A DNA stretch of 64,000 nucleotides from Bacillus sp. EAC (GTDB lineage: Bacteria > Bacillota > Bacilli > Bacillales > Bacillaceae_G): assembly GCF_002156875.1 (NCBI RefSeq), contig NZ_NCSY01000003.1:124001-188000 (forward strand). Reading direction: 5' to 3'. The position numbers were made by a program, and so were the translations under genes. The notes under the pieces are model-generated. The model ran no database searches. It saw only the letters and a list, made by a program, of their open reading frames with translations, and was not told where the DNA came from. How positions within the stretch are numbered: position 1 is the first letter of the stretch; each line of letters starts with the position of its first letter. This document shows positions 1-64,000 of the stretch, piece after piece.

Positions 1-2
1 CC

Positions 3-821
3 CAAAATATCGAAAATACAATGCGGGCACTCCATTTCAATGTAGGACAACAAATACCTTTATATAGAATGTCCTCTTCAATGGTGCCACTGGCGACACA
101 TCCTGATGTTGATTTTGATTATTTAACTCTATTTCGTCACCAATTTAAAGAGATTGGGGATTTCATAAAAAAACATCATTTAAGAGTTAGTTTTCACCCA
201 AATCAATTCACATTATTTACGAGTGATAAACAGCATATTACAGTTAACGCCGTAAGAGATATGGAATATCACTATAATGTTCTAAAAGCAATGGGAGTAG
301 AAGATCAAAGTGTTATTAATATTCATGTAGGCGGGGCATATGGAAACAAAGAATTAGCAATAGCACGATTTTATGAGAATATAAAAACATTGCCTGCCTT
401 TATAAAAAAGCAAATGACGCTTGAAAATGATGATAAAACTTATACTGCATCGGAAACTCTCAAGGTTTGTAAATCGGAAGAGATACCACTCGTTTTTGAT
501 TATCATCACCATATTGCAAATTGTAGCGATGAACCTTTAGACAAATTATTACCACAAATCTACACGACTTGGGAGAGAACAAATTTAAAACCCAAAATAC
601 ATATATCTTCGCCGAGGTCCGAAAAAGAGTTTCGTTCACACTCAGATCTAATCAATATAGAATTTATAAAGCCGTTTTTTGACATCGCAAAAGCGCTTGG
701 AGAAGATATTGATATTATGATTGAGTCTAAACAAAAGGATATAGCTCTTTTACAACTTATTGAGGACTTATCTAAATTCCGTGGCTATAAACGAATTAGT
801 GGTGGAGTTATTGAAGTTTAA
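3..821 (+). CDS. uvsE: UV DNA damage endonuclease UvsE (5' end cut by window edge)
   Basis: UvsE nicks DNA immediately 5' of UV photoproducts and starts alternative excision repair. It is a TIM-barrel, metal-dependent enzyme. The visible part closely follows B. subtilis UvsE (YwjD): [51 protein letters not shown] and FDYHHH, which contain the metal-binding His/Asp/Glu residues. The frame stays open upstream of the first visible ATG (position 21) to the window edge, and those codons fit the family (NTMRALH). The gene therefore starts before the window, and about 55 N-terminal residues are missing. It is complete at the 3' end (TAA) and converges on rsgI. Confidence 0.93.
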
Positions 822-864
822 TATTAGAAGCAAGTAAAAATAAAAATACGCTTAGTAAATAAAT

Positions 865-911
865 GAAATGCCCCCAACTGTTTGATGGTATCTAACAATT
901 GGGGGCACTTC
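865..911 (-). terminator. Rho-independent terminator of sigI-rsgI
   Basis: A long hairpin (tgccccca... / ...tgggggca, with one G-U pair) lies between convergent uvsE and rsgI. On the minus strand it is followed by a T-rich run (tttcatttattta), so it mainly terminates rsgI. It may also stop uvsE readthrough. Confidence 0.75.
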
Positions 912-943
912 AAAACCATGCGTTTTTCTACTTTAAGAAGAAA

Positions 944-2014
944 CTATCTTCGCTTATCGTTATCTTTGTCATTGATATTTTTATGATCATCACCGTTCTG
1001 ATTATCATGTACTTTATCCTGACGCTTCGAATGATTATTTCTTTCATAATCGTTATCTTGTTCATGGCCCTTCTTTGGCTTATGAGCCGCATGAAGACCA
1101 TTTCCATGACCTGAATGGTTATTATTCTTATGATTAGATTGATTTTCATTTAAATGCTTATTTCGTCCATTCTGACCACGATATTGATTTTTCACTTTGC
1201 CTTTTCCCCGATTATTTGTACAATCAGGTTTATTCCAATGGTGTCTTCCGTGATTATTAGGATTTACATAATGATTTTTATCTTTTGTTTCTTTTTGAAT
1301 CAATCTTATTTTTTCTGGCTTATTTTTATTTGAGCTAGATGTTACTTTTTGTACATTTTTAATAGTAGATTGTTTGTGATCGTTTGTTGGTAATGCATTT
1401 GTAACAGACGTATTTTTTTGAGTCGACTTGTGTTTGTTTGATGATTTATTTAAATTGATATGCGAATTTTTTTCTTGTAGATCATTTAACTTATCATTTA
1501 ATTTACTTTGTTTTGCTTTATATTTTTTCTCCATTGAACCCGATATTATTACTTTTTCGTTAGGCTCAATAACCTTATTTTTTTCCATTTTCCCAATTAG
1601 GTCTCCCATAACAATTTCAAGAGACTCTTGATTCCAGCCATCCATCTGTTTAATTAATTTCTTACCTTCGTCGTTGTTGGCCTTCATCCCAATTACCAAT
1701 AGATGCTTATTCAGTACAATTGATACTTTAGCGTGCGAATTAACATTTACAATACCTGCTGCTAGTACACTTTGTTCATTTTTATCTACGAATAAAATTG
1801 AAATAAAAATGAGAACACTCGCAATCATTACAGGTAGTAATTTTGGGGAAACTAGATTCATTTTTTTATTTACAATAATAGCATGACTAGGGAACTGAAT
1901 TTCTTGACCAATTGTATAAGATGACATTTGTTTTTTGCATTTTAAATACTCTCCGCTAGCTGTTAACACAACTACCGACGAATGATTAACTTTTAATACG
2001 ATGCCTGAGTTCAT
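944..2014 (-). CDS. rsgI: RsgI-like anti-sigma-I factor with His/Asn/Lys-rich tail
   Basis: Membrane anti-sigma factor expected to hold SigI inactive. The N-terminus (about residues 1-55, MNSGIVLKVN... with a small beta-domain) matches the RsgI anti-sigma domain. One transmembrane helix follows (about 58-76). The extracytoplasmic domain contains GIVNVNSHAKVSIVLNKHLLVIG, the typical RsgI juxtamembrane region (quoted here as two joined segments GIVNVNSHAK and VSIVLNKHLLVIG). From about residue 180 to 356 the protein is low-complexity and rich in H, N, K and D, probably disordered and outside the cell. Its ATG lies two bases after the sigI stop, behind the strong site ggggggac, so the two are coupled. 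The tail resembles that of the secreted protein encoded at 2947-4215. Confidence 0.88.
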   Translation of the reverse strand: MNSGIVLKVNHSSVVVLTASGEYLKCKKQMSSYTIGQEIQFPSHAIIVNKKMNLVSPKLLPVMIASVLIFISILFVDKNEQSVLAAGIVNVNSHAKVSIVLNKHLLVIGMKANNDEGKKLIKQMDGWNQESLEIVMGDLIGKMEKNKVIEPNEKVIISGSMEKKYKAKQSKLNDKLNDLQEKNSHINLNKSSNKHKSTQKNTSVTNALPTNDHKQSTIKNVQKVTSSSNKNKPEKIRLIQKETKDKNHYVNPNNHGRHHWNKPDCTNNRGKGKVKNQYRGQNGRNKHLNENQSNHKNNNHSGHGNGLHAAHKPKKGHEQDNDYERNNHSKRQDKVHDNQNGDDHKNINDKDNDKRR

Positions 2015-2016
2015 CT

Positions 2017-2745
2017 TCAGTCCCCCCTTTTCAAATAACTTTGCAAATAAATATAATCATTGACGCTTATAATACACATGGCGATAATAAATTTTCTATG
2101 CTTCTCAAGTGTTTTTCGACTTAGTGTCACTCTATCTTCCAAACTATTCATAGGCAATTTTTTCTTTTTAAATAGAAAATCTAGCATTTCTTCATCAGAT
2201 GTTATTAAATCTACAACTGAAAATATATGTTCCCTCGTATCTTCATGTTTAGGCGAAACAGATACTAAACTATCTAACGAAATTCCAAACTGTTTTAGCA
2301 TTTCATTAAAATGAATAATTTCATCTTTTCGGTTGATCTCATCAAAGTTTTTAATATATGTACTATAAACATGATCATCGTATTGCTTATGTATATCTCC
2401 GGAATCTGACTGGTCCGAATTCACGATATAATGTTTTGATTCTTTTCTGAAGTAATCAATTAATTCCCTCTTAATGATTAACTTAGCAAATGATAGAAAA
2501 GAAGATCCTTTTTTATAAGAGTAAAGTTTAATCGCTTCGTTAAAAGCACTTAAACCAATACTATATTCATCATCTTGTTTAGAAATATATTTTCCACAAA
2601 TTGTTGAGATCGTTTTATTTATAAACGGTTCATACTGCAAGATAAAATCATCTAATTCTTTAGAAGAAGATTGTTGTATTGTTAAAACAATATCTTCAAT
2701 TTTATCTTTTCGTTTATAGAGCGTTTGAAAAATTGCTAATAACAA
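2017..2745 (-). CDS. sigI: RNA polymerase sigma factor SigI
   Basis: SigI controls heat and cell-wall stress genes in Bacillus. Family signatures are the region-2-like segment EYSIGLSAFNEAIKLY, SFLSFAKLIIKRELIDYFRKE, and the C-terminal SRKTLEKHRKFIIAMCI and NDYIYLQSYLK. I place the start at the TTG at 2745: it has aaaggag eight bases upstream, and the resulting N-terminus (LLAIFQTLYKRKDKIED) aligns with known SigI. The frame runs on to a GTG at 2805, but this lacks a well-spaced ribosome site and would add about 20 atypical residues. It is transcribed just before rsgI. The inverted repeat at 2807-2844 lies in its leader. Confidence 0.9.
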   Translation of the reverse strand: MLLAIFQTLYKRKDKIEDIVLTIQQSSSKELDDFILQYEPFINKTISTICGKYISKQDDEYSIGLSAFNEAIKLYSYKKGSSFLSFAKLIIKRELIDYFRKESKHYIVNSDQSDSGDIHKQYDDHVYSTYIKNFDEINRKDEIIHFNEMLKQFGISLDSLVSVSPKHEDTREHIFSVVDLITSDEEMLDFLFKKKKLPMNSLEDRVTLSRKTLEKHRKFIIAMCIISVNDYIYLQSYLKRGD

Positions 2746-2806
2746 GACCCCATCTCCTTTCAATTCAGCAGGTTTAATGGTCATTAAAACAGAAGGCACC
2801 TCCACT

Positions 2807-2844
2807 CAATTTAATCAATCGGTACAACTGTCATGATTAAATTG
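2807..2844. promoter_or_regulatory. Inverted repeat in the sigI leader
   Basis: A perfect 11-bp inverted repeat (caatttaatca / tgattaaattg) with a 16-bp spacer lies just upstream of sigI. The 7-mer aggcacc flanks it on both sides (2794-2800 and 2852-2858). There is no U-tract, so it is not a clear terminator. It could be an operator or an mRNA stem controlling sigI. No SigI-type ACCCCC/CGAA promoter was found directly before sigI. Confidence 0.5.
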
Positions 2845-2946
2845 AATGATAAGGCACCGTTTTAATTAACCTACACCATTAAAGCATATCGCATCTTTAA
2901 TAATGTTTCATGTGATTTTTATTGAAAGGTGAATGGTAATAATTAC

Positions 2947-4215
2947 TTATTTATCTTTTTTGTTGCCTCTTTCATTGTCGTTACGATCATTTGATTGGTG
3001 ATCATGTGATCTGTGGCCATTTGATTTATGATCCTCTGATTTTTGATTATGTGATTCGTGCTTGTTTGATTCGTTATCATCTGATTGGCGATTGTTTTTC
3101 CATTCATGTTTTTCATTTTTACCGTGTTGTTTGTGACTTTTACCATTCACACGTTTATCTTCATGTTTTTCTTTGTGTTCTTTTTCTTCTTTATGCTTTT
3201 GTTCGAATTTATGAAGTTCTTTTTTATGATCTACAGGTTGAACTGGTTTCGTAGCAACTTCTGTAGCCTCTTTTGAATCATCATCTTTGTCTTCGCCATC
3301 ATTTTTATTACTATTTACATTGTTAGTTTCTGTATCTTCTACATCTTCAATTTTAGTAATTGTTGTAATTACTTCTGGTGTAGCAGGTTTTTCAGTTGTG
3401 TTTGTTGCATCTGGATAATTAATTGTAATAACTGGTTTTAATACAGTTTCTTTGTGCTCTGATTTCTTTAAAAGTTTCTCTAGTTTTTCAGATATTTTGT
3501 TGAAGCTTTTTTCAATATTTTTTGCAATTGCTGCTTTTGCTTTAGGATTTTTAACTTGATCTAAAACATTTGCTAAAACTAGTAAATTATTATTTAAATG
3601 ATGTTGAATTTTTGCAATTTCTTTTTGTTCTTTTGTTAACTTATGTTTTTCTTCTTTATTTGCATCTTCTTTTTCTACTTCTTCTTTATCAGTATCTTGA
3701 GCAGGTGTAGTAGTAGTATTTCCTGTTTCTGTACCTTCTGTTGTTGTTGTCGTACCTTCTGTTGCTGTATTTCCTGTAGTAGTTGTAGTACCTTCTGTCG
3801 TTGTGTTAGTCGTATTTTCTGTTGTCGTCGTATTAGCAATATCAGTAGGTAGTTTTACATCAACTTGCCCTTGTGCAACTTCCATTTGTGTTAAAGCTTG
3901 TTTTAAAGTTTCTTTTGCTAAATCCTCTTTACCTTCTTTAATTAACTCTCTTGCCTCATGAATACGTTCCCCAGCAAATTCTGCTAATAATTCTGCTTCT
4001 TTCACTTTGTCTGTTGTAAGTAAAAGTTGAATTTTTTCTACAGTTGTTTTTACGAAATAAAAGAAATCACCTTTTACTAACATTGGTGCTTCTTCTTTTT
4101 GAATTTGATCAGTTGTTGGAGACGTTCCATTTTCAGCAGCCAATGCTGTATTTGCTAACCCTAATTGTGATAATAGTAAAGCTGTTGCAGTAGTATGTAC
4201 GAATAATTTTTTCAT
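2947..4215 (-). CDS. Secreted DUF5667-like protein with Thr-rich linker and His/Lys/Asn-rich tail
   Basis: Exported protein of unknown function. There is a Sec signal peptide (about 1-26, ending ALA|AENG). A helical domain follows (about 45-120; KGDFFYFVKTTVEKIQLLLT, then AELLAEFAGERIHEARELI), which looks like DUF5667. Next come a Thr-rich linker with a repeated TEGTTTTT motif (about 127-175), a second helical segment (about 190-255), and a charged His/Lys/Asn/Asp tail with many HKSN/SHDH-like units. A good ribosome site (gagggagag) precedes the ATG. It lies upstream of sigI-rsgI on the same strand and has a candidate SigI promoter, so it is probably part of the SigI response. The tail may bind metals, wall polymers or nucleic acid, but that is a guess. 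Confidence 0.8.
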   Translation of the reverse strand: MKKLFVHTTATALLLSQLGLANTALAAENGTSPTTDQIQKEEAPMLVKGDFFYFVKTTVEKIQLLLTTDKVKEAELLAEFAGERIHEARELIKEGKEDLAKETLKQALTQMEVAQGQVDVKLPTDIANTTTTENTTNTTTEGTTTTTGNTATEGTTTTTEGTETGNTTTTPAQDTDKEEVEKEDANKEEKHKLTKEQKEIAKIQHHLNNNLLVLANVLDQVKNPKAKAAIAKNIEKSFNKISEKLEKLLKKSEHKETVLKPVITINYPDATNTTEKPATPEVITTITKIEDVEDTETNNVNSNKNDGEDKDDDSKEATEVATKPVQPVDHKKELHKFEQKHKEEKEHKEKHEDKRVNGKSHKQHGKNEKHEWKNNRQSDDNESNKHESHNQKSEDHKSNGHRSHDHQSNDRNDNERGNKKDK

Positions 4216-4252
4216 TAATTTCTCTCCCTCTTATGTTATCTCACTATATACA

Positions 4253-4282
4253 TTCGTAAGAGGTTTTAGTTTTTAGGGGGTC
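4253..4282 (-). promoter_or_regulatory. Candidate SigI promoter of the DUF5667-like gene
   Basis: The minus strand reads GACCCCC (-35, positions 4276-4282), then a 19-bp spacer beginning TAAAAA, then CGAA (-10, positions 4253-4256). This is the SigI consensus known from B. subtilis (ACCCCC with A-rich extension, and CGAA). It sits 38 bases upstream of the start codon. Confidence 0.65.
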
Positions 4283-4408
4283 ATTTTAAAAAAACTTTAA
4301 AAAATTTCTCTAAAAATGGAGAATCTTGCATTTCACACCCCCACAAAGCGACAAAAAAGTAGAGAATAAGATATAAAAAGATAAAACAAAATGTTATAAG
4401 AGCCAAAT

Positions 4409-4454
4409 AAAAAAGTACCATACACTATGAAATGTCATAGTACATGGTACTTTT
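4409..4454 (-). terminator. Terminator of ywiB-argS
   Basis: The minus strand forms AAAAGTACCAT...ATGGTACTTTTTT with an inner ACTATG/CATAGT stem. It starts 10 bases after the argS stop and ends in a T-run. Confidence 0.9.
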
Positions 4455-4463
4455 GATTTTAAA

Positions 4464-6134
4464 TTACATTTTTTCTGGAGCTGAAACACCTACTAACGCC
4501 AATGCGTTTTTAAGTGTCACTTGTACTGCCTTCATTAATGCTAGTCTAGCTTTTGATTTTTCTACATTTTCAGGATCTAATACTTTTTCCGCATTGTAGA
4601 AGCTATGGAATGTACCAGCTAGTTCAAACACATAGTTTGTAATATGGTGCGGAGTACGTTTAGATGCTGCAAGAGAAACGGCTGCAGGTAATTCGCCTAA
4701 TTTCTTTAATAACTCATACTCTTTTTCAGATGATACAAGACTGTAATCAGCTGAACCTTCGTAAACAATACCCATTTCTTCACCTTGACGAAGGATACTG
4801 CATACACGTGCATGTGCATATTGAGAATAATATACTGGATTTTCATTTGATTTAGATACTGCTAGGTCCATATCAAAGTCTAAATGCGAATCACAGCCAC
4901 GCATCGCAAAGAAGTAACGAGTTGCATCAATACCTACTTCTTCCATTAAATCGCGTAAAGTTACAGCTTTACCTGTACGTTTACTCATTTTTACTTTTTC
5001 ACCATCTTGATATAATTGAACCATTTGAATAATTTCAACTTCAAGTGTATCTGCATTATATCCTAAAGCTTGGATTGCAGCCTTCATACGAGGAATATAA
5101 CCGTGATGGTCTGCACCTAAAATATCGATTAATTTATCTGCTCCACGACCTAATTTGTCACGGTGATATGCAATATCTGGTGTTAAATATGTGTAAGAAC
5201 CATCACTCTTAATTAATACACGGTCTTTATCGTCACCATAAGTAGTAGAACGGAACCAAGTTGCTCCTTCTTCTTCATATGTTTCTCCACGTTCCTTTAA
5301 ATCTGCTAGCGCCTCTAATACTTTACCATTTTCGTATAGTGATGTTTCAGAATACCAAACGTCAAACTCTACACGGAAATTACGAAGATCACGTTGAAGC
5401 TTTTCCATTTCTAATTTTAAGCCGTACTCTCGGAAAAATTTGTAGCGAGCTTCTTCTGGTTCATTTACAAAACGATCTCCAAATTCTGCTGCTAATGTTT
5501 TACCAATCTCAATGATGTCAGCACCATGGTAGCCATCCGCTGGCATTTCTTTTTCCATACCAAGTGCCTGCATGTAACGAGCCTCGACCGAAGTTGTAAG
5601 ATTATTAATTTGATTTCCTGCATCATTTATATAGTATTCTCGGGTAACTTCATAGCCAGCTTTAGCTAAAATATTAGATAATGAATCACCAAATGCAGCA
5701 CCTCGGGCATGTCCTAAATGTAGATCCCCTGTTGGATTAGCTGAAACGAACTCGACTAATACCTTTTCACCGTTTCCGAAATTTGTTTTGCCGTATTCAT
5801 CACCTGCAACAATAATTGATGGGATTAAATCAGTTAGATAGCTGTTATCCATATAGAAATTAATAAATCCTGGGCCTGCAATCTCTACTTTTTGAATACT
5901 AGCTTTGCTTTGATCGAAAGAATTAATTAATTCTTCTGCGATCATTCTTGGCGCTTTTTTTGCAACACGCGCTAATTGCATCGCCATATTTGTTGAAAAA
6001 TCACCATGTGCTTTATCTTTTGGTGTTTCTAATATTACTTGTGGTAACTGATCCTCTGTAGCTAAACCTGCTTTTAATACAGCTGCTTCGATTTCATCTT
6101 TTAAACGACTCTTTACTTGTTCTAATGTATTCAT
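4464..6134 (-). CDS. argS: Arginyl-tRNA synthetase
   Basis: Charges tRNA-Arg with arginine (cytoplasmic class I synthetase). At 556 residues it has the normal length. The N-terminal Add1-like domain is followed by the HIGH-type motif [20 protein letters not shown] (about 130-149), the KMSKS-type motif [10 protein letters not shown], and a C-terminal anticodon-binding helical domain ([20 protein letters not shown]). The ATG overlaps the end of ywiB by four bases, so translation is coupled. No T-box leader was seen upstream of the pair. Confidence 0.98.
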
Positions 6135-6568
6135 GTCGTAGCCTCCTTTATTGATACTGTAATGTTATATGAACCAGCATTTTCATCGCCTACAAATAAC
6201 TTATAACCTAGCTGAAGCATCCCTTTTAAAGGTCCTTCCGATACAAGGAATTGTAATTTTTTTGTATATGCTTTTGTTTGAAATAAACCTAATTCATTTG
6301 AAAATGTTCCGTCAGTTGTTTGATTTAATCGATACAGATGACGCATTGTTACGCCACCATTTCTTATAATGGTAACTTCGCCCTTACTAATTTTCATAGT
6401 AGCCTTTACTTTTCGATCTTCATGATTTTCGTCAAATAACAAATATGTAGTATCGTCTTTTTTATAGTATAGACCATTTGCTTGAAAACTGATCTTTTCA
6501 CGTCCATGAGAATCTTTAATCAGTGTCTCAAAATCTATTGAAACAGGGATTCCTAACTGTTCTTTCAC
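6131..6568 (-). CDS. ywiB: YwiB-like DUF1934 beta-barrel protein
   Basis: Small protein of the DUF1934/YwiB family, which has a calycin-like beta-barrel fold and no assigned function. The 145 residues include the family features [21 protein letters not shown]-like (here [10 protein letters not shown]) and TYLLFDENH, and alternating beta-strands to the end. It starts with GTG, preceded by aaaagga at nine bases. It is placed immediately upstream of, and overlapping, argS, as in B. subtilis. The 230 bp upstream should hold the operon promoter (an AT-rich stretch with TATATT/TAAAAT near 6630-6645), but I cannot fix it exactly. Confidence 0.88.
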
Positions 6569-6796
6569 CTTTACACGTCCTTTTCTGCCAATGAACGTAA
6601 CGAATCACATCCAAAAATCATCTTTTCCCATTTTAGCATAATATACTTAAAAAAATAAAATGTCGTAGAAAAAAATAACGAAAAATAAGCAAATATTTTA
6701 TCGGAATTAGCCCTATTAATCCACATTGATGGTATTCTCGAGAAACTGCTTCTTTTCATCTGACAAGCAGCTACGATTAATGCAACTAGTTCACAT

Positions 6797-6825
6797 AAAA
6801 AAATAGGCACCTTCGAAGATGCCTA
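6797..6825 (-). terminator. Terminator of the MerR-MFS operon
   Basis: Hairpin taggcacc-ttcga-agatgccta (one mismatch) 15 bases past the MFS stop codon, followed on the minus strand by ttttttt. Confidence 0.85.
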
Positions 6826-6839
6826 CTCTTGTAAATCGA

Positions 6840-8066
6840 TCAATGAGCAGATTCTGCTTGATCAATATGCATTAAATGTTTTCGATTTATATATAGGAAG
6901 ATAACTGATAATAAAACAAAGCAACCACCTACATAGAATGGGACATGAGGGTTATACCATTCAGCAAGTTTACCTGCTAAATATGGTGCAATTGCACCAC
7001 CAATAAATCGTAAGAAGCTGTAAGCTGCTGAAGCAGTAGATCTTTCTACTGGTGCTGCCTGCATTACAGCAGTTGTTATTAATGTGTTGTTATTTCCTAA
7101 AAATGCACCAGCAACAATAACAGCGATAATAATGACTACATTTTTATCTGTACCAATACCCATTACGATTAGTGTTAATGCAAATAGTGTTAACATTGCA
7201 TACATAGATTTAAGCGTACCCAATTTCTTTTGCAATCTTGGTGCCATAAAGACTGAAGTGAAGGCTAGTAGTAATCCCCAACCTAGAAAAACAAATCCTA
7301 AACCGTGTTCATCCAAATTCATAAAAAATGGTGAAAATGCTAATAAAGTAAAGAAGCCGAAATTATATAGAAATGCTGTAATACCCAGTGTTAATAATGA
7401 TCTATGTTTTAAAGCTCTGAATGGATCAAGAAATGAAGTTTTTGTTGTAGTTTTCGCTACCTTAGTTTTAGGCATCATAAATGAAAGAAAGATAAAAGCA
7501 ATAACCATTAAACATGCTACACCAAAAAATGGACCTCTCCATGAAATAGAACCAAGCTCACCACCTAAAAGTGGGCCGACAGATATCCCTAAACCAATCG
7601 CTGTTTCATATAAAATAATCGATTGTGCAACTCCAGATCTTGATAAGGAAACGATTGCGGATAAGGCAGTAGCAACGAAAAGCGCATTACCTAATCCCCA
7701 TCCTCCACGTAACCAAACTAATTCCCAAATACTACTCGAATTTCCACCTAAAGCAGAGAAAACAGCAATAATTAAAATTCCTAATAAAAGTGTCCACTTT
7801 ATCCCAATACGTGAAGAGATAAAACCTGTTATTAACATTGCAAATGCCATTACTAAATTATAGCTGGTGAACAATAAGGTTACATCACTATGAGAAGCAT
7901 GCATTTTTTCAGCAATTGCAGGCAATATTGGATCAACAAGTCCAATCCCCATAAATGCAATAATACACGCAAAACCAACTGCCCAAATTGCCTTAGGTTG
8001 ATTAAAGAAACTAGATTTTTGTTTCGAATCTGTCTTTTGATTTTTACTTTGTGCTAAATTTGACAT
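6840..8066 (-). CDS. yfmO: MFS multidrug efflux transporter, YfmO-like
   Basis: Proton-driven 12-helix major facilitator exporter, probably for toxic compounds. The start FFNQPKAIWAVGFACII and GIGLVDPILPAI closely resemble B. subtilis YfmO. The conserved loop 2-3 motif is replaced by GFISSRIGIKWTLLLG, and motif C appears as GLGISVGPLLGGELGSISWR. At 408 residues it is full length. It lies 23 bp after a MerR regulator gene, the same order as yfmP-yfmO, so it is very likely induced through that regulator. The drug substrate cannot be told from sequence. Confidence 0.92.
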   Translation of the reverse strand: MSNLAQSKNQKTDSKQKSSFFNQPKAIWAVGFACIIAFMGIGLVDPILPAIAEKMHASHSDVTLLFTSYNLVMAFAMLITGFISSRIGIKWTLLLGILIIAVFSALGGNSSSIWELVWLRGGWGLGNALFVATALSAIVSLSRSGVAQSIILYETAIGLGISVGPLLGGELGSISWRGPFFGVACLMVIAFIFLSFMMPKTKVAKTTTKTSFLDPFRALKHRSLLTLGITAFLYNFGFFTLLAFSPFFMNLDEHGLGFVFLGWGLLLAFTSVFMAPRLQKKLGTLKSMYAMLTLFALTLIVMGIGTDKNVVIIIAVIVAGAFLGNNNTLITTAVMQAAPVERSTASAAYSFLRFIGGAIAPYLAGKLAEWYNPHVPFYVGGCFVLLSVIFLYINRKHLMHIDQAESAH

Positions 8067-8089
8067 ATTTCTTCCAATCCCCCATATTT

Positions 8090-8503
8090 TTATTTTTCTA
8101 ATGCTTTTAGAACTCTCTGATATTTCTTATCCATATCATTTCGAATATCGCTCATTTTCTTAAGCTTTTGGTCAATCATTTCTAATTGTTGAGATAATAT
8201 CCGTTCAACTTCTATAAGTTTTTCTCTTTTTTGATTTTCATCAAATAATTCCCTATATTGCTGACGATGTTCTTCAAACTCCATATCAATCGAGATATAT
8301 TCCTGAACCTCTTGCAAAGTAAAACCAAGTACATCACGAACATTCATTATTTGCTTAAGACGTTCGATATGCTTATCAGAATATAGACGAAATCCACCTT
8401 CACTCCGTTCGGGAGGGAAAAGCAATCCGATTTCCTCATAATAACGAATAGAGCGCTTAGTTAAACCACATTCTTTGGCTACGTCATCTATTTTATATAG
8501 CAA
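8090..8503 (-). CDS. yfmP: MerR-family transcriptional regulator, YfmP-like
   Basis: DNA-binding activator/repressor of the drug-sensing MerR family. The N-terminal winged helix (about 1-70) has KIDDVAKECGLTKRSIRYYE and GGFRLYSDKHIERLK. A long coiled coil (about 75-135) provides the dimer interface. There is no sizable C-terminal ligand domain and no metal-binding Cys cluster. The start is TTG with aaaggagg seven bases upstream. It is first gene of the operon with the MFS exporter and probably autoregulates at the dyad at 8573-8590. Confidence 0.92.
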   Translation of the reverse strand: MLYKIDDVAKECGLTKRSIRYYEEIGLLFPPERSEGGFRLYSDKHIERLKQIMNVRDVLGFTLQEVQEYISIDMEFEEHRQQYRELFDENQKREKLIEVERILSQQLEMIDQKLKKMSDIRNDMDKKYQRVLKALEK

Positions 8504-8553
8504 TCTAAATCCTCCTTTCAGATGTAATCCATAATCAGCTATCTCACTTAATT

Positions 8554-8590
8554 AGTTTACTCCTCGTTTACCGTTAACGTCAACGTTAAC
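8554..8590 (-). promoter_or_regulatory. Promoter and dyad operator of the MerR-MFS operon
   Basis: On the minus strand TTGACG (-35, 8578-8583) and TAAACT (-10, 8554-8559) are separated by 18 bp. A dyad GTTAACG-N4-CGTTAAC (8573-8590) covers the -35. A slightly long spacer plus a dyad is typical of MerR-controlled promoters. Confidence 0.6.
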
Positions 8591-8704
8591 TTTAAAGTAA
8601 TTTCTATTTTTATCATTCTACAAATTGTATTTTTTACTAGGATATCTTCATTAAACGTTATGAATTGTTGTAGATTTCAACTCGCAAGCTAATTTTAACG
8701 ACAT

Positions 8705-8758
8705 AAAAATACCCGAATAATACTGATACTTACACAAGCACCAGTTATTCGGGTTATT
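8705..8758 (-). terminator. Terminator of the PepSY gene
   Basis: The stem acccgaataa / ttattcgggt has a 24-base loop and is followed on the minus strand by a T-run. It lies just after the stop at 8776. Confidence 0.8.
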
Positions 8759-8775
8759 TTTAATATTTTTTTCGA

Positions 8776-9900
8776 TTAGAGTTCTGCTGTTTCTAGTAAT
8801 TTCTTCTGTTGCTTTTTCGCTTTGTTTTTTCGCTTTAAAGCCCACATAGTCATTCCTGTAATACCTAATCCAAGTGGCGCAATTCCGACTAAAGCGTATA
8901 TGATTTTCGTGAAAACTCCACCGTAAGTACCTCTATGTAAACTTTGTCTCCAGACAAAAAATTTATCGTATGCAGTTTCATTACTCTTTGAAAAAGTGCC
9001 TAAATGCTTTCCGTTAAATTGATCAAAAAATTCTGATGTGTTTCCTTTTCCTTCCGGATCATAACTTCCATCATTTAATTGTACTTCGATTACCCCTGTT
9101 TTATCAGATGGTAGTCTCAGTTTATAAAGTTCACCTTCAGGATGTAACTTTTTAATTTCTGAAGCAATTTTATCTAGTCCAACTAATTCTTTTCCGTTAT
9201 CGACAGATTTCAAGTCTTCTGGATAATTAGATGTAAACTTCAATCTTAGTGATTCTTCGATTTTTTCTTGGAAAGGAAATAACATTCCAGTAATCGCTAC
9301 AACTAGTAAAAATGGCAATGTAATAACGCCAATAAAGTTATGCAGAGAGAAGTTACGAGCCATACGGCCTTTATTCCATTTAATACTTAAGCTTTTAAAC
9401 ATTCGTTTAATTCCCGGATACCATAAATAAGCGCCAGTAATAATCATGATGATAAGTGCAATTGCTACAATACCGATAATTACTTCACCACTCTCTTCTA
9501 ATAATAAATGAGTGTGAAGCTCCTTAACAAAAGAAACGAATGATGCATCCTTATTATAATTTCCTAATAACTCACCATTACTAGGGTCTAAATAAGCATC
9601 AACTTCTCGATCACCCTTTGACAAATTCGCATGATAGATATCAGATATTTTCGAAGGAACATCTAACCTAGAAATTTGATACCCTTGATATTTTTCATGG
9701 AAAATATGTTCAGCTTCTTTTAAACTAACATTTCTTTCACTACTTTCAGGTGTAAAATATTGAGGATTAAGTGCCTTCTCAATTTGATCATCAAACACTA
9801 AAACACTACCTGTAGCACATACAGTAATGATAAAGAGTCCAAAAACTAAGCTACATACTAGATGTAATGTTAAGATAAACTTCCTGATATTTTTTTTCAT
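8776..9900 (-). CDS. PepSY-associated membrane protein, iron regulated
   Basis: Member of the PepSY_TM family, often encoded in iron-acquisition regulons and suggested to act in siderophore reduction or iron uptake. The 374 residues contain four membrane helices (about 10-32, 142-162, 193-213 and 340-360). External PepSY-type segments lie at about 57-120 (VSLKEAEHIFHEKYQGYQIS) and 235-290. Conserved His residues occur around helices (LHLV, ELHTHLL, SLHNF, SLHRG), as in redox membrane proteins that may bind heme. A perfect Fur box lies 77 bp upstream. It stands alone, with no siderophore genes adjacent. Confidence 0.88.
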   Translation of the reverse strand: MKKNIRKFILTLHLVCSLVFGLFIITVCATGSVLVFDDQIEKALNPQYFTPESSERNVSLKEAEHIFHEKYQGYQISRLDVPSKISDIYHANLSKGDREVDAYLDPSNGELLGNYNKDASFVSFVKELHTHLLLEESGEVIIGIVAIALIIMIITGAYLWYPGIKRMFKSLSIKWNKGRMARNFSLHNFIGVITLPFLLVVAITGMLFPFQEKIEESLRLKFTSNYPEDLKSVDNGKELVGLDKIASEIKKLHPEGELYKLRLPSDKTGVIEVQLNDGSYDPEGKGNTSEFFDQFNGKHLGTFSKSNETAYDKFFVWRQSLHRGTYGGVFTKIIYALVGIAPLGLGITGMTMWALKRKNKAKKQQKKLLETAEL

Positions 9901-9976
9901 CTCTATCTTCTCCCTTTAAAACTCAAATTCTTTCCCCTTTAGAATTTGATAATAATAATCGTTCTCAATTATAACG

Positions 9977-9995
9977 ATAATGATTATCATTATCA
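9977..9995. promoter_or_regulatory. Perfect Fur box
   Basis: The 19-mer gataatgattatcattatc equals the classical Fur consensus at every position. It lies upstream of the PepSY gene (minus strand), implying repression by Fe-Fur. Confidence 0.93.
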
Positions 9996-10095
9996 ATTTT
10001 TTTTTGCTAATTTATTCTATTTTTTATGCATTCGAGCATTTGGGTACTTAGATAAATACTGATTTAACAACAATCTTTTAGAAAAGTGCCAAAAC

Positions 10096-10141
10096 AAAAA
10101 AGACAATTCTTCGTTCTAATTGAACGAAAAATCGTCTTTTT
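10096..10141. terminator. Strong bidirectional hairpin downstream of speB
   Basis: A 20-bp stem (aaaaagac...cgttc / gaacg...gtcttttt) with a 6-base loop, with A/T runs on both sides. It is probably the terminator of speE-speB, but it lies beyond two 111-bp repeats. Confidence 0.7.
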
Positions 10142-10155
10142 GGTCTGTATCATGT

Positions 10156-10266
10156 GCCTAGCCCCTCGAGGTCATAAGTCAAAGACCAACAAAGATTAAA
10201 AAGCAACCTTCATTGGTCTTTGTCTTATGCTTGTCGGGGCTTAGCAAGGCGCTTCCACATTTCTGA
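10156..10266. repeat. 111-bp palindromic repeat, copy 1
   Basis: First of two near-identical 111-bp units (3 differences). Each unit is itself a large imperfect hairpin (gcctagcccc...ggggc...gcaaggcgc, and cataag-caaagaccaa / ttggtctttg-cttatg). Such gcctagcccctcgaggtcataag units recur in Bacillaceae intergenic DNA as far as I recall. Confidence 0.85.
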
Positions 10267-10282
10267 ATTGTCTAGTTCCAGC

Positions 10283-10393
10283 GCCTAGCCCCTCGAGGTC
10301 ATAAGTCAAAGACCAACAAAGGTTAAAAAGCAACCTTCATTGGTCTTTGTCTTATGCTTATCGGGGCTGAGCAAGGCGCTTCCACATTTCTGA
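10283..10393. repeat. 111-bp palindromic repeat, copy 2
   Basis: Second unit, separated from copy 1 by 16 bp. It ends at the base immediately before the speB stop codon (10394-10396). It differs from copy 1 by agatt/aggtt, gtcgg/atcgg and cttag/ctgag. The differences lie in loops or unpaired positions of the predicted fold. Confidence 0.85.
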
Positions 10394-11266
10394 TTACTTA
10401 ACCCATCCTAATAAGATTTCACGGATGAATTTGCTTGCTGCAACTTGTGTTTGCTCTGCGTGATCGTAAACTGGAGCTACTTCTACTAAGTCTGCACCCA
10501 CTACGTTTATATCACTATTTGCAATCGCTAAAATACTATCTATCATTTCTTTTGATGTTATACCACCTGCTTCAAGTGTACCTGTACCAGGTGCGTGTGC
10601 AGGATCTAATACATCAATATCAATTGTTACATAAACTGGACGACCAGCAAGAGTTGGAAGTACTTTCTTTAATGGCTCAAGAACTTCAAACTTAAACAGG
10701 TTCATACCTACTTCTTTAGCCCATTCAAATTCTTCTTTCATTCCAGAACGGATTCCAAATGAGTAAACATTTTTAGGTCCAATTAAATTACAAACTTTTT
10801 TAATTGGAGTTGAGTGAGATAATGGTTCTCCTTCATATGAATCGCGTAAATCAGTATGAGCGTCAAAGTGAATAATCGCTAAATCTGGGTATTTCTTATA
10901 CATTGCTTTCATAACAGGCCAAGACACAAGATGTTCTCCACCCATACCTAGAGGGAATTTACCTTGATCTAATAAGCCATCAATATAATCTTCAATCATA
11001 TCAAGGCTTCTTTGTGCATTACCAAATGGTAATGGAATATCTCCAGCATCAAAATACTTAACTTCTTCAAGTTCTTTATCTTGATATGGGCTGTATTCCT
11101 CTAAACCAATTGATACTTCACGAATACGAGCAGGACCAAAACGAGAGCCTGGACGGAAACTCACAGTCCAATCCATTGGCATACCATAAATGACTGCTTT
11201 ACTTTCTTCAAAGCTTGGATGACTCTTTATAAATACATTTCCTGAATAAGCTTCATCAAAACGCAT
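10394..11266 (-). CDS. speB: Agmatinase
   Basis: Hydrolyses agmatine to putrescine and urea, providing substrate for SpeE. It belongs to the ureohydrolase family with a binuclear Mn centre. Metal-ligand motifs are GGEHLVSWP, IHFDAHTDLRDSY and DIDVLDPAHAPGTGT. Its 290 residues are normal length. It lies 12 bp after speE in one operon, in the same order as B. subtilis speE-speB (ywhG). A good ribosome site (gggggc) precedes the ATG. The stop codon directly abuts a 111-bp repeat. Confidence 0.97.
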   Translation of the reverse strand: MRFDEAYSGNVFIKSHPSFEESKAVIYGMPMDWTVSFRPGSRFGPARIREVSIGLEEYSPYQDKELEEVKYFDAGDIPLPFGNAQRSLDMIEDYIDGLLDQGKFPLGMGGEHLVSWPVMKAMYKKYPDLAIIHFDAHTDLRDSYEGEPLSHSTPIKKVCNLIGPKNVYSFGIRSGMKEEFEWAKEVGMNLFKFEVLEPLKKVLPTLAGRPVYVTIDIDVLDPAHAPGTGTLEAGGITSKEMIDSILAIANSDINVVGADLVEVAPVYDHAEQTQVAASKFIREILLGWVK

Positions 11267-11278
11267 AATAAAGCCCCC

Positions 11279-12106
11279 TTATTTAGTAAGATCAGCTACA
11301 AATTTTGGTAATACGAACGCTGCTTTATGTAGCTCTTTTGTGTAATATTTTGTCTCAATATCAAAGAAACGATTCTCTTCTACTTCTAATGGATCGTGTT
11401 TTTTTGAGCCGATTGTAAATGTCCACATTCCACTTGGATATGTTGGGATGTTTGCAATATATAAACGTGTAATTGGGAAGATTTCTCTTACATCACGTTG
11501 TACTTGTGTGATTAACTCAGGTGTAAACCAAGGGTTGTCAGTTTGAGCTACAAAAATACCATCTTCTTTTAACGCTTTTGAAATACCAGCGTAAAAGCCT
11601 TTAGTGAATAAGTTTACTGCAGGTCCAACTGGTTCAGTTGAATCTACCATAATTACATCGTATACATTTTCACTATTTGCGATATGCATAAATCCATCGT
11701 CTACTTTTACTTCTACACGTGGATCTTCTAATTTTCCTGCAATTTCAGGTAAGTATATTTTAGAGTATTCAATTACTTTTCCATCGATTTCAACAAGAGT
11801 TGCCTTTTTTACGCTAGGGTGTTTTAAAACTTCACGAATAACACCGCCGTCACCGCCACCAACTACTAAAACGTTTTCTGGGTTTGGGTGAGTAAATAAA
11901 GGAACATGAGCTACCATTTCATGATATACAAACTCATCCTTCTGAGTAGTCATAACCATACCATCTAAGATAAGCATGTTTCCAAACTCTTCTGTCTCTA
12001 CCATGTCAAGCTTTTGAAACTCAGTTTGCTCTGTATGTAAAGTTTTATTAATTTTAGCAGTAATTCCAAAGTTTTTTGTTTGTTTTTCAGTAAACCATAA
12101 TTCCAT
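11279..12106 (-). CDS. speE: Spermidine synthase
   Basis: Transfers aminopropyl from decarboxylated S-adenosylmethionine to putrescine. The N-terminal beta-domain ([15 protein letters not shown]) is followed by a Rossmann methyltransferase-like domain. This has [19 protein letters not shown] (cofactor site, about 79-97), [12 protein letters not shown] and the catalytic region [12 protein letters not shown] choose the second of two in-frame ATGs (12106) because close relatives begin MELWFTEKQ. The ATG at 12115 is only three bases from the aaggg site. It is the first gene of speE-speB. Confidence 0.96.
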
Positions 12107-12392
12107 TTGATGCATCTACCCTTCTTTATCAAGATTTAGTTTGAAACATAACACTGTAGATGTATGTCTAGTTGATATGTTCCTTATTATCCCCACTCTT
12201 CCTAATTCCTATCGGATTTGTGTTGTCACGACTTTTTTGCCGTACAAAAGAAAAGTATAGAGTAAATTTGGTGAAATGCAAGATTTTTAAGACTAATTAT
12301 TTGATATTTTTTATTACTAGGTTTAGTTATTTTAAAATGTTGTTTTTTTAACATATTGATAAGTCGAAGAATTCACAAAGATGGACGTCCTT

Positions 12393-12423
12393 TGAATAAA
12401 ATTTCTCTTAATCTACCATACTA
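12393..12423 (+). promoter_or_regulatory. Forespore (SigF/SigG-type) promoter of pbpG
   Basis: TGAATA (12393-12398), an 18-bp spacer, then CATACTA (12417-12423). This matches the SigG/SigF consensus in both boxes. It lies 40 bases before the pbpG start, fitting the known forespore expression of pbpG. Confidence 0.85.
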
Positions 12424-12463
12424 GTATTAATAAGAGAAATTCGATTGGGACGGAGGGCAAATT

Positions 12464-14464
12464 ATGCAAACTATGACCTATTCATACCATTGGCGTTTTA
12501 TTCAAAAATTAGGCATCATTATCACAATTATCTCGCTCATTAGCTCTGTATTTCTTTCTAGCATCTACATTATTGCCAACTATTCATCAAAGCCCTCGTT
12601 ATTTATAGGGTCCAATTCTAACTATTACAGTAATAATGATAAGTTGATTGGTAAAACACAGTTATTACAAAATAGAAAGACTATTAGTATAAACGAAGTT
12701 CCCACTATAGCCATTAACACAATTTTAATTAGCGAAGACCGTAACTTTTTTCATCATCATGGTTTTGATTTAAAAAGAATGGTTTCTGCAATTATTATTA
12801 ATCTCTCAAAAGGTAGCTATGCTCAAGGTGCCAGTACTATCACTCAGCAACTCGCAAAAAATTTATATTTATCACAAGAAAAAACAATTCGTCGAAAACT
12901 CAAAGAAGCATTCATTACAATTAAACTAGAGTCATCTTATAAAAAAGAAAAAATATTAGAAGCTTATCTAAATACGATCTATTTTGGTCATGGCATATAT
13001 GGAATAGAAACTGCAGCAAACGCGTATTTAGGTAAAAGTATTAAACAATTAACCTCCGCTGAAATAACATTTCTACTAAGTATCCCAGCAAATCCATCAA
13101 AATATGATCCTTATACTCACTTTTCAACTGTCAAACAACGTCAGAAACGAATTCTTTCAGCTCTTTATAAAAATAATTTAATCAGTAATAAAAACGCAAT
13201 TGATGCAAGCAACGCTCAAATTAAATTAGTCTCTATTAAATCTACTAAGAACCCTACTTTTACTTCTTATTTTCAACAAAGTGTCCAAAATGAAATTTCT
13301 ACAACAATAGGTCAATCGTTAAGCAACAATGGAAGTGCCATTTATACAACCTTTAATTCGAAGATTCAAAATCTGATCGAAAATGCATTCAAAGAATTTA
13401 TTATGCCGATTCCTAATTTACAGGCTGGAATCATCGTTTTAGACAGCCAATCAGGAGAAGTCGTTAGTATGATTGGCGGACGTGAGCAAGGTCAATTCTT
13501 ATTTAATCGTGCAATAGCTTCTAATAGACAGGTCGGTAGTACAATTAAACCTATCCTTTATTACAGTGCATTAGTTAATGGATTTACCCCTTCTACAAGA
13601 TTACTAAGTAAGCAGACAGAATTTAAATTTGAAAACGGTGGAGTTTATCACCCAAAAAATAGCGGTAATCTTTACGCAAATAGTCCAATAACGTTAGCTA
13701 AAGCAATAGCTGTTTCTGATAATATTTATGCGGTAAAAACTCAACAGGCAATTGGCACAAAAAAATTTATGGACACCCAGAAACTTTTCCATCTGCCAAA
13801 ACCCGCTGAAGAAGTTCCGTCATTAGCACTTGGTACACAACAAGCTTCGTTGCTTGATATGACGAGAGCATATGCATTGATTGCAAATGGAGGCAAGGAA
13901 GTTACTCCTCATTTTGTTAGAGAGATAAAATCAAAATCAGGTAAGATGATTTATCGAGCACAAATAGTGAAGAAACAAGTTTTAGAAAAAGAAAAAGCTA
14001 TTATTTTGAAGCAGTTAATGAATGGAATGTTTAATACGAAGTTTTCTAGTTATCTACCTGCAACGGGATCGAGTATTCTTCCGGACTTATCAAAAGATTA
14101 TTACGGAAAAACTGGAACAACTAAGACGGATAATTGGATGATCGGATTCCATTCAAATTTAGTTGTAGGTGTTTGGGTAGGCTATGATCATTCTAGGATT
14201 TTAAATGATGAAGAAAGTAAGATGGCTAAAAAGGTTTGGGCTTCAATCGTTGGTAAAATGCCAGAGCATGATATCAATTCTAAAATCCCTAAAAATCTAG
14301 TAAAAGTTTCAGTAGATGAAAAGACAGGTCTTTTATACAAAAAAGGATGTAGCGGAAAAGTAGATCTTTATTTCTTAAAAAATACACAACCTTTAAAACC
14401 TTGTACAAAGAAAGTGAGTATCGAAAAAGTGAAAAAACCGTGGTATTCACAGTATCTTCCGTAA
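12464..14464 (+). CDS. pbpG: Class A penicillin-binding protein PbpG (sporulation)
   Basis: Bifunctional peptidoglycan glycosyltransferase/transpeptidase. A membrane anchor lies at about 14-38. The GT51 domain has EDRNFF (91-96, catalytic Glu) and GASTITQQL (122-130). The transpeptidase domain has S359-T-I-K362, S418-D-N420 and KTGT (549-552), so all catalytic motifs are intact. Its 666 residues are close to B. subtilis PbpG (YwhE), which acts in forespore wall synthesis. The location between speE and ywhD is conserved. It has a SigF/SigG-type promoter and ribosome site ggacggaggg. Confidence 0.96.
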   Translation: MQTMTYSYHWRFIQKLGIIITIISLISSVFLSSIYIIANYSSKPSLFIGSNSNYYSNNDKLIGKTQLLQNRKTISINEVPTIAINTILISEDRNFFHHHGFDLKRMVSAIIINLSKGSYAQGASTITQQLAKNLYLSQEKTIRRKLKEAFITIKLESSYKKEKILEAYLNTIYFGHGIYGIETAANAYLGKSIKQLTSAEITFLLSIPANPSKYDPYTHFSTVKQRQKRILSALYKNNLISNKNAIDASNAQIKLVSIKSTKNPTFTSYFQQSVQNEISTTIGQSLSNNGSAIYTTFNSKIQNLIENAFKEFIMPIPNLQAGIIVLDSQSGEVVSMIGGREQGQFLFNRAIASNRQVGSTIKPILYYSALVNGFTPSTRLLSKQTEFKFENGGVYHPKNSGNLYANSPITLAKAIAVSDNIYAVKTQQAIGTKKFMDTQKLFHLPKPAEEVPSLALGTQQASLLDMTRAYALIANGGKEVTPHFVREIKSKSGKMIYRAQIVKKQVLEKEKAIILKQLMNGMFNTKFSSYLPATGSSILPDLSKDYYGKTGTTKTDNWMIGFHSNLVVGVWVGYDHSRILNDEESKMAKKVWASIVGKMPEHDINSKIPKNLVKVSVDEKTGLLYKKGCSGKVDLYFLKNTQPLKPCTKKVSIEKVKKPWYSQYLP

Positions 14465-14467
14465 AAA

Positions 14468-14505
14468 ACAAAAGACCTTACCAAGATGGTAAGGTCTTTT
14501 GTTTG
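14468..14505. terminator. Bidirectional terminator after pbpG
   Basis: Stem aaaagaccttacc / ggtaaggtctttt with loop aaga; a T-run follows on the plus strand and an A-run precedes. It lies four bases after the pbpG stop. Confidence 0.9.
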
Positions 14506-14633
14506 TCCTAGTCCTAGCTTTGTCCAAGCTAATATTAGTTTACTTTATTTAGTCATAAATGTAAAAAGATTATTCGACGTTTTCTGTAATTTTTTTTATA
14601 AATATTGCCAATTAGAATTTAACAAAAACGCGA

Positions 14634-15146
14634 CTATCCTAAAAGGTCATTTTTTAAGTCTGCAGATGAATTATTCCACATTTCTTCATTATGTGATTTC
14701 AGAAAATTACTTAATAGTTTACGTGAAGTTTCATCCATATGATCGACCATAATTTTTCGCTTCATTGCTTTATCCATTTTATTCACATGATCTGGAAGAA
14801 GTTTATATCCTCTTCTAGCTTCACGATCAACAGTCATATAACAACCAGTTACCCCTGCATAATATGGTCCTGTTTCATTTCGTTCAGTAGCAACCCATAC
14901 TAACCAATATGGCTTTCCATTAGGAACATCCTCTTCCTTTGTCAAAAATTTAATTCCTTTTTCGACTGAACTGCGTGCATGCATCGCACCAATATCAACA
15001 AACACATCATTTTCTTGTATATCCACAAAGACTGGAGAAACATTTTCCAAGCTAATAGCCCCTACTCCATATCCTCCATGTCCACTTGTTGAATCATTTT
15101 TTAATATATTAAATCCTAGTGATTTCTTTTTCGGTTGTTCAGACAT
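14634..15146 (-). CDS. ywhD: YwhD family protein
   Basis: Conserved Bacillus protein of the YwhD family with no proven role. The 170 residues match along the length: KKKSLGFNILKNDSTSGHGG, VFVDIGAMHARS, FLTKEEDVPNGKPYWLVWVA and GVTGCYMTVDREARRGYK. It is soluble, with no signal peptide. It is transcribed after ywhC with a 21-bp gap and ribosome site taggagg. No separate terminator is clear; the pbpG hairpin may serve both strands. Confidence 0.92.
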   Translation of the reverse strand: MSEQPKKKSLGFNILKNDSTSGHGGYGVGAISLENVSPVFVDIQENDVFVDIGAMHARSSVEKGIKFLTKEEDVPNGKPYWLVWVATERNETGPYYAGVTGCYMTVDREARRGYKLLPDHVNKMDKAMKRKIMVDHMDETSRKLLSNFLKSHNEEMWNNSSADLKNDLLG

Positions 15147-15167
15147 CGTAGATCCTCCTACTGTTCA

Positions 15168-15833
15168 TTACATAAATAATGGTGAAACAATTGAATTTAT
15201 CCAGTGAAATACTGAAGGTATTGCAATATTAAAAATCGGTTGAATCGTATAGTTATCTAAAGGAGTTAATACTAGTATTAAAAAAATCACCGATCCATAT
15301 TGTTCATATTGAGTCATTTTTGCACGCACATCATTTGGTACTAAGTCTTCAATAATTCGATATCCATCTAACGGTGGTAGAGGAATTAAATTGAAAACAA
15401 AAAGTACGACGTTCATTTGAATAAACATATTCATAAACGTATCTAATGTAATTTTTAATGAATGTGGAAAACTGTTAAATAGATTATATTTGTAGCAAAT
15501 GACATAAATAATAACACCGATTGTAGCTAAAATAAAATTACTGATTGGTCCTGCTGCAGTGGTAAGCAAACTAGCCAATCTTGGATGCTTAAAATTGTAA
15601 CGATTCACAGGTACTGGTCTTGCCCAACCAAAACCTAAAATTAGGATTGCGATTGTTCCAAAGAGATCTAAATGCTTAAAAGGTGAAAGTGTTAACCTTC
15701 CTTGATTTTTTGCAGTACTATCTCCAAATTTATATGCAACAAAAGCATGCGCGAATTCGTGTACTGATAATGAAATAGCAAATACTAATAATACTAATGG
15801 AATATCTTTTAAATCGTATTGAAAAAATGACAT
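15168..15833 (-). CDS. ywhC: Site-2-type membrane metalloprotease YwhC (M50)
   Basis: Polytopic membrane protein of the M50 peptidase family. HEFAH (in SVHEFAHAFVAYKFGD, about 24-39) is the zinc-binding HExxH motif. NLIPLPPLDGYRI (about 145-157) carries the third ligand Asp and NxxPxxxxDG. Five to six helices are predicted. There is no PDZ domain, so it belongs to the short rhomboid-like M50B group. Its substrate is unknown. It starts at ATG behind gagaggag and is first in ywhC-ywhD, divergent from ywhB. Confidence 0.93.
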   Translation of the reverse strand: MSFFQYDLKDIPLVLLVFAISLSVHEFAHAFVAYKFGDSTAKNQGRLTLSPFKHLDLFGTIAILILGFGWARPVPVNRYNFKHPRLASLLTTAAGPISNFILATIGVIIYVICYKYNLFNSFPHSLKITLDTFMNMFIQMNVVLFVFNLIPLPPLDGYRIIEDLVPNDVRAKMTQYEQYGSVIFLILVLTPLDNYTIQPIFNIAIPSVFHWINSIVSPLFM

Positions 15834-15981
15834 TCGTAACTCCTCTCAAGTAATGTATCACTTCATATTATAAATTTAGTTTAAAATATTTTATCTATTT
15901 TTTCGTCGTTATTACATTTAAGCGTTATTATTCTTACTGTTGCGTTATAATAAATATGACTATATTAAGGAGGTCTATATT

Positions 15982-16167
15982 ATGCCATACGTAACAGTAA
16001 AAATGCTAGAAGGTCGTACCGAAGAGCAAAAGAAAGCGTTAGTAGAAAAGGTTACTTCTGCTGTAAGTGAAACGACAGGGGCTCCAGCTGAAAAAATCGT
16101 CGTATTTATTGAAGAAATGACAAAAAATCATTATGCAGTTGCTGGAAAACGATTAAGTGACGAATAG
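15982..16167 (+). CDS. ywhB: 4-oxalocrotonate tautomerase family protein
   Basis: Small hexameric keto-enol tautomerase family. The 61 residues begin Met-Pro (MPYVTVKMLEGRT); after Met removal Pro1 is the catalytic base. Arg residues near 11 and 39 in the family correspond here to GRTEEQK and the VFIEEM region. The start at 15982 is fixed by aaggagg and by the need for Pro as second residue; longer in-frame versions are wrong. The physiological substrate in Bacillus is not known. Confidence 0.94.
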   Translation: MPYVTVKMLEGRTEEQKKALVEKVTSAVSETTGAPAEKIVVFIEEMTKNHYAVAGKRLSDE

Positions 16168-16190
16168 ATTTTATTACATACAGATTTAGT

Positions 16191-16217
16191 AAACGGAAGA
16201 ATCATTTCTTCCGTTTA
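16191..16217 (+). terminator. Hairpin after ywhB
   Basis: Stem aaacggaagaa / ttcttccgttt with a short loop, 23 bases after the ywhB stop. The 3' arm is duplicated at 16370-16389. Confidence 0.65.
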
Positions 16218-16343
16218 GTCTGTTGTCAAACGCTCGCTTTCTTTCGGTGCTTCGCCTTCTTTCGGTGCTCATTACCGTCAATGGTAACTCCGCTCTTCAT
16301 CAGGCTTCGCGCCTCGAAAGACAAGCGTTTTCAATCAGACTAA
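16215..16343. repeat. 129-bp palindromic element between ywhB and ywfO
   Basis: The ends ttagtctg / cagactaa and the inner arms caaacgct / agcgttt and ctttcg / cgaaag pair over about 40 bp per side. The left half repeats ctttcggtgcttcgccttctttcggtgct-type units (two ctttcggtgct copies). A 20-bp near-perfect direct repeat (agaatcNtttcttccgttta) flanks it at 16198-16217 and 16370-16389. It is non-coding. Confidence 0.7.
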
Positions 16344-16391
16344 ATTCAAATTTTTAGGACTTTGTCTACAGAATCTTTTCTTCCGTTTATT

Positions 16392-17705
16392 TTATCTACT
16401 TTTTGCCCCTGCAATCTCTTCAATTAACTCTATTATTTTCTTTTTCAAATCATCTGGCTTATTATAAATTAAATCATGAGGATAATATAATTTAGAATCA
16501 GATAGCTTTTTCCCGGTAATGCCATCTACTAATTCTGATTTACGAGAAATCTCATTTAATTCACCGCTCGGTAATAATAACAGAATTGGCTTCTTACCAT
16601 CTTCTTCACCATATCTGAAGTAGTCATATGCTTCATCAGAGATCGTATCCATCACTAAATAATAATTAGGATCAATGCCTATTTCTAAAAATAATCTCTT
16701 TAGCTCAACAAGTTTTTCTGAGTGAAGTTCTCCGTGAAAATCTACATATTGGAATAAATTACGATTTAAAAACCTCTTACATAGATCGCTTAATATTTGG
16801 TCGGACTCTTCTTGCCAGACTTGGAAGTAATATAGTAAGACAGATTCATCTAATTTTAAATACTCATCTAATACTACTTTACCATCAAATAAACTATCAA
16901 AATGCACCGGTACATAATTAAAATGATATCCCTCATCATGTAAGAATCTTGCCCTTTGTAATATTTTAAGCAAAATTGATTCGGCACTTCTAGAAACTGG
17001 ATGGAAGTAAACTTGCCAATACATTTGGAAACGACTTATTAAATAATGTTCTACGGCATGCATACCAGATTGTTTCATAACAATCCCATCAGGACGTGGT
17101 CTCATCACTCTAAGAATACGCTCCATATCAAAATTACCGTAGCTTACACCTGTATAATATGCATCTCTAAGTAGGTAATCCATTCGGTCAGCGTCGATTT
17201 GGCTTGATATCATACTCGTAACGAGTCGATTCTCTGAAGTCTTTCCTATTATTTCAGAAACCTGTTTCGGAAATTCTTCTCCTACTCTTTTTAGTATTTC
17301 ATTTATTTCCGTCGATCCCTCAATAATATCCCTTGTTAACTCTTCATGATCTAAGTCAAAGATTTTTTCAAAAGTATGTGAAAAAGGCCCATGACCAACA
17401 TCATGTAATAATCCTGCACAGAGTGCTAATAATCGATCATCGTCGCTCCATTCAGGTCGTCCAGAGAAAACATCATCAATCATTCGTCTAATGATTTCAT
17501 AAACACCTAACGAATGTGAAAAACGGCTATGTTCTGCTCCATGAAAAGTAAGATATGTAGTACCAAGTTGCTTTATTCTGCGTAATCTTTGAAACTCCTT
17601 TGTTCCAATTAAATCCCATATAATTTGATCTCTCACATGTATGTAACGATGTACTGGATCTTTAAATACTTTTTCCTCATAAAGCTTTTGGTAACGATAA
17701 GACAT
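16392..17705 (-). CDS. ywfO: HD-domain phosphohydrolase YwfO (dGTPase-like)
   Basis: Predicted metal-dependent nucleotide triphosphohydrolase related to dGTPases. HSRFSHSLGVYEI and LLHDVGHGPFSHTFE hold the H...HD...D ligands. DADRMDYLLRDAYYTG is the typical downstream segment. The start is ATG at 17705, seven bases after gggggg; the upstream TTG at 17723 overlaps that site. Its 437 residues match B. subtilis YwfO. It is monocistronic; the palindromic element at 16215-16343 follows its stop. Confidence 0.95.
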   Translation of the reverse strand: MSYRYQKLYEEKVFKDPVHRYIHVRDQIIWDLIGTKEFQRLRRIKQLGTTYLTFHGAEHSRFSHSLGVYEIIRRMIDDVFSGRPEWSDDDRLLALCAGLLHDVGHGPFSHTFEKIFDLDHEELTRDIIEGSTEINEILKRVGEEFPKQVSEIIGKTSENRLVTSMISSQIDADRMDYLLRDAYYTGVSYGNFDMERILRVMRPRPDGIVMKQSGMHAVEHYLISRFQMYWQVYFHPVSRSAESILLKILQRARFLHDEGYHFNYVPVHFDSLFDGKVVLDEYLKLDESVLLYYFQVWQEESDQILSDLCKRFLNRNLFQYVDFHGELHSEKLVELKRLFLEIGIDPNYYLVMDTISDEAYDYFRYGEEDGKKPILLLLPSGELNEISRKSELVDGITGKKLSDSKLYYPHDLIYNKPDDLKKKIIELIEEIAGAKSR

Positions 17706-17803
17706 ATGTTGGCCCCCCTTCAATATTTACCATTATATTTTTAAATTAATTTATGTGAAGAGCTTTATCCACTTTTCTATATTATATCAGATGTTTATAT
17801 GAA

Positions 17804-17832
17804 AAAACGTTCCTTATATGAAGGAACGTTTA
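17804..17832 (-). terminator. Terminator of the DUF1450 gene
   Basis: Stem aaacgttcctt / aaggaacgttt with a T-run on the minus strand. It touches the stop codon of the gene at 17830. Confidence 0.85.
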
Positions 17833-18057
17833 ATTCTTACCTAGCTTTGATTTTATCTTTACAATTAGCTCGTCTTCATTAGGTGCCGATAGTGGGCGGT
17901 TGTTAATAAAACAAAATGATTTTTTACGTCCTGGTCCGCAATAAGATTGGCAGCCAACTTGAATTTCTGCATCTTCATCTATTCTTTTTAAGCGAGGGAC
18001 TAATGTTTTAATATTTGTCGCCTGGCAATCATCACATATTCTAAATTCGTTTGACAT
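17830..18057 (-). CDS. DUF1450/UPF0741 small Cys-rich protein (YwzC-like)
   Basis: 75-residue conserved protein of unknown function. It has Cys8, Cys11 (ICDDCQATN), Cys35 and Cys40 ([15 protein letters not shown]), and Cys49. The pattern is like small thioredoxin-fold ferredoxins and suggests metal or Fe-S binding, which is inference. It lies between ywfO and rsfA, as does ywzC in B. subtilis as I recall. Ribosome site gaaaggat precedes ATG. Confidence 0.82.
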
Positions 18058-18273
18058 TTTTTACAATCCTTTCTGTTCTGTATTGAACATACTCAGCAGT
18101 AATTTTACTCGTTCCAAAAAAGACATGCAAGTTTTCCAAATAAAACATGCTCAAATAGTATTCTACTATTTTCTATTTTTTGTATAGTTTTCTATTTTTT
18201 TGTCCAAACTTCTATTAATCATCTAAGAAATTATATTCATTATTTATTAATTAGAAAGTTGAGGGATGTTTCT

Positions 18274-19110
18274 ATGATGAAATTAAGACAAGATGCTTGG
18301 ACAGAAGAGAATGATTTGCTATTAGCTGAAACTGTATTACGTCATGTACGCGAAGGAAGTACTCAATTAAATGCTTTTGAAGAGGTCGGAGATATTTTAG
18401 AACGAACTTCTGCTGCATGTGGTTTTCGTTGGAACGCTGTAGTTCGCTATAATTATGAAAAAGCGCTTCAATTGGCAAAAAAATTCCGTAAAGAAAAGCT
18501 TCGCCATGCAAAAGGTGAAGATGCTAAAAAGAAATTACTTTATACACCTTCTGAATCTAGTTATATACAAACAGATGTATCTAGCAATTTTGATCGTTAT
18601 TTAAACGATGAACAAGATTTAGAATATGGTGTTGAACTTGATCAAGAATTCAGTTCTTTTGTTGAACCGAATACAATGATTGATAGTAGTGAGGATGAAT
18701 CTTATGTAGAAGAAATGAGCTCAGATATTGTTATGAATACCCCTACCGTATCACATCAATATAAAGCTCCATCTGCACCAATGAACACAAGAAAAGATTC
18801 AATTACTATGTTTGATGTAATTCAATTTTTACAAGGTCTTTCAAGTAGCCAAATTGGTAATGATCGTTTAAATCGTGAAAATGATCAATTGAAAAAAGAA
18901 ATCAATCAATTACAAGAAAGAAATTTACAGTTACAGAGACAAGTAGAAAAACTAGAAAATGATGCGACTACTGTTCAAGAAGACTATGAAACAATGATGA
19001 AGATTATGAATCGCGCTAGAAAGTTAGTATTGTTTGAAGAGGAAGAGAAACCAGCAGCAACGTCATTTAGAATGGATAAGAACGGAAATTTAGAAAAAAT
19101 AGCTGAATAA
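18274..19110 (+). CDS. rsfA: Prespore-specific transcription regulator RsfA
   Basis: Tunes SigF-dependent genes in the forespore. The N-terminal Myb/SANT-like domain ([20 protein letters not shown] ... [11 protein letters not shown], about 3-65) is near-identical to known RsfA. An acidic middle follows, then a coiled coil ([20 protein letters not shown]..., about 205-250). The start is ATG 18274, placed eight bases after gaggg; the TTG at 18259 is part of that site. Confidence 0.95.
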
Positions 19111-19126
19111 TTTAGTTAGAAAATAG

Positions 19127-19175
19127 ATAGAGGAACTAAATCTTAATAAATTTGATTTAGTTCCTCTATTTATGT
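19127..19175 (+). terminator. Terminator of rsfA
   Basis: Stem atagaggaactaaatc / gatttagttcctctat followed by ttatgtttt. Confidence 0.88.
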
Positions 19176-19215
19176 TTTAAATCTGGGATTTTAAATATGA
19201 AATTTCTATAATCTA

Positions 19216-20136
19216 TTAATTGCCTAAAAATGACTTTTTAAAGAATGCCAATTGTTTTTCAAGTGTAACAGGGTCACTAAATGAAGCACCGTTGCCAAGC
19301 ATTTCATATACATGATTATTTCTCACTGCAGGGATAGACTTATATGTTTCAGTCTTTTGGAATGAACTATCTGCATCTGCATACTTACTTAAAATGATAT
19401 AATCTCCTGCATACTGAGGTAGCACTTCAGTTGAAAGTGTATAATAACCATCTTTTAATGCTACTTCTTTTACTTTTTCAGGCATTTTTAATTTCATTGC
19501 TTGATATAATATCTCAGTTCCACGAGCCCAATTATCGCCGAATACATAAAGTTGTTTATCATATGATTCGAATACTGATACTGTTGCATCTTCACCGATT
19601 TTAGCGCGAATTTCATCTCCAGCTGTTTCCGCACTTTTCTTAAAGCCATCAACCCATTCTTGAGCTGCTTTCTCCTTGTTTAAAAGCTTACCGATTTCAA
19701 TATGCTGTGTTAAATAATCTAGCTTACCCCATGTGTAAGTAACTGTTGGAGCAATCTCTTTCAATTTATCAATATTTTTAATATTCGATAAACCAATAAT
19801 TAAATCTGGGTTTAATTCAATGATTTTCTCTAAGTTTTCATCAGAGACTTCAGCCACATCTTTTAACTCTTCTTTAAATGTAGGATTATTTTTAGACCAA
19901 ACATCTACACCTACTACAGGTACATCTAAAGAAATTACATTACCTGTGAAACCTGAAAGTAGAACGACACGTTTTGGGTGTGCAGGAACTGCCACAGGTC
20001 CATTTTCTGATTGATATGTAATCGTTTTTGGTTCATCTTTTTTAGAAGTACTTTCTTTCTTTTCAGATGAATTATTGCTACAAGCACTAATGATTAATAC
20101 AACGATGAGGATAAATGGGAGGAACAGCTTCTTCAT
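19216..20136 (-). CDS. Iron-siderophore ABC transporter binding lipoprotein
   Basis: Extracellular substrate-binding lipoprotein of the PF01497 (FhuD/FecB) type. There is a lipoprotein signal with lipobox LIISAC (Cys19). Segments such as VVLLSGFTGNVISL, NPDLIIGLSNIKNIDKL, PTVTYTWGKLDYLTQHIEIG and LYVFGDNWARGTEILYQAM resemble YxeB/FhuD binders of ferric hydroxamates. No permease or ATPase gene is adjacent, so it must work with a transporter encoded elsewhere. A Fur box lies 57 bp upstream. The exact siderophore is not certain. Confidence 0.9.
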   Translation of the reverse strand: MKKLFLPFILIVVLIISACSNNSSEKKESTSKKDEPKTITYQSENGPVAVPAHPKRVVLLSGFTGNVISLDVPVVGVDVWSKNNPTFKEELKDVAEVSDENLEKIIELNPDLIIGLSNIKNIDKLKEIAPTVTYTWGKLDYLTQHIEIGKLLNKEKAAQEWVDGFKKSAETAGDEIRAKIGEDATVSVFESYDKQLYVFGDNWARGTEILYQAMKLKMPEKVKEVALKDGYYTLSTEVLPQYAGDYIILSKYADADSSFQKTETYKSIPAVRNNHVYEMLGNGASFSDPVTLEKQLAFFKKSFLGN

Positions 20137-20192
20137 TTTCGTATCTCCTTATTTTTAAAAAATTTTCTAGATAATCTCGAATGCGCTTTATT

Positions 20193-20211
20193 GATAACGA
20201 TTATCATTTTC
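20193..20211. promoter_or_regulatory. Fur box
   Basis: gataacgattatcattttc matches 17 of 19 consensus bases. It lies upstream of the siderophore-binding lipoprotein gene. Confidence 0.85.
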
Positions 20212-20345
20212 AATATCAACTATATGGTGAATGGTATTTGTTGTCAATCATTCTTTGCATTTTTTTATACGTGGTCTTTTTTTATTTAGAAAAATTCATG
20301 TTAAAATAGGAAAACAATCGTAATAAAGCAAGGGGCTTATTAATA

Positions 20346-21194
20346 ATGAATCAACATTTAATTCGTTTACAAAAAGATGAATTACGTTTTATAGATGGAT
20401 CAACATTAGGTCCTTCCTTTGAAGCAATTCAATCTTTTGCGCTAGATGATACACTATGTACAAAGATTGGAAAGATGGAATCCCCTACAACTATTCGTAC
20501 TTGGGTGCACCATAATACAATCGTTCTTGGTATTCAGGATACTAGATTACCAAATCTTGAGAATGGCATTAAATACCTTAATAACCATGGATATAAAGCC
20601 ATCGTTCGAAATTCCGGTGGGCTTGCAGTTGTCCTAGATGAAGGAGTATTAAATATATCTATTCTGTTCCCAGAAGCAGAGCGAAAGCTTCAAATTAATG
20701 ATGGCTACGAAACGATGTATGCACTTATTCAAGATATGTTTTCAGACTTAACTAATAAAATAGTGGCTAAAGAAATCGTTGGTTCTTATTGTCCAGGTGA
20801 TTTTGATTTAAGTATCGATGGGAAAAAATTTGCTGGCATTTCACAGCGTCGTATACGTAAAGGAGTAGCTGTACAAATTTATCTATGCATAAGTGAAAGT
20901 GGTTCTGAAAGAGCATCAATTATAAAAAATTTCTATGAAATTGCGATAAATAACAATGATACTTCAATTAATTATCCATCAATATTACCAAATACAATGG
21001 CTTCTCTTTCTGAATTATTATCAATGAATCTGACAATCACTGATGTAATGAAGAGACTCCTACAATCACTTATTAAACTAACACCTAATCTCATTCCAGA
21101 CTCTTTACATGGCGATGAAATAGACTTATATAATCACCATTTAGAGCGAATGATTGATCGCAATAAAGAACTGGCTATACTACAAAATGAGTAG
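20346..21194 (+). CDS. lipL: Octanoyl-[GcvH]:protein N-octanoyltransferase
   Basis: Moves octanoyl from GcvH to E2 subunits in lipoate synthesis. It is a BPL/LplA-type fold with VRNSGGLAVVLDEGVLNIS, catalytic Cys149 (VGSYCPGDFD) and Lys161 (GKKFAGISQRR). Its 282 residues equal the family length (B. subtilis YwfL). The short leader has an aaggggc ribosome site. It is monocistronic with its own terminator. Confidence 0.96.
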   Translation: MNQHLIRLQKDELRFIDGSTLGPSFEAIQSFALDDTLCTKIGKMESPTTIRTWVHHNTIVLGIQDTRLPNLENGIKYLNNHGYKAIVRNSGGLAVVLDEGVLNISILFPEAERKLQINDGYETMYALIQDMFSDLTNKIVAKEIVGSYCPGDFDLSIDGKKFAGISQRRIRKGVAVQIYLCISESGSERASIIKNFYEIAINNNDTSINYPSILPNTMASLSELLSMNLTITDVMKRLLQSLIKLTPNLIPDSLHGDEIDLYNHHLERMIDRNKELAILQNE

Positions 21195-21197
21195 CAA

Positions 21198-21230
21198 AAA
21201 AAAAGAGTACCATAAGGTTACTCTTTTTTT
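21198..21230 (+). terminator. Terminator of lipL
   Basis: Stem aaaagagtacc / ggttactcttt flanked by A and T runs, directly after the stop. Confidence 0.88.
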
Positions 21231-21298
21231 GTAGTCACTGGTTAAATTATATGAGATTCAGTCTGAAAGGGCACCAATAAGGCACTCTTTTTAATTAT

Positions 21299-22270
21299 TT
21301 ATAGAGATTGTGCTGCTGTAATAATAGATAATTTATAAACATCTTCGCTATTGCATCCACGTGATAAGTCATTAACTGGCATATTTAAACCTTGTAAAAT
21401 TGGTCCGATTGCCTCGAAATTACCTAAACGTTGAGCTATTTTATAACCAATATTTCCTGCTTCTAAGCTTGGGAAAATAAAAGTGTTAGCATCTCCTTGA
21501 ATAACAGAATCCGGAGCTTTACTTTTCGCTACTGATGGTACGAATGCTGCGTCAAATTGGAATTCACCATCTAAAGTTAATTCTGGTGCAATTTCTTTCG
21601 CAATTTTTACTGCATCTGCAACCTTTTCAGTTTCTGGAGATTTTGCAGATCCTTTAGTAGAAAAACTTAACATAGCAATTTTAGGCTCAATATCAAATAA
21701 TTTAGCTGTTTTTGCACTCTCGATGGCTATCTCTGCTAAATCTTGACTATTTGGTGCGATATTAATTGCACAGTCAGCGAATACATATTTTTCATCCTCA
21801 CGAACCATGATGAATACACCTGACGTTTTTGAAACGCCTGGTTTCGTCTTAATAATTTGAAGTGCAGGACGTACTGTGTCTGCTGTTGAATGTGTCGCAC
21901 CACTTACTAACCCGTTTGCTTTGTTAAGATATACTAACATCGTACCAAAGTAATTTGGATCTAATAAAGCTTTACGAGCTTGTTCTTCAGTTGCTTTTCC
22001 TTTACGACGCTCTACAAAAGAAGTAACTAACTCTTCCATCCCTTCATAAGTGGCAGGATCTAAAATTTGTGCACCTTCAAGTGTTAATCCTAACCCTTTT
22101 GCTTTTTCTTGTACTTCTTCTACATTGCCAATTAAGATTGGTTTTAAAACATTCTCTTTCGCTAATCTGTCCGCCGCTGTTAGAATTCTTTCGTCAGTAC
22201 CTTCTGGTAATACAATAGAAACTCCTTTTCCTACTACTTTTTGTTTAATTCCTTCAAATAAACTGCTCAT
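21299..22270 (-). CDS. pta: Phosphate acetyltransferase
   Basis: Interconverts acetyl-CoA and acetyl phosphate in acetate overflow. Family motifs include VLPEGTDERIL, TMLVYLNKANGLVSGATHST, SGVFIMVRE and the C-terminal GNIGYKIAQRLGNFEAIGPI. Start is ATG 22270 because ggagg lies just ahead; the TTG at 22282 is inside the ribosome site. 323 residues, equal to B. subtilis Pta. It has a cre-like site upstream and is divergent from hemQ. Confidence 0.97.
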   Translation of the reverse strand: MSSLFEGIKQKVVGKGVSIVLPEGTDERILTAADRLAKENVLKPILIGNVEEVQEKAKGLGLTLEGAQILDPATYEGMEELVTSFVERRKGKATEEQARKALLDPNYFGTMLVYLNKANGLVSGATHSTADTVRPALQIIKTKPGVSKTSGVFIMVREDEKYVFADCAINIAPNSQDLAEIAIESAKTAKLFDIEPKIAMLSFSTKGSAKSPETEKVADAVKIAKEIAPELTLDGEFQFDAAFVPSVAKSKAPDSVIQGDANTFIFPSLEAGNIGYKIAQRLGNFEAIGPILQGLNMPVNDLSRGCNSEDVYKLSIITAAQSL

Positions 22271-22352
22271 ATTAGCCTCCAATAATAAAATTTATATATG
22301 TATAGTATTAGAATAGAACCTTTTAACAATAATGAAAAATATAATATACGAT

Positions 22353-22366
22353 TTAAAGCGCTGTCA
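22353..22366 (-). promoter_or_regulatory. cre-like site upstream of pta
   Basis: The minus strand reads TGACAGCGCTTTAA. As I recall the B. subtilis pta cre (TGAAAGCGCTATAA), 12 of 14 bases agree; in that species CcpA activates pta from this position. Confidence 0.65.
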
Positions 22367-22500
22367 TATAAAGTAAATTAATTCCTAATATTCTAACTAA
22401 ATTACTGCGCTGTATATTTTTGTATGTTTTTACAAAATACTTTTAATTGTAGTATGCTATAGAAAAGAAAATCAATACGATAACGTTTGGGGGATTTAAA

Positions 22501-23247
22501 ATGAGTGAAGCTGCAAAAACTTTAGATGGTTGGTATTGTTTACATGATTTTAGAAGTATGGATTGGCATGCTTTTAAACAATTAAGCAGTGATGAGCGTC
22601 AGCTTGCGATCACAGAATTCCAACAAGTATTCTCAAAGTGGAATCAGGTTGCTGATTCTGGTGAAGGAAGCCATGCTATTTATAATATTTTAGGGCAAAA
22701 AGCTGACATCATGTTTATGGTACTACGTCCAACTATGGATGAATTATTACATATTGAAACTGAAATTAATAAAACGACTCTTTCACAATTCATGATTCCT
22801 ACATATTCATACGTTTCTGTAGTTGAATTAAGTAATTATTTAAGTGCAGAAGATGGCGATCCATATCAAAATCCTCATGTACGCTCAAGACTTTACCCTG
22901 CCTTACCAAAAGCTCAGTATGTATGTTTCTATCCAATGGATAAAAAACGTGAAGGTGAAGATAACTGGTACATGCTTCCGGCAGGCGCTCGTAAAGATAT
23001 GATGTACAGTCATAGTAAAATCGGTCGTGGTTACGCTGGTAAAGTAAAACAAATCATTACCGGATCAGTTGGTTTCGACGATTACGAGTGGGGCGTTACT
23101 TTATTTGCTGAGGACGTGCTACAATTTAAGAAACTTATTTACGAAATGCGCTTTGATGAAGTAAGTGCTCGTTACGGAGTATTCGGCTCATTCTTCGTTG
23201 GTACGATCTTAAAAGAAGATGCTTTCGCTAAATACTTATATATTTAA
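22501..23247 (+). CDS. hemQ: Coproheme decarboxylase HemQ
   Basis: Last step of the coproporphyrin-dependent heme pathway of Gram-positives: oxidative decarboxylation of coproheme to heme b. It has the chlorite-dismutase fold; 248 residues. Tyr144 and Lys148 (FYPMDKKR) and the proximal His171 ([18 protein letters not shown]) are present and correspond to the catalytic set. Formerly annotated as chlorite dismutase (YwfI). Ribosome site is gtttgggggat. Confidence 0.97.
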
Positions 23248-23320
23248 CTGATATTTGGGATCGGTTTGGTCAAGTACTAGAACTTTATCAAATAGATTTC
23301 CGAGTGGATATGCAATTACT

Positions 23321-23350
23321 AAAAACTTCTCTCTTTGAGAAGTTTTTTTT
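23321..23350 (+). terminator. Terminator of hemQ
   Basis: Stem aaaaacttctc / gagaagttttt with loop tctt and eight Ts. Confidence 0.9.
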
Positions 23351-23487
23351 ATATTCCTCTTAGAAAACATGTCATATGTTCAACCTATTTTTAATATAGT
23401 TACAGTAGTGAACGAACTATTTAGTCCTCGCTTTCCGATCACCTTTGTGATTTAGTCGAATATATTATTCGGATGAGGAGGCTTATT

Positions 23488-23910
23488 ATGGCTGTTATTA
23501 AATATACCGAACAAGAAGTACTATTACTTGCAAGGCTAATGCGTGCTGAGGCTGAGGGTGAAGGAAAAGAAGGCATGCTGATGGTCGGAAATGTTTGTGT
23601 TAATAGGGTTCTATGCGATTGTTTAGATTTTAAAGACATTAGAAATTTAACAGATATGGTTTATCAAAGTCCTGGTGGATTCGAAGCTGTACAAAAATCC
23701 TATTTCTACCAACGTGCCCGTGATCAAGATATCGAACTAGCAAGAAGAGTAATTGCTGGGCAACGCTTTTGGCCTGCAACTTATGGCTTATGGTTTTTCC
23801 AACCTTCAGGATCATGCCCTCCAACTTGGTATAACCAGAAACTAGTCGGTAGATATAAAGCACATTGTTTTTACCAACCATCTGCAAAGGATTGTCCGAA
23901 AGTCTTTTAG
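23488..23910 (+). CDS. cwlJ: Spore cortex hydrolase CwlJ
   Basis: Cortex-lytic enzyme needed for Ca-DPA-triggered germination, of the Hydrolase_2 (SleB C-terminal) family. EVLLLARLMRAEAEGEGKEG contains the catalytic Glu; VGNVCVNRVLC and GQRFWPATYGLWFFQPSG follow. Start is ATG 23488 after gaggagg. 140 residues, no signal peptide, as for CwlJ. It is 36 bp before gerQ, the arrangement known from the B. cereus group. AT-rich boxes at 23370-23400 could be a SigE promoter, but I am not sure. Confidence 0.95.
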   Translation: MAVIKYTEQEVLLLARLMRAEAEGEGKEGMLMVGNVCVNRVLCDCLDFKDIRNLTDMVYQSPGGFEAVQKSYFYQRARDQDIELARRVIAGQRFWPATYGLWFFQPSGSCPPTWYNQKLVGRYKAHCFYQPSAKDCPKVF

Positions 23911-23946
23911 GAACCAATCTGATATTAAATTAAGGAGGTTTTTTCT

Positions 23947-24330
23947 TTGAGTAACCCTTTCAACTATTATCCGAGTTTTCCAAGAGTAACACAACCTACA
24001 CCACAACAAGGTCAAGGTCAAGGACAAGGATTTGCTGCGCCGTCTGGAAGTATGATTTCACCTCAAGGGCAAATTACATCTGCACCTTCTTCCATGTTTG
24101 AGCAATCGTATGTAGAAAATATTCTTAGACATAATCGGGGGAAAGTTGCTACGGTATATATGACTTTTACTGGTCATCAACAACAAGTTTTCGTCGGGTA
24201 TGTTATGGGTGCAGGTCGTGATCATATTGTACTTAGAGATGTAAACTCAAACAAAACTTATATTTTACTTACAATTTACTTAGATTACGTCACATTTGAC
24301 GAAGAAATAGCTCTACCTTATCAACTTTAA
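23947..24330 (+). CDS. gerQ: Spore coat protein GerQ
   Basis: Inner-coat protein required to localise CwlJ and cross-linked by transglutaminase. The N-terminal half is Gln/Gly/Pro-rich (QGQGQGQG), supplying cross-link sites. The C-terminal domain YVENILRHNRGKVATVYMTF ... YVTFDEEIALPYQL is diagnostic. It starts with TTG seven bases after aaggagg. Forms a unit with cwlJ. Confidence 0.95.
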   Translation: MSNPFNYYPSFPRVTQPTPQQGQGQGQGFAAPSGSMISPQGQITSAPSSMFEQSYVENILRHNRGKVATVYMTFTGHQQQVFVGYVMGAGRDHIVLRDVNSNKTYILLTIYLDYVTFDEEIALPYQL

Positions 24331-24382
24331 AAAAAAGTGTTCAATATAGTGCAAGATAGCACTTTTATTGAACACTTTTTTT
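24331..24382. terminator. Bidirectional terminator between gerQ and ywdK
   Basis: Long stem aaaaaagtgttcaata / tattgaacactttttt with an inner agtgc / gcact stem. It serves convergent genes on both strands. Confidence 0.92.
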
Positions 24383-24746
24383 ATTTCATTACTGCAATTC
24401 CTACTAAAATCCATGCGATTAAAAATGCTAAGCCACCTAATGGTGTGATGGCACCAAGAATTTTAATCCCAGAAATACTTAATATGTACAAACTACCCGA
24501 GAATAATAGTATACCAATTACTGATAACCATCCGGCCCATGTTAGTTGTGGAACTGATCCATACTTATCAATTAAAAATGCAATAATAAACAATCCACCT
24601 GTTTGAAACATTTGATATTGAACAGCTTTTTGCCAAATTTGAAGTGATCGTTCAGAAATTTTCCCTTCAAGTCCATGTGCTCCAAATGCTCCTAATGCAA
24701 TAGATAAAAATGCAAAAATACTACCTAATAAGAAAAATAGCTTCAT
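24381..24746 (-). CDS. ywdK: DUF423 membrane protein YwdK
   Basis: Small integral membrane protein (121 residues, four helices) of the DUF423/TMEM256 family, function unknown. Signature segments are LGAFGAHGLEGKIS, WQKAVQYQMFQTGGLF, LFSGSLYIL and TPLGGLAFLIAW. It follows ywdI by 15 bp and has a gggggaaag ribosome site. Confidence 0.93.
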   Translation of the reverse strand: MKLFFLLGSIFAFLSIALGAFGAHGLEGKISERSLQIWQKAVQYQMFQTGGLFIIAFLIDKYGSVPQLTWAGWLSVIGILLFSGSLYILSISGIKILGAITPLGGLAFLIAWILVGIAVMK

Positions 24747-24761
24747 TCTCTTTCCCCCTAT

Positions 24762-25055
24762 TTAAAAATCCAATAACGAACCACCTTCTTCAGAATCATC
24801 CACTTTTGAAATGACAGGTGCCTGAGAAATAAAAGGCTGACTCGGAATTGATTGAATGATATTGTTATTGCTTATAATTTTAGTCATTTCTTGATTACCT
24901 TCATCTTCAAGAACTAGCTCACATAAAGCTCGAATACTGGCGATTCTTTCTCGGAATTGTCCAGCTTTTTGTGTGCTTATCTTTGCTTTTTGTAACTCAT
25001 TTTCAATTTGCTGGATTACTTTTTCTACACTGATATTCAGATAAATCACCACCAA
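24762..25055 (-). CDS. ywdI: YwdI-like DUF5327 protein (start uncertain)
   Basis: Short cytoplasmic protein of unknown function, with an N-terminal helical region (VEKVIQQIENELQKA, ERIASIRALCELVL), a loose linker and an acidic end SEEGGSLLDF typical of YwdI. It is cotranscribed with ywdK. The start is unclear: TTG 25055 and the GTGs at 25052 and 25049 overlap the only Shine-Dalgarno-like stretch (ggtggtg), so initiation may be at ATT 25046 or CTG 25040, giving NISVEKV... . Confidence 0.8.
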   Translation of the reverse strand: MVVIYLNISVEKVIQQIENELQKAKISTQKAGQFRERIASIRALCELVLEDEGNQEMTKIISNNNIIQSIPSQPFISQAPVISKVDDSEEGGSLLDF

Positions 25056-25118
25056 AATTTTTTAGCACAATCCAATAAACTTTATTATACTATGGCTTTT
25101 TTATGAAAGCGAATGCCA

Positions 25119-25260
25119 ACCATATTTTCATAAACTTTATTCCTCTTAATCATGGAGATTTGTAGATTCCCACTTAGGATGCTAGCTCCAATCATCTTCT
25201 TTATCAAATGTTTGCTTTAATAAAACCTTTAATAAAACAACAATTCTTAGAAAAGAACTA
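25119..25260. repeat. Dispersed repeat copy (internally deleted)
   Basis: Both flanks of the repeat family are present (tattttcataaacttt ... tgtagattcccacttaggatgc at left; tttgctttaataaaac ... caattcttagaaaa at right), but the central GC-rich core is missing. Together with the promoter of the next gene it fills the 256-bp gap. Confidence 0.65.
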
Positions 25261-25311
25261 TTTTTAATGAACAGTGGTATACTATAAAAGTTAATTTTAG
25301 GAGGGAATACT

Positions 25312-26139
25312 TTGAACTATAAAATGATTGTATTAGACATTGATGACACACTATTAACTGATGATCATGTTATTTCTTCCCGCACAAAGGAAGCTTTGCT
25401 GAAAGCCCAGGAAATTGGAGTAAAAGTAGTACTTGCTTCCGGAAGACCCACTTTTGCAATGCATAAATTAGCCGAAGAATTATTATTAAATGAATACGGT
25501 AGCTATGTACTTTCATTTAATGGTGGGATTATTACTGATTACCGTACGAAAAATAATGTCTATGAATGCACACTTACAAAAGAACAAGCACATGAACTTT
25601 ATGAAATTAGTAAAAAGCATAATGTTTTTGTCCATACATATGTTGAAAATGATATTATTACTGAAAAAGGTAACCAATACACTGACATTGAAGGTCAATT
25701 AACTGGAATGCCTATTAAGGAAGTAAGTAGCTTTGTCGAACATGTACAAAATGATGTTGTTAAATTATTGATGTTAGAGGATCCTCAAAAGCTAGCAGAA
25801 GTTGAAAAAATACTACAAAAAGAACTTGAGGGTAAAATAAGTGTCATGCGCTCGAAGCCATTTTTCTTAGAGTTAACTAATAGTGAAGTTGATAAAGGGA
25901 AAAGTTTAAATCACCTAATTCAAATTTTAGGCATTAGACAAGATGAAGTAATAGCAGTAGGTGATGGCTATAATGACTTACCTATGATTAAATTTGCTGG
26001 TCTTGGTGTAGCAATGGGAAATGCGGCGGAGGAAATAAAACAACAAGCGGATTTTGTGACTGCTTCAAATAACGAAGATGGCGTAGCAATAGTCGTTGAG
26101 AAATTTATTTTAAATCATGGCTCTGATAATCACCTTTGA
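25312..26139 (+). CDS. Cof-type HAD-IIB sugar-phosphatase-like protein
   Basis: HAD superfamily phosphatase with a type IIB cap, YidA/YwtE-like. Motif I is VLDIDDTLLTDD, motif II ASGR, motif III a Lys around the DKGKSL segment, and motif IV GDGYNDLPMIKFAGLGVAMGNA. Substrate is likely a sugar phosphate or similar small phosphate ester, not predictable. It begins with TTG after aggaggg. 275 residues, full length. Confidence 0.9.
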   Translation: MNYKMIVLDIDDTLLTDDHVISSRTKEALLKAQEIGVKVVLASGRPTFAMHKLAEELLLNEYGSYVLSFNGGIITDYRTKNNVYECTLTKEQAHELYEISKKHNVFVHTYVENDIITEKGNQYTDIEGQLTGMPIKEVSSFVEHVQNDVVKLLMLEDPQKLAEVEKILQKELEGKISVMRSKPFFLELTNSEVDKGKSLNHLIQILGIRQDEVIAVGDGYNDLPMIKFAGLGVAMGNAAEEIKQQADFVTASNNEDGVAIVVEKFILNHGSDNHL

Positions 26140-26176
26140 GTTGTTGATATACGTCCTGTCTAAATTAGAGAATACA

Positions 26177-26216
26177 CTAAAAAGCTGTCTAATTTTTGAA
26201 TTAGACAGCTTTTTTT
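26177..26216. terminator. Bidirectional terminator between HAD gene and ung
   Basis: Stem aaaaagctgtctaat / attagacagcttttt; it ends at the ung stop codon. Confidence 0.92.
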
Positions 26217-26886
26217 ATTCTTCGATACTCCATTTTATTGGGTTCATTTGTAACTCTTCTAACTTTTGATTTATCTTTGAAAATGGCTTACTCCCAAAAA
26301 ATCCTCTACTTGCTGAAAGTGGACTTGGATGATGTGCTTTCAATATAGCATGTCTCTCATTTGTCAGGAGACCCTCTTTTGATTGTGCATGCTTACCCCA
26401 TAATACAAAAATAATGGGATTATCATGATTGTTTAACTCGACTAGTATTGTATCTGTAAATGCTTCCCATCCTTTATTTTTATGTGAGTTTGGCTCACCT
26501 TCACGGACAGTTAAAACAGTGTTTAACATTAAAACACCTTGTTTTGCCCAACTTTTCAAATAACCTGTAGATGGTATGTTAATTCCTAAATCATTATTTA
26601 ACTCCTTATAAACATTTCGTAATGAAGGAGGAATTTTCACACCCGGTAATACAGAAAAACTTAAACCATGCGCTTGTCCTTGCTGATGATATGGATCTTG
26701 TCCAATAATGACTACTTTACAATCTTCGTAAGAGCACTCAGTTAAAGCTTGAAAAACTTGATCTTGTGGTGGGAAAATAATTTGTTCTTTATATTCTTTT
26801 TCAAGAAATTGTTGCAAGTTAGTAAAGTACGGTTTATCTAATTCTTTTGCTAGTATTTTTCTCCAGCCTAATGGTAATTCGAACAA
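26215..26886 (-). CDS. ung: Uracil-DNA glycosylase
   Basis: Removes uracil from DNA. Motif GQDPYH (62-67, catalytic Asp64) and HHPSPLSASRGFFG (catalytic His and minor-groove loop) are intact. 223 residues, family 1 UDG. It starts with TTG, seven bases after aaaggagg. Its position next to ywdI/ywdK is conserved with B. subtilis ywdG. Confidence 0.97.
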   Translation of the reverse strand: MFELPLGWRKILAKELDKPYFTNLQQFLEKEYKEQIIFPPQDQVFQALTECSYEDCKVVIIGQDPYHQQGQAHGLSFSVLPGVKIPPSLRNVYKELNNDLGINIPSTGYLKSWAKQGVLMLNTVLTVREGEPNSHKNKGWEAFTDTILVELNNHDNPIIFVLWGKHAQSKEGLLTNERHAILKAHHPSPLSASRGFFGSKPFSKINQKLEELQMNPIKWSIEE

Positions 26887-26917
26887 CGAAATACCTCCTT
26901 TCTTGACGAAATTTCCC

Positions 26918-26937
26918 GAGAAATAAGTTTATTTCTC
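26918..26937. other. Small hairpin between yeiH-type gene and ung
   Basis: gagaaata / tatttctc perfect stem with 4-base loop and no U-tract. It could be a weak terminator or an RNA stem in the ung leader. Confidence 0.3.
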
Positions 26938-26971
26938 AACATTTGCTGAAACATGGTACTTTTTCATTTTA

Positions 26972-27955
26972 TTAATACAGTATTTGAATAAATAATATTG
27001 CTAGTAAAACCTGAAAACCAACGATACATAAAGCATAAAAAGAAAGTGATTTTCCTTGCTTTACAATTAGTTTAATATTTACATTTAACCCTATGGCTGC
27101 TAGTGCAGTAATCTCTAATAGATGACTTGTTTGATTAGATGCGATTGATGCCCAGTTCGGAATTGCACCTATACTAAATAAAATGCAAAGAATAGCAAAG
27201 CCTATCACATACCATGGAAATTTAATTTTCACTTTTTCTGATACATGCGTATCTTTATTTCTACGTTTACTATTCGACAAAATGATTACAACTACAACAA
27301 GTAATACAACTCTGACTAATTTAAAAAGAGTTGCATAATTTTTCACTTCGTCGTTTACTAAACTTCCGCTCGCAACAACTTGTCCAACAGATTGTAGCGT
27401 ACTGCCTATTAACGCTGAAGTAGGCAAAGTTTCCGAATGATATAGAAAAGAAGCAATTAGTGGGAGGACGAACATTAGAACAGTCCCCATCATGTTTACT
27501 AATGTAACTGCTAGACCTTTTTCTTCTTGAGAGGCATGGATGGCAGGTGCTGTTGCCCCAATTGCAGATGAACCGCAAACAGCATTTCCACTTGCCATTA
27601 AGTAGCTAAAATTTTCCCCAAATCCTAATTTTTTGCCTACCCAAATAGTAAACATCAGTACTAGACTCATCTGTATAATAATTAACCATATTCCCTTTAT
27701 ACCTAATAAACTGATCATTTGTATACTAATCGTTGCACCAAGTAAAAAAATTGAGACTTCTAATAATTTACTTTCTGCAAACATTCTACCGTCCTCATAA
27801 ATAGATTTTAATTGAATCGAATTCCCGATTATTAATCCTATTAATATTGAAAAAGTAGCTGCTCCTAAAGGCACTACTAAGGACATTGTCTGGCTTATAA
27901 GAGCAATGACAAGGCAAAGAATTAACCCTGGTATATACTTAATCATATTTTTCAT
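26972..27955 (-). CDS. YeiH/UPF0324-family membrane transporter
   Basis: Integral membrane protein (about 9-10 helices) of the Cons_hypoth698 family, described as putative sulfate or sulfur-compound exporters. Conserved motif SGNAVCGSSAIGATAPAI (about 122-139), GLIIGNSIQ and STLQSVGQVVASGS are typical. The ATG lies six bases after ggagag. No LysR-type regulator, which often accompanies this family, is adjacent. Confidence 0.9.
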   Translation of the reverse strand: MKNMIKYIPGLILCLVIALISQTMSLVVPLGAATFSILIGLIIGNSIQLKSIYEDGRMFAESKLLEVSIFLLGATISIQMISLLGIKGIWLIIIQMSLVLMFTIWVGKKLGFGENFSYLMASGNAVCGSSAIGATAPAIHASQEEKGLAVTLVNMMGTVLMFVLPLIASFLYHSETLPTSALIGSTLQSVGQVVASGSLVNDEVKNYATLFKLVRVVLLVVVVIILSNSKRRNKDTHVSEKVKIKFPWYVIGFAILCILFSIGAIPNWASIASNQTSHLLEITALAAIGLNVNIKLIVKQGKSLSFYALCIVGFQVLLAILFIQILY

Positions 27956-28018
27956 TGTACTCTCCGCAATTTCATCTGAATTTTTATTCTGTTCATCATT
28001 TATTATCTAATGAAAAAA

Positions 28019-28053
28019 GAAATTCGACAAGAATCTTGTCGAATTTCGAATAA
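28019..28053 (-). terminator. Terminator of the GT2 gene
   Basis: Stem gaaattcgacaag / cttgtcgaatttc followed by ttttttcat on the minus strand. Confidence 0.88.
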
Positions 28054-28066
28054 TGGAAAGCATAAT

Positions 28067-28993
28067 TTAATCTTCGTCGTAATTTGATATTTCTATAATA
28101 TATTGAGGTCTTCTCTTTGTTTCGTAATATGTTTTACCTAGATATTCTCCTAGAATTCCAATCATTACTAATTGTACTCCACCAAATAACATGATTAAGT
28201 TTGAAATAGTATATAGTCCGGGTATACGAACACCAACAAAAACCACTTTAAAACTCATACAAATAAAGAAAATAAGACTCAAGCCTATCAAAATAAGTCC
28301 AACTTTACTTAAAAATCTTAGTGGCTTTGTATTATAACATAGTATGTATTCTACACTGTTCTTTACTAAATCTAACTTCTTTGTTTCTGATTCTTTACTA
28401 ATTACACGTGAAGTTACCTCGTACTCAACTGTTTTAATCTTGAAGCCAATCCAATTAAAAATTCCTTTAGAATAGCGATTGGATTCAGGCATATTTAAAA
28501 TTGCATTTACTGCTTTTCTACTTAACAAACGAAAATCAGATTCAATTTGAAACGTTTCAAGATCCATAAACTTTTTAACGATTTTCTCACTTATATTCTT
28601 TTTTGTTTTTTTAACAATCGAGTTTTCGACTTTCATTGAGGCCACTACTTGATGGTTGCCCTTCTTATATTCATCGACCATTTCAAGAATGACATTTGCA
28701 GGATGTGCAAAATTCCCATCCATCAGGATGACAGCATCACCTTTAGCATGTTCTAAGCCAGCAGAAATTGAACCTTCTCTACCAAATCGACGGCTAAATG
28801 ATAAGTATTTCATATGAGTACTATGATTTGATATGACTTGAAGAGCAAGAAGTGTATCATCATCACTTCCATCATTTATGTATATCAATTCATAATCTTC
28901 TCGCAGCAATTTCACATTATTTAATAAATTCACATGAAATCTTTCTAAGCTTTCACCTATATTATGACAATATACGATTACTGATAATTTCAT
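28067..28993 (-). CDS. GtrB/DPM1-like family 2 glycosyltransferase with atypical DxD motif
   Basis: Predicted to move a sugar from a nucleotide donor to a polyprenyl carrier at the inner membrane. GT-A domain: LSVIVYCHNIGESLERF, YINDGSDDDTLLAL, FSRRFGREGSISAGLEHAKG. The usual DADLQDPP metal motif reads DGNFAHP here, so the second acidic residue is absent. Two C-terminal transmembrane helices (about 228-250 and 262-285) and GEYLGKTYYETKRRPQYI match the family. ATG 28993 follows aggtg at six bases; the GTG at 29002 is inside that site. No flippase or second transferase is nearby. Confidence 0.88.
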   Translation of the reverse strand: MKLSVIVYCHNIGESLERFHVNLLNNVKLLREDYELIYINDGSDDDTLLALQVISNHSTHMKYLSFSRRFGREGSISAGLEHAKGDAVILMDGNFAHPANVILEMVDEYKKGNHQVVASMKVENSIVKKTKKNISEKIVKKFMDLETFQIESDFRLLSRKAVNAILNMPESNRYSKGIFNWIGFKIKTVEYEVTSRVISKESETKKLDLVKNSVEYILCYNTKPLRFLSKVGLILIGLSLIFFICMSFKVVFVGVRIPGLYTISNLIMLFGGVQLVMIGILGEYLGKTYYETKRRPQYIIEISNYDED

Positions 28994-29088
28994 TCTTAAC
29001 ACCTACTTCTCCAAAAAACTATTACAATCCAACTTTTACCTATGTTATAGCACTTAGGACTACAATTCAATGACTTTTTACCTATTGA

Positions 29089-31242
29089 TTAGTGGATGAG
29101 TTTACTCTTTTTTGATAGATCCATTATTATTTTTGCTTTTTTATTGATTGGTCCCTTTAAAACGATCCCAAGCAAAATCGAAAGTACCATAAACGTTAAC
29201 AAAATCATTATGTCTTTCCTTACAGTACTCCACAGTATTCCTCCAGTAGCCTCTCTAAGTAAACTTATTGCATAAGTAAAAGGTAAATATGGATTTATTT
29301 TTTGAAAAAACAAAGGCGTTACTTGCACGGGATAAACTCCTCCTGCACCTGAAATTTGAAGGACGAGAAAAATGATACTCATACCTTTACCGACATTTCC
29401 GAAAACGGAAACAAGTGTATAGACAATAAACGTAAACACAATGCTAATCAATATCCCAAAGAGAATAAAATAGCCTTTATTTGCTGCATATGTCCCTAAA
29501 ATTAGAAAGTTTCCAGAAGTCACAACTATAGATTGTAAAATTGAAATGGTAACAAAAGTTAAAAACCTACCAAAATAGATTTCACTACTTCTATATTGTT
29601 TATTTTCATGCACCTCTGTCGTAAGCAATGAAACAAGTAGCAAGGCTCCAACCCATAAAGAAAGTGTCGTGTAAAAAGGGGTCATGCCAGTTCCATAGTT
29701 TGGAATTGGAAACAATCTCTCTTTTTTGATCTCGATTGGATTTGAATAAAAATCACTTACTTTCTCAATATCTGTACGAAGGAAATTAATTAAATCCTCA
29801 AGACTCCCTTTCTCTTTTGCTTTTCGTATTTCATTGGCAAGTTTACTAATTTTATTTTTAATAATCGGTAAATCATTTATTAATTGTTCAATTTCTCCCT
29901 TTTTCAGAGTTAATAAGTTAGAAGTATTTAAAAGAACGCTATTTATCGTTGGTATGCTCTTCTTTGCATCATCTAGTACAGTCATAATATTTTTCATTGA
30001 TGTAGTTGCTACTTTACTTACTTCATTTAATTTTGGAATATACTTCGTATCAAACTGATCATTAATTAATGTTAATCTGTTATTTACCGTTTTAGAGATA
30101 CTAAGCATTTTTTGAAGTATATCAACCGGTATTTCTTTACCTATTTCCAAGTTATGCTTAATTTCATTTGTTAAAGATTGTAAGTCTATTAAGTTTGTTT
30201 GAATACTATTTAGTGAGTTTATCTCATTATTTAATGTTACATTAGTATCTAGATTATGAAATGATTGAAGTAATTGCTGAAGTGAACTAAGGGAATCAAT
30301 TGAACTAGGTAGTTGTCGTTCCAATTCATTTACCATATCTATTGCGTCACTTTTATTTATGTTTGGATCTTGCAATTGGGTAAGTATGTTCTCGATGGTT
30401 GAAGCCTGATGTTGAAGCAATAAAAAAGATTGTTTAATAAACGGAATTGAATTTTGAATTGATTGATCAAGTTTAGTTAAAAAAGAATTCATATTCGTCG
30501 CTAGTTTAGAGCCACTAGAGGCTAACTCATTTATTCGAACCAAATCTTTTTTTGCTGTTTGTATAACACCTTGTATTTTATCAAATTCATTTAGTGCATT
30601 TTTTACTCCTTTTTCTATTTCAGGTAAATCTTTATCAAGTAATAAAATTGTTTTTTCTACTTTTTTTAATAAAGGTAAATTCGCTTGTAAATCAATACCG
30701 ATCTTATTAAATTCAGTCAATACTTCCTTACTTACTGATTTCTCAAATTTCTTTGTTATCTCATCAGCAATTCCAGAAGCACCTTTTTCAGTATATTTTG
30801 GTGCAATGATATTAAGCTTTTCATTTACCTGATATATTAGCTCTGGTTTTTGCGGATTGTCAGTTAATACTGTGCTTATTTTTCTCGAAAAGTCACTAGG
30901 TATTAAAATACTAGCATAATATTTTCCTTGTTTGACTCCTTCATGTGCTTCATTCCTATTTTTAAATACCCACCCTAATGTCGGATTTTCCTTTAACGAC
31001 TGTACAACTTCATTTCCTATATTAATCTTTGAACTTAATACATTTGCTCCACGATCCTCATTAATAATTGCGATTTTAAGTCCTTTTGTATTCCCGTATG
31101 GGTTCCAAGACGACTTTATATTAAACCAAGCATACATAGATGGAAGAATGATTAACCCAATAATAATTAATAATGCCGCCCAATTCGTTACTATTCTTTT
31201 TAAATCACGCAAATAGATTTCAACAATTGAATTCACTGACAT
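29089..31242 (-). CDS. YhgE/Pip-family membrane protein
   Basis: Large surface protein of the YhgE/Pip (phage-infection protein) family. One N-terminal helix (about 19-40), then a long extracytoplasmic region (about 45-505) rich in coiled coil, and a C-terminal ABC-2-like membrane block (five to six helices, about 525-705). Starts MSVNSIVEIYLRDLKRIVTNWAALLII, as typical. Relatives act as phage receptors or as parts of type VII/lipid export. It lies downstream of an ABC-2 exporter pair on the same strand, but a terminator separates them. 717 residues, intact. Confidence 0.92.
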   Translation of the reverse strand: MSVNSIVEIYLRDLKRIVTNWAALLIIIGLIILPSMYAWFNIKSSWNPYGNTKGLKIAIINEDRGANVLSSKINIGNEVVQSLKENPTLGWVFKNRNEAHEGVKQGKYYASILIPSDFSRKISTVLTDNPQKPELIYQVNEKLNIIAPKYTEKGASGIADEITKKFEKSVSKEVLTEFNKIGIDLQANLPLLKKVEKTILLLDKDLPEIEKGVKNALNEFDKIQGVIQTAKKDLVRINELASSGSKLATNMNSFLTKLDQSIQNSIPFIKQSFLLLQHQASTIENILTQLQDPNINKSDAIDMVNELERQLPSSIDSLSSLQQLLQSFHNLDTNVTLNNEINSLNSIQTNLIDLQSLTNEIKHNLEIGKEIPVDILQKMLSISKTVNNRLTLINDQFDTKYIPKLNEVSKVATTSMKNIMTVLDDAKKSIPTINSVLLNTSNLLTLKKGEIEQLINDLPIIKNKISKLANEIRKAKEKGSLEDLINFLRTDIEKVSDFYSNPIEIKKERLFPIPNYGTGMTPFYTTLSLWVGALLLVSLLTTEVHENKQYRSSEIYFGRFLTFVTISILQSIVVTSGNFLILGTYAANKGYFILFGILISIVFTFIVYTLVSVFGNVGKGMSIIFLVLQISGAGGVYPVQVTPLFFQKINPYLPFTYAISLLREATGGILWSTVRKDIMILLTFMVLSILLGIVLKGPINKKAKIIMDLSKKSKLIH

Positions 31243-31367
31243 TTCACCTAATTTTAGTTTAATGCACCTAGAACTAAGATTTCATGAGTTGACCTAGGTA
31301 CTCCACTTTTCTATTTTTCGTAGTATGCAATAAATGGGGACACTCTATACAAAATTCTGTCTAATTA

Positions 31368-31405
31368 TTAGGCTGTTTTCGTGAACCTTGTCGCTATTTG
31401 AGAAG
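31368..31405. repeat. Solo left end of the dispersed repeat
   Basis: ttaggctgttttcgtgaacc matches the left end of copies at 54.7, 56.9 and 63.8 kb. The rest of the element is missing. The remaining intergenic DNA (31243-31432) shows no other feature. Confidence 0.5.
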
Positions 31406-31432
31406 AGCCTTTATTAATAGGTACCACTATTA

Positions 31433-31478
31433 AAAAAAGACCTTCATTTCCATCTAAGTGGAAACGAAGGTCCTTTAT
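31433..31478 (-). terminator. Terminator of the ABC-2 exporter operon
   Basis: Stem aaagaccttc-tttcca / tggaaa-gaaggtccttt with a T-run on the minus strand, 30 bases after the permease stop. Confidence 0.88.
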
Positions 31479-31507
31479 TTAAATCTATTTTTCACATTAA
31501 TCTATAA

Positions 31508-32605
31508 CTATTCCCATCTGAATGTTTTAGCAGCAATTAAGAAACTGACGATCATCCAAACACATAACCAACCAAAATCTGATACTAAATCACCAAAGGT
31601 TGCGCCGATATTCATTATATCCCGCATGGCAGTTGATAAATGTGTAATTGGGATGGTTTTAATGATTGGTTGTAAATATTCAGGCATGTTATTAACAGGG
31701 AAAAATACCCCTCCTAAAAACATTAGTGGAAATGAGATAAATCCAGCGATTGGTCCAGCGCTCTCCGGACTTTTTGCTAAGCTCGCGATAATAAAGCCGA
31801 TACTCATAAACGTTAATGTACCTAATACAACAAATAAAACAACTAATAAAAATGAGCCTCTTATGCTTACGTCAAAACCAAAATAGCCTATTAATATCGT
31901 TAATATGGCTTGTAAGCTATTTAAGATCAGCCTTGCCGTGATTTGTGCTGCAATAAAGGTAGAGGCTTTTAACGTTGTACCTTGCATTCTTCGTAATACG
32001 CCTCGTTCTCGCCATGAAGCAATTTGACCTGCTACACCATTCATATTATTATTCATGATTTGCATGGCAATAATCCCTGGAACTAAAAAGTCTAAGTAAG
32101 AAAGTGTGATTCCTGATACGCCTTTAAATGTTGTCACCACTTTTGGCGTATAGCCTGCCATTTGTTTACTAGCACCATCTACATTTGCAGTAATTGTTGC
32201 TATTCCACCCTGAAGTTGGCCTGCGTTACTTTCATTATAAAGAACCTGTATTTGAGCAGGCGCGTTTTTTTGTTTTGATGTTACTTGATTTTGAAACCCT
32301 TTATTTATTAAAATTACAAAATCCAATTTCCCATCAGATAATGACTTTCTAGCCTTTTTTTCGTCATTTTTTTTGTGAATTTTAAGTGATTGTTGTTTGC
32401 TCAATATTGACGTGATTTGTTCACTTGCTTGAGTTTTATCATAATCAATTAAATTTACTGAGTAAGTAGTTGAATTACCATTATTAAACATTAATCCGAA
32501 AATAATCATAAAGAAAAATGGGAATAATAATGTCCAAATGAGTGCCTGTCGATTTCTTATATAAATTCGAAGTTGTGCTAGTGTAAGTTGATAATAAGCT
32601 TTCAT
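31508..32605 (-). CDS. ABC-2 type exporter permease
   Basis: Membrane subunit of a drug or lipid exporter. N-terminal helix (about 22-42), an extracytoplasmic domain (about 45-180), then five helices in the ABC2_membrane_3 pattern (LDFLVPGIIAMQIMNNNMNG, SWRERGVLRRMQGTTLK, FPLMFLGGVFFPVNNMPEYL). 365 residues. Its ATG overlaps the ATPase gene by four bases, so they are coupled. Confidence 0.93.
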   Translation of the reverse strand: MKAYYQLTLAQLRIYIRNRQALIWTLLFPFFFMIIFGLMFNNGNSTTYSVNLIDYDKTQASEQITSILSKQQSLKIHKKNDEKKARKSLSDGKLDFVILINKGFQNQVTSKQKNAPAQIQVLYNESNAGQLQGGIATITANVDGASKQMAGYTPKVVTTFKGVSGITLSYLDFLVPGIIAMQIMNNNMNGVAGQIASWRERGVLRRMQGTTLKASTFIAAQITARLILNSLQAILTILIGYFGFDVSIRGSFLLVVLFVVLGTLTFMSIGFIIASLAKSPESAGPIAGFISFPLMFLGGVFFPVNNMPEYLQPIIKTIPITHLSTAMRDIMNIGATFGDLVSDFGWLCVWMIVSFLIAAKTFRWE

Positions 32606-33522
32606 TCTTCACGCAACCCCCTTCCAGTCATATTTAAAAATACATCCTCCAAAGTCGCCGATCTAGTCGACAAATCTGAGATTTCCACGTCATGCTCCTT
32701 CGTATACTCAAGTAATGAGATTAATGAGAGTTGGAGATTACCTGTATAAAGAGTTACAAAATCGTGATTAATGACTACATTTATTACATTTTCTAAATGA
32801 GCGAATTTATCTTCCGTTTCAGGTGATTTTGTTTTAAATTCAATTGCGCTCTCTGCTTGAATTGAACTAACTAAATTGTTTGGTGTATCTAACGCAATTA
32901 ATTTACCTTGATCCATGATGCCAATCCTGTCTGCTAACACATGAGCTTCATCCATATAGTGTGTAGACAATACGATCGTTTTTCCTCGTTCCTTTAACTT
33001 TAAGATGATGTCCCATAAAGTTCGTCGTGCTTGTGGATCCAGTCCAGTTGTTGGCTCATCTAAGAAGATGATCTGAGGATCGTGGATTAGAGCTAAAGCG
33101 ATAGCTAAACGTTGTTTTTGTCCTCCAGATAATCCTTTTACTAAACTATTTTGCTTTTCTGTTAACAACATTTCATCAATTAGAGGTTGAATCGGTATAT
33201 GACTAGGGTAAAAACTAGCATATAGTTCAATGATTTCTTTTACTTTTAAAAGTTCAAATAATGAAGTTGATTGAAGTTGAATGCCAATTTCCTTCTTTAT
33301 TTTATTTGAATCTTTCCCGATGATATGACCTGCTATAGTTGCCGTTCCATCATCTGGTTTTCGTAATCCAACTAGCATTTCCATAGTAGTTGATTTACCA
33401 GCACCATTAGGACCGAGCAGACCAAATACCTCGCCTTTTCCTACATCAAAACTAATGCCATTTACAGCATAAAAGTTACCATATCGTTTTTTTAAGTTCT
33501 TTACTTGAATGATTGAATCCAA
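32602..33522 (-). CDS. ABC exporter ATP-binding protein
   Basis: ATPase of the exporter. Walker A GPNGAGKST (about 36-44), signature LSGGQKQR (about 131-138), Walker B IIFLDEPTTGLDP (about 151-163), H-loop STHYMDEAH. A C-terminal extension of about 80 residues is typical of DrrA/YfiL-type drug exporters. It starts with TTG after gaggtg and is first in the operon. The 328 bp upstream hold no other gene. Confidence 0.94.
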   Translation of the reverse strand: MDSIIQVKNLKKRYGNFYAVNGISFDVGKGEVFGLLGPNGAGKSTTMEMLVGLRKPDDGTATIAGHIIGKDSNKIKKEIGIQLQSTSLFELLKVKEIIELYASFYPSHIPIQPLIDEMLLTEKQNSLVKGLSGGQKQRLAIALALIHDPQIIFLDEPTTGLDPQARRTLWDIILKLKERGKTIVLSTHYMDEAHVLADRIGIMDQGKLIALDTPNNLVSSIQAESAIEFKTKSPETEDKFAHLENVINVVINHDFVTLYTGNLQLSLISLLEYTKEHDVEISDLSTRSATLEDVFLNMTGRGLREE

Positions 33523-33850
33523 CTATTTCACCTCGTTTTAAATTCTTAATCTACTTTTTATTCATTGTAATTCAATTCAACATTTTTTCAGATTAACCTG
33601 TATCAGTATAAACTTCTGAACAAAATAATTTTGTCGAAAAAACAAATTATTATTAATTTTTAATCTTTAATTTTTACAATATTTCCCAAAACATTAGGAA
33701 CTTAAGTGATTTATTTAATAAAAATTTACTGAATATATCTAATTATTTTTTTAATCTTTATTACTTTATTGTAACTCCTATGTTGTCTCTCTGTAATAAT
33801 CATCGGTTACAATATGAGGGCAATTAACTAATGAATAGTTAGGTGATCTT

Positions 33851-34894
33851 ATGAAAATCGAACGAGAAACATGGTTAGATGTGGCCAAGATGATTGGTAT
33901 CTTATTGGTTGTTTATGGTCATTCAACTGAAGGACCGAAGTCAATTACATTTATCTATTGGTTCCATATGCCACTATTTTTCATGATTAGTGGATACTTA
34001 TTTAAACCTGTAAACACGATAAGTGAACTTAAATTCTATATTAAAAAACTTACCCTTAGATTGCTTGTTCCATATTGTACGTATTTAATCTTATTTAGCC
34101 TATATAATGTAGTTCTCCAATTGAATGCAGCGACGTTTAGCTTGTCTAATTTACTTGATGAAGTAGGCTCTTTATTAATAGGTGGCCGTTTTATTACCGG
34201 GGTCCATGGGGTATTTTGGTATGTAACTTGTCTATTTATTACGCAAATATTATTCTCACTAATTTGTTTATATTTCAAGAAGAATAGTACTCGTTTACTA
34301 ATCATCACTTCATGTTATTTACTTGCTCACTTTGAAACAATTAAGCTTGTACATGAGTTCGGAAAAACTACATTTAATCAAATCGCTATTCCTTGGAATA
34401 TGGATGTTGCATTTCTTGCAGTTTTCTTTTTAGGATTAGGATTTTTCATCAAAAAATTAATCTCATCCATTCCTAATTATATTGGAATAAGTTGTTTTAT
34501 CTTAAGCATAATCTATATGGCTCTGTATAATCTAAATAAATTGGATTATCATCTTAGTTTAAAGTATTTAAGATATGATCATTTATTTCTAGATGCTTTG
34601 ATTCCAATCACAATGACTATTGCCGTATTTTATTTATGTCAAAAGATCTCTAAGATTAAAATGATACAATCTTGTACACTTTTAGGGAAAGAATCCTTAA
34701 CTATTATGTATATTCATATATTTGCAAATGCAGTGTTATCACAGTTTTTCGATTATGGTCCGTTATTCTATACAATAATTGGAATAGCCGTACCTTTGCT
34801 ATTAAAAAAATTTATTATCGAATCTCAACCGTCGATTCGACCTTTCTTTATCGGCTTAAATGCCAAGCGTCGATTAAAGGTTCGAACTGCATAA
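33851..34894 (+). CDS. Acyltransferase family 3 membrane protein
   Basis: Ten-helix O-acyltransferase (Acyl_transf_3, OatA/fucose-acetylase like). RETWLDVAKMIGILLVVYGHS contains the family His (H24). PLFFMISGYLF and RLLVPY follow. It probably acetylates a cell-surface sugar polymer. There is no extracellular SGNH domain. Single gene with its own terminator; start ATG after taggtga. Confidence 0.9.
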   Translation: MKIERETWLDVAKMIGILLVVYGHSTEGPKSITFIYWFHMPLFFMISGYLFKPVNTISELKFYIKKLTLRLLVPYCTYLILFSLYNVVLQLNAATFSLSNLLDEVGSLLIGGRFITGVHGVFWYVTCLFITQILFSLICLYFKKNSTRLLIITSCYLLAHFETIKLVHEFGKTTFNQIAIPWNMDVAFLAVFFLGLGFFIKKLISSIPNYIGISCFILSIIYMALYNLNKLDYHLSLKYLRYDHLFLDALIPITMTIAVFYLCQKISKIKMIQSCTLLGKESLTIMYIHIFANAVLSQFFDYGPLFYTIIGIAVPLLLKKFIIESQPSIRPFFIGLNAKRRLKVRTA

Positions 34895-34925
34895 AAATAG
34901 CCCTATTAACTAGGGCTATTTTTTA
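34894..34925 (+). terminator. Terminator of acyltransferase gene
   Basis: Stem aaaatagcccta / tagggctatttt, starting at the stop codon, with a T-run. Confidence 0.92.
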
Positions 34926-34928
34926 TTT

Positions 34929-35169
34929 TAGGATCTTTTATAAAAGATTGTAAATTCCCGTTTCAGGATGCTCGCTTTCCGTGTGGCGTGCCCCTGAAGC
35001 TCCATTTTGTGTGAGGTCTCAACTGACACTCTACCCCCACAGGAGTCGAGCACATTATGCTCCATTCAAACTATCTATTGAATATCTTCTCAACGTCAAC
35101 CTAACTAAAAACAAACTTTTAAAGGAAGCCTTTATTTAAATATCAACAATATATATAAACAGAGTCTTA
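34929..35169. repeat. Dispersed repeat copy A
   Basis: 241-bp element: left end taggatcttttataaaagattgt, core caggatgctcgctttccgtgtggcgtg ... (given in parts: caggatgctcgctttccg, then cccacaggagtcgagcac), right end aaatatcaacaatatat...cagagtctta. The ends are inverted relative to each other. Its last bases form the stop codon of the EIIA gene. Confidence 0.8.
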
Positions 35170-35706
35170 TTTTAAGGTAACTGTAGCTGCATCTGATCCT
35201 GCTTGAATTGATCCAGTTGCTTGTACATTGATTTTTTCTAACATATCTCCATTTGTAAAAATAACCGGAGTAATGATGCTTTTTGCATTTTCTTTTATGT
35301 AATTCATATCAAATGTTAAAAGTTGGTCGCCAGCTTTAACTGCTTGACCTTCTGTTACATGCGCTTCAAAACCTTCACCATTAAGCTTAACAGTTTCTAA
35401 ACCAACATGGATTAAGACTTCAACACCTTCATTCGAACGAATTCCAACTGCATGTTTTGTATGGAAAACTTGTACAATTTCTCCGTCCACTGGTGAAACT
35501 ACTTTACCTTCTGTCGGCGTAATAGCAAATCCGTCTCCCATCATTTTTTCTGCAAAAACAGGATCGGGAACTTCAGATAATGTATTCACTTCTCCAGTTA
35601 ATGGTGCTTTAATTACAATCTCTTTTGATGCTGTTGTCGATGGTTTAGCTGTAGTTTGTTGTTCACCTTCACCTGAACCAAACATTTTTTTTAATTTGTT
35701 AAACAT
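35167..35706 (-). CDS. Glucose-type PTS EIIA protein
   Basis: Soluble phosphocarrier that passes phosphate from HPr-His~P to EIIB domains. EIIA-Glc (Crr) domain: APLTGEVNTLSEVPDPVFAEKMMGDGFAI, with the active His in VLIHVGLETVKL and second His in FHTKHAVGI. (The first segment is quoted as APLTGEVNTLSEVPDP and VFAEKMMGDGFAI.) 179 residues from ATG 35706, since the GTG at 35715 lies in the aaaggtg site. It can serve EIIBC proteins lacking EIIA, such as TreP here. The stop codon is provided by a repeat element. Confidence 0.93.
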   Translation of the reverse strand: MFNKLKKMFGSGEGEQQTTAKPSTTASKEIVIKAPLTGEVNTLSEVPDPVFAEKMMGDGFAITPTEGKVVSPVDGEIVQVFHTKHAVGIRSNEGVEVLIHVGLETVKLNGEGFEAHVTEGQAVKAGDQLLTFDMNYIKENAKSIITPVIFTNGDMLEKINVQATGSIQAGSDAATVTLK

Positions 35707-35865
35707 ATAATTCACCTTTTCTTCAATTTATAGATTCCAATCTTATCATTATCTTTTAAGTAAAAATAATACTAACTATCCTATCAGAAAAGCTGACTAT
35801 TTGCTTGTTATTTAATGAATTTTTAGTGAAATTTTCATAAAATAGACTGAATCTATAAAAAGGAT

Positions 35866-35900
35866 AAAAAAAGGAAATGAATCTAAAAATCCATTTCCTA
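35866..35900 (-). terminator. Terminator of mapA-pgmB
   Basis: Stem aggaaatg / catttcct (extended by AT pairs), then ttttttta on the minus strand, just past pgmB. Confidence 0.85.
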
Positions 35901-35907
35901 GTAATAT

Positions 35908-36579
35908 TTATGCTTTGTTATATGCATCAATAATTGCTTCTAAAGATAGTTCTGATGTAGATGGGTAAACAATGTCTGCTTTTGCTAGTGTTTGCTCTGA
36001 ACCTACACCTACAGCGAACATGCCTGCTCCTTTGATAGAGTCCACACCTGCAGCTGCATCTTCTATCCCAATGCATGCGATTGGCTCTACATTTAATAGA
36101 CTCGCGGCAGTTAAGAAAATCTCTGGATCTGGCTTTCCATTTGTAATTTTCGCTGCGTCAACAATGACATCAAACTGATCTGTTAACCCTAATGATGTCA
36201 TCACAGCTAATGCATTTTTACTTACTGAAGCCAGACCTAATTTTAATCCTTTATCTTTTATATCAGCAATCAACTTTTCGATTTTTGGTAAAATATCATT
36301 AGGTGAGATATTTTGAATTAATGAAACATAATGTTCATTCTTCTTTTCTGCTAACGTCAATTTTTCCTCAACAGAAAAATCATTCTGTTTATTTCCTAAT
36401 GCAAGAATTTTCTCAAGTGAATCCATGCGAGATACACCTTTTAATTCCTCGTTAAACTCACGAGTAAATGGAACACCAACATCTTCTCCTAATTGCTTCC
36501 AAGCTAAATAATGGTATTCAGCAGTATCTGTTATTACGCCATCTAGATCGAAAATGATTGCTTGTAATTTTTTTGACAT
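35908..36579 (-). CDS. pgmB: Beta-phosphoglucomutase
   Basis: Converts beta-glucose-1-phosphate, the product of inverting maltose phosphorylase, to glucose-6-phosphate. HAD fold: IFDLDGVITDTAEYHYLAW (nucleophile and acid/base Asp), GVSRMDSLEKIL (cap), LASVSKN and GIEDAAAGVDSIKGAGM. 223 residues. It lies 80 bp downstream of mapA with its own aaggag site. Confidence 0.96.
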   Translation of the reverse strand: MSKKLQAIIFDLDGVITDTAEYHYLAWKQLGEDVGVPFTREFNEELKGVSRMDSLEKILALGNKQNDFSVEEKLTLAEKKNEHYVSLIQNISPNDILPKIEKLIADIKDKGLKLGLASVSKNALAVMTSLGLTDQFDVIVDAAKITNGKPDPEIFLTAASLLNVEPIACIGIEDAAAGVDSIKGAGMFAVGVGSEQTLAKADIVYPSTSELSLEAIIDAYNKA

Positions 36580-36614
36580 GTTCTTTTGCTCCTTTAATCA
36601 TTTATAGCTTTTTA

Positions 36615-36648
36615 CAAAAAAGCCAGAAAGAAAATTACACTCTCTCTG
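36615..36648 (-). terminator. Weak intercistronic hairpin between mapA and pgmB
   Basis: Stem cagagaga / tcttttctg-type (with one G-U) then gcttttttg on the minus strand. It might partly attenuate pgmB. Confidence 0.4.
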
Positions 36649-36659
36649 AACTTATTGTT

Positions 36660-38963
36660 TTATTTTTGTAGTGCTACTTTGAATTGACCATTCTCTGGAA
36701 GATTAACTTCGTTTCCGTATAGCTTCATTTGAAGAGAAGGTCCATTTTGAGTAATGACCACATTTGTTTGATTTACTTCAATTGTTAATCTGTGCTTACG
36801 ATAAACAATATTAAATGAATATTGATTCCAAGCCTTCGGTATAAATGGTGCAAATGATAAACATTCGTTTGCTGTTCGCATTCCTGCAAATCCTTGAACA
36901 ATTGCTAACCATGAACCCGTCATGCTCGTAATATGAAGTCCATCTTCCGTATCATTGTTGTAATTATCTAAATCTAGTCTTGCAGTTCGATTATACATTT
37001 CATATGCTTTTTCTTCCATACCTAATTCAGATGCTAAGATGGAATGAATACAAGGAGATAGTGATGACTCATGAACTGTCATTGGCTCGTAAAACTCAAA
37101 GTTTCTGCGCTTTTCTTCAATTGTAAAGCGATCATTTAAGAAATACATACCTTGTAGCACGTCTGCTTGTTTAATAAAGCAACTTCGTAAAATACGGTCC
37201 CATGACCAGTTTTGATTTAATGGACGGTGCTCTGGAGCTAACTGATCAGCTGTCATTAAATCTTTATCAAGAAACGTGTCATGCTGAACAAATACATTTA
37301 ATTCTTCATCAAATGGGTAGTACATTTTATTTATAATATCTTGCCATTTCGCCAACTCTTCGTCTGAAATAGTTAAGCCTTCCAAACGATCCGTTTGATC
37401 AATTTCTTTTAAATAGTTTATAACTTCTAAAGTATATTCTAACGTCCAACTAGCAATAAGATTTGTATACCAGTTATTATTTACGTTATTTTCATATTCA
37501 TTTGGTCCAGTTACACCGTGCATCATATAAACATCTTTCTTTTTATTATAGTGCACTCGGTCTGCCCAAAATCGAGCTATACCCGTTAAGACATCTATCC
37601 CTAGTTCATGTAAATACTCTTTATCACCTGTATAGTTTACATAGTTATATACTCCATAAGCGATAGCTCCATTACGGTGTATTTCTTCAAATGTAATTTC
37701 CCATTCGTTATGACATTCGATTCCTGTAAATGTTACCATTGGATATAAAGCGCCTTTTAGCCCTTGTTGTTTTGCATTATGAAATGCGCCTTCTAGCTGA
37801 TTATGACGATAAACTAATAAATTTCTTGAAACTTCTTGCTCTGCAGTCGATAAATAAAGCGGTATTGCATATGCTTCTGTATCCCAATACGTTGCCCCAC
37901 CGTATTTTTCACCAGTGAATCCTTTAGGACCAATGTTTAATCGTGCGTCTTCTCCATAATACGTTGAAAACAATTGAAACAAATTAAAACGAATTCCTTG
38001 CTGAGCTTCAGCATCCCCGTCTATTTCAACATCAGCTATTTCCCAACGTTCTAACCAACCCTTTTTATGATCCTCTAATTCAGCAGCAAATCCTCTTCCA
38101 ACAGCGTTTTGAACAATGGATTTACCTTTTGAAATCAACTCAGCAGTCTCATAGTCACGATCTGTTGTTACGGCTACGTATTTTACTAGACTGACTGTTT
38201 CTCCCTCGGGAACGTTTACTTCAATCACATTTTCCACATATTCATCTTTTTCATTCGTACTTACTGAAAGAACCTCAGCTTTTTCTGTATGAACTGTGAT
38301 GCTCATCGTTGTAGCAATTTGAAATCTAGGTGCACCAAATGGATTGTCTTTCGTTTGCATCTGTAGACTTCCACAGTATTCTTCAACATTTCTATTTATT
38401 TCTATCCAGAAATCTTCATCATAATTCGAGTCTTCATTACGAATATCACCATCTAAATAAGGTATAAATGTAATATTTCCAGTGTAATTTTTCGCAGTAA
38501 CTGAATAGTTAATTGCTGCAAGTTCTTTTTTAGCAACAGATAAAAAACGAACAACTTCAATTTCTGTTTCTTTTTTATTATGCAGTACTGTAAATTTACG
38601 TGTTAGTACACCATGTTGCATGTCTAACTCACGATAGAATTCTCTTACTTCAGCAGTAAATAGATCTAGTTCCTCACCATCAATTAAGATATTAATCCCT
38701 ATAAAATTTGTGGAATTAATTACTTTTCCAAAATAGTTTGGATAGCCATTTTTCCACCAACCAACACGTGTTTTATCCGGAAACCAAACACCTGCTATAT
38801 ACGAACCACGATGAAAGTCACCTGAATATTTTTCTTCAAAATTTCCTCTCATCCCCATATGTCCATTACCTAAACTAACCATACTTTCTGCAAGTCGAAA
38901 CTCTTCTTTATGCAATTCTGTTTCAACGATTTTCCATTCGTTTACATCAAATAGTCTTTTCAT
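36660..38963 (-). CDS. mapA: Maltose phosphorylase (GH65)
   Basis: Phosphorolyses maltose to glucose and beta-glucose-1-phosphate. Very similar throughout to Lactobacillus maltose phosphorylase: [77 protein letters not shown] and [21 protein letters not shown], holding the catalytic Glu. (Each segment is 20 residues or fewer after trimming.) 767 residues from ATG 38963, since GTG 38972 lies in the ribosome site. Operon with pgmB; two cre sites upstream predict CcpA repression. No maltose transporter is in the window. Confidence 0.95.
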
Positions 38964-38992
38964 TATTTTCACCCATATAAATTAATATTTTT

Positions 38993-39007
38993 TGTTAACG
39001 GTTACAA
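38993..39007 (-). promoter_or_regulatory. cre site 1 upstream of mapA
   Basis: The minus strand TTGTAACCGTTAACA fits WTGNAANCGNWNNCW at every fixed position. Confidence 0.75.
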
Positions 39008-39012
39008 TTCTA

Positions 39013-39028
39013 TGCAAGCGCTTTCGCA
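39013..39028. promoter_or_regulatory. cre-like site 2 upstream of mapA
   Basis: tgcaagcgctttcgca contains the AAGCGCTT core with near-symmetric flanks, a second CcpA-type operator 20 bp from the first. Confidence 0.65.
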
Positions 39029-39262
39029 AAATAGAAAAAATTTTTGATAAATTTTCCACAAAATCTATTATAAAGCATTTTCTAAAAAAAGAAACACCTT
39101 ACGCATTATTGTAGGTTAGTTTACACAATATATTATTCTACAAATTACGCGCTTTTGTTATCAATTTAAATCTCCATCCAATTAGATTATCAAAATAGTA
39201 AATTAATTTATGATAAAATAAATAAAAACTGACAATTTATCCATTTCCGAGGAGCGTTCACT

Positions 39263-39760
39263 ATGTCTGATATGGTCCCCTTATTGTTTTCTTTCGAAAA
39301 TAAAAGAATAGTTATAATTGGTGGCGGGAAAATAGCTTTTCGAAAAGCGAAATCGTTTGTTAAAAGTGGGGCTACAATTACAATAATTAGTCCAGAAATT
39401 GTCGAAGAATTTAATGAGTTTCCGTCCATTTTATGGATAAAAAAACATTTTGAAAAAGAAGATATCACTAATGCCCATGTCATCATTGCAGCAACAGATG
39501 ATCAAAAAGTAAATAATTATATAAAAGAATGTACTTCAGATTTTCAGTGGTTTAGTGATGTGAGTGATCAAAATAAAAGTGACTTCCACACACCTGCCGT
39601 TGTTAGAAGAGGTGATTTAGTTATATCCATTTCTACTTCAGGTAAAAGTCCGATTTTATCAAAAAAAATAAAACATGAATTAGAAAATTACTTCGATGAT
39701 CATTTTTTTAAAATAGTTAATGACTATGGAGAACAAAGAAAAAAACCAGGCAAACAGTAA
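39263..39760 (+). CDS. Precorrin-2 dehydrogenase / NAD-binding siroheme protein (YlnF-like)
   Basis: Oxidises precorrin-2 to sirohydrochlorin in siroheme synthesis. N-terminal Rossmann site RIVIIGGGKIAFRKAKSFVKSG; VIIAATDD; then VRRGDLVISISTSGKSPILSK, typical of Met8/CysG(N). (First and last segments are quoted at family-motif length: IVIIGGGKIAFRKA and GDLVISISTSGKSP.) 165 residues, like YlnF. No methyltransferase or chelatase gene is adjacent. ATG follows gaggagcg. Confidence 0.9.
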   Translation: MSDMVPLLFSFENKRIVIIGGGKIAFRKAKSFVKSGATITIISPEIVEEFNEFPSILWIKKHFEKEDITNAHVIIAATDDQKVNNYIKECTSDFQWFSDVSDQNKSDFHTPAVVRRGDLVISISTSGKSPILSKKIKHELENYFDDHFFKIVNDYGEQRKKPGKQ

Positions 39761-39775
39761 TGTACCTGGTTTTTA
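39741..39775. terminator. Bidirectional terminator between ylnF-like gene and topB
   Basis: Stem aaaaaccagg / cctggttttt. It overlaps the end of the upstream gene and abuts the topB stop. Confidence 0.85.
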
Positions 39776-39776
39776 T

Positions 39777-41954
39777 TTATTTTTTGAATTTAGCTAAAGC
39801 TTCAGCAAATGGATTATTGAATGGTTCATCGTCTTGATTTGTTTGTTGTTTTAAATATTTTTGCACATCTCGCTTAGAAACTTTACTATTCTTCTCTTTT
39901 GAGCGTCTTTCTTTAAAGGTTGAAAGTTTTTCTCTATGACCGCAGCCGCATACAAAAATTTGACCTTCGCCTTCCCCTTTTAACTCTAAACGCTTGTGAC
40001 AATTAGGGCATCTGGCATTGGTGGATTGTGAAATTGTTTTTCGATGGCCACATTCTCTGTCCTGACAAACTAGCATTTTGCCTCTTTTACCATTCACTTC
40101 AAGCATTAACTTTCCACAGTCTGGACATTTTGTACTGCTCATATTATCGTGCCTAAATTTTTGATCTGTTTGTTTGACTTCATTCACGGCTTTAGCAGCA
40201 AATTGAATCATTTCATTCATAAATTTATCTTTTGATAATGCGCCTTTCGATATGGCTTGAAGTTTTTGTTCCCACTCGGCAGTAAGTGCTGGTGATTTTA
40301 TTTCTTCTGGCACTAACGTTAATAATTGTTTTCCTTTATTTGTAATAAAAATGTCTTTTCCCTTTTTCTCTATTAAAAAGCTACTGAAAAGTTTTTCAAT
40401 AATATCAGCTCGGGTAGCAACCGTACCTAGACCACCCGTTTCACCGATAGTCTTTTTTAAATCTTTGCTTTCTCCAGACATAAAATGAACAGGATTTTCC
40501 ATGGCACTTAACAGCGTCGCTTCGTTAAACAGCGCAGGAGGTTTCGTATATCCTTTCGTTTCTATATATTTTTTAACTTCATATAGATCTTTTTCTTTCA
40601 TTATTGGAAGCTTCTGATCTTCATTTTGATCATTTTCTTCCTCATCCTGAAAAACTTCTTTCCAACCAAGTGAAAGAACACGTTTTCCTTTTGCAATAAA
40701 TGTTTGACCATCAATCTCTGCAATGACCCTTTTCTGTTCATACTCGAATGGTGGCAGTAAAACAGCCAAAAATCTTCTAACAATCAATTCATAAATTTTA
40801 AATTCTTTTGAAGACAGTTCGCTTAAAATAGGCGCTTGTTCAGTCGGAATGATCGCATGATGATCTGTAACCTTCTTATCATCTACAAAGGATTTGTTTC
40901 CTTTAATAGGTTGATTAGTCAATTTCATGATGATCTTCCCATAAGGTTTCATATTACATGCAAGTAATCGTTCTTTTAATGTCCCTACTAAATCTGTCGA
41001 TAAGTAACGAGAATCCGTTCGAGGATATGTGACGATTTTATGGTGCTCATAAAGCTTTTGCATAATTGATAATGTTTCTTTTGGTGAAAAATTATATCTT
41101 TTATTAGCTTCACGCTGAAGTTCGGTTAAATCATATAACTGAGGTGCATATGATTTTTTTTCAGTAGAAGTTACTTCTTTAATTTTCAGTTGTTTTCCTT
41201 TGATCTTCTCAATTAATGATTGAAGTTCCTCGCTTGATTTAATTTTCGTTTCATTCGTATGACTATTTTGCCATGTAAATGTTACATTGTTTGCTAAAAG
41301 CTGTAATCCGTAAAATGTTTGTTGCTTAAATGCTTTTATTTCTTTTTCTCTTTCTAAAATCATTGAAAGAGTTGGTGTTTGCACCCTTCCACATGAAAGC
41401 TGTGCATTATGTTTACAAGTGAGTGCACGTGTTGCATTTATGCCTACTATCCAGTCCGCTTCTGCTCGAGCAACTGCTGATTTATATAAGTTCTCGTATT
41501 CTCTTCCGCTTCGTAAGTTTTCGAAACCTTTTTTCACAGCTTGATCTGTTGCAGAGGAAATCCATAATCTTTTAATAGGTTTGTTTACCTTTGCTAGCTT
41601 TAAAATCCATCTAGCCACAAGTTCACCTTCACGTCCTGCATCGGTTGCAATAACAATTTCTGATACATCTTTTCTTAGTAATTGCGCTTTTACTGCATGA
41701 AATTGTTTACTCGTTTTTTTTATTACAACTAACTTTAATGCTTCAGGAATCATTGGTAAATCTTCTAAATTCCATGACTTATATTTTTGATCGTAACCTT
41801 CCGGGTCTGCTAGTGTAACAAGATGTCCTAATGCCCACGTAACAATATATTTTTTACCTTCTAAATAGCCGTTACCCTTCTGATGACATTCAAGCACTTT
41901 TGCAATGTCTCTTGCAACTGAAGGTTTCTCAGCTAATACAATTGTTTTCGTCAT
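39777..41954 (-). CDS. topB: DNA topoisomerase III
   Basis: Type IA topoisomerase that decatenates DNA. TOPRIM domain: VLAEKPSVARDIAKVL and ATDAGREGELVARW. Catalytic Tyr is in VTYPRTDSRYL. GRVQTPTLSMIL and GLGTVATRADIIEKL are family motifs. The C-terminus carries zinc-ribbon-like Cys clusters (CPDCGKLML, CQDRECGHRK, CPNCHKRL, CGCGHREK). 725 residues, as in Bacillus TopB. ATG after aaggag. Confidence 0.97.
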   Translation of the reverse strand: MTKTIVLAEKPSVARDIAKVLECHQKGNGYLEGKKYIVTWALGHLVTLADPEGYDQKYKSWNLEDLPMIPEALKLVVIKKTSKQFHAVKAQLLRKDVSEIVIATDAGREGELVARWILKLAKVNKPIKRLWISSATDQAVKKGFENLRSGREYENLYKSAVARAEADWIVGINATRALTCKHNAQLSCGRVQTPTLSMILEREKEIKAFKQQTFYGLQLLANNVTFTWQNSHTNETKIKSSEELQSLIEKIKGKQLKIKEVTSTEKKSYAPQLYDLTELQREANKRYNFSPKETLSIMQKLYEHHKIVTYPRTDSRYLSTDLVGTLKERLLACNMKPYGKIIMKLTNQPIKGNKSFVDDKKVTDHHAIIPTEQAPILSELSSKEFKIYELIVRRFLAVLLPPFEYEQKRVIAEIDGQTFIAKGKRVLSLGWKEVFQDEEENDQNEDQKLPIMKEKDLYEVKKYIETKGYTKPPALFNEATLLSAMENPVHFMSGESKDLKKTIGETGGLGTVATRADIIEKLFSSFLIEKKGKDIFITNKGKQLLTLVPEEIKSPALTAEWEQKLQAISKGALSKDKFMNEMIQFAAKAVNEVKQTDQKFRHDNMSSTKCPDCGKLMLEVNGKRGKMLVCQDRECGHRKTISQSTNARCPNCHKRLELKGEGEGQIFVCGCGHREKLSTFKERRSKEKNSKVSKRDVQKYLKQQTNQDDEPFNNPFAEALAKFKK

Positions 41955-42039
41955 ATCGTACTCCTTACTTATTGATCCATTCTATTCGTACTAACTTTAT
42001 CATTTCTATTTATAGAATTCCATGTATGAGATATCAACA

Positions 42040-42182
42040 ATCTATTTGTACTTCCTGTGTGAGTAGCAGGACAAGGGAGACCTACACAAGGAGTAAATGC
42101 ACGGATGAGGCTCTGCGCTCGCTCCACAGAAATTGAGCATCCTGTATTAAAAATCTACTAATTACTTTCTTAAATAGCTCAA
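42040..42182. repeat. Dispersed repeat copy B (diverged)
   Basis: Minus-strand reading shows acaggatgctc, gagcctc, aggtctccc, tgtcctgctactc and cacaggaag in the family order. It is clearly decayed. It fills most of the 375-bp gap between topB and nupC. Confidence 0.65.
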
Positions 42183-42329
42183 AAGTTAAGAAATTAACCT
42201 AAAATAATTAAGAAAAATACGTTCATTTCATAACTTTGTTCTAACTTGTACATATTATCTAATAGTATATTTTTGGAAGATATTTACCTTCTATTGGTTT
42301 ATCTTCTCAAACATCTCAGGAGGAATGTC

Positions 42330-43514
42330 ATGAACTATTTGATAGCATTACTTGGGCTAGTAATTACTCTTGCATTTGCGTATATGGCTAGTACAAATCG
42401 AAAAATCATCAAAATACGGCCAATTATCATCATGATCGTTCTACAAATCATATTGGCATACTTACTTCTTAAAACTAAGTTCGGCATCATTATTATTCAA
42501 GGCATTGCAAAAGTGTTTGATAAATTATTGCTTTATGCAGCAGATGGAGTTAACTTTGTTTTCGGTGGAATAGCAAACGAAGGGGCATTTGTATTCTTTT
42601 TAAATGTACTTCTACCAATTGTATTTATCTCCGTACTGATTGGAATTCTTCAATACACAAGAATCTTACCTTTTATTATGAAAGGGATCGGACTACTGTT
42701 AAGTAAAATTAACGGAATGGGAAAATTAGAATCTTATAATGCAATTGCATCCGCGATTGTTGGACAATCTGAAGTTTTTATCACAGTTAAAAAACAACTT
42801 GGTCAATTACCACCTTATCGATTATATACTTTGTGCGCTTCAGCTATGTCAACGGTTTCAATGTCGATCGTTGGGGCGTATATGACAATTATCGAGCCAC
42901 GATTTGTTGTTACGGCAATTGTATTGAATTTATTCGGCGGATTTATTATCTCATCAATTATTAACCCTTATAGAGTTTCACACGAAGAGGATATTTTAGA
43001 GGTGCAAGACGAAGAAAAACAAACGTTTTTTGAAATGCTTGGCGAATATATTTTAGATGGATTTAAAGTAGCAATAATCGTTGCTGCTATGTTAATTGGA
43101 TTTGTTGCACTTATTTCATTAATAAATAATTTATTCGATCTTATTTTCGGAATCACATTCCAAGAGATTCTTGGCTATGTATTTGCTCCAATTGCATTTT
43201 TAATGGGTGTACCATCTTCGGATATCGTCAAAGCTGGAGGAATTATGGCCACTAAACTTGTAACGAATGAATTTGTTGCAATGGACTCATTAGCAAAAGT
43301 TGCACAAAGTTTTAATTCAAAAACAGTCGGTATTATTTCAGTCTTCCTTGTATCATTTGCTAACTTCTCTTCAATTGGTATTATTGCCGGTGCAGTGAAA
43401 GGCTTAAATGAAAAACAAGGTAATGTCGTTGCACGCTTTGGACTAAAGTTATTATATGGCGCTACATTAGTTAGTGTTTTATCAGCAATCATTGTAAGTG
43501 TTGTACTAACTTAA
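42330..43514 (+). CDS. nupC: NupC-type concentrative nucleoside transporter
   Basis: Proton- or sodium-driven nucleoside importer (CNT family). N-terminal helices, [79 protein letters not shown] and [13 protein letters not shown] are the CNT signature regions. I use ATG 42330, six bases after aggagg; the frame opens further up, but those codons overlap repeat DNA and lack a ribosome site. 394 residues, about 10 helices. Confidence 0.95.
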
Positions 43515-43538
43515 CGAAAAGTAGATATGTCTTATTTT

Positions 43539-43826
43539 TAGGATCTTATCTAAAAGAGAGTTGTTTTTAAAAAGGTTTTTAATACAAACTGTTAATAAAG
43601 AAGATGATGAACGGATATCCGAGACTCCTGTGGAGTAGCGGGACAGGTGAGACCCTGCAGGCCTCAATAGGTAGGCATGCTAATACCACGACGTCCTGTC
43701 GTAACGCATGCATAACCCACATCGTGTGGGTCTAGGCTCAGCGCACGCCCCACGGAAAGCGAGCATCCTGGAGGGAAATCCACGAATTACTTTTTTTATA
43801 GCAACAAAGTTCACGAAAGCATCCTA
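43539..43826. repeat. Dispersed repeat copy C with nested palindromic insert
   Basis: 288-bp element with ends taggat / atccta. The core contains gagactcctgtggagtagcg, gggacaggtgagacc, cccacggaaagcgagcatcc. Between about 43672 and 43738 lies an insert (gcatgctaataccacgacg, tcctgtcgtaacgcatgc, cccacatcgtgtggg) also found in copy F. Confidence 0.85.
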
Positions 43827-43840
43827 TTTTTATTACGACG

Positions 43841-43877
43841 AGCATAAAGGGAAAATTCCCTTTGTGCTTTTTTTTTT
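43841..43877 (+). terminator. Strong hairpin terminator after copy C
   Basis: Stem agcataaagggaa / ttccctttgtgct followed by ten Ts. It is 330 bp past nupC and probably ends nupC transcripts that cross the repeat. The rest of 43878-44173 holds only AT-rich promoter-like DNA. Confidence 0.8.
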
Positions 43878-44173
43878 GAATTTTATCATCCCTTTTCAAA
43901 ATTAAATTAAAAGTTTACAACATGGAAACATCCTATGACAAAATTAGAAACATTTTAAATATATGATACAAATATCAAGATTCTAGGAGAGTGATATGAG
44001 GAAAAAAGATTCTATCCTGAAAGGGTAATGATTATTTATAAAACAAATACTTTTCATTTTTAGTTAATCATTTTTTTGCAGAAATTTGACGTTTTATAAT
44101 TCTAAAAAAATAAAGGATTTAAATAGATTAAAAGCAAATTTAGTAAGTAATTCCAATTATAAGGAGAGAGACA

Positions 44174-45748
44174 ATGACCAATAAGATTTTATCCACACTT
44201 CTGGGGATGTTTTTATTCCTTTTACCAACAGCAAATGCTACTTCTTTAACATCAGATTTTACTGGTGAATTATCAAACTATATAGACAATCTTAATATAA
44301 ATACAACTGAGGCTACATTTGGACAATCCATTGAAATTGGATTAACGACTAAAAAAAGTTTTGAAAAAGTTGTTTTAACTTTTTCAAATGGTCAACAAAA
44401 AAATGAAGCTTCACTCGTGAGCACAACTAACAATTACTATTCTGGAAAAATAAAAATTACTAATTCATTTACTACAGGGGTTCACCAACTAACCTCCATT
44501 ACATTAGATGGTAAAAGTCTACCAGTTGCAGACTCTAACGTTAAATTCATGATTGTAGATTTACCAACTCCAACGATTAGTCCAATTTCTAATAAATCTA
44601 CATCAATCAATGGAACTTACTTATCGAATAGTACTGTACAAATTTATTCTAATGATAAATTGCTTAAAACTTTACAAACAGATCAAAAAGGTTCTTATAT
44701 GTATGGAATTAAACCAATTAAAGCATTTACGAAAATCAGTGTCATTGGCGTTACAGAGGGTCTAAAAAGCAAAATTAATAGTTTAACAGTTTCTGACGCG
44801 ATTGCCCCTACTATTGTTTCTATTACTTCTGTTTCGGACCAAACACAGAACCTAATTGGGAAATCTGAGCCGTCTGCGATTGTAAAAGTTTACTTTAATA
44901 AAAAACTTATCGGCAATAGTATTGTCCCTCCTTCAGGGAAATTTAATATCAAAATTAAAAAGCAAAAAGCTAATTCACTTCTTGATGTCATAGCATTTGA
45001 TAAGAGTAATAATCAAAGTAAACCTGTTTCTGTTCATGTGTTAGATCGAACAGCACCTTCTATACCAACTGTTCTACCGATAAAGGAAAATTCAACAACT
45101 GTTAATGGGAAAACTGAGCCAAATTCAGTAGTTAAGTTATACATCAATAATCGATATACTTCGAAAACAACTGCTTCAACTAGTGGTAGTTATTCATTTA
45201 AAGTTACTAAATTAAAGGCATATACTGGTGTGAAAGTATATTCAATTGATTCGGCTGGAAATCAAAGTAAAGCTTCTTATAGTGAAGTAAGAAGTAATCA
45301 ACCTCTTTCAAACGGACAATTAATCATCGTTAACACTCAGACAAATAAACTCACTTATTATAATAAAGGAAAACTTGTTAAAACATTTAGAGTTGCAACA
45401 GGAAAATCTTCTACACAGACACCAATAGGGAAGTTTAAGATATTAAATAAAATAAAAAATCGACCTTGGTATAAGGAAAATATCCCAGGTGGTAGCCCAA
45501 ACAATCCACTTGGTAAACGTTGGATGGGAATAAGCGCTGGCTCTTCTCCTGGTAGTTCGTACGGTATTCATGGAAATAATAATGAAAGTTCTATCGGTAA
45601 ATCGGTAAGTCATGGGTGTATCCGTATGCATAACAGTGAGATAGAATGGCTTTTCGAGCAGATAAAAGTAGGAACAACCGTTATTATTGCAAAGTCCTCA
45701 AATTCAAACGGTAAAATTGCTCATTCATATGGAATTTCAATCTCTTAA
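44174..45748 (+). CDS. Secreted L,D-transpeptidase with tandem Ig-like domains
   Basis: Cell-wall 3-3 cross-linking enzyme. Signal peptide about 1-22 (ending ANA). A beta-rich N-terminal domain is followed by three Ig-like (Big_6/OmpL47-type) repeats of about 80 residues (near 130-205, 210-290, 293-373), each with a version of ING/VNGKTEPN and SxGSYSFKVTK. The YkuD domain (about 378-515) has IHGNNNESSIGKSVSHGCIRM with catalytic Cys482. (The motif is quoted to 21; the catalytic part is SVSHGCIRM.) ATG after aaggagag. The Ig repeats probably reach through the wall. Confidence 0.92.
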   Translation: MTNKILSTLLGMFLFLLPTANATSLTSDFTGELSNYIDNLNINTTEATFGQSIEIGLTTKKSFEKVVLTFSNGQQKNEASLVSTTNNYYSGKIKITNSFTTGVHQLTSITLDGKSLPVADSNVKFMIVDLPTPTISPISNKSTSINGTYLSNSTVQIYSNDKLLKTLQTDQKGSYMYGIKPIKAFTKISVIGVTEGLKSKINSLTVSDAIAPTIVSITSVSDQTQNLIGKSEPSAIVKVYFNKKLIGNSIVPPSGKFNIKIKKQKANSLLDVIAFDKSNNQSKPVSVHVLDRTAPSIPTVLPIKENSTTVNGKTEPNSVVKLYINNRYTSKTTASTSGSYSFKVTKLKAYTGVKVYSIDSAGNQSKASYSEVRSNQPLSNGQLIIVNTQTNKLTYYNKGKLVKTFRVATGKSSTQTPIGKFKILNKIKNRPWYKENIPGGSPNNPLGKRWMGISAGSSPGSSYGIHGNNNESSIGKSVSHGCIRMHNSEIEWLFEQIKVGTTVIIAKSSNSNGKIAHSYGISIS

Positions 45749-45752
45749 AGGG

Positions 45753-45780
45753 GCAAACCATTATGGTTTGCTTTTTTTTA
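45753..45780 (+). terminator. Terminator of the L,D-transpeptidase gene
   Basis: Stem gcaaaccat / atggtttgc and eight Ts. Confidence 0.92.
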
Positions 45781-45893
45781 TAGATTAATAGTTTAAGAGG
45801 AAAGTAAATAATACTGATAGCATTCTTTTCATGAATCATTGATAATATTAAATAAAAAGGAAATAGTCTGAAAATGAGAGGGGTTTGCCAATT

Positions 45894-46529
45894 TTGAAAA
45901 AGTACTTACCATTATCTATATTATTTTTTGGCATTATTTATATTTTTTTAATACCTTCAGAACCAATCAGTTTAAAGATTTTATTTAAATTAATACCAAT
46001 GCTATTAATCATCTACTTTGCTTATTCGCAAAAGCCTTATCTGTCTACTAAGTATCGAATCTTGATTATAACCGGTTTGACTTTTTGTATGATTGGAGAT
46101 GGAACATTAATCTGGTTTGTAGTTGGATTAAGCTCTTTTTTGATTGGACACTTATTTTATACAGCAGGCTTTATTGTAAACTGGAACTACTCACACATAC
46201 GAATGGTTTCACTCATTCCAATTGGACTATATGCATTTTTTATGTGCACAAATTTAGTTCATGCTTTAAGTGATAACGGACAAGAAAATTTAACAATACC
46301 TGTTATAGCATATACAGTTGCCATCTCAGCTATGGTTTTTACAGCGATTATGACTGGAAATAAATGGGCTATATCTGGAAGCATTTTATTCATTATCTCT
46401 GACTCCATTCTATCTTGGGATCTTTTTGTAGAAGCGATTCAGTATAGTAATGAATTAATTATGATTACATACTACAGTGCACAATTTTTAATTGCGAAAA
46501 GCTTATTTAAATCAAAATCATTTGCATAA
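45894..46529 (+). CDS. YhhN-family membrane protein (lysoplasmalogenase-like)
   Basis: Eight-helix protein of the YhhN/TMEM86 family; the mammalian member hydrolyses lysoplasmalogen. Family features are YFAYSQKP, MIGDGTLIW (conserved GD), GHLFYTAGF and the later ISDSILSWDLF (conserved SD). 211 residues from TTG 45894, placed ten bases after agagggg; TTG 45885 is too close to that site. The bacterial substrate is unknown. Confidence 0.85.
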   Translation: MKKYLPLSILFFGIIYIFLIPSEPISLKILFKLIPMLLIIYFAYSQKPYLSTKYRILIITGLTFCMIGDGTLIWFVVGLSSFLIGHLFYTAGFIVNWNYSHIRMVSLIPIGLYAFFMCTNLVHALSDNGQENLTIPVIAYTVAISAMVFTAIMTGNKWAISGSILFIISDSILSWDLFVEAIQYSNELIMITYYSAQFLIAKSLFKSKSFA

Positions 46530-46586
46530 CATTTTACTTTCAAATATCGAACAAACTACAATATAGATGTAATATGATTTTAGAAA

Positions 46587-46839
46587 TAGGCTCTGTTAAT
46601 GTATATTGTTGATATTTAAATAAAACCTTCCTTTAAGAGACTGTTTTTATGTTAGGTTGACGTAAAGAAAATCGATAAATATAAGAATTCGATTGGAGCG
46701 TAAGGTGCTCGACTCCTGTGGGAGTTGCGGGACAGTTGAGACCCCGTAGGCGCATGGCGTCGAGGAGGCTAAAGCAGCACGCGCCACGGAAAGCGAGCAT
46801 CCTGAAGTGGAAATCAACAATCTTTTTTAACAGAACCTA
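46587..46839. repeat. Dispersed repeat copy D, with clear terminal inverted repeats
   Basis: 253-bp element. The left end taggctctgttaatgtatat (continuing tgttgatat) and the reverse complement of the right end (taggttctgttaaaaaagat, then tgttgattt) agree over about 29 bp. The core has gactcctgtgggag, cgggacagttgagacc and cacggaaagcgagcatcctg. Ends could fit a TA target duplication. No ORF. Confidence 0.85.
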
Positions 46840-46889
46840 ATAATAAAATGTAAGCGCATTATTTTATTTGAGGAAAAGGAGATATTGTA

Positions 46890-48125
46890 ATGAAAAATGA
46901 ATTAATTAGTCGTTTAATGAGTTATGCAAAAGTCGATACACAATCCAACGCTAGTAGTGAAACATGCCCTTCTACTCCAGGACAACTAACTTTAGGCCGC
47001 ATGCTAGTTGAAGAATTAAACAAGATTGGATTAGTTGACATTACAATGGATGAAAATGGATATGTAATGGCTACTTTACCAGCTAATTCGGAAAAAGATA
47101 TTCCGACAATCGGATTTTTAGCCCACTTGGATACTGCAACAGATTTTACTGGTAAAAATGTTAATCCTCAGTTAGTTGAAAATTATGATGGTAATGACAT
47201 TGTACTAAGTGAGGAATTAAATATTATTTTATCTCCTAGTCATTCACCAGAATTAAGAAATTATAAAGGTCATACATTGATGATAACAGATGGTACTACT
47301 TTACTAGGTGCAGATAATAAAGCTGGAATCGCTGAAATTATGACTGCAATGGAGTATCTAATTCAACACCCAGAAATTAAACATGGCAAAATTAGAGTAG
47401 CTTTTACACCTGATGAAGAAATCGGTAGAGGTCCACATAAATTTGACGTAAATGCATTTGATGCAAAATACGCATACACGATGGATGGCGGGCCACTTGG
47501 TGAGCTTCAATATGAAAGCTTTAACGCCGCTGGTGCAACAATTACTGTAAAAGGTAAAAGCGTGCACCCTGGAACAGCTAAAGATAAAATGATTAACTCC
47601 ACAAAGATTGCAATGGAAATAAACAATTTATTACCTACAGAAGAAGCCCCAGAATATACAGATGGTTATGATGGTTTTTATCATCTAATCTCTATCGATG
47701 GTGATGTAGAGCAGACTAAAATGCACTATATTATTCGTGATTTTGATAAAGAGAAATTTAATAACAGAAAAGAAACACTAACTAATATCGTAAATCAATT
47801 AATAGAAAAACATGGAGAAAATAGTATTACCTTGGAAATCAAAGATCAATACTTTAATATGAGAGAGAAAATTGAACCTGTCATGGAAGTTGTTGATATC
47901 GCTTATGAAGCAATGAAAAATCTAGATATCTCCCCTATCGTTGAACCGATTCGTGGTGGAACTGATGGCTCACAGCTTTCATATATGGGATTACCTACTC
48001 CTAATATTTTCACAGGTGGGGAAAACTACCATGGTAAGTTTGAATACATTTCTGTCGATAACATGATTAAGGCAACCAATGTCATGATTGAAGTAATAAA
48101 ATTGTATGAGCAAAAAGCAAACTAA
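46890..48125 (+). CDS. pepT: Peptidase T (tripeptidase)
   Basis: Removes N-terminal residues from tripeptides; M20B di-zinc enzyme. [11 protein letters not shown] (zinc His, Asp), [15 protein letters not shown] (bridging Asp), [14 protein letters not shown] (catalytic and zinc Glu), [11 protein letters not shown] and [17 protein letters not shown] (last zinc His) are intact. 411 residues, as expected. Ribosome site aaaaggag. It starts 51 bp after repeat D. Confidence 0.97.
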
Positions 48126-48160
48126 ATAATAGATAAATATGTCTCTCTTTTGACATATAA

Positions 48161-48202
48161 AAACACCACGCATATTTTTCCAAATGCGTGGTGTTCTCTT
48201 TT
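48161..48202. terminator. Terminator between pepT and the methyltransferase gene
   Basis: Stem aaacaccacgcat / atgcgtggtgttt-like; a T-rich tail on the plus strand. Confidence 0.88.
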
Positions 48203-48232
48203 ACGTCTTAAACCTAATTAATCGATACATTC

Positions 48233-49429
48233 TCACTTCACTTTACGAATAAAGACTACTTTTAAATAATTACCTTCTTTAAACTGTTTATTTACTCGGA
48301 AATCATTTGGAAGTGAAAATTCTTCCAACAGTTTGTACTGTCCTTCTAATTCTTGAAACGCAGTGTCTATAAACCCTTTAAACTTATTCATGCCAAAGGT
48401 GCTACAATTTGTTGATGCTACGATTACACCATCATCTTCAGTAATCGTAATTGCTTCTTTTAACAAATCCTTATAATCTTTTTCTGCACTAAATGTATGT
48501 TTTTTCGATCTGGCAAAGCTTGGTGGATCTAAAATAACCATATCGAAAGTAAGATTCTTTTTAACTGCATATTTGAAATAATGGAACACATCTTCAACTA
48601 TAATACTCTGGGTACTTGGATCAATTCCGTTAATAGTGAATTGCTCCTTTGTTTTATTTAAGCTTCGATTTGCTAAATCAACACTTGTTGTTTTTTCTGC
48701 TCCACCTAAGGCTGCAAAAACAGAAAATGCTCCAGTATAAGAAAAGGTATTTAATACTGACTTGCCATAAGCATATTTATCTCGAATCAGTTTTCGTACC
48801 TCTCGTTGATCTAAAAATACACCTACCATAGCCCCATCATTTAAATAAATTGCAAAGCTGACTCCATTTTCCTTAACGATGAGTGGAAATTCGCCTCTTT
48901 CTCCCATTACGAAGTCATCTTCTTCGATATATTGCCCTTTTACGTCAAATCGCTTTTTTTGATAGATTCCTTTAAAGTCTACTACTTTAGTTAGCGCATC
49001 AATGATCATTTCTTTAAATTGATAAATTCCCTCACTATACCAGCTAATTAAATAAAATCCATCAAAATAATCAATAATTAAACCACCTATCCCATCACCT
49101 TCACCATTAAAAACTCTAAAGGCTGTTGTATCGGAATTTTGATAATACTGATTTCGATTATTGATAGCAAGCCTAATTTTGTCTTCAAAAATTTTCGATC
49201 CAATTTCTTCATTCTCATTTAGGCTTAACAGCCAACCTATTCCTTTATTTTGTTTACCATAATATCCTCTACCAATAAATAGATTACGTTCATCAACAAG
49301 CTTAATGATCGTTCCTTCGTTCATTAAATCTTTACTATTTATGATTGATTCTTTTGAAATAAGTGGATACCCATTCTTATAATCTCTTACAAACTTTTGT
49401 TTCACTTTTAGATTCAATTCTTTTTTCAT
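48233..49429 (-). CDS. RlmI-like 23S rRNA (cytosine-C5) methyltransferase
   Basis: SAM-dependent RNA methyltransferase. N-terminal PUA domain (about 1-75), a central RlmI/EEHEE region, and Rossmann domain with VLNTFSYTGAFSVFAALGGA (motif I, about 225-244), VDLANRSL and catalytic-region LDPPSFARSKK. C-terminal NCSTFGMNKF carries the Cys used by the family. 398 residues, as in YwbD/RlmI. The exact rRNA target in this organism is inference. Confidence 0.9.
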   Translation of the reverse strand: MKKELNLKVKQKFVRDYKNGYPLISKESIINSKDLMNEGTIIKLVDERNLFIGRGYYGKQNKGIGWLLSLNENEEIGSKIFEDKIRLAINNRNQYYQNSDTTAFRVFNGEGDGIGGLIIDYFDGFYLISWYSEGIYQFKEMIIDALTKVVDFKGIYQKKRFDVKGQYIEEDDFVMGERGEFPLIVKENGVSFAIYLNDGAMVGVFLDQREVRKLIRDKYAYGKSVLNTFSYTGAFSVFAALGGAEKTTSVDLANRSLNKTKEQFTINGIDPSTQSIIVEDVFHYFKYAVKKNLTFDMVILDPPSFARSKKHTFSAEKDYKDLLKEAITITEDDGVIVASTNCSTFGMNKFKGFIDTAFQELEGQYKLLEEFSLPNDFRVNKQFKEGNYLKVVFIRKVK

Positions 49430-49616
49430 ATTTCCATCCAGTCATTTTCTATTTTTTTCTCATTATTTCCATAAACAATTCAGATTAGTATGAGGTTCAC
49501 TAATAGCGTGTTATGGTAAGTAGTTTTCTCTATTTTTCATCTTTATTTGTACGATTAAGCATAGTATACACTGTACTTAATAGCAATTTTTATCTGGAAT
49601 TAGGCTACTTTAATCA

Positions 49617-49650
49617 AAAAAAACCTTATCCGGTTGAATAAGGTTTTTTT
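49617..49650 (-). terminator. Terminator of the tre operon
   Basis: Stem aaaaaaccttat-c / g-ataaggtttttt, abutting the treR stop. Confidence 0.9.
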
Positions 49651-49651
49651 A

Positions 49652-50374
49652 TTAGTTATTTTGTTGAATTCTTCTTGCAAAATCCACAAATTTAAATTTG
49701 TCAGGACGATGTCTTGATTGACCATATTGTAATAGTGAGCCATCGTCTAAATAGACAAATGTATTTACGACTACTACCATATCATAACCGTCTAAGTCCA
49801 AATATTTCCGGTCATCTTCTGAACAAGTTTGAACAACTATCTCTTTTTTGGCAAAACCTATATTCAGCATCAAGGTATTTTCAATATAATCAAAAATCGA
49901 TCCTTCACAAATTTCCTTTGTAAGAAGGTCAATATATATACCATTATAAAATTCCTTATCTAAAATAATTCTCTTACCATCAATTTTTCTTGCTCGAACT
50001 ACTTTCCATACTGCTGTTTCATCATCAATTTGTAATTGTTCTTTAATAAATTTTCCGGGCTTTACTTTATCAAGCTTTTCTACGATTGTTTCAGCATTTC
50101 TTCCAATTTGTGTCGAAAGTTCTTTGAAACTAATTAATCCTGTAACTGGAAAATTAAATTTAGCTGTATCTAAAATAAATGAACCCTTTCCTTTAACTTT
50201 ATTGATATAGCCATTTTGCTCAAGCATCTGCAAGGATTTTCTTATCGTATCCCTTGAAACATCAAATTGTTCCATCAAACTTTTTTCCGATGGAATTTTA
50301 CTTCCGACAGCAAATACACCTTTTTCTATCTGTTCAATTAACCTATGATAGATCGATATATACTTTGCATTCAT
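49652..50374 (-). CDS. treR: Trehalose operon repressor TreR
   Basis: GntR/HutC-type repressor relieved by trehalose-6-phosphate. Winged helix at about 5-70 (KIPSEKSLMEQFDVSRDTIR, LEQNGYINKVKGKGSFI), UTRA ligand domain at about 90-235 (FKELSTQIGR, RARKIDGKRIILDKEFY, GQSRHRPDKFKFVDFARR). Start ATG 50374, six bases after aggtg; GTG 50383 lies inside that site. Last gene of treP-treA-treR. It should bind the paired operators at 53609-53650. Confidence 0.95.
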   Translation of the reverse strand: MNAKYISIYHRLIEQIEKGVFAVGSKIPSEKSLMEQFDVSRDTIRKSLQMLEQNGYINKVKGKGSFILDTAKFNFPVTGLISFKELSTQIGRNAETIVEKLDKVKPGKFIKEQLQIDDETAVWKVVRARKIDGKRIILDKEFYNGIYIDLLTKEICEGSIFDYIENTLMLNIGFAKKEIVVQTCSEDDRKYLDLDGYDMVVVVNTFVYLDDGSLLQYGQSRHRPDKFKFVDFARRIQQNN

Positions 50375-50398
50375 ATTCATCACCTAAGAAAAATTTTA

Positions 50399-52075
50399 TT
50401 ATATTCTCCCTTTTTTCTCAAGAATGTAACAAATAGATTCATATGGTCGCAAAGTTATTTCAGATAAAGTAGGGCTTGATTCATTATAATTTGAAATCAA
50501 AATACGTTCTTCAAACCCACTAAGGTCTATATTCTCAGGTAATGTAAATACCGTGTTTTGATCATAAAAATTATTGATGACAATTAACTTCTGATTCTCC
50601 AAACTGCGAGTATATGCAAATATTTGTGGATGGGCCATACATAATGCTTCATATTTACCATTCACTATAATCTCATATCGTTTTCTTAGCCCAATTAACT
50701 TTTGATAATGATAAAATATTGAATCCCTATCTTTTAGTGCTTGTTCTACATTAATTTGCTCATAATTTTCACTAGTCGAAATCCAAGGCTCTCCAGTTGT
50801 GAACCCCGCATTTTCTGTATCATCCCATTGAATTGGTGTACGAGAATTATCTCTAGATTTACTTTTTAAAATGGATAAAATATCTTCTTCAGCCACTCCA
50901 TTTTCTTTTAAAATCTTATAATAATTTAAACTTTCTACATCTCTATATTGTTCAATCTGATCAAACTTAGGATTTGGCATTCCTATTTCTTCACCTTGAT
51001 AAATATAAGGTGTACCTCTTAGTAAATGCATTGTAGTTGCTAGCATTTTAGCAGATTCCTTATGATATATTTGATCATTTCCTATACGAGAAACGATACG
51101 TGGTTGATCATGATTGCACCAGAACAATGCATTCCATCCATTACCATCCTGCATTCCAATCTGCCAAGAATTAAGAATATTTTTCAACTCCATAAAATCA
51201 AAATCCATAATAGACCATTTTTCACCGTCTTTATAATCAATTTTTAAATGGTGAAAATTAAATACCATCGTTAATTCCTTTTCTTTTGGATTAGAGTATT
51301 GAATACAATGGTCTATGGAGGTAGATGACATTTCTCCAACTGTTATAATTTCTTGATTTTTCCCAAAGGTCTCTCTATTTAATTTCTTTAAATAATCATG
51401 AATTCGAGGACCATCCGTATAATATTTCCTGCCATCCCCATCTTCATCATCAATTAGTTCCTCTGGCTTCGAAATTAAATTAATAACGTCTAATCGAAAT
51501 CCTTTTACCCCTTTATCAATCCAAAAATTAACGATATCGAACACTTCATTTTGGACTTCAACATTTTCCCAATTTAAATCTGGCTGAGTCTTATCGAAAA
51601 GATGCAAATAATATTCGTTTGACCCTTCTACTTTCTCCCAAGCAGATCCACCAAATTTAGAAATCCAGTTTGTTGGCTCTTTTCCATTTTTGCCTTCTTT
51701 AAAAAAATAGTAATTTTTATATGTTTCATCTCCTGCAAGAGCTTTTTTAAACCATTCGTGTTCTGATGATGTGTGATTAAAGACCATATCCAACATAATA
51801 TCTATACCACGTATACTTGCACCCCGTACTAGCTCTTCAAAATCTCCCATTGATCCATATGCAGGGTCGATACTTCGATAATCTGCTACGTCATAACCAT
51901 TATCATTTTGAGGAGATACATAAAAAGGAGTAAGCCAAATGTAATCGACACCTAATTCTTTTAAATAATCAAGTTTTTCAGTAACTCCTCTTAAGTCTCC
52001 AAAGCCATCTCCATTTGAATCATAAAAAGACTTCGGATAAATTTGGTATACAACACTGTTCTTAAAATCCTTCAT
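50399..52075 (-). CDS. treA: Trehalose-6-phosphate hydrolase (GH13)
   Basis: Cytoplasmic phospho-alpha-1,1-glucosidase giving glucose and glucose-6-phosphate. VVYQIYPKSFYDSNGDGFGD, DIMLDMVFNHTSSEHEWF, GVKGFRLDVINL (nucleophile Asp), EIITVGEMSS (acid/base Glu) and FWCNHDQPR (stabilising Asp) are complete. 558 residues. Between treP and treR. Confidence 0.96.
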   Translation of the reverse strand: MKDFKNSVVYQIYPKSFYDSNGDGFGDLRGVTEKLDYLKELGVDYIWLTPFYVSPQNDNGYDVADYRSIDPAYGSMGDFEELVRGASIRGIDIMLDMVFNHTSSEHEWFKKALAGDETYKNYYFFKEGKNGKEPTNWISKFGGSAWEKVEGSNEYYLHLFDKTQPDLNWENVEVQNEVFDIVNFWIDKGVKGFRLDVINLISKPEELIDDEDGDGRKYYTDGPRIHDYLKKLNRETFGKNQEIITVGEMSSTSIDHCIQYSNPKEKELTMVFNFHHLKIDYKDGEKWSIMDFDFMELKNILNSWQIGMQDGNGWNALFWCNHDQPRIVSRIGNDQIYHKESAKMLATTMHLLRGTPYIYQGEEIGMPNPKFDQIEQYRDVESLNYYKILKENGVAEEDILSILKSKSRDNSRTPIQWDDTENAGFTTGEPWISTSENYEQINVEQALKDRDSIFYHYQKLIGLRKRYEIIVNGKYEALCMAHPQIFAYTRSLENQKLIVINNFYDQNTVFTLPENIDLSGFEERILISNYNESSPTLSEITLRPYESICYILEKKGRI

Positions 52076-52106
52076 TTTGTTTATCTCCTTGATTGTAATA
52101 CTTGAA

Positions 52107-52133
52107 AGGAAGGAAAATAAATTTTTCCTTCCT
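52107..52133 (-). other. Intercistronic hairpin between treP and treA
   Basis: Perfect 11-bp stem aggaaggaaaa / ttttccttcct with loop of five. On the minus strand it is followed by ttcaag, not a T-run. It may stabilise or partly terminate the mRNA. Confidence 0.6.
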
Positions 52134-52142
52134 CTTAAATAA

Positions 52143-53561
52143 TTATGAATTTTTTACTAGCAGTTTTTTCTTATTAAAAATGATTGTTAAAATAAATGGA
52201 ACTAAAATTGCAATTAACATTGCGACTGAAAACATTCCCATGTGTTTTGGTTGAATTGAGAGAATGCCAGGTAGTCCACCTACACCAATCGAGTTTGCCA
52301 TGACGCCAGATCCAACTGAAACAATTCCAGCTATACCCGAACCAATCATTGCTGCTAAGAATGGATAAGCATATTTTAAGTTAATACCAAACATTGCTGG
52401 TTCTGTTACACCTAAGTAACAAGAAATAACCGCTGGTATAGAAATTTGCTTTTCTTCTTCATTTTTTCTGTTTAAGTAAAGAATTGCTAGAACTGCTGAA
52501 CCTTGTGCAATATTAGATAAAGCAATCATTGGCCATAAATTCGTTCCACCAAGCTCACTCATTAATTGTAAATCAATCGCGTTCGTCATATGGTGTAAGC
52601 CTGTTATTACTAAAGGTGCATAGAAGAATCCAAATACTAAAGCAAATAACCATCCGAAAGAAGAAGTTAATCCAGAGTAAACAACATGAGATATTGCAGA
52701 ACCAACTTTCCAACCAAGTGGTCCTAAAACCACATGCGCTATTAAAACTGTTGGTACAAGTGCTAAGAACGGAACAACAATCATTGATATTGCACTTGGA
52801 ACAACCTTTCTAATCCCTCTCTCTAAAAATGCTAATGTGAAACCTGCTAAAATAGCTGGAATAACTTGAGCTTGATAACCGATCATGTCAATCTTCGCGA
52901 AACCAAAGTCCCAAACTGGTGCCTCAGCCCCACCTGCTACTGCATAAGCATTTAATAATTGTGGAGAAACAAGTGTGATACCTAGGACGATACCTAAAAT
53001 TTGAGTTGTACCCATTTTCTTTGTAATCGACCAAGTAATACCAACAGGTAAGAAGTGAAAGATTGCTTCGCCTATTAACCATAAGAATGAATGCACGCCA
53101 GCCCAAAATTGTGAAGTTTCTACAATCGTTTTTGTTCCATCTTCTAATAACTTAATATCACCAATAACATTTCGAAACCCTAAAATTAGACCCCCTACAA
53201 CAATTGCGGGAATTAATGGTGAAAAAATTTCTGCTAAATGCGCAAGTACCCGTTGTAACCATGTCATATTCTGTCTTGCAGCAATTTTTGCATCTTCTTT
53301 TGAAGATTCCTCTACCCCAGCAATTTTCACAAAATCATTATAAAACATTGAAACTTCATTACCGATTATGACTTGAAATTGTCCTGCTTGAGTAAACGTA
53401 CCTTTAACTAGTTTGATCTCTTGAATTTTCTTTTCATCGGCTTTATTTACATCTTTCAAAACAAAACGCATGCGAGTTGCGCAATGAGTTACAGTTGCTA
53501 TATTTTCTTTACCACCAATGTATTGCAGTAATTGCTTCGCATCATCACTAAAACGACTCAT
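52143..53561 (-). CDS. treP: Trehalose-specific PTS EIIBC
   Basis: Imports and phosphorylates trehalose. EIIB domain (about 1-80) with phospho-Cys in THCATRMRFVL; EIIC domain (about 105-465) with ten helices, including GVTEPAMFGINLKY. No EIIA domain follows, so phosphate must come from a separate EIIA such as that at 35167-35706. Start ATG 53561, behind gaggggaa; TTG 53579 lies in that site. First gene of the operon. Confidence 0.95.
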   Translation of the reverse strand: MSRFSDDAKQLLQYIGGKENIATVTHCATRMRFVLKDVNKADEKKIQEIKLVKGTFTQAGQFQVIIGNEVSMFYNDFVKIAGVEESSKEDAKIAARQNMTWLQRVLAHLAEIFSPLIPAIVVGGLILGFRNVIGDIKLLEDGTKTIVETSQFWAGVHSFLWLIGEAIFHFLPVGITWSITKKMGTTQILGIVLGITLVSPQLLNAYAVAGGAEAPVWDFGFAKIDMIGYQAQVIPAILAGFTLAFLERGIRKVVPSAISMIVVPFLALVPTVLIAHVVLGPLGWKVGSAISHVVYSGLTSSFGWLFALVFGFFYAPLVITGLHHMTNAIDLQLMSELGGTNLWPMIALSNIAQGSAVLAILYLNRKNEEEKQISIPAVISCYLGVTEPAMFGINLKYAYPFLAAMIGSGIAGIVSVGSGVMANSIGVGGLPGILSIQPKHMGMFSVAMLIAILVPFILTIIFNKKKLLVKNS

Positions 53562-53608
53562 AATAATTCCCCTCCTCAATTTCTCTCTCTATGTATAATT
53601 GCTTCTTA

Positions 53609-53655
53609 TCCTGTACGTACAAGATTAGTATATTCTTGTACGTACAGGATTGCAA
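53609..53655 (-). promoter_or_regulatory. tre promoter with two symmetric TreR-type operators
   Basis: -35 TTGCAA (53650-53655), 17-bp spacer and -10 TATACT (53627-53632) on the minus strand. Two TGTACGTACA palindromes lie at 53637-53646 (in the spacer) and 53612-53621 (downstream of -10). With flanks they form a perfect 17-bp inverted repeat (atcctgtacgtacaaga / tcttgtacgtacaggat) around a short centre. TreR of B. subtilis binds related TTGTATATACAA sites. Confidence 0.8.
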
Positions 53656-53663
53656 GCGTTTTT

Positions 53664-53678
53664 TTGTAACCGTTGTCA
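53664..53678 (+). promoter_or_regulatory. cre site of the tre operon
   Basis: ttgtaaccgttgtca fits WTGNAANCGNWNNCW at each fixed base. A second partial cre (ttgcaagcgttttt) overlaps the -35 at 53650. Confidence 0.7.
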
Positions 53679-53805
53679 GGCCTCTCGGATTCAGGAATCA
53701 AAGCATTAATTTATTCTTTGATTCTATCTAGTAACTTATTAAGGTTAGAAAAGGATATCCGCTCTTATTATTGAACTATATATATAAATGACTTGGAGGT
53801 GTGAC

Positions 53806-54711
53806 ATGCAAACCCATGATTTACAAGCTGAAATTGAGCAATTAGAAAGAGATATTCTTGAAAAAAAGAAACAACTCTCAAAACTTCGTAAAGCTATCCC
53901 GGAACAACAGGTAGATAATTATCAATTTCTTACTTCGAGCGGAGCATCTACAAACCTATTAGAACTTTTTGGAGAAAAAAACGAATTAATTGTTGTACAT
54001 AATATGGGTAAAGGCTGTTCGTATTGTACGATGTGGGCAGACGAGTTTAATGGCGTTTATCATCATATTATTAAAAAAGCAGCCTTCGTACTTTCTACAC
54101 CAGATGAACCTTGCATTCAAGAAGATATTGCTGCTGAGCGTGGATGGATTTTCCCGATTGTTTCCACAAAAAATACGACGTTTAAAAAAGATTTCGGTTT
54201 TGAAACTGACGGAAAGCCTCAACCAGGCGTTTCAACTTTTCGCAAAGACAAAGACGGAACAATTTTTCATGTGACAAAAGCATCTTTTGGACCTGGTGAT
54301 GATTTTTGCTCTGTTTGGCACTTATTCGATCTATTACCTTCAGGCTCAACAAATTTTCAACCAGCGAAAAAATTAAATGACTATTCGCCTTTTCAATTAA
54401 CAAACTATGTTGCCATTGAAGTAGAAAATTATGAAGAAGCTATAAAGTTTTACGAAAACATAATTGGGATGAAAGTTGAAAAGGTATTTGATGAAGAGAC
54501 AAAGTTCTCTTTAAATGGAACATATTTTTATATTTCAAATAGTAAAGACAAGAACGTCTTTTTTGAATTTGCGGTTGATCGTTTTGATGAAGTGATTGGC
54601 AAATTAAAAGATGAAGGTTGTAAAATAACGAAGGTTTATAATGATAAAAATGTAATGATTGCAGATCCATTTGGAATGAAGTTTCACTTATTTGAAACAA
54701 GTAAAAATTAG
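53806..54711 (+). CDS. DUF899 thioredoxin-like / VOC fusion protein
   Basis: Unusual two-domain protein. After an N-terminal coiled coil (about 4-35, EIEQLERDILEKKKQLSKL), residues about 40-185 form a DUF899/AhpC-type thioredoxin fold with CSYC (NMGKGCSYCTMWADEFNG), STFRKDKDGTIFH and SVWHLFDLLPSG. Residues about 195-300 form a VOC/glyoxalase domain (NYVAIEVENYEEAIKFYENI, IADPFGMKFHLFE). Start ATG 53806, six bases after ggagg. Possibly a redox or detoxification enzyme; substrate unknown. Its stop codon is the first three bases of a repeat. Confidence 0.87.
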   Translation: MQTHDLQAEIEQLERDILEKKKQLSKLRKAIPEQQVDNYQFLTSSGASTNLLELFGEKNELIVVHNMGKGCSYCTMWADEFNGVYHHIIKKAAFVLSTPDEPCIQEDIAAERGWIFPIVSTKNTTFKKDFGFETDGKPQPGVSTFRKDKDGTIFHVTKASFGPGDDFCSVWHLFDLLPSGSTNFQPAKKLNDYSPFQLTNYVAIEVENYEEAIKFYENIIGMKVEKVFDEETKFSLNGTYFYISNSKDKNVFFEFAVDRFDEVIGKLKDEGCKITKVYNDKNVMIADPFGMKFHLFETSKN

Positions 54712-54905
54712 GATTAAAAATTACGCTGTTTTCGTAAACTTTATTCCTAATAAACACGAAGTTTTGTCGATTTCTGCTAATGGATGCTAGCTTTCAGTGG
54801 GGCAGAATCGCTCATGCGGACACTAGTCCCTCAGTTCTCACAGAAGTTTCATACATTCAGCTCCAATTATCCTCTTTGTTAAGAGCTAAAAAGAAGCTAT
54901 TACTT
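54709..54905. repeat. Dispersed repeat copy E (diverged)
   Basis: Starts taggattaaaaattacg, then ctgttttcgtaaacttt, ggatgctagctttcagtggg, and ctcacagaag; the core is decayed. It fills the gap to the DUF3238 gene. Confidence 0.65.
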
Positions 54906-54966
54906 GTTTATATCGTTTAAGTTAGAAGTTATTATGGAATCCATTTCAATGAAGTGAGTGATGTTT

Positions 54967-55554
54967 ATGGTAGAGATTATTAAAATCCGTTCAAGCGTAT
55001 TTATTCCTGAAGTGCTTTGGATGGCACCTAGAATTGATCCAACTTCGGGTATTCAATTTGAATTCGGAGCAGATGCCCGTGAATTTTCTCCTCATACTGT
55101 TAACACAATGCGATCTAGAATCGAACAAGAGGTAATCGTAGACTTTGTAAAAAGAGAGCTCTTTTTACATTGTCAAACCGGCATTACAAAAGCCAAAATT
55201 ACATATCCTGATGGCAAAGTTGAATACTTATCTGATAAAGCAAGTACTTCCGGTATTACATGCCAACATATTGATTGGTTGCCTGAATCGGTTCGATTCG
55301 TAATGCTGGCCTCAGCAAGTAACCCACTTAGACCTAATGCTCCAACGGTTGATTATGCGTACGATCTTGAATGCTTTTCAGATGGAACTGTTTCAATTAA
55401 AGGACGACATGATGGATTCCCGTGTTATGAAATCTATAAGCAGGTAGATTTTAGTGAATTTCAACTCATTTACCAACATGATTTTCGAAAAACAGGTGAT
55501 ACACCTGATGCTCTTGATGGTCCTATGGAATATCAGTTTGCGAGCGAATTTTAA
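54967..55554 (+). CDS. DUF3238-like protein
   Basis: Probable DUF3238 member, function unknown; I recognise the family only loosely, from RSSVFIPEVLWMAPRIDP, GADAREFSPHTVNTMRSRIE, VVDF-like VIVDFVKREL and YDLECFSDGTVSIKGRHDGFP. It has no signal peptide or membrane helix. Start is uncertain: ATG 54967 lies six bases after gagtg; an in-frame GTG at 54958 and ATG at 54961 are alternatives. Single gene. Confidence 0.72.
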   Translation: MVEIIKIRSSVFIPEVLWMAPRIDPTSGIQFEFGADAREFSPHTVNTMRSRIEQEVIVDFVKRELFLHCQTGITKAKITYPDGKVEYLSDKASTSGITCQHIDWLPESVRFVMLASASNPLRPNAPTVDYAYDLECFSDGTVSIKGRHDGFPCYEIYKQVDFSEFQLIYQHDFRKTGDTPDALDGPMEYQFASEF

Positions 55555-55567
55555 AACCAATTAAATA

Positions 55568-55605
55568 ACCGGTTCTACCTTTCAATTAATGATAGGAGAA
55601 CCGGT
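55568..55605 (-). terminator. Terminator of the ROK gene
   Basis: Stem accggttct-cct / agg-agaaccggt; T-rich tail on the minus strand. Confidence 0.65.
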
Positions 55606-55619
55606 ACGATCTGTTTTCA

Positions 55620-56837
55620 TTATGATAATGTTTCTTCAGTGTATGAATCAAACACCATACATCCAGCACCTTGAGCAACAACATTATATGCAGTCGTCGA
55701 TTTTACTACTTGGACAAGGCTATTTGGATAATTTTGCATTCTAGTTCGCGCCACTTCGGATGCTACTTCAAAGAATAATGGCTTTGGAACTAATGTACCT
55801 CCGCAAATCACTATATCAGGACGTAGTAAAAAAATAAGGTTCGTTAACCCAATTCCGAAATAATAAGCTGCATCTTTGATAACTTCCAAACAAAGATGGT
55901 CTTCTTTTTCTAATGCTTCTAAAATTTGGTGGAAGTTAATCTCTTCAACGTCACTTACTTCATTTTGTAAATACGATGTCTCTCCACGTTTAATCCGTTT
56001 AACAATTTCCGCGCGAATGGCTGGAAGACTACTATATGCTTGTAGACAACCGTATGAACCACATGAACACCGTTGACCATGAACGTCAATAATCATATGT
56101 CCAATGGCCTCATCCATTTCATTTTTATTACTGACCAATCTACCTTGTTGAATAACTCCACAGCGAATACCCATATCACTTGAAACAAACACAATGTCAT
56201 CCGTTATCTTTTCATAATTAAGTCTAAACTCAGCTAAAGCAGCTAAATTTGTACCATTATTAATAAAAACTGGACAACCATTCGACCCTTTTAAGTATTC
56301 AACGATGTTAAGCCCTTCCCACCCTCCAGCGAAAAATGATTTCGAATCCTTAATCTCTGCTTTTTCAAGATCAAATGGATCAAGGACACCTATTCCGATT
56401 CCTAAAAGTTTTTCTTTTTGTATTTTATTTTTGTTAAGTAATTCATCAACACTGTTCGTAACAAAATTTAGCGTGTAGATGCCCGTACTTTGATTATTCA
56501 TTTTTAACTTTTTCGTTTCCAAAATATTTAAATCTAAGTCTAAAAGCAATACTGTTGTATATAGATTCGTAATTTCTACTCCTACTAAATAAAATGCTCT
56601 AGGATTTATAACATACATTACGGGTTTTCTTCCGCCGCTAGATATCCCTAGGCCACTATCATATACAAGTCCAGCTTGAACTAACTCATCTAATAAGCGA
56701 ACACAAGTCGTATGTTTATAACCTGTCATTTCAGTTAATTTATTTACTCTAATAGGACCAAATTTACGTATTAAACTATATAAAAGCTTTATGCTCTTAA
56801 CTTTTGGTGATTGTAGGCCAATAAATTCCTTTAGCAT
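55620..56837 (-). CDS. ROK-family transcriptional regulator
   Basis: Sugar-responsive repressor of the XylR/NagC type. N-terminal winged helix (about 10-75, VNKLTEMTGYKHTTCVRLLD). ROK domain: GIGIGVLDPFD, NNGTNLAALAEF, EAIGHMIIDV and the zinc motif CSCGSYGCLQAY, then VICGGTLVPK. 405 residues. No sugar gene is adjacent, so the regulon is unknown. The 5' region runs straight into repeat F, which may contain its promoter. Confidence 0.9.
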   Translation of the reverse strand: MLKEFIGLQSPKVKSIKLLYSLIRKFGPIRVNKLTEMTGYKHTTCVRLLDELVQAGLVYDSGLGISSGGRKPVMYVINPRAFYLVGVEITNLYTTVLLLDLDLNILETKKLKMNNQSTGIYTLNFVTNSVDELLNKNKIQKEKLLGIGIGVLDPFDLEKAEIKDSKSFFAGGWEGLNIVEYLKGSNGCPVFINNGTNLAALAEFRLNYEKITDDIVFVSSDMGIRCGVIQQGRLVSNKNEMDEAIGHMIIDVHGQRCSCGSYGCLQAYSSLPAIRAEIVKRIKRGETSYLQNEVSDVEEINFHQILEALEKEDHLCLEVIKDAAYYFGIGLTNLIFLLRPDIVICGGTLVPKPLFFEVASEVARTRMQNYPNSLVQVVKSTTAYNVVAQGAGCMVFDSYTEETLS

Positions 56838-56865
56838 GCATTTCCTCCAAAATGTAGATTAATTG

Positions 56866-57137
56866 TCCCTGTTTTCGTAAACTTTGTTGCCAGTAAACAT
56901 GGAGAAATGTAGATTTCCACTCCAGGATGCTCGCTTTTTAATGGGGCGCGCGATGAGCCTGGGCCCACACGATGTGGGTCATGCATGCGTTACGACAGGA
57001 CGTCGTGGTATTAGCACGCCTGCTAAGGTCTCGTCTGTCCAGCTACTCCCACAGGAGTCTCACATATCCGTTCATCTTTATTTACAGTTTGCTTTAAAAA
57101 CCCTTTTAAAAAAAACAATCTTTTAGAAAATACCTTA
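56866..57137. repeat. Dispersed repeat copy F with nested palindromic insert
   Basis: Best-preserved copy: ctgttttcgtaaactttg, gtagatttccactccagg, atgctcgctttttaatgggg, ctactcccacaggagtctc, caatcttttagaaaa. Insert at about 56963-57022 (cccacacgatgtggg, gcatgcgttacgacagg, acgtcgtggtattagcacgc) is the reverse complement of the one in copy C. Confidence 0.85.
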
Positions 57138-57396
57138 AACAATTTAAATTAGAATAACGAATCTTTCTTTTTTCATTTTTGTAAATTAAGTATTGCTATT
57201 TCCTTGTTTATTTTACAGTTTTACATCAAAAAACACAAAACTTTTTTCCAAAATGATTTTTAGTTTATTTACATTTACAATTGAATCGATTAGACTAATT
57301 AAGAAGGAATGATCGTAATCATTACTCCTTTATCAAAATTACTTATGTTATTAATATCAAAATACAGTTTATTAACTCAATTAGGAGGAAAAATAA

Positions 57397-58215
57397 ATGC
57401 ATAAAACAGAACATATTTTAGAAACTAGAGATTTTATTTTAAGTAAAACAAACTACCGTCCAACAGTTGGATTAATTTTAGGATCTGGCTTAGGTACACT
57501 TGCTGATGAAATTGAAAATTCAATTACAATTCCTTATAGTGAAGTTCCTCATTTTGCTAAATCAGAAGCAGTTGGACATGCAAATGAATTAGTAATCGGT
57601 GAATTAAGAGGTCAAAGTGTAGTAGCGATGAAAGGCCGATTCCATTATTATGAAGGATTTACTTTAGACGAAGTAACTTTCCCTGTTCGTGTTATGAAGG
57701 CTCTAGGAGTCGAAAAATTAATCGTAACTAATGCTTGTGGTGCAGTTAATACAAGTTTTAACCCAGGAGACTTAATGTTAATCACGGATCATATTAATTT
57801 AGTTGGAACAAACCCACTAATCGGTCCAAATAATCCTGAATTAGGAACTCGTTTCCCTGATGTTTCTGAAGTATACAATAAAGATTTACGTAGTCTTGCA
57901 TTAAATGTTGCAGAGAAACAAAACATTTCTTTACAACAAGGTGTATATGCATGGTGGAGCGGCCCTTCTTATGAAACACCTGCTGAAATCCGTATGATTC
58001 GTACATTAGGTGCTGACTCTGTTGGTATGTCGACAGTTCCAGAAGCTATTGTAGCTGTACACGGAAATATGAAGGTTCTAGGTATCTCTTGTCTAACGAA
58101 TATGGCATGTGGCATTTTAGACCAGCCACTAAACCATGACGAAGTAATTGAAGTTGCTAGCATGGTTCGTTCTAAGTTCGTTAACCTTGTAAAAGGCATT
58201 TTAGAAGAAATGTAA
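57397..58215 (+). CDS. pupG: Purine nucleoside phosphorylase
   Basis: Cleaves guanosine/inosine-type nucleosides to base and ribose-1-phosphate; trimeric PNP. LILGSGLGTLADEI, VVAMKGRFHYYEGF, IVTNACGAVN, HINLVGTNPLIGPN, YETPAEIRMIRTLGADSVGM and SCLTNMACGI (base-binding Asn) are present. 272 residues. Strong ribosome site taggagg. Works with NupC in nucleoside salvage. A hairpin (aaggaatgat / atcattactcctt) sits in the leader at 57304-57331. Confidence 0.95.
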   Translation: MHKTEHILETRDFILSKTNYRPTVGLILGSGLGTLADEIENSITIPYSEVPHFAKSEAVGHANELVIGELRGQSVVAMKGRFHYYEGFTLDEVTFPVRVMKALGVEKLIVTNACGAVNTSFNPGDLMLITDHINLVGTNPLIGPNNPELGTRFPDVSEVYNKDLRSLALNVAEKQNISLQQGVYAWWSGPSYETPAEIRMIRTLGADSVGMSTVPEAIVAVHGNMKVLGISCLTNMACGILDQPLNHDEVIEVASMVRSKFVNLVKGILEEM

Positions 58216-58270
58216 TACAGTAGACTTTGGATTAAGGCTCTCTTGTCTAACGCCAAAATCTTGACATTAA

Positions 58271-58308
58271 AGTAAAGAGAGTTTAACTCTCTTTACTTAT
58301 TTTATTTG
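58271..58308 (+). terminator. Terminator of pupG
   Basis: Stem agtaaagagagt / actctctttact followed by tattttattt. Confidence 0.88.
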
Positions 58309-58324
58309 TAAATGAGGTGTTTTT

Positions 58325-59230
58325 TTGAGGGGAATACTCTATATCATTATAGGTTCAGCATGTTATGGTGTTTTGTCCACTTTTGTAAAATTAGCTTATA
58401 ATGATGGGTTTAAGGTAAATGATGTTGTTGGAATTCAGATGTTTATTGGAGCACTTTTATTATGGACTATCGTACTTTTTAATAAACGAAAAAAATCAAA
58501 ACCAATTAATCAGCAATTTTCAAAGCCTACTAAAAAAGAAATTTTACTTTTAACCATTTTAGGATCTACTACTGGATTAACTGGTATGTTTTACTATCTT
58601 TCATTACAATATATCCCTGCGTCATTAGCGATCGTGCTTCTTTTTCAATTCACATGGATAGGTGTTTTATTCGAATCATTAATAAACCGTAAGCTTCCAG
58701 AAAAAAATAAATTATTATCGCTTATCCCATTAATCATTGGGACTCTTTTCGCTACAAATGTCATAACATCTGGACTTACGATTAATTTGTTAGGATTATT
58801 ATTCGGGTTATTTTCTGCGATCTCATATAGCATTTTTATTCTCCTTAGTGGCAGAGTCGCGTTGCAAACAAATCCTTTTACAAAAACAGCACTTATGATT
58901 ACTGGTGGTTTTATTATTTGTGCAATCATCCTTCCACCTAATTTTTTTCTCAATGGAAAATTATTTATCGAAATCACGTTAAAGTACGGATTAATTCTTG
59001 GGTTTTTAGGACCCTTCTTCTCAACCCTAATGTTTTCAAAAGGCGTTCCTTTAACTGGCTCAGGCTTAGCTTCCATTTTAGGGGCAACTGAACTTCCAAC
59101 CGCTATATTAATGTCAGCTTTAGTCTTAAAAGAAGCAATCGGTTCAGCACAGTATATTGGTATTTTTCTTATATTAATTGGAATTGCTCTGCCTGAAATT
59201 TTAAGGAAAAGAATGCTGCAAGTCTCATAA
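58325..59230 (+). CDS. EamA/DMT-family transporter
   Basis: Ten-helix drug/metabolite transporter with two EamA repeats (about 1-140 and 150-295). Features: GSACYGVLSTFVKLAY, FYYLSLQYIPASLAIVLLFQ, GLFSAISYSIFILLSGR, ILGATELPTAILMSALVLKE. Substrate not predictable; such proteins often export amino acids or nucleosides. It starts with TTG after gaggtg. Confidence 0.9.
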   Translation: MRGILYIIIGSACYGVLSTFVKLAYNDGFKVNDVVGIQMFIGALLLWTIVLFNKRKKSKPINQQFSKPTKKEILLLTILGSTTGLTGMFYYLSLQYIPASLAIVLLFQFTWIGVLFESLINRKLPEKNKLLSLIPLIIGTLFATNVITSGLTINLLGLLFGLFSAISYSIFILLSGRVALQTNPFTKTALMITGGFIICAIILPPNFFLNGKLFIEITLKYGLILGFLGPFFSTLMFSKGVPLTGSGLASILGATELPTAILMSALVLKEAIGSAQYIGIFLILIGIALPEILRKRMLQVS

Positions 59231-59235
59231 CTGCT

Positions 59236-59340
59236 CCTACATCGTGTTGGCCCAGGAGGCTCATCGTCCGACCTACTAAAAAGCGAGCATCCTCGAATGG
59301 AAATCTACCATTCTCCATGTTTACTAACAACTAAGTTTAA
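59236..59340. repeat. Dispersed repeat copy G (truncated)
   Basis: Minus-strand reading tagtaaacatggagaatgg, gtagatttccattcgagg, atgctcgctttttagtagg matches the left half of copy F. The right half is missing. Confidence 0.7.
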
Positions 59341-59354
59341 AAGAGCAAAAAATA

Positions 59355-59422
59355 AAAACACTTCAAATGTGAGTTGTGATTTCTTTTTCTTCTCACAACT
59401 TTATAATTGAAGTGTTTTTTAC
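59355..59422. terminator. Bidirectional terminator before the GGDEF gene
   Basis: Stem aaaacacttcaa / ttgaagtgtttt with inner agttgtga / tcacaact; T-run on both sides. Confidence 0.88.
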
Positions 59423-59442
59423 TAATGGAATTCTATATTATT

Positions 59443-60930
59443 TCATAATTTATTATCTGATAAGGGCGAGTAATATCGATAACTGTTTTTTCCAAATTGT
59501 TTTGCCTGATACATTGCTAAGTCAGCATGTTTTAATAATGTTTTCACATCTTGTCCATCATTTGGATAAACTGATATACCGATACTTACTGTAACAACTA
59601 TATCTTTCCCATCTATACTATTTATTTGTTGAATCGATCGGATAATATCAAAAGCGATTTCATCTACTCGTTCTTGCTTGATTTGATCATCTAGTAAGAT
59701 AATTAGCTCATCTCCAGCCCATCTAGCGCTGAACCCTTGCTGGTCAACAGTATTTTCCAGGCAATTAGCTACTTTTTCTAAAAGACAATCTCCAATCTCA
59801 TGACCATATTGGTCATTCACTTGCTTAAAACCATCTAAGTCTAAAAATAGCACAGAGAACCTAGTTTCTTCATCCGCCTGGTTAATTGTCTCTGTTAATT
59901 TATCCAATAAATATCTTCTATTTGGAAGTCCAGTTAATTCATCATAATATGCCATTATTTTTATCACTTCGTTCTGTTCAGCAATTTTACCTTCAGCTTT
60001 CTTACTTTCATTAAATAATTTTTTATAGTTATATTCACTTTCAATTACAATTCGATACAGTTCAGTCATTCTTATATACATTTTTGAAAATTCGTAGATC
60101 ATACCTACCAAGACAATATTTGCTGAAACTAAAGTATTCCATTTTGCAACGTACCACCCGAGACTGTATCTTTGACCCCCACAAAGGACAATTGCAACAT
60201 CTAAGAAGGACGCTAACAATGCAACACATAACCAAGCCGAGGTTATCGTTCTTGCACGTTTCTTCCAATAAAAATAAATCAAAGTAAGGAGACAAGTCAG
60301 TAGAATGGGCGTACCTAAACCATAAATAAATAATGAAGTTAATTTACCCTCATTTAAGACAATTGGTAAATAATCGTGAAAAAATACTGTGACAAACGAT
60401 AGGCCAATTATTAGTAAAAGTACCGTGCTAATCGTAAAAATCGTAGCTATTCTTGCACTTTTTTCATTTAATAGTAAGTTCTTATATTTTGATTCAACCA
60501 TTAAATACACAAGAATAAAAATAGGATAACCTAGGTGCCAGAACAGATATAACCAAGGTGCAGTTTGTAGCCCTGCATGGAAAAGGCCATGCTCAGTGAA
60601 AACGCCTGGAAAAGTAAGCAAATACATTAGACTCATACCAGCTGAATATAGATAACCAGCTGAAAGAACGAGTATTGCAGGGGAACCACTGATTCGGAAT
60701 TGGTTGTATAATATCATAGCCGTCATAAGTTCAAAAGTAATTAATGTAGTAAATATTGCAGGTTGATAAGCTAATATTTCTGGTAGTTGCAAATTCGCAA
60801 ATGGTACACTAATTAACGAAATAATCGTTATAATGGCAGCAACAATATAAACAAATCTGCGCTGATGAGAATTTGTCTTTAAAGTTACTAAACTTTCTAC
60901 TTTATCTCTAGCCTCTTGCAGTTCTTCCAT
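59443..60930 (-). CDS. Membrane diguanylate cyclase-like GGDEF protein
   Basis: Probable c-di-GMP synthase. About eight N-terminal helices (about 25-285) form a MASE-type sensor, most like MASE4. A short coiled coil follows. The GGDEF domain (about 325-490) has AYYDELTGLPNRRYLLDKL, FLDLDGFKQVNDQYGHEIGD, the signature as RWAGDELI instead of GGDEF, and VSIGISVYP. ATG 60930 follows ggagagg; TTG 60957 is less likely. No EAL or PilZ gene is nearby. Confidence 0.9.
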   Translation of the reverse strand: MEELQEARDKVESLVTLKTNSHQRRFVYIVAAIITIISLISVPFANLQLPEILAYQPAIFTTLITFELMTAMILYNQFRISGSPAILVLSAGYLYSAGMSLMYLLTFPGVFTEHGLFHAGLQTAPWLYLFWHLGYPIFILVYLMVESKYKNLLLNEKSARIATIFTISTVLLLIIGLSFVTVFFHDYLPIVLNEGKLTSLFIYGLGTPILLTCLLTLIYFYWKKRARTITSAWLCVALLASFLDVAIVLCGGQRYSLGWYVAKWNTLVSANIVLVGMIYEFSKMYIRMTELYRIVIESEYNYKKLFNESKKAEGKIAEQNEVIKIMAYYDELTGLPNRRYLLDKLTETINQADEETRFSVLFLDLDGFKQVNDQYGHEIGDCLLEKVANCLENTVDQQGFSARWAGDELIILLDDQIKQERVDEIAFDIIRSIQQINSIDGKDIVVTVSIGISVYPNDGQDVKTLLKHADLAMYQAKQFGKNSYRYYSPLSDNKL

Positions 60931-61220
60931 GCAGACCTCTCCTAAAGTTTTCTTCAACTCTATTTAACTAAAAATTCATGATATTTTCTTAATAAAAAAT
61001 TAGTTAAAAATAACTAAAATTCAGATAAAACAATATTTACTTTTACATAAAAAGCTTAATACATCCATAATAAAACAAAATTTTTTAAAAAATTAAGCCA
61101 AAAGTCCTACAAAATCAAATTAAGTTTACTAGTAATCTAATTATATTTTCAAATGTTTTTTGAATAATAATCTTGTTAATCCAAATAATATCTTTGTTAA
61201 ATTTTAACGGAGGTGTTCTC

Positions 61221-61634
61221 TTGAAAGTTAGAGATGTTATGTCAAGTAATGTTGAATGTTGTTCAAATCAAGATTCGTTACAATCAGTCGCAAGTAAAAT
61301 GGAATCATTAAACGTAGGTGCAATACCAGTAGTTGAAAATGGGCAGATAGTCGGAATGATTACAGATCGAGATTTAGCAATCCGCGGAATTGGTCAAAAT
61401 GGGAGTGGGAGTGCCTCTCAAGTCATGACTAACAATATTGTGACGATTGATGCGAATTCGAGCCTTCAAGAAGCAGCAAATTTAATGGCACAGCATCAAA
61501 TTAGAAGATTGCCGGTAATTGAAAATGGGAATCTGGTTGGGATGCTTTCTCTTGGTGATTTAGCTATAACTGAACAGTCTGATGAGAGTGCTGGTGAAGC
61601 ATTGTCACAAATCTCTCAAAACGATATCCAGTAA
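61221..61634 (+). CDS. Tandem CBS-domain protein
   Basis: 137 residues made of two CBS domains (about 5-60 and 70-125): GAIPVVENGQIVGMITDRDL and QIRRLPVIENGNLVGMLSLGDL (the latter quoted as RRLPVIENGNLVGMLSLGDL). Such stand-alone pairs bind adenine nucleotides and regulate partners; YhcV-like. Start TTG 61221, seven bases after cggagg. The acidic C-terminus has no extra domain. Confidence 0.9.
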   Translation: MKVRDVMSSNVECCSNQDSLQSVASKMESLNVGAIPVVENGQIVGMITDRDLAIRGIGQNGSGSASQVMTNNIVTIDANSSLQEAANLMAQHQIRRLPVIENGNLVGMLSLGDLAITEQSDESAGEALSQISQNDIQ

Positions 61635-61648
61635 GTAAGCAAGTAAAT

Positions 61649-61682
61649 AGGGACCGTATTAAACACTATACGGTCCCTTTCT
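61649..61682. terminator. Terminator between CBS gene and parR-like gene
   Basis: Stem agggaccgtat / atacggtccct, T-rich on both strands; serves both convergent genes. Confidence 0.85.
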
Positions 61683-61699
61683 ATTTGGTTTCAAAAGAT

Positions 61700-62293
61700 T
61701 TATTTATTCATTTGAGCAAGAAAGTCTCCAAGTAGACTGTCCATATCATCATCTTCAATAGTTTCCTCGGTTGCAGCCAGTTGACTTTTATCTGCTGTTT
61801 CCCAATTAAAATTATCTAGATCATCAACGTATGGGCTTACTTGTACAAGATCCTCTTTCTTCTCTATATTTGTTTGTAAGTGTGTATCTCTACTTTCCCA
61901 TTCAACTTCTAGATTTTTCACTTCATCTTGAAGATAGAGAGCGTCTTCTATCTCCAAAGCACTACTATTTAAAGATGTAAGGAGGGACACCGTACGGATT
62001 GGATTTGATAGTAATTGATAGACAATACTACCTAATAAGGCCTCAGAGTGCTCATGTTTTAACCAATCTCTTTGCGCTTTACTTAAACTTTTCGGAAGCG
62101 GAATCGTAATAGTTTGCCTTTGCCTTGAAAATGAATCACTTACTCCATTCATCACGTACTCGGCAATTTTACTAGAAAAATTACGTCGCTCGCTTTCCTT
62201 TAGCTTTTGTAACTGCCTTATGATTTGATCAGACGTATCGGAAGGGATTCGAAATGTGATAGGCTGTCCTCTCGTCAATTCTTTATCCTTCAT
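61700..62293 (-). CDS. ParR-like ribbon-helix-helix partition adaptor
   Basis: Likely DNA-binding adaptor of a type II partition system. N-terminal ribbon-helix-helix fold (about 8-50): PITFRIPSDTSDQIIRQLQK, then SSKIAEYVMNGV. A second helical repeat-like part (about 55-110) contains PLPKSLSKAQRDWLKHEHSE. The acidic C-terminus (TIEDDDMDSLLGDFLAQMNK) would be suited to contact the filament. It lies 9 bp after the actin-like gene on the same strand; ribosome site aaggtg. I recognise it by fold and position, not by a close named homologue. Confidence 0.78.
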   Translation of the reverse strand: MKDKELTRGQPITFRIPSDTSDQIIRQLQKLKESERRNFSSKIAEYVMNGVSDSFSRQRQTITIPLPKSLSKAQRDWLKHEHSEALLGSIVYQLLSNPIRTVSLLTSLNSSALEIEDALYLQDEVKNLEVEWESRDTHLQTNIEKKEDLVQVSPYVDDLDNFNWETADKSQLAATEETIEDDDMDSLLGDFLAQMNK

Positions 62294-62302
62294 AGAATCA
62301 CC

Positions 62303-63484
62303 TTATTTTGTCTTCGCCATTTTTTGTTCTTCGTTTTGTTTCTCTTTTTGATTTCTTCTAGAAAAATCTGCAATCAGTTTATAATAAGCATTCGCCATCA
62401 TCCAAATACTTTCTTTTTCGTCTTCAAAGAAATCAATGTTATATCCATCTAAATTATTATTTAACGTTTTAAGATAATCTTTAAGAATAAGGGACCCACC
62501 ACCAATGAAATAACATATTTCTGTTTGGGAGTTTTTCTGCCACATATTTCTTAAATGACGATACTGCTTTTTCGCTAACTCTAGAAGAATGCGATCTACA
62601 ATATCATGAACGCTTGTCCGGTTACCTTTTACCATAATATGATTTCGATCGCTTTTCTTTGTAATCATTTCAACAACATCTCTACGGCTATCTAGCTCGA
62701 TTCCATGTCTTGATCGAATTTCTTCTCGAATTGCTTCTAGCGATTCAGCAACACCTAAATTAAAGCCTTGTGCCTTATCGTCATCAACCTTTCTATTTTT
62801 AATAACAGCTATATCAGTTGAAAGTCCACCTATATCTTGAATAAGTATTCTCTTATCAATAAGAGACTTATTAATGATATTTAAATGATTATCCATCACA
62901 AGATTTATAAAAGCTGCGAATCCTTCAGGATAGACTTTCACTTCTTCAAATTTGATATTAACCTTCAATCCTTGATGCTTTGGAGTAACCAAAAACTCCA
63001 CTTGATGGACTGAGCTTAATAACTTAGATCGATAACCGACATCTTTTCCTTCCTTTACCTCTCTTAGAGGTAGGCCTGTCCCTAATATATACGTAGCCTC
63101 AATCACATTATTAGCGTTTTTCATAATCTTTTTATTTTCATCTCGTGCCGCATCTAGTGCCAAAGCCGCAAATAACATGATCAGTGTTTGGTCCTCTTCT
63201 GATTTGTTACTTCCTGGATCTAGTTCTGTTGCATTCGTACTTTTTGTTGCTAAGTGTCCGACACGATAAACTGAATTATTATCCTTAAGAGTAGGCGAGT
63301 GAACACGAATATGTATACCATCTACAGGATCTTGATTGTCTAACTCCTCTATTCCAATGATTGGTCGATCCTCTGTATCCCTAGCAATAATATTAGGAAT
63401 ATTAATTTCTGCTTCCAATTTCCCAAAAAAACCTTTGAGTGAATCATTTCCTACATCAATTGCTGCAATACGAGCATTACTCAC
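62303..63484 (-). CDS. ParM/StbA-like actin filament protein
   Basis: Actin-superfamily ATPase predicted to form filaments. Phosphate-1 loop RIAAIDVGNDSLKGFFGKL (about 4-22), phosphate-2 ILIQDIGGLSTDIAVIKN, connect/adenosine region CYFIGGGSLILKDYL are all present, so ATP binding should work. 393 residues from GTG 63484, with aaaggg nine bases ahead; codons further up overlap the ribosome site. It looks like plasmid and chromosomal ALP-type ParM of Bacillus rather than MreB or FtsA. Followed by a ParR-like gene and preceded by an iteron array. Confidence 0.87.
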   Translation of the reverse strand: MSNARIAAIDVGNDSLKGFFGKLEAEINIPNIIARDTEDRPIIGIEELDNQDPVDGIHIRVHSPTLKDNNSVYRVGHLATKSTNATELDPGSNKSEEDQTLIMLFAALALDAARDENKKIMKNANNVIEATYILGTGLPLREVKEGKDVGYRSKLLSSVHQVEFLVTPKHQGLKVNIKFEEVKVYPEGFAAFINLVMDNHLNIINKSLIDKRILIQDIGGLSTDIAVIKNRKVDDDKAQGFNLGVAESLEAIREEIRSRHGIELDSRRDVVEMITKKSDRNHIMVKGNRTSVHDIVDRILLELAKKQYRHLRNMWQKNSQTEICYFIGGGSLILKDYLKTLNNNLDGYNIDFFEDEKESIWMMANAYYKLIADFSRRNQKEKQNEEQKMAKTK

Positions 63485-63627
63485 ATAAATCATCCCTTTC
63501 ATTTTTAATAGATTTACCAACTAATCGACAATTCTGATAATAGGTTATCTAACTATTCGTGGTCGGTCAATCATCCCTACGAAACTATAATGATAATGTA
63601 AACTACACCGCTTAATTGTCATCTAAT

Positions 63628-63748
63628 ATACAAAAACGTAAACATATATACTTGTTTACATACTTGTATACCGACTTGTTTACTTGTATACGTTTTTTGT
63701 ATACAAATGTTTACAAATTGTACACGTGTATACAAAAATGTATACAAC
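63628..63748. repeat. Iteron array, candidate parC centromere
   Basis: About 120 bp packed with TTGT(A/T)TAC and its inverse: clear units at 63652, 63664, 63676, 63684 and 63697 (direct), 63709-63716, 63728-63735 and 63740-63747 (inverse), plus TTGTACAC at 63718. Spacing is about 8-13 bp, so many units lie on one DNA face. It sits 144 bp upstream of the actin-like gene, the usual place for parC, and may double as the promoter/operator. Confidence 0.75.
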
Positions 63749-63763
63749 TCTTTTTTATGTAAT

Positions 63764-63797
63764 AAAAAATCACAGGAAGATTATCTTCTACCTGTGG
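63764..63797 (-). terminator. Terminator of a minus-strand gene beyond the window
   Basis: Stem cacagg-aga / tct-cctgtg followed on the minus strand by attttttatt. It insulates the iteron array from upstream transcription. Confidence 0.65.
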
Positions 63798-63830
63798 TCC
63801 AAGCTGTCCAAAAAGTCAACAGTCTTTTAT

Positions 63831-64000
63831 TTTGGCTATTTTCGCAAACCTTGATCTACTAATTATGTACTATGTCGATTTCAACTCCAGGATGCGCGCT
63901 TTCCGTGGGGCGTGAGCTGAGCCTCCTCGGCGAGCCTGTGGGGTCTCAAGCCTTCCCGCTACTCCCACAGGAGTCTCGCACCTTCCATTCCAATCATCCC
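63831..64000. repeat. Dispersed repeat copy H (cut by window end)
   Basis: ggctattttcgcaaacc, gtcgatttcaactccagg, atgcgcgctttccgtggggc, gagcctcctcggcgagcc, ctactcccacaggagtctc. The right end lies outside the window. Confidence 0.8.

Follow-up and report, generated by a model that had tools for sequence, protein, structure and literature searches.

A ParMRC-type cassette at a constant place left of the chromosome origin in Bacillus sp. EAC and its relatives

Why should a cassette of the kind that partitions plasmids lie among ordinary genes of a Bacillus chromosome? ParMRC is treated as a plasmid system in the accessible part of a review (PMC8242196). The window analysed here, a stretch of 64,000 nucleotides from Bacillus sp. 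EAC (contig NZ_NCSY01000003.1, here C22:124001-188000 of genome G000), carries at its right end, on the minus strand, a hexamer array, a promoter-like site, a ParM-like gene, a ParR-like gene and a terminator-like hairpin, in that order (Table 1). A first-pass annotation, made from the letters of the window, had named an actin-like ATPase gene, a small gene 9 bp downstream and an upstream array, all of which are present. It offered two readings: the locus could segregate or position a chromosomal region, or it could be a relic of an integrated plasmid.

Table 1. Features of the cassette, in window positions
Feature	Position	Strand	Remarks
Candidate centromere (parC-like)	63638..63745		Ten palindromic hexamers of the GTWWAC type, with one more at 63598-63603
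Candidate promoter TTGACC-N17-TAACCT	63542..63570	-	Between array and ParM; read directly; absent from the sites of a stricter consensus scan
Shine-Dalgarno-like GAAAGGG of ParM	63494..63500	-	Nine bases upstream of GTG 63484
ParM-like actin ATPase gene	62303..63484	-	393 aa; likely start GTG at 63484
ParR-like gene	61700..62293	-	197 aa; 9 bp downstream of ParM
Second short ParR motif DDLDNFNW, in linker	61802..61825	-	Consensus DDDLDxFDW; L159 and W164 in at least 90% of 34 sequences
ParR C-terminal tail LLGDFLAQMNK, candidate ParM-binding peptide	61703..61735	-	Conservation in 34 sequences
Bidirectional terminator-like hairpin after ParR	61649..61678		Two predictions, one per strand, same hairpin

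The ParM-like protein matched the Pfam families Alp7A_like_C (PF22128, E = 9.9e-36) and ALP_N (PF17989, E = 3.1e-10), both above cut-off. The solved structures nearest to its model, which is of moderate confidence (pLDDT 71.5), were Alp7A, Dh-cParM1, BtParM and pSK41 ParM. On its domains and predicted fold it is a member of the Alp7A/ParM group of actin-like ATPases. Alp7A of pLS20, also in PF22128, is plasmid-borne and shares 18% identity with the ParM of the window in a structural alignment. A length of 393 residues is assigned because the GTG start is preceded by a Shine-Dalgarno-like site, and stop codons that interrupt the longer matched stretch of the reading frame in several relatives agree with this later start. 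A promoter pattern of the type listed in Table 1 was found within 170 bp of the ParM start in 63 of 81 loci, a count made without a shuffle control. The scan for terminators returned two against a shuffle mean of 1.5, which is weak on its own.

Those 81 loci comprise the window and the best 80 of 393 relatives, that is, its closest relatives, and in every one of them a ParR gene stands beside ParM. No Pfam family scored above its own cut-off for the ParR-like protein, the AlphaFold model was poor (pLDDT 61) and without a useful fold match, and no solved structure related to it or to plasmid ParR was found. The ribbon-helix-helix fold given to it at first reading is plausible from sequence. Homology to plasmid ParRs is seen in residues 9-104, which are 36% identical (over 98 residues) to the protein encoded downstream of ParM on plasmid pBM69. 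Alignments revealed a conserved N-terminal part (about residues 9-110), a variable acidic linker and a conserved C-terminal tail. In 34 sequences F191, L192, M195 and N196 of the tail were invariant and L188, G189 and K197 were conserved in at least 90%, while the linker before the tail varied. The structure of ParM bound to a C-terminal peptide of ParR has been solved for plasmid R1 (4a62). The anatomy of the protein from Bacillus sp. EAC would suit an adaptor that binds DNA through its N-terminus and the filament through its tail.

The third part, an iteron array adjoining the operon as parC does, lies 154 bp upstream of ParM. Its presence agrees with the first-pass annotation; its unit is a palindromic hexamer (GTATAC, GTTTAC, GTAAAC or GTACAC) and not the directional TTGTNTAC proposed there. 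Eleven hexamers occur in the 350 bp upstream of ParM, against a mean of 1.01 and a maximum of 4 in 100 dinucleotide shuffles. The count exceeded all 100 of a locus's own shuffles in 81 of 81 loci, the lowest count being 4 (L111 and L116), and the commonest spacings below 21 bp were 12, 20 and 8 bp. When clusters of at least five such hexamers in 160 bp were sought, the known array was the only one in the window and in the 83,953 bases that follow it on the contig (C22:188001-271953). The only cluster in positions 1-295000 of another genome, G662, was the one beside its ParM, and none was present in 150-330 kb of G584 or 180-400 kb of G565, stretches outside their ParM loci. A gapped-pattern search of the window's own genome for further arrays gave no matches and is uninformative, its pattern having also missed the known array. 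Eight of 80 loci (L044, L049, L069, L077, L081, L091, L093 and L114) have an extra cluster of at least five hexamers, some 0.8-1.7 kb before ParM, which hints at a second or extended centromere.

The first-pass annotation had directed attention to the sequence beyond position 64,000 as a place for plasmid genes. What stands there instead, up to the end of the contig, is queC, a PTPS gene (queD-like), a radical-SAM gene (queE-like), queF, other ordinary genes and the dnaA region, with dnaA about 74 kb from ParM. Between 251.5 and 262.6 kb the contig encodes spo0J, soj, noc, genes read as mnmG, mnmE, jag, yidC and rnpA, and dnaA; Pfam supports the que genes, soj, spo0J, noc and dnaA. As spo0J-soj-noc and dnaA are on the same contig, the cassette belongs to the left flank of oriC. 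The ParABS genes are intact in this genome.

This position is constant. Among genomes with an ortholog and few contigs, ParM was left of dnaA in 50 of 50 distinct chromosomes, encoded on the strand opposite to dnaA and separated from it by 34.8-287.3 kb (median 91.7 kb; 41 within 150 kb), 51 position handles having been reduced to 50 by dropping G402, which is the same genome as G262. Five more placements agree: the contig of the window (74 kb) and four genomes outside the order, namely G589 (51 kb), G662 (56 kb), G584 (about 42 kb, approximate because the dnaA match overruns the stretch examined) and G565 (75 kb). Distances in these five were obtained by subtraction, and G584 and G565 were placed on contigs where dnaA was expected. 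The cassette was thus left of dnaA and transcribed away from it, at 35-287 kb, in 55 of 55 chromosomes with both genes placed, and all placed copies were in leading-strand orientation. As a control, queC, which adjoins ParM in the window's genus, was within 300 kb to the left of dnaA in 3 of 48 genomes, its median distance from dnaA being 1425 kb. No probability is attached to the constant position, since the 55 chromosomes are related and do not represent 55 independent events; an ancestral origin-left position retained by descent is possible.

Adjacent genes are not constant. A search among relatives for the same neighbours, as suggested at first reading, showed instead that these differ among the 81 loci. 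In stretches of mostly 8 kb on each side, 2215 of 3240 locus pairs had no other gene family in common, and the nearest ORF of at least 100 aa belonged to 46 families upstream and 40 downstream. With a constant place left of the origin and varying adjacent genes, it is the position that has been kept and not the neighbourhood. Just beyond the cassette of the window is a gene for a protein with two CBS domains (61173-61634, plus strand), a family found in 8 of 81 loci, and it is adjoined by a gene for a MASE4-GGDEF diguanylate cyclase (59443-60957, minus strand). A dispersed repeat of about 120-130 bp occurs in the window at 63870-64000, 46691-46819, 43620-43783, 56907-57064 and 34964-35056, and in at least 42 other places in the same genome (40 of 256 candidates scored). 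Rfam Bacillaceae-1 RNA lies in the middle of two copies (43664-43730 and 56964-57030) and may be a passenger or the core of the repeat.

The cassette is probably a ParMRC-type partition module domesticated on the chromosome, with the array as an origin-linked centromere that would act beside ParABS. Location on the main chromosome and conservation among species, the marks of a chromosomal ParMR system (cParMR), are both found. Of the two readings offered at the outset, segregation or positioning of a chromosomal region draws support from origin linkage in 55 of 55 chromosomes and from an intact cassette in 81 of 81 loci, and the plasmid relic does not.

A place left of the origin might be held for gene dosage and co-orientation only, ParM and ParR being cytoskeletal or regulatory and the array the operator of their operon. 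The leading-strand orientation of all placed copies, with transcription away from dnaA, is consistent with this, and other functions of chromosomal ParMs are left open in the Discussion of Ali et al. 2025 (PMC12270681, in its accessible part). The hexamers themselves make it unlikely. Of the 711 hexamers counted at the 63 of 81 loci where a candidate promoter was found, 689 were upstream of the -35 box and not over or after it; about eleven sites are many for an operator, and the array is kept with ParM in 81 of 81 loci. Gene dosage alone, moreover, needs no centromere-like array.

The ortholog is widespread. It was present in 49 of 100 near relatives (the genome of the window counted; E ≤ 1.1e-202) and in 207 of 397 sampled genomes of the order (E ≤ 2.5e-193), one more having a weak match and 189 no match. 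In a sample of 398 genomes from the class it was found in 24, eight of these outside the order (E ≤ 4.3e-209), and nine had only a homolog of 36-46% identity. PF22128 was found in none of 14 control genomes, B. subtilis among them, and a genome of the same genus as the window (G004, 97% complete) was without the cassette. Absence from nearly half of the order and from G004 indicates that the cassette is dispensable and not generally essential. More distant second copies were detected on a separate contig of G002 (40% identity) and in the mid-chromosome of G011 (35%). Co-occurrence was also considered as a link to sporulation and was set aside, as Spo0A_C, present in 391 of 397 genomes of the order, is near-universal and cannot discriminate.

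Where it is present, ParM is conserved as strongly as DnaA. Median pairwise identity over 51 genomes (DnaN absent for one, DnaA partial for six) was 82.2% for ParM, 82.5% for DnaA, 67.5% for DnaN and 60.2% for ParR. Distances for DnaA plus DnaN correlated with those for ParM plus ParR (Mantel r 0.62, the largest of 999 permutations being 0.28), so descent is mainly common to both, yet not wholly. Trees of RpoB and ParM were compared for 25 of 30 genomes, one having no rpoB match and four being missed by a motif filter. The ParM tree rejected two RpoB clades, with Ureibacillus grouping with Neobacillus and not with Sporosarcina (p-AU 0.0008) and Metabacillus split (p-AU 0.0018), and did not reject two others (0.6 and 0.35), all of these values being optimistic as the groups were picked after the trees had been seen. 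Ammoniphilus (G584) is 82% identical to the genome of the window in ParM and 78% in RpoB. RpoB was more similar than ParM to that of the window in 21 of 23 other genomes, all except P. abyssalis and Bacillus sp. FJAT-14578. Both transfer and hidden paralogy would fit Ammoniphilus and the tree conflicts, and the Ammoniphilus cassette is still about 42 kb left of dnaA. RpoB of the genome labelled Peribacillus frigoritolerans F-D2 almost matched that of Metabacillus idriensis and stood well away from that of Peribacillus saganii; one label among L086 and L080 may be wrong.

The close homologs found were chromosomal. ParM homologs occurred in 45 of 72,556 plasmid records, the best at 44% identity, and in one of 50,697 phage records (25% identity). 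Six of the 45 plasmid loci were read: a small gene follows ParM in five, and the sixth has no annotated gene before the record ends. These Bacillales ParM/StbA systems (for example pBM69 and pPPKN03045) resemble the chromosomal cassette in gene order and in the N-terminal part of ParR, and one from P. polymyxa carries, within the 450 bp upstream of ParM, four GTATAC/GTAAAC sites. They differ in having 0-2 hexamers there in the other five loci, by eye close to or over the promoter, and a ParR of about 130-150 aa with another tail (in the five loci with an annotated ParR). The chromosomal form, by comparison, has a longer array upstream of the candidate promoter, a longer ParR and a different tail. 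This pattern agrees with an old plasmid module having become adapted to the chromosome, in the direction that we infer. The plasmid ParM of L311 (CP053689.1), a record labelled Arthrobacter citreus NEB 577, matches in its coordinates the copy on contig C2 of G002, a genome of the same genus as the window; L311 appears to belong to that genus and its species label looks wrong.

Could the chromosomal cassette act on such plasmids, its ParR or ParM competing with plasmid partition systems in trans or serving them? Plasmids of the order do carry homologous ParM genes (45 plasmid records altogether), and one homolog is on a separate contig of a genome in the window's genus. An incompatibility or helper device of this sort is nevertheless quite improbable, as the plasmid ParMs are at most 44% identical, hexamers are few at the plasmid loci, and a role in trans leaves the origin-left position unexplained.

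The ten nearest ORFs on the dnaA side of the cassette and the five nearest on the other belong to Pfam families of ordinary chromosomal functions, with no replication, mobilisation or integrase family among the 15, and no plasmid genes were recognised by eye in the rest of C22:184001-271953; the first-pass annotation had likewise seen no gene of these three kinds. It is very improbable that the cassette was left behind by an integrated plasmid or another mobile element, a reading dismissed on the evidence of the flanks, the distribution and the conservation. In its favour, related systems are typical of plasmids, and certain gene trees conflict in ways that suggest transfer or hidden paralogy. 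Against it stand flanking ORFs of ordinary chromosomal function, a ParM that equals DnaA in conservation and a cassette that is complete in every one of the 81 loci.

By analogy with ParMRC, the domesticated partition module would work as follows. ParR dimers would coat the hexamer array (parC) near the origin, and their C-terminal tails would cap and feed ParM filaments; the ParR on the array might also nucleate or follow them. With ATP, these filaments would grow from the arrays, or between them, once the origin region has been replicated, and push or hold the two sister regions apart or toward the poles, besides Soj/Spo0J (ParABS), in growth or sporulation. Since ParABS is still present, the cassette may have an auxiliary role, or one that is confined to certain conditions or linked to sporulation.

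Chromosome-encoded ParMs (cParMs) with filament activity were described in 2025, and those of Bacillus tropicus were remarked to be conserved on Bacillus chromosomes (Ali et al. 2025, PMC12270681). The family described here may include these Bacillus proteins (Bt-cParM1/2). Origin-proximal position, order-wide distribution and DnaA-like conservation are not among the features reported in the accessible part of that paper. Salactin of haloarchaea is a chromosomal actin homolog proposed to partition chromosomes; it differs in being archaeal, and the accessible part of its description has no ParR partner or DNA array (PMC10746226). ParM is unmentioned in the main text of a transcriptome paper on B. 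methanolicus (PMC4342826), and the single match in PMC5911993 is the name of an author. The literature searched (partial coverage, no preprints) gave no account of a ParMRC linked to the origin in Bacillales, nor, in the same partial search, were the constant origin-left position, the breadth or the DnaA-like conservation found in print. Chromosomal ParMs themselves are already published; within the literature searched, the fixed origin-left position appears new.

A putative, well-preserved actin-filament machinery beside the origin in many Bacillus-like bacteria suggests a second candidate engine for moving the chromosome origin. There is roughly an even chance that over half of the sampled order, and some genomes beyond it, possess two origin-segregation machines, ParABS and an ancient domesticated ParMRC with a true centromere selectively held left of oriC, also where gene trees suggest transfer. 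If so, no actin-driven, mitosis-like machine would have been known before for any bacterial chromosome, within the literature searched, and this one would have gone unseen in the model B. subtilis as that species is without the cassette. Because the cassette is conserved like DnaA and lies beside the origin in every placed chromosome of its carriers, which are cultivable spore formers, actin-driven chromosome partition is directly testable in them. In that case the model B. subtilis may be without a means of segregation on which many related bacteria rely.
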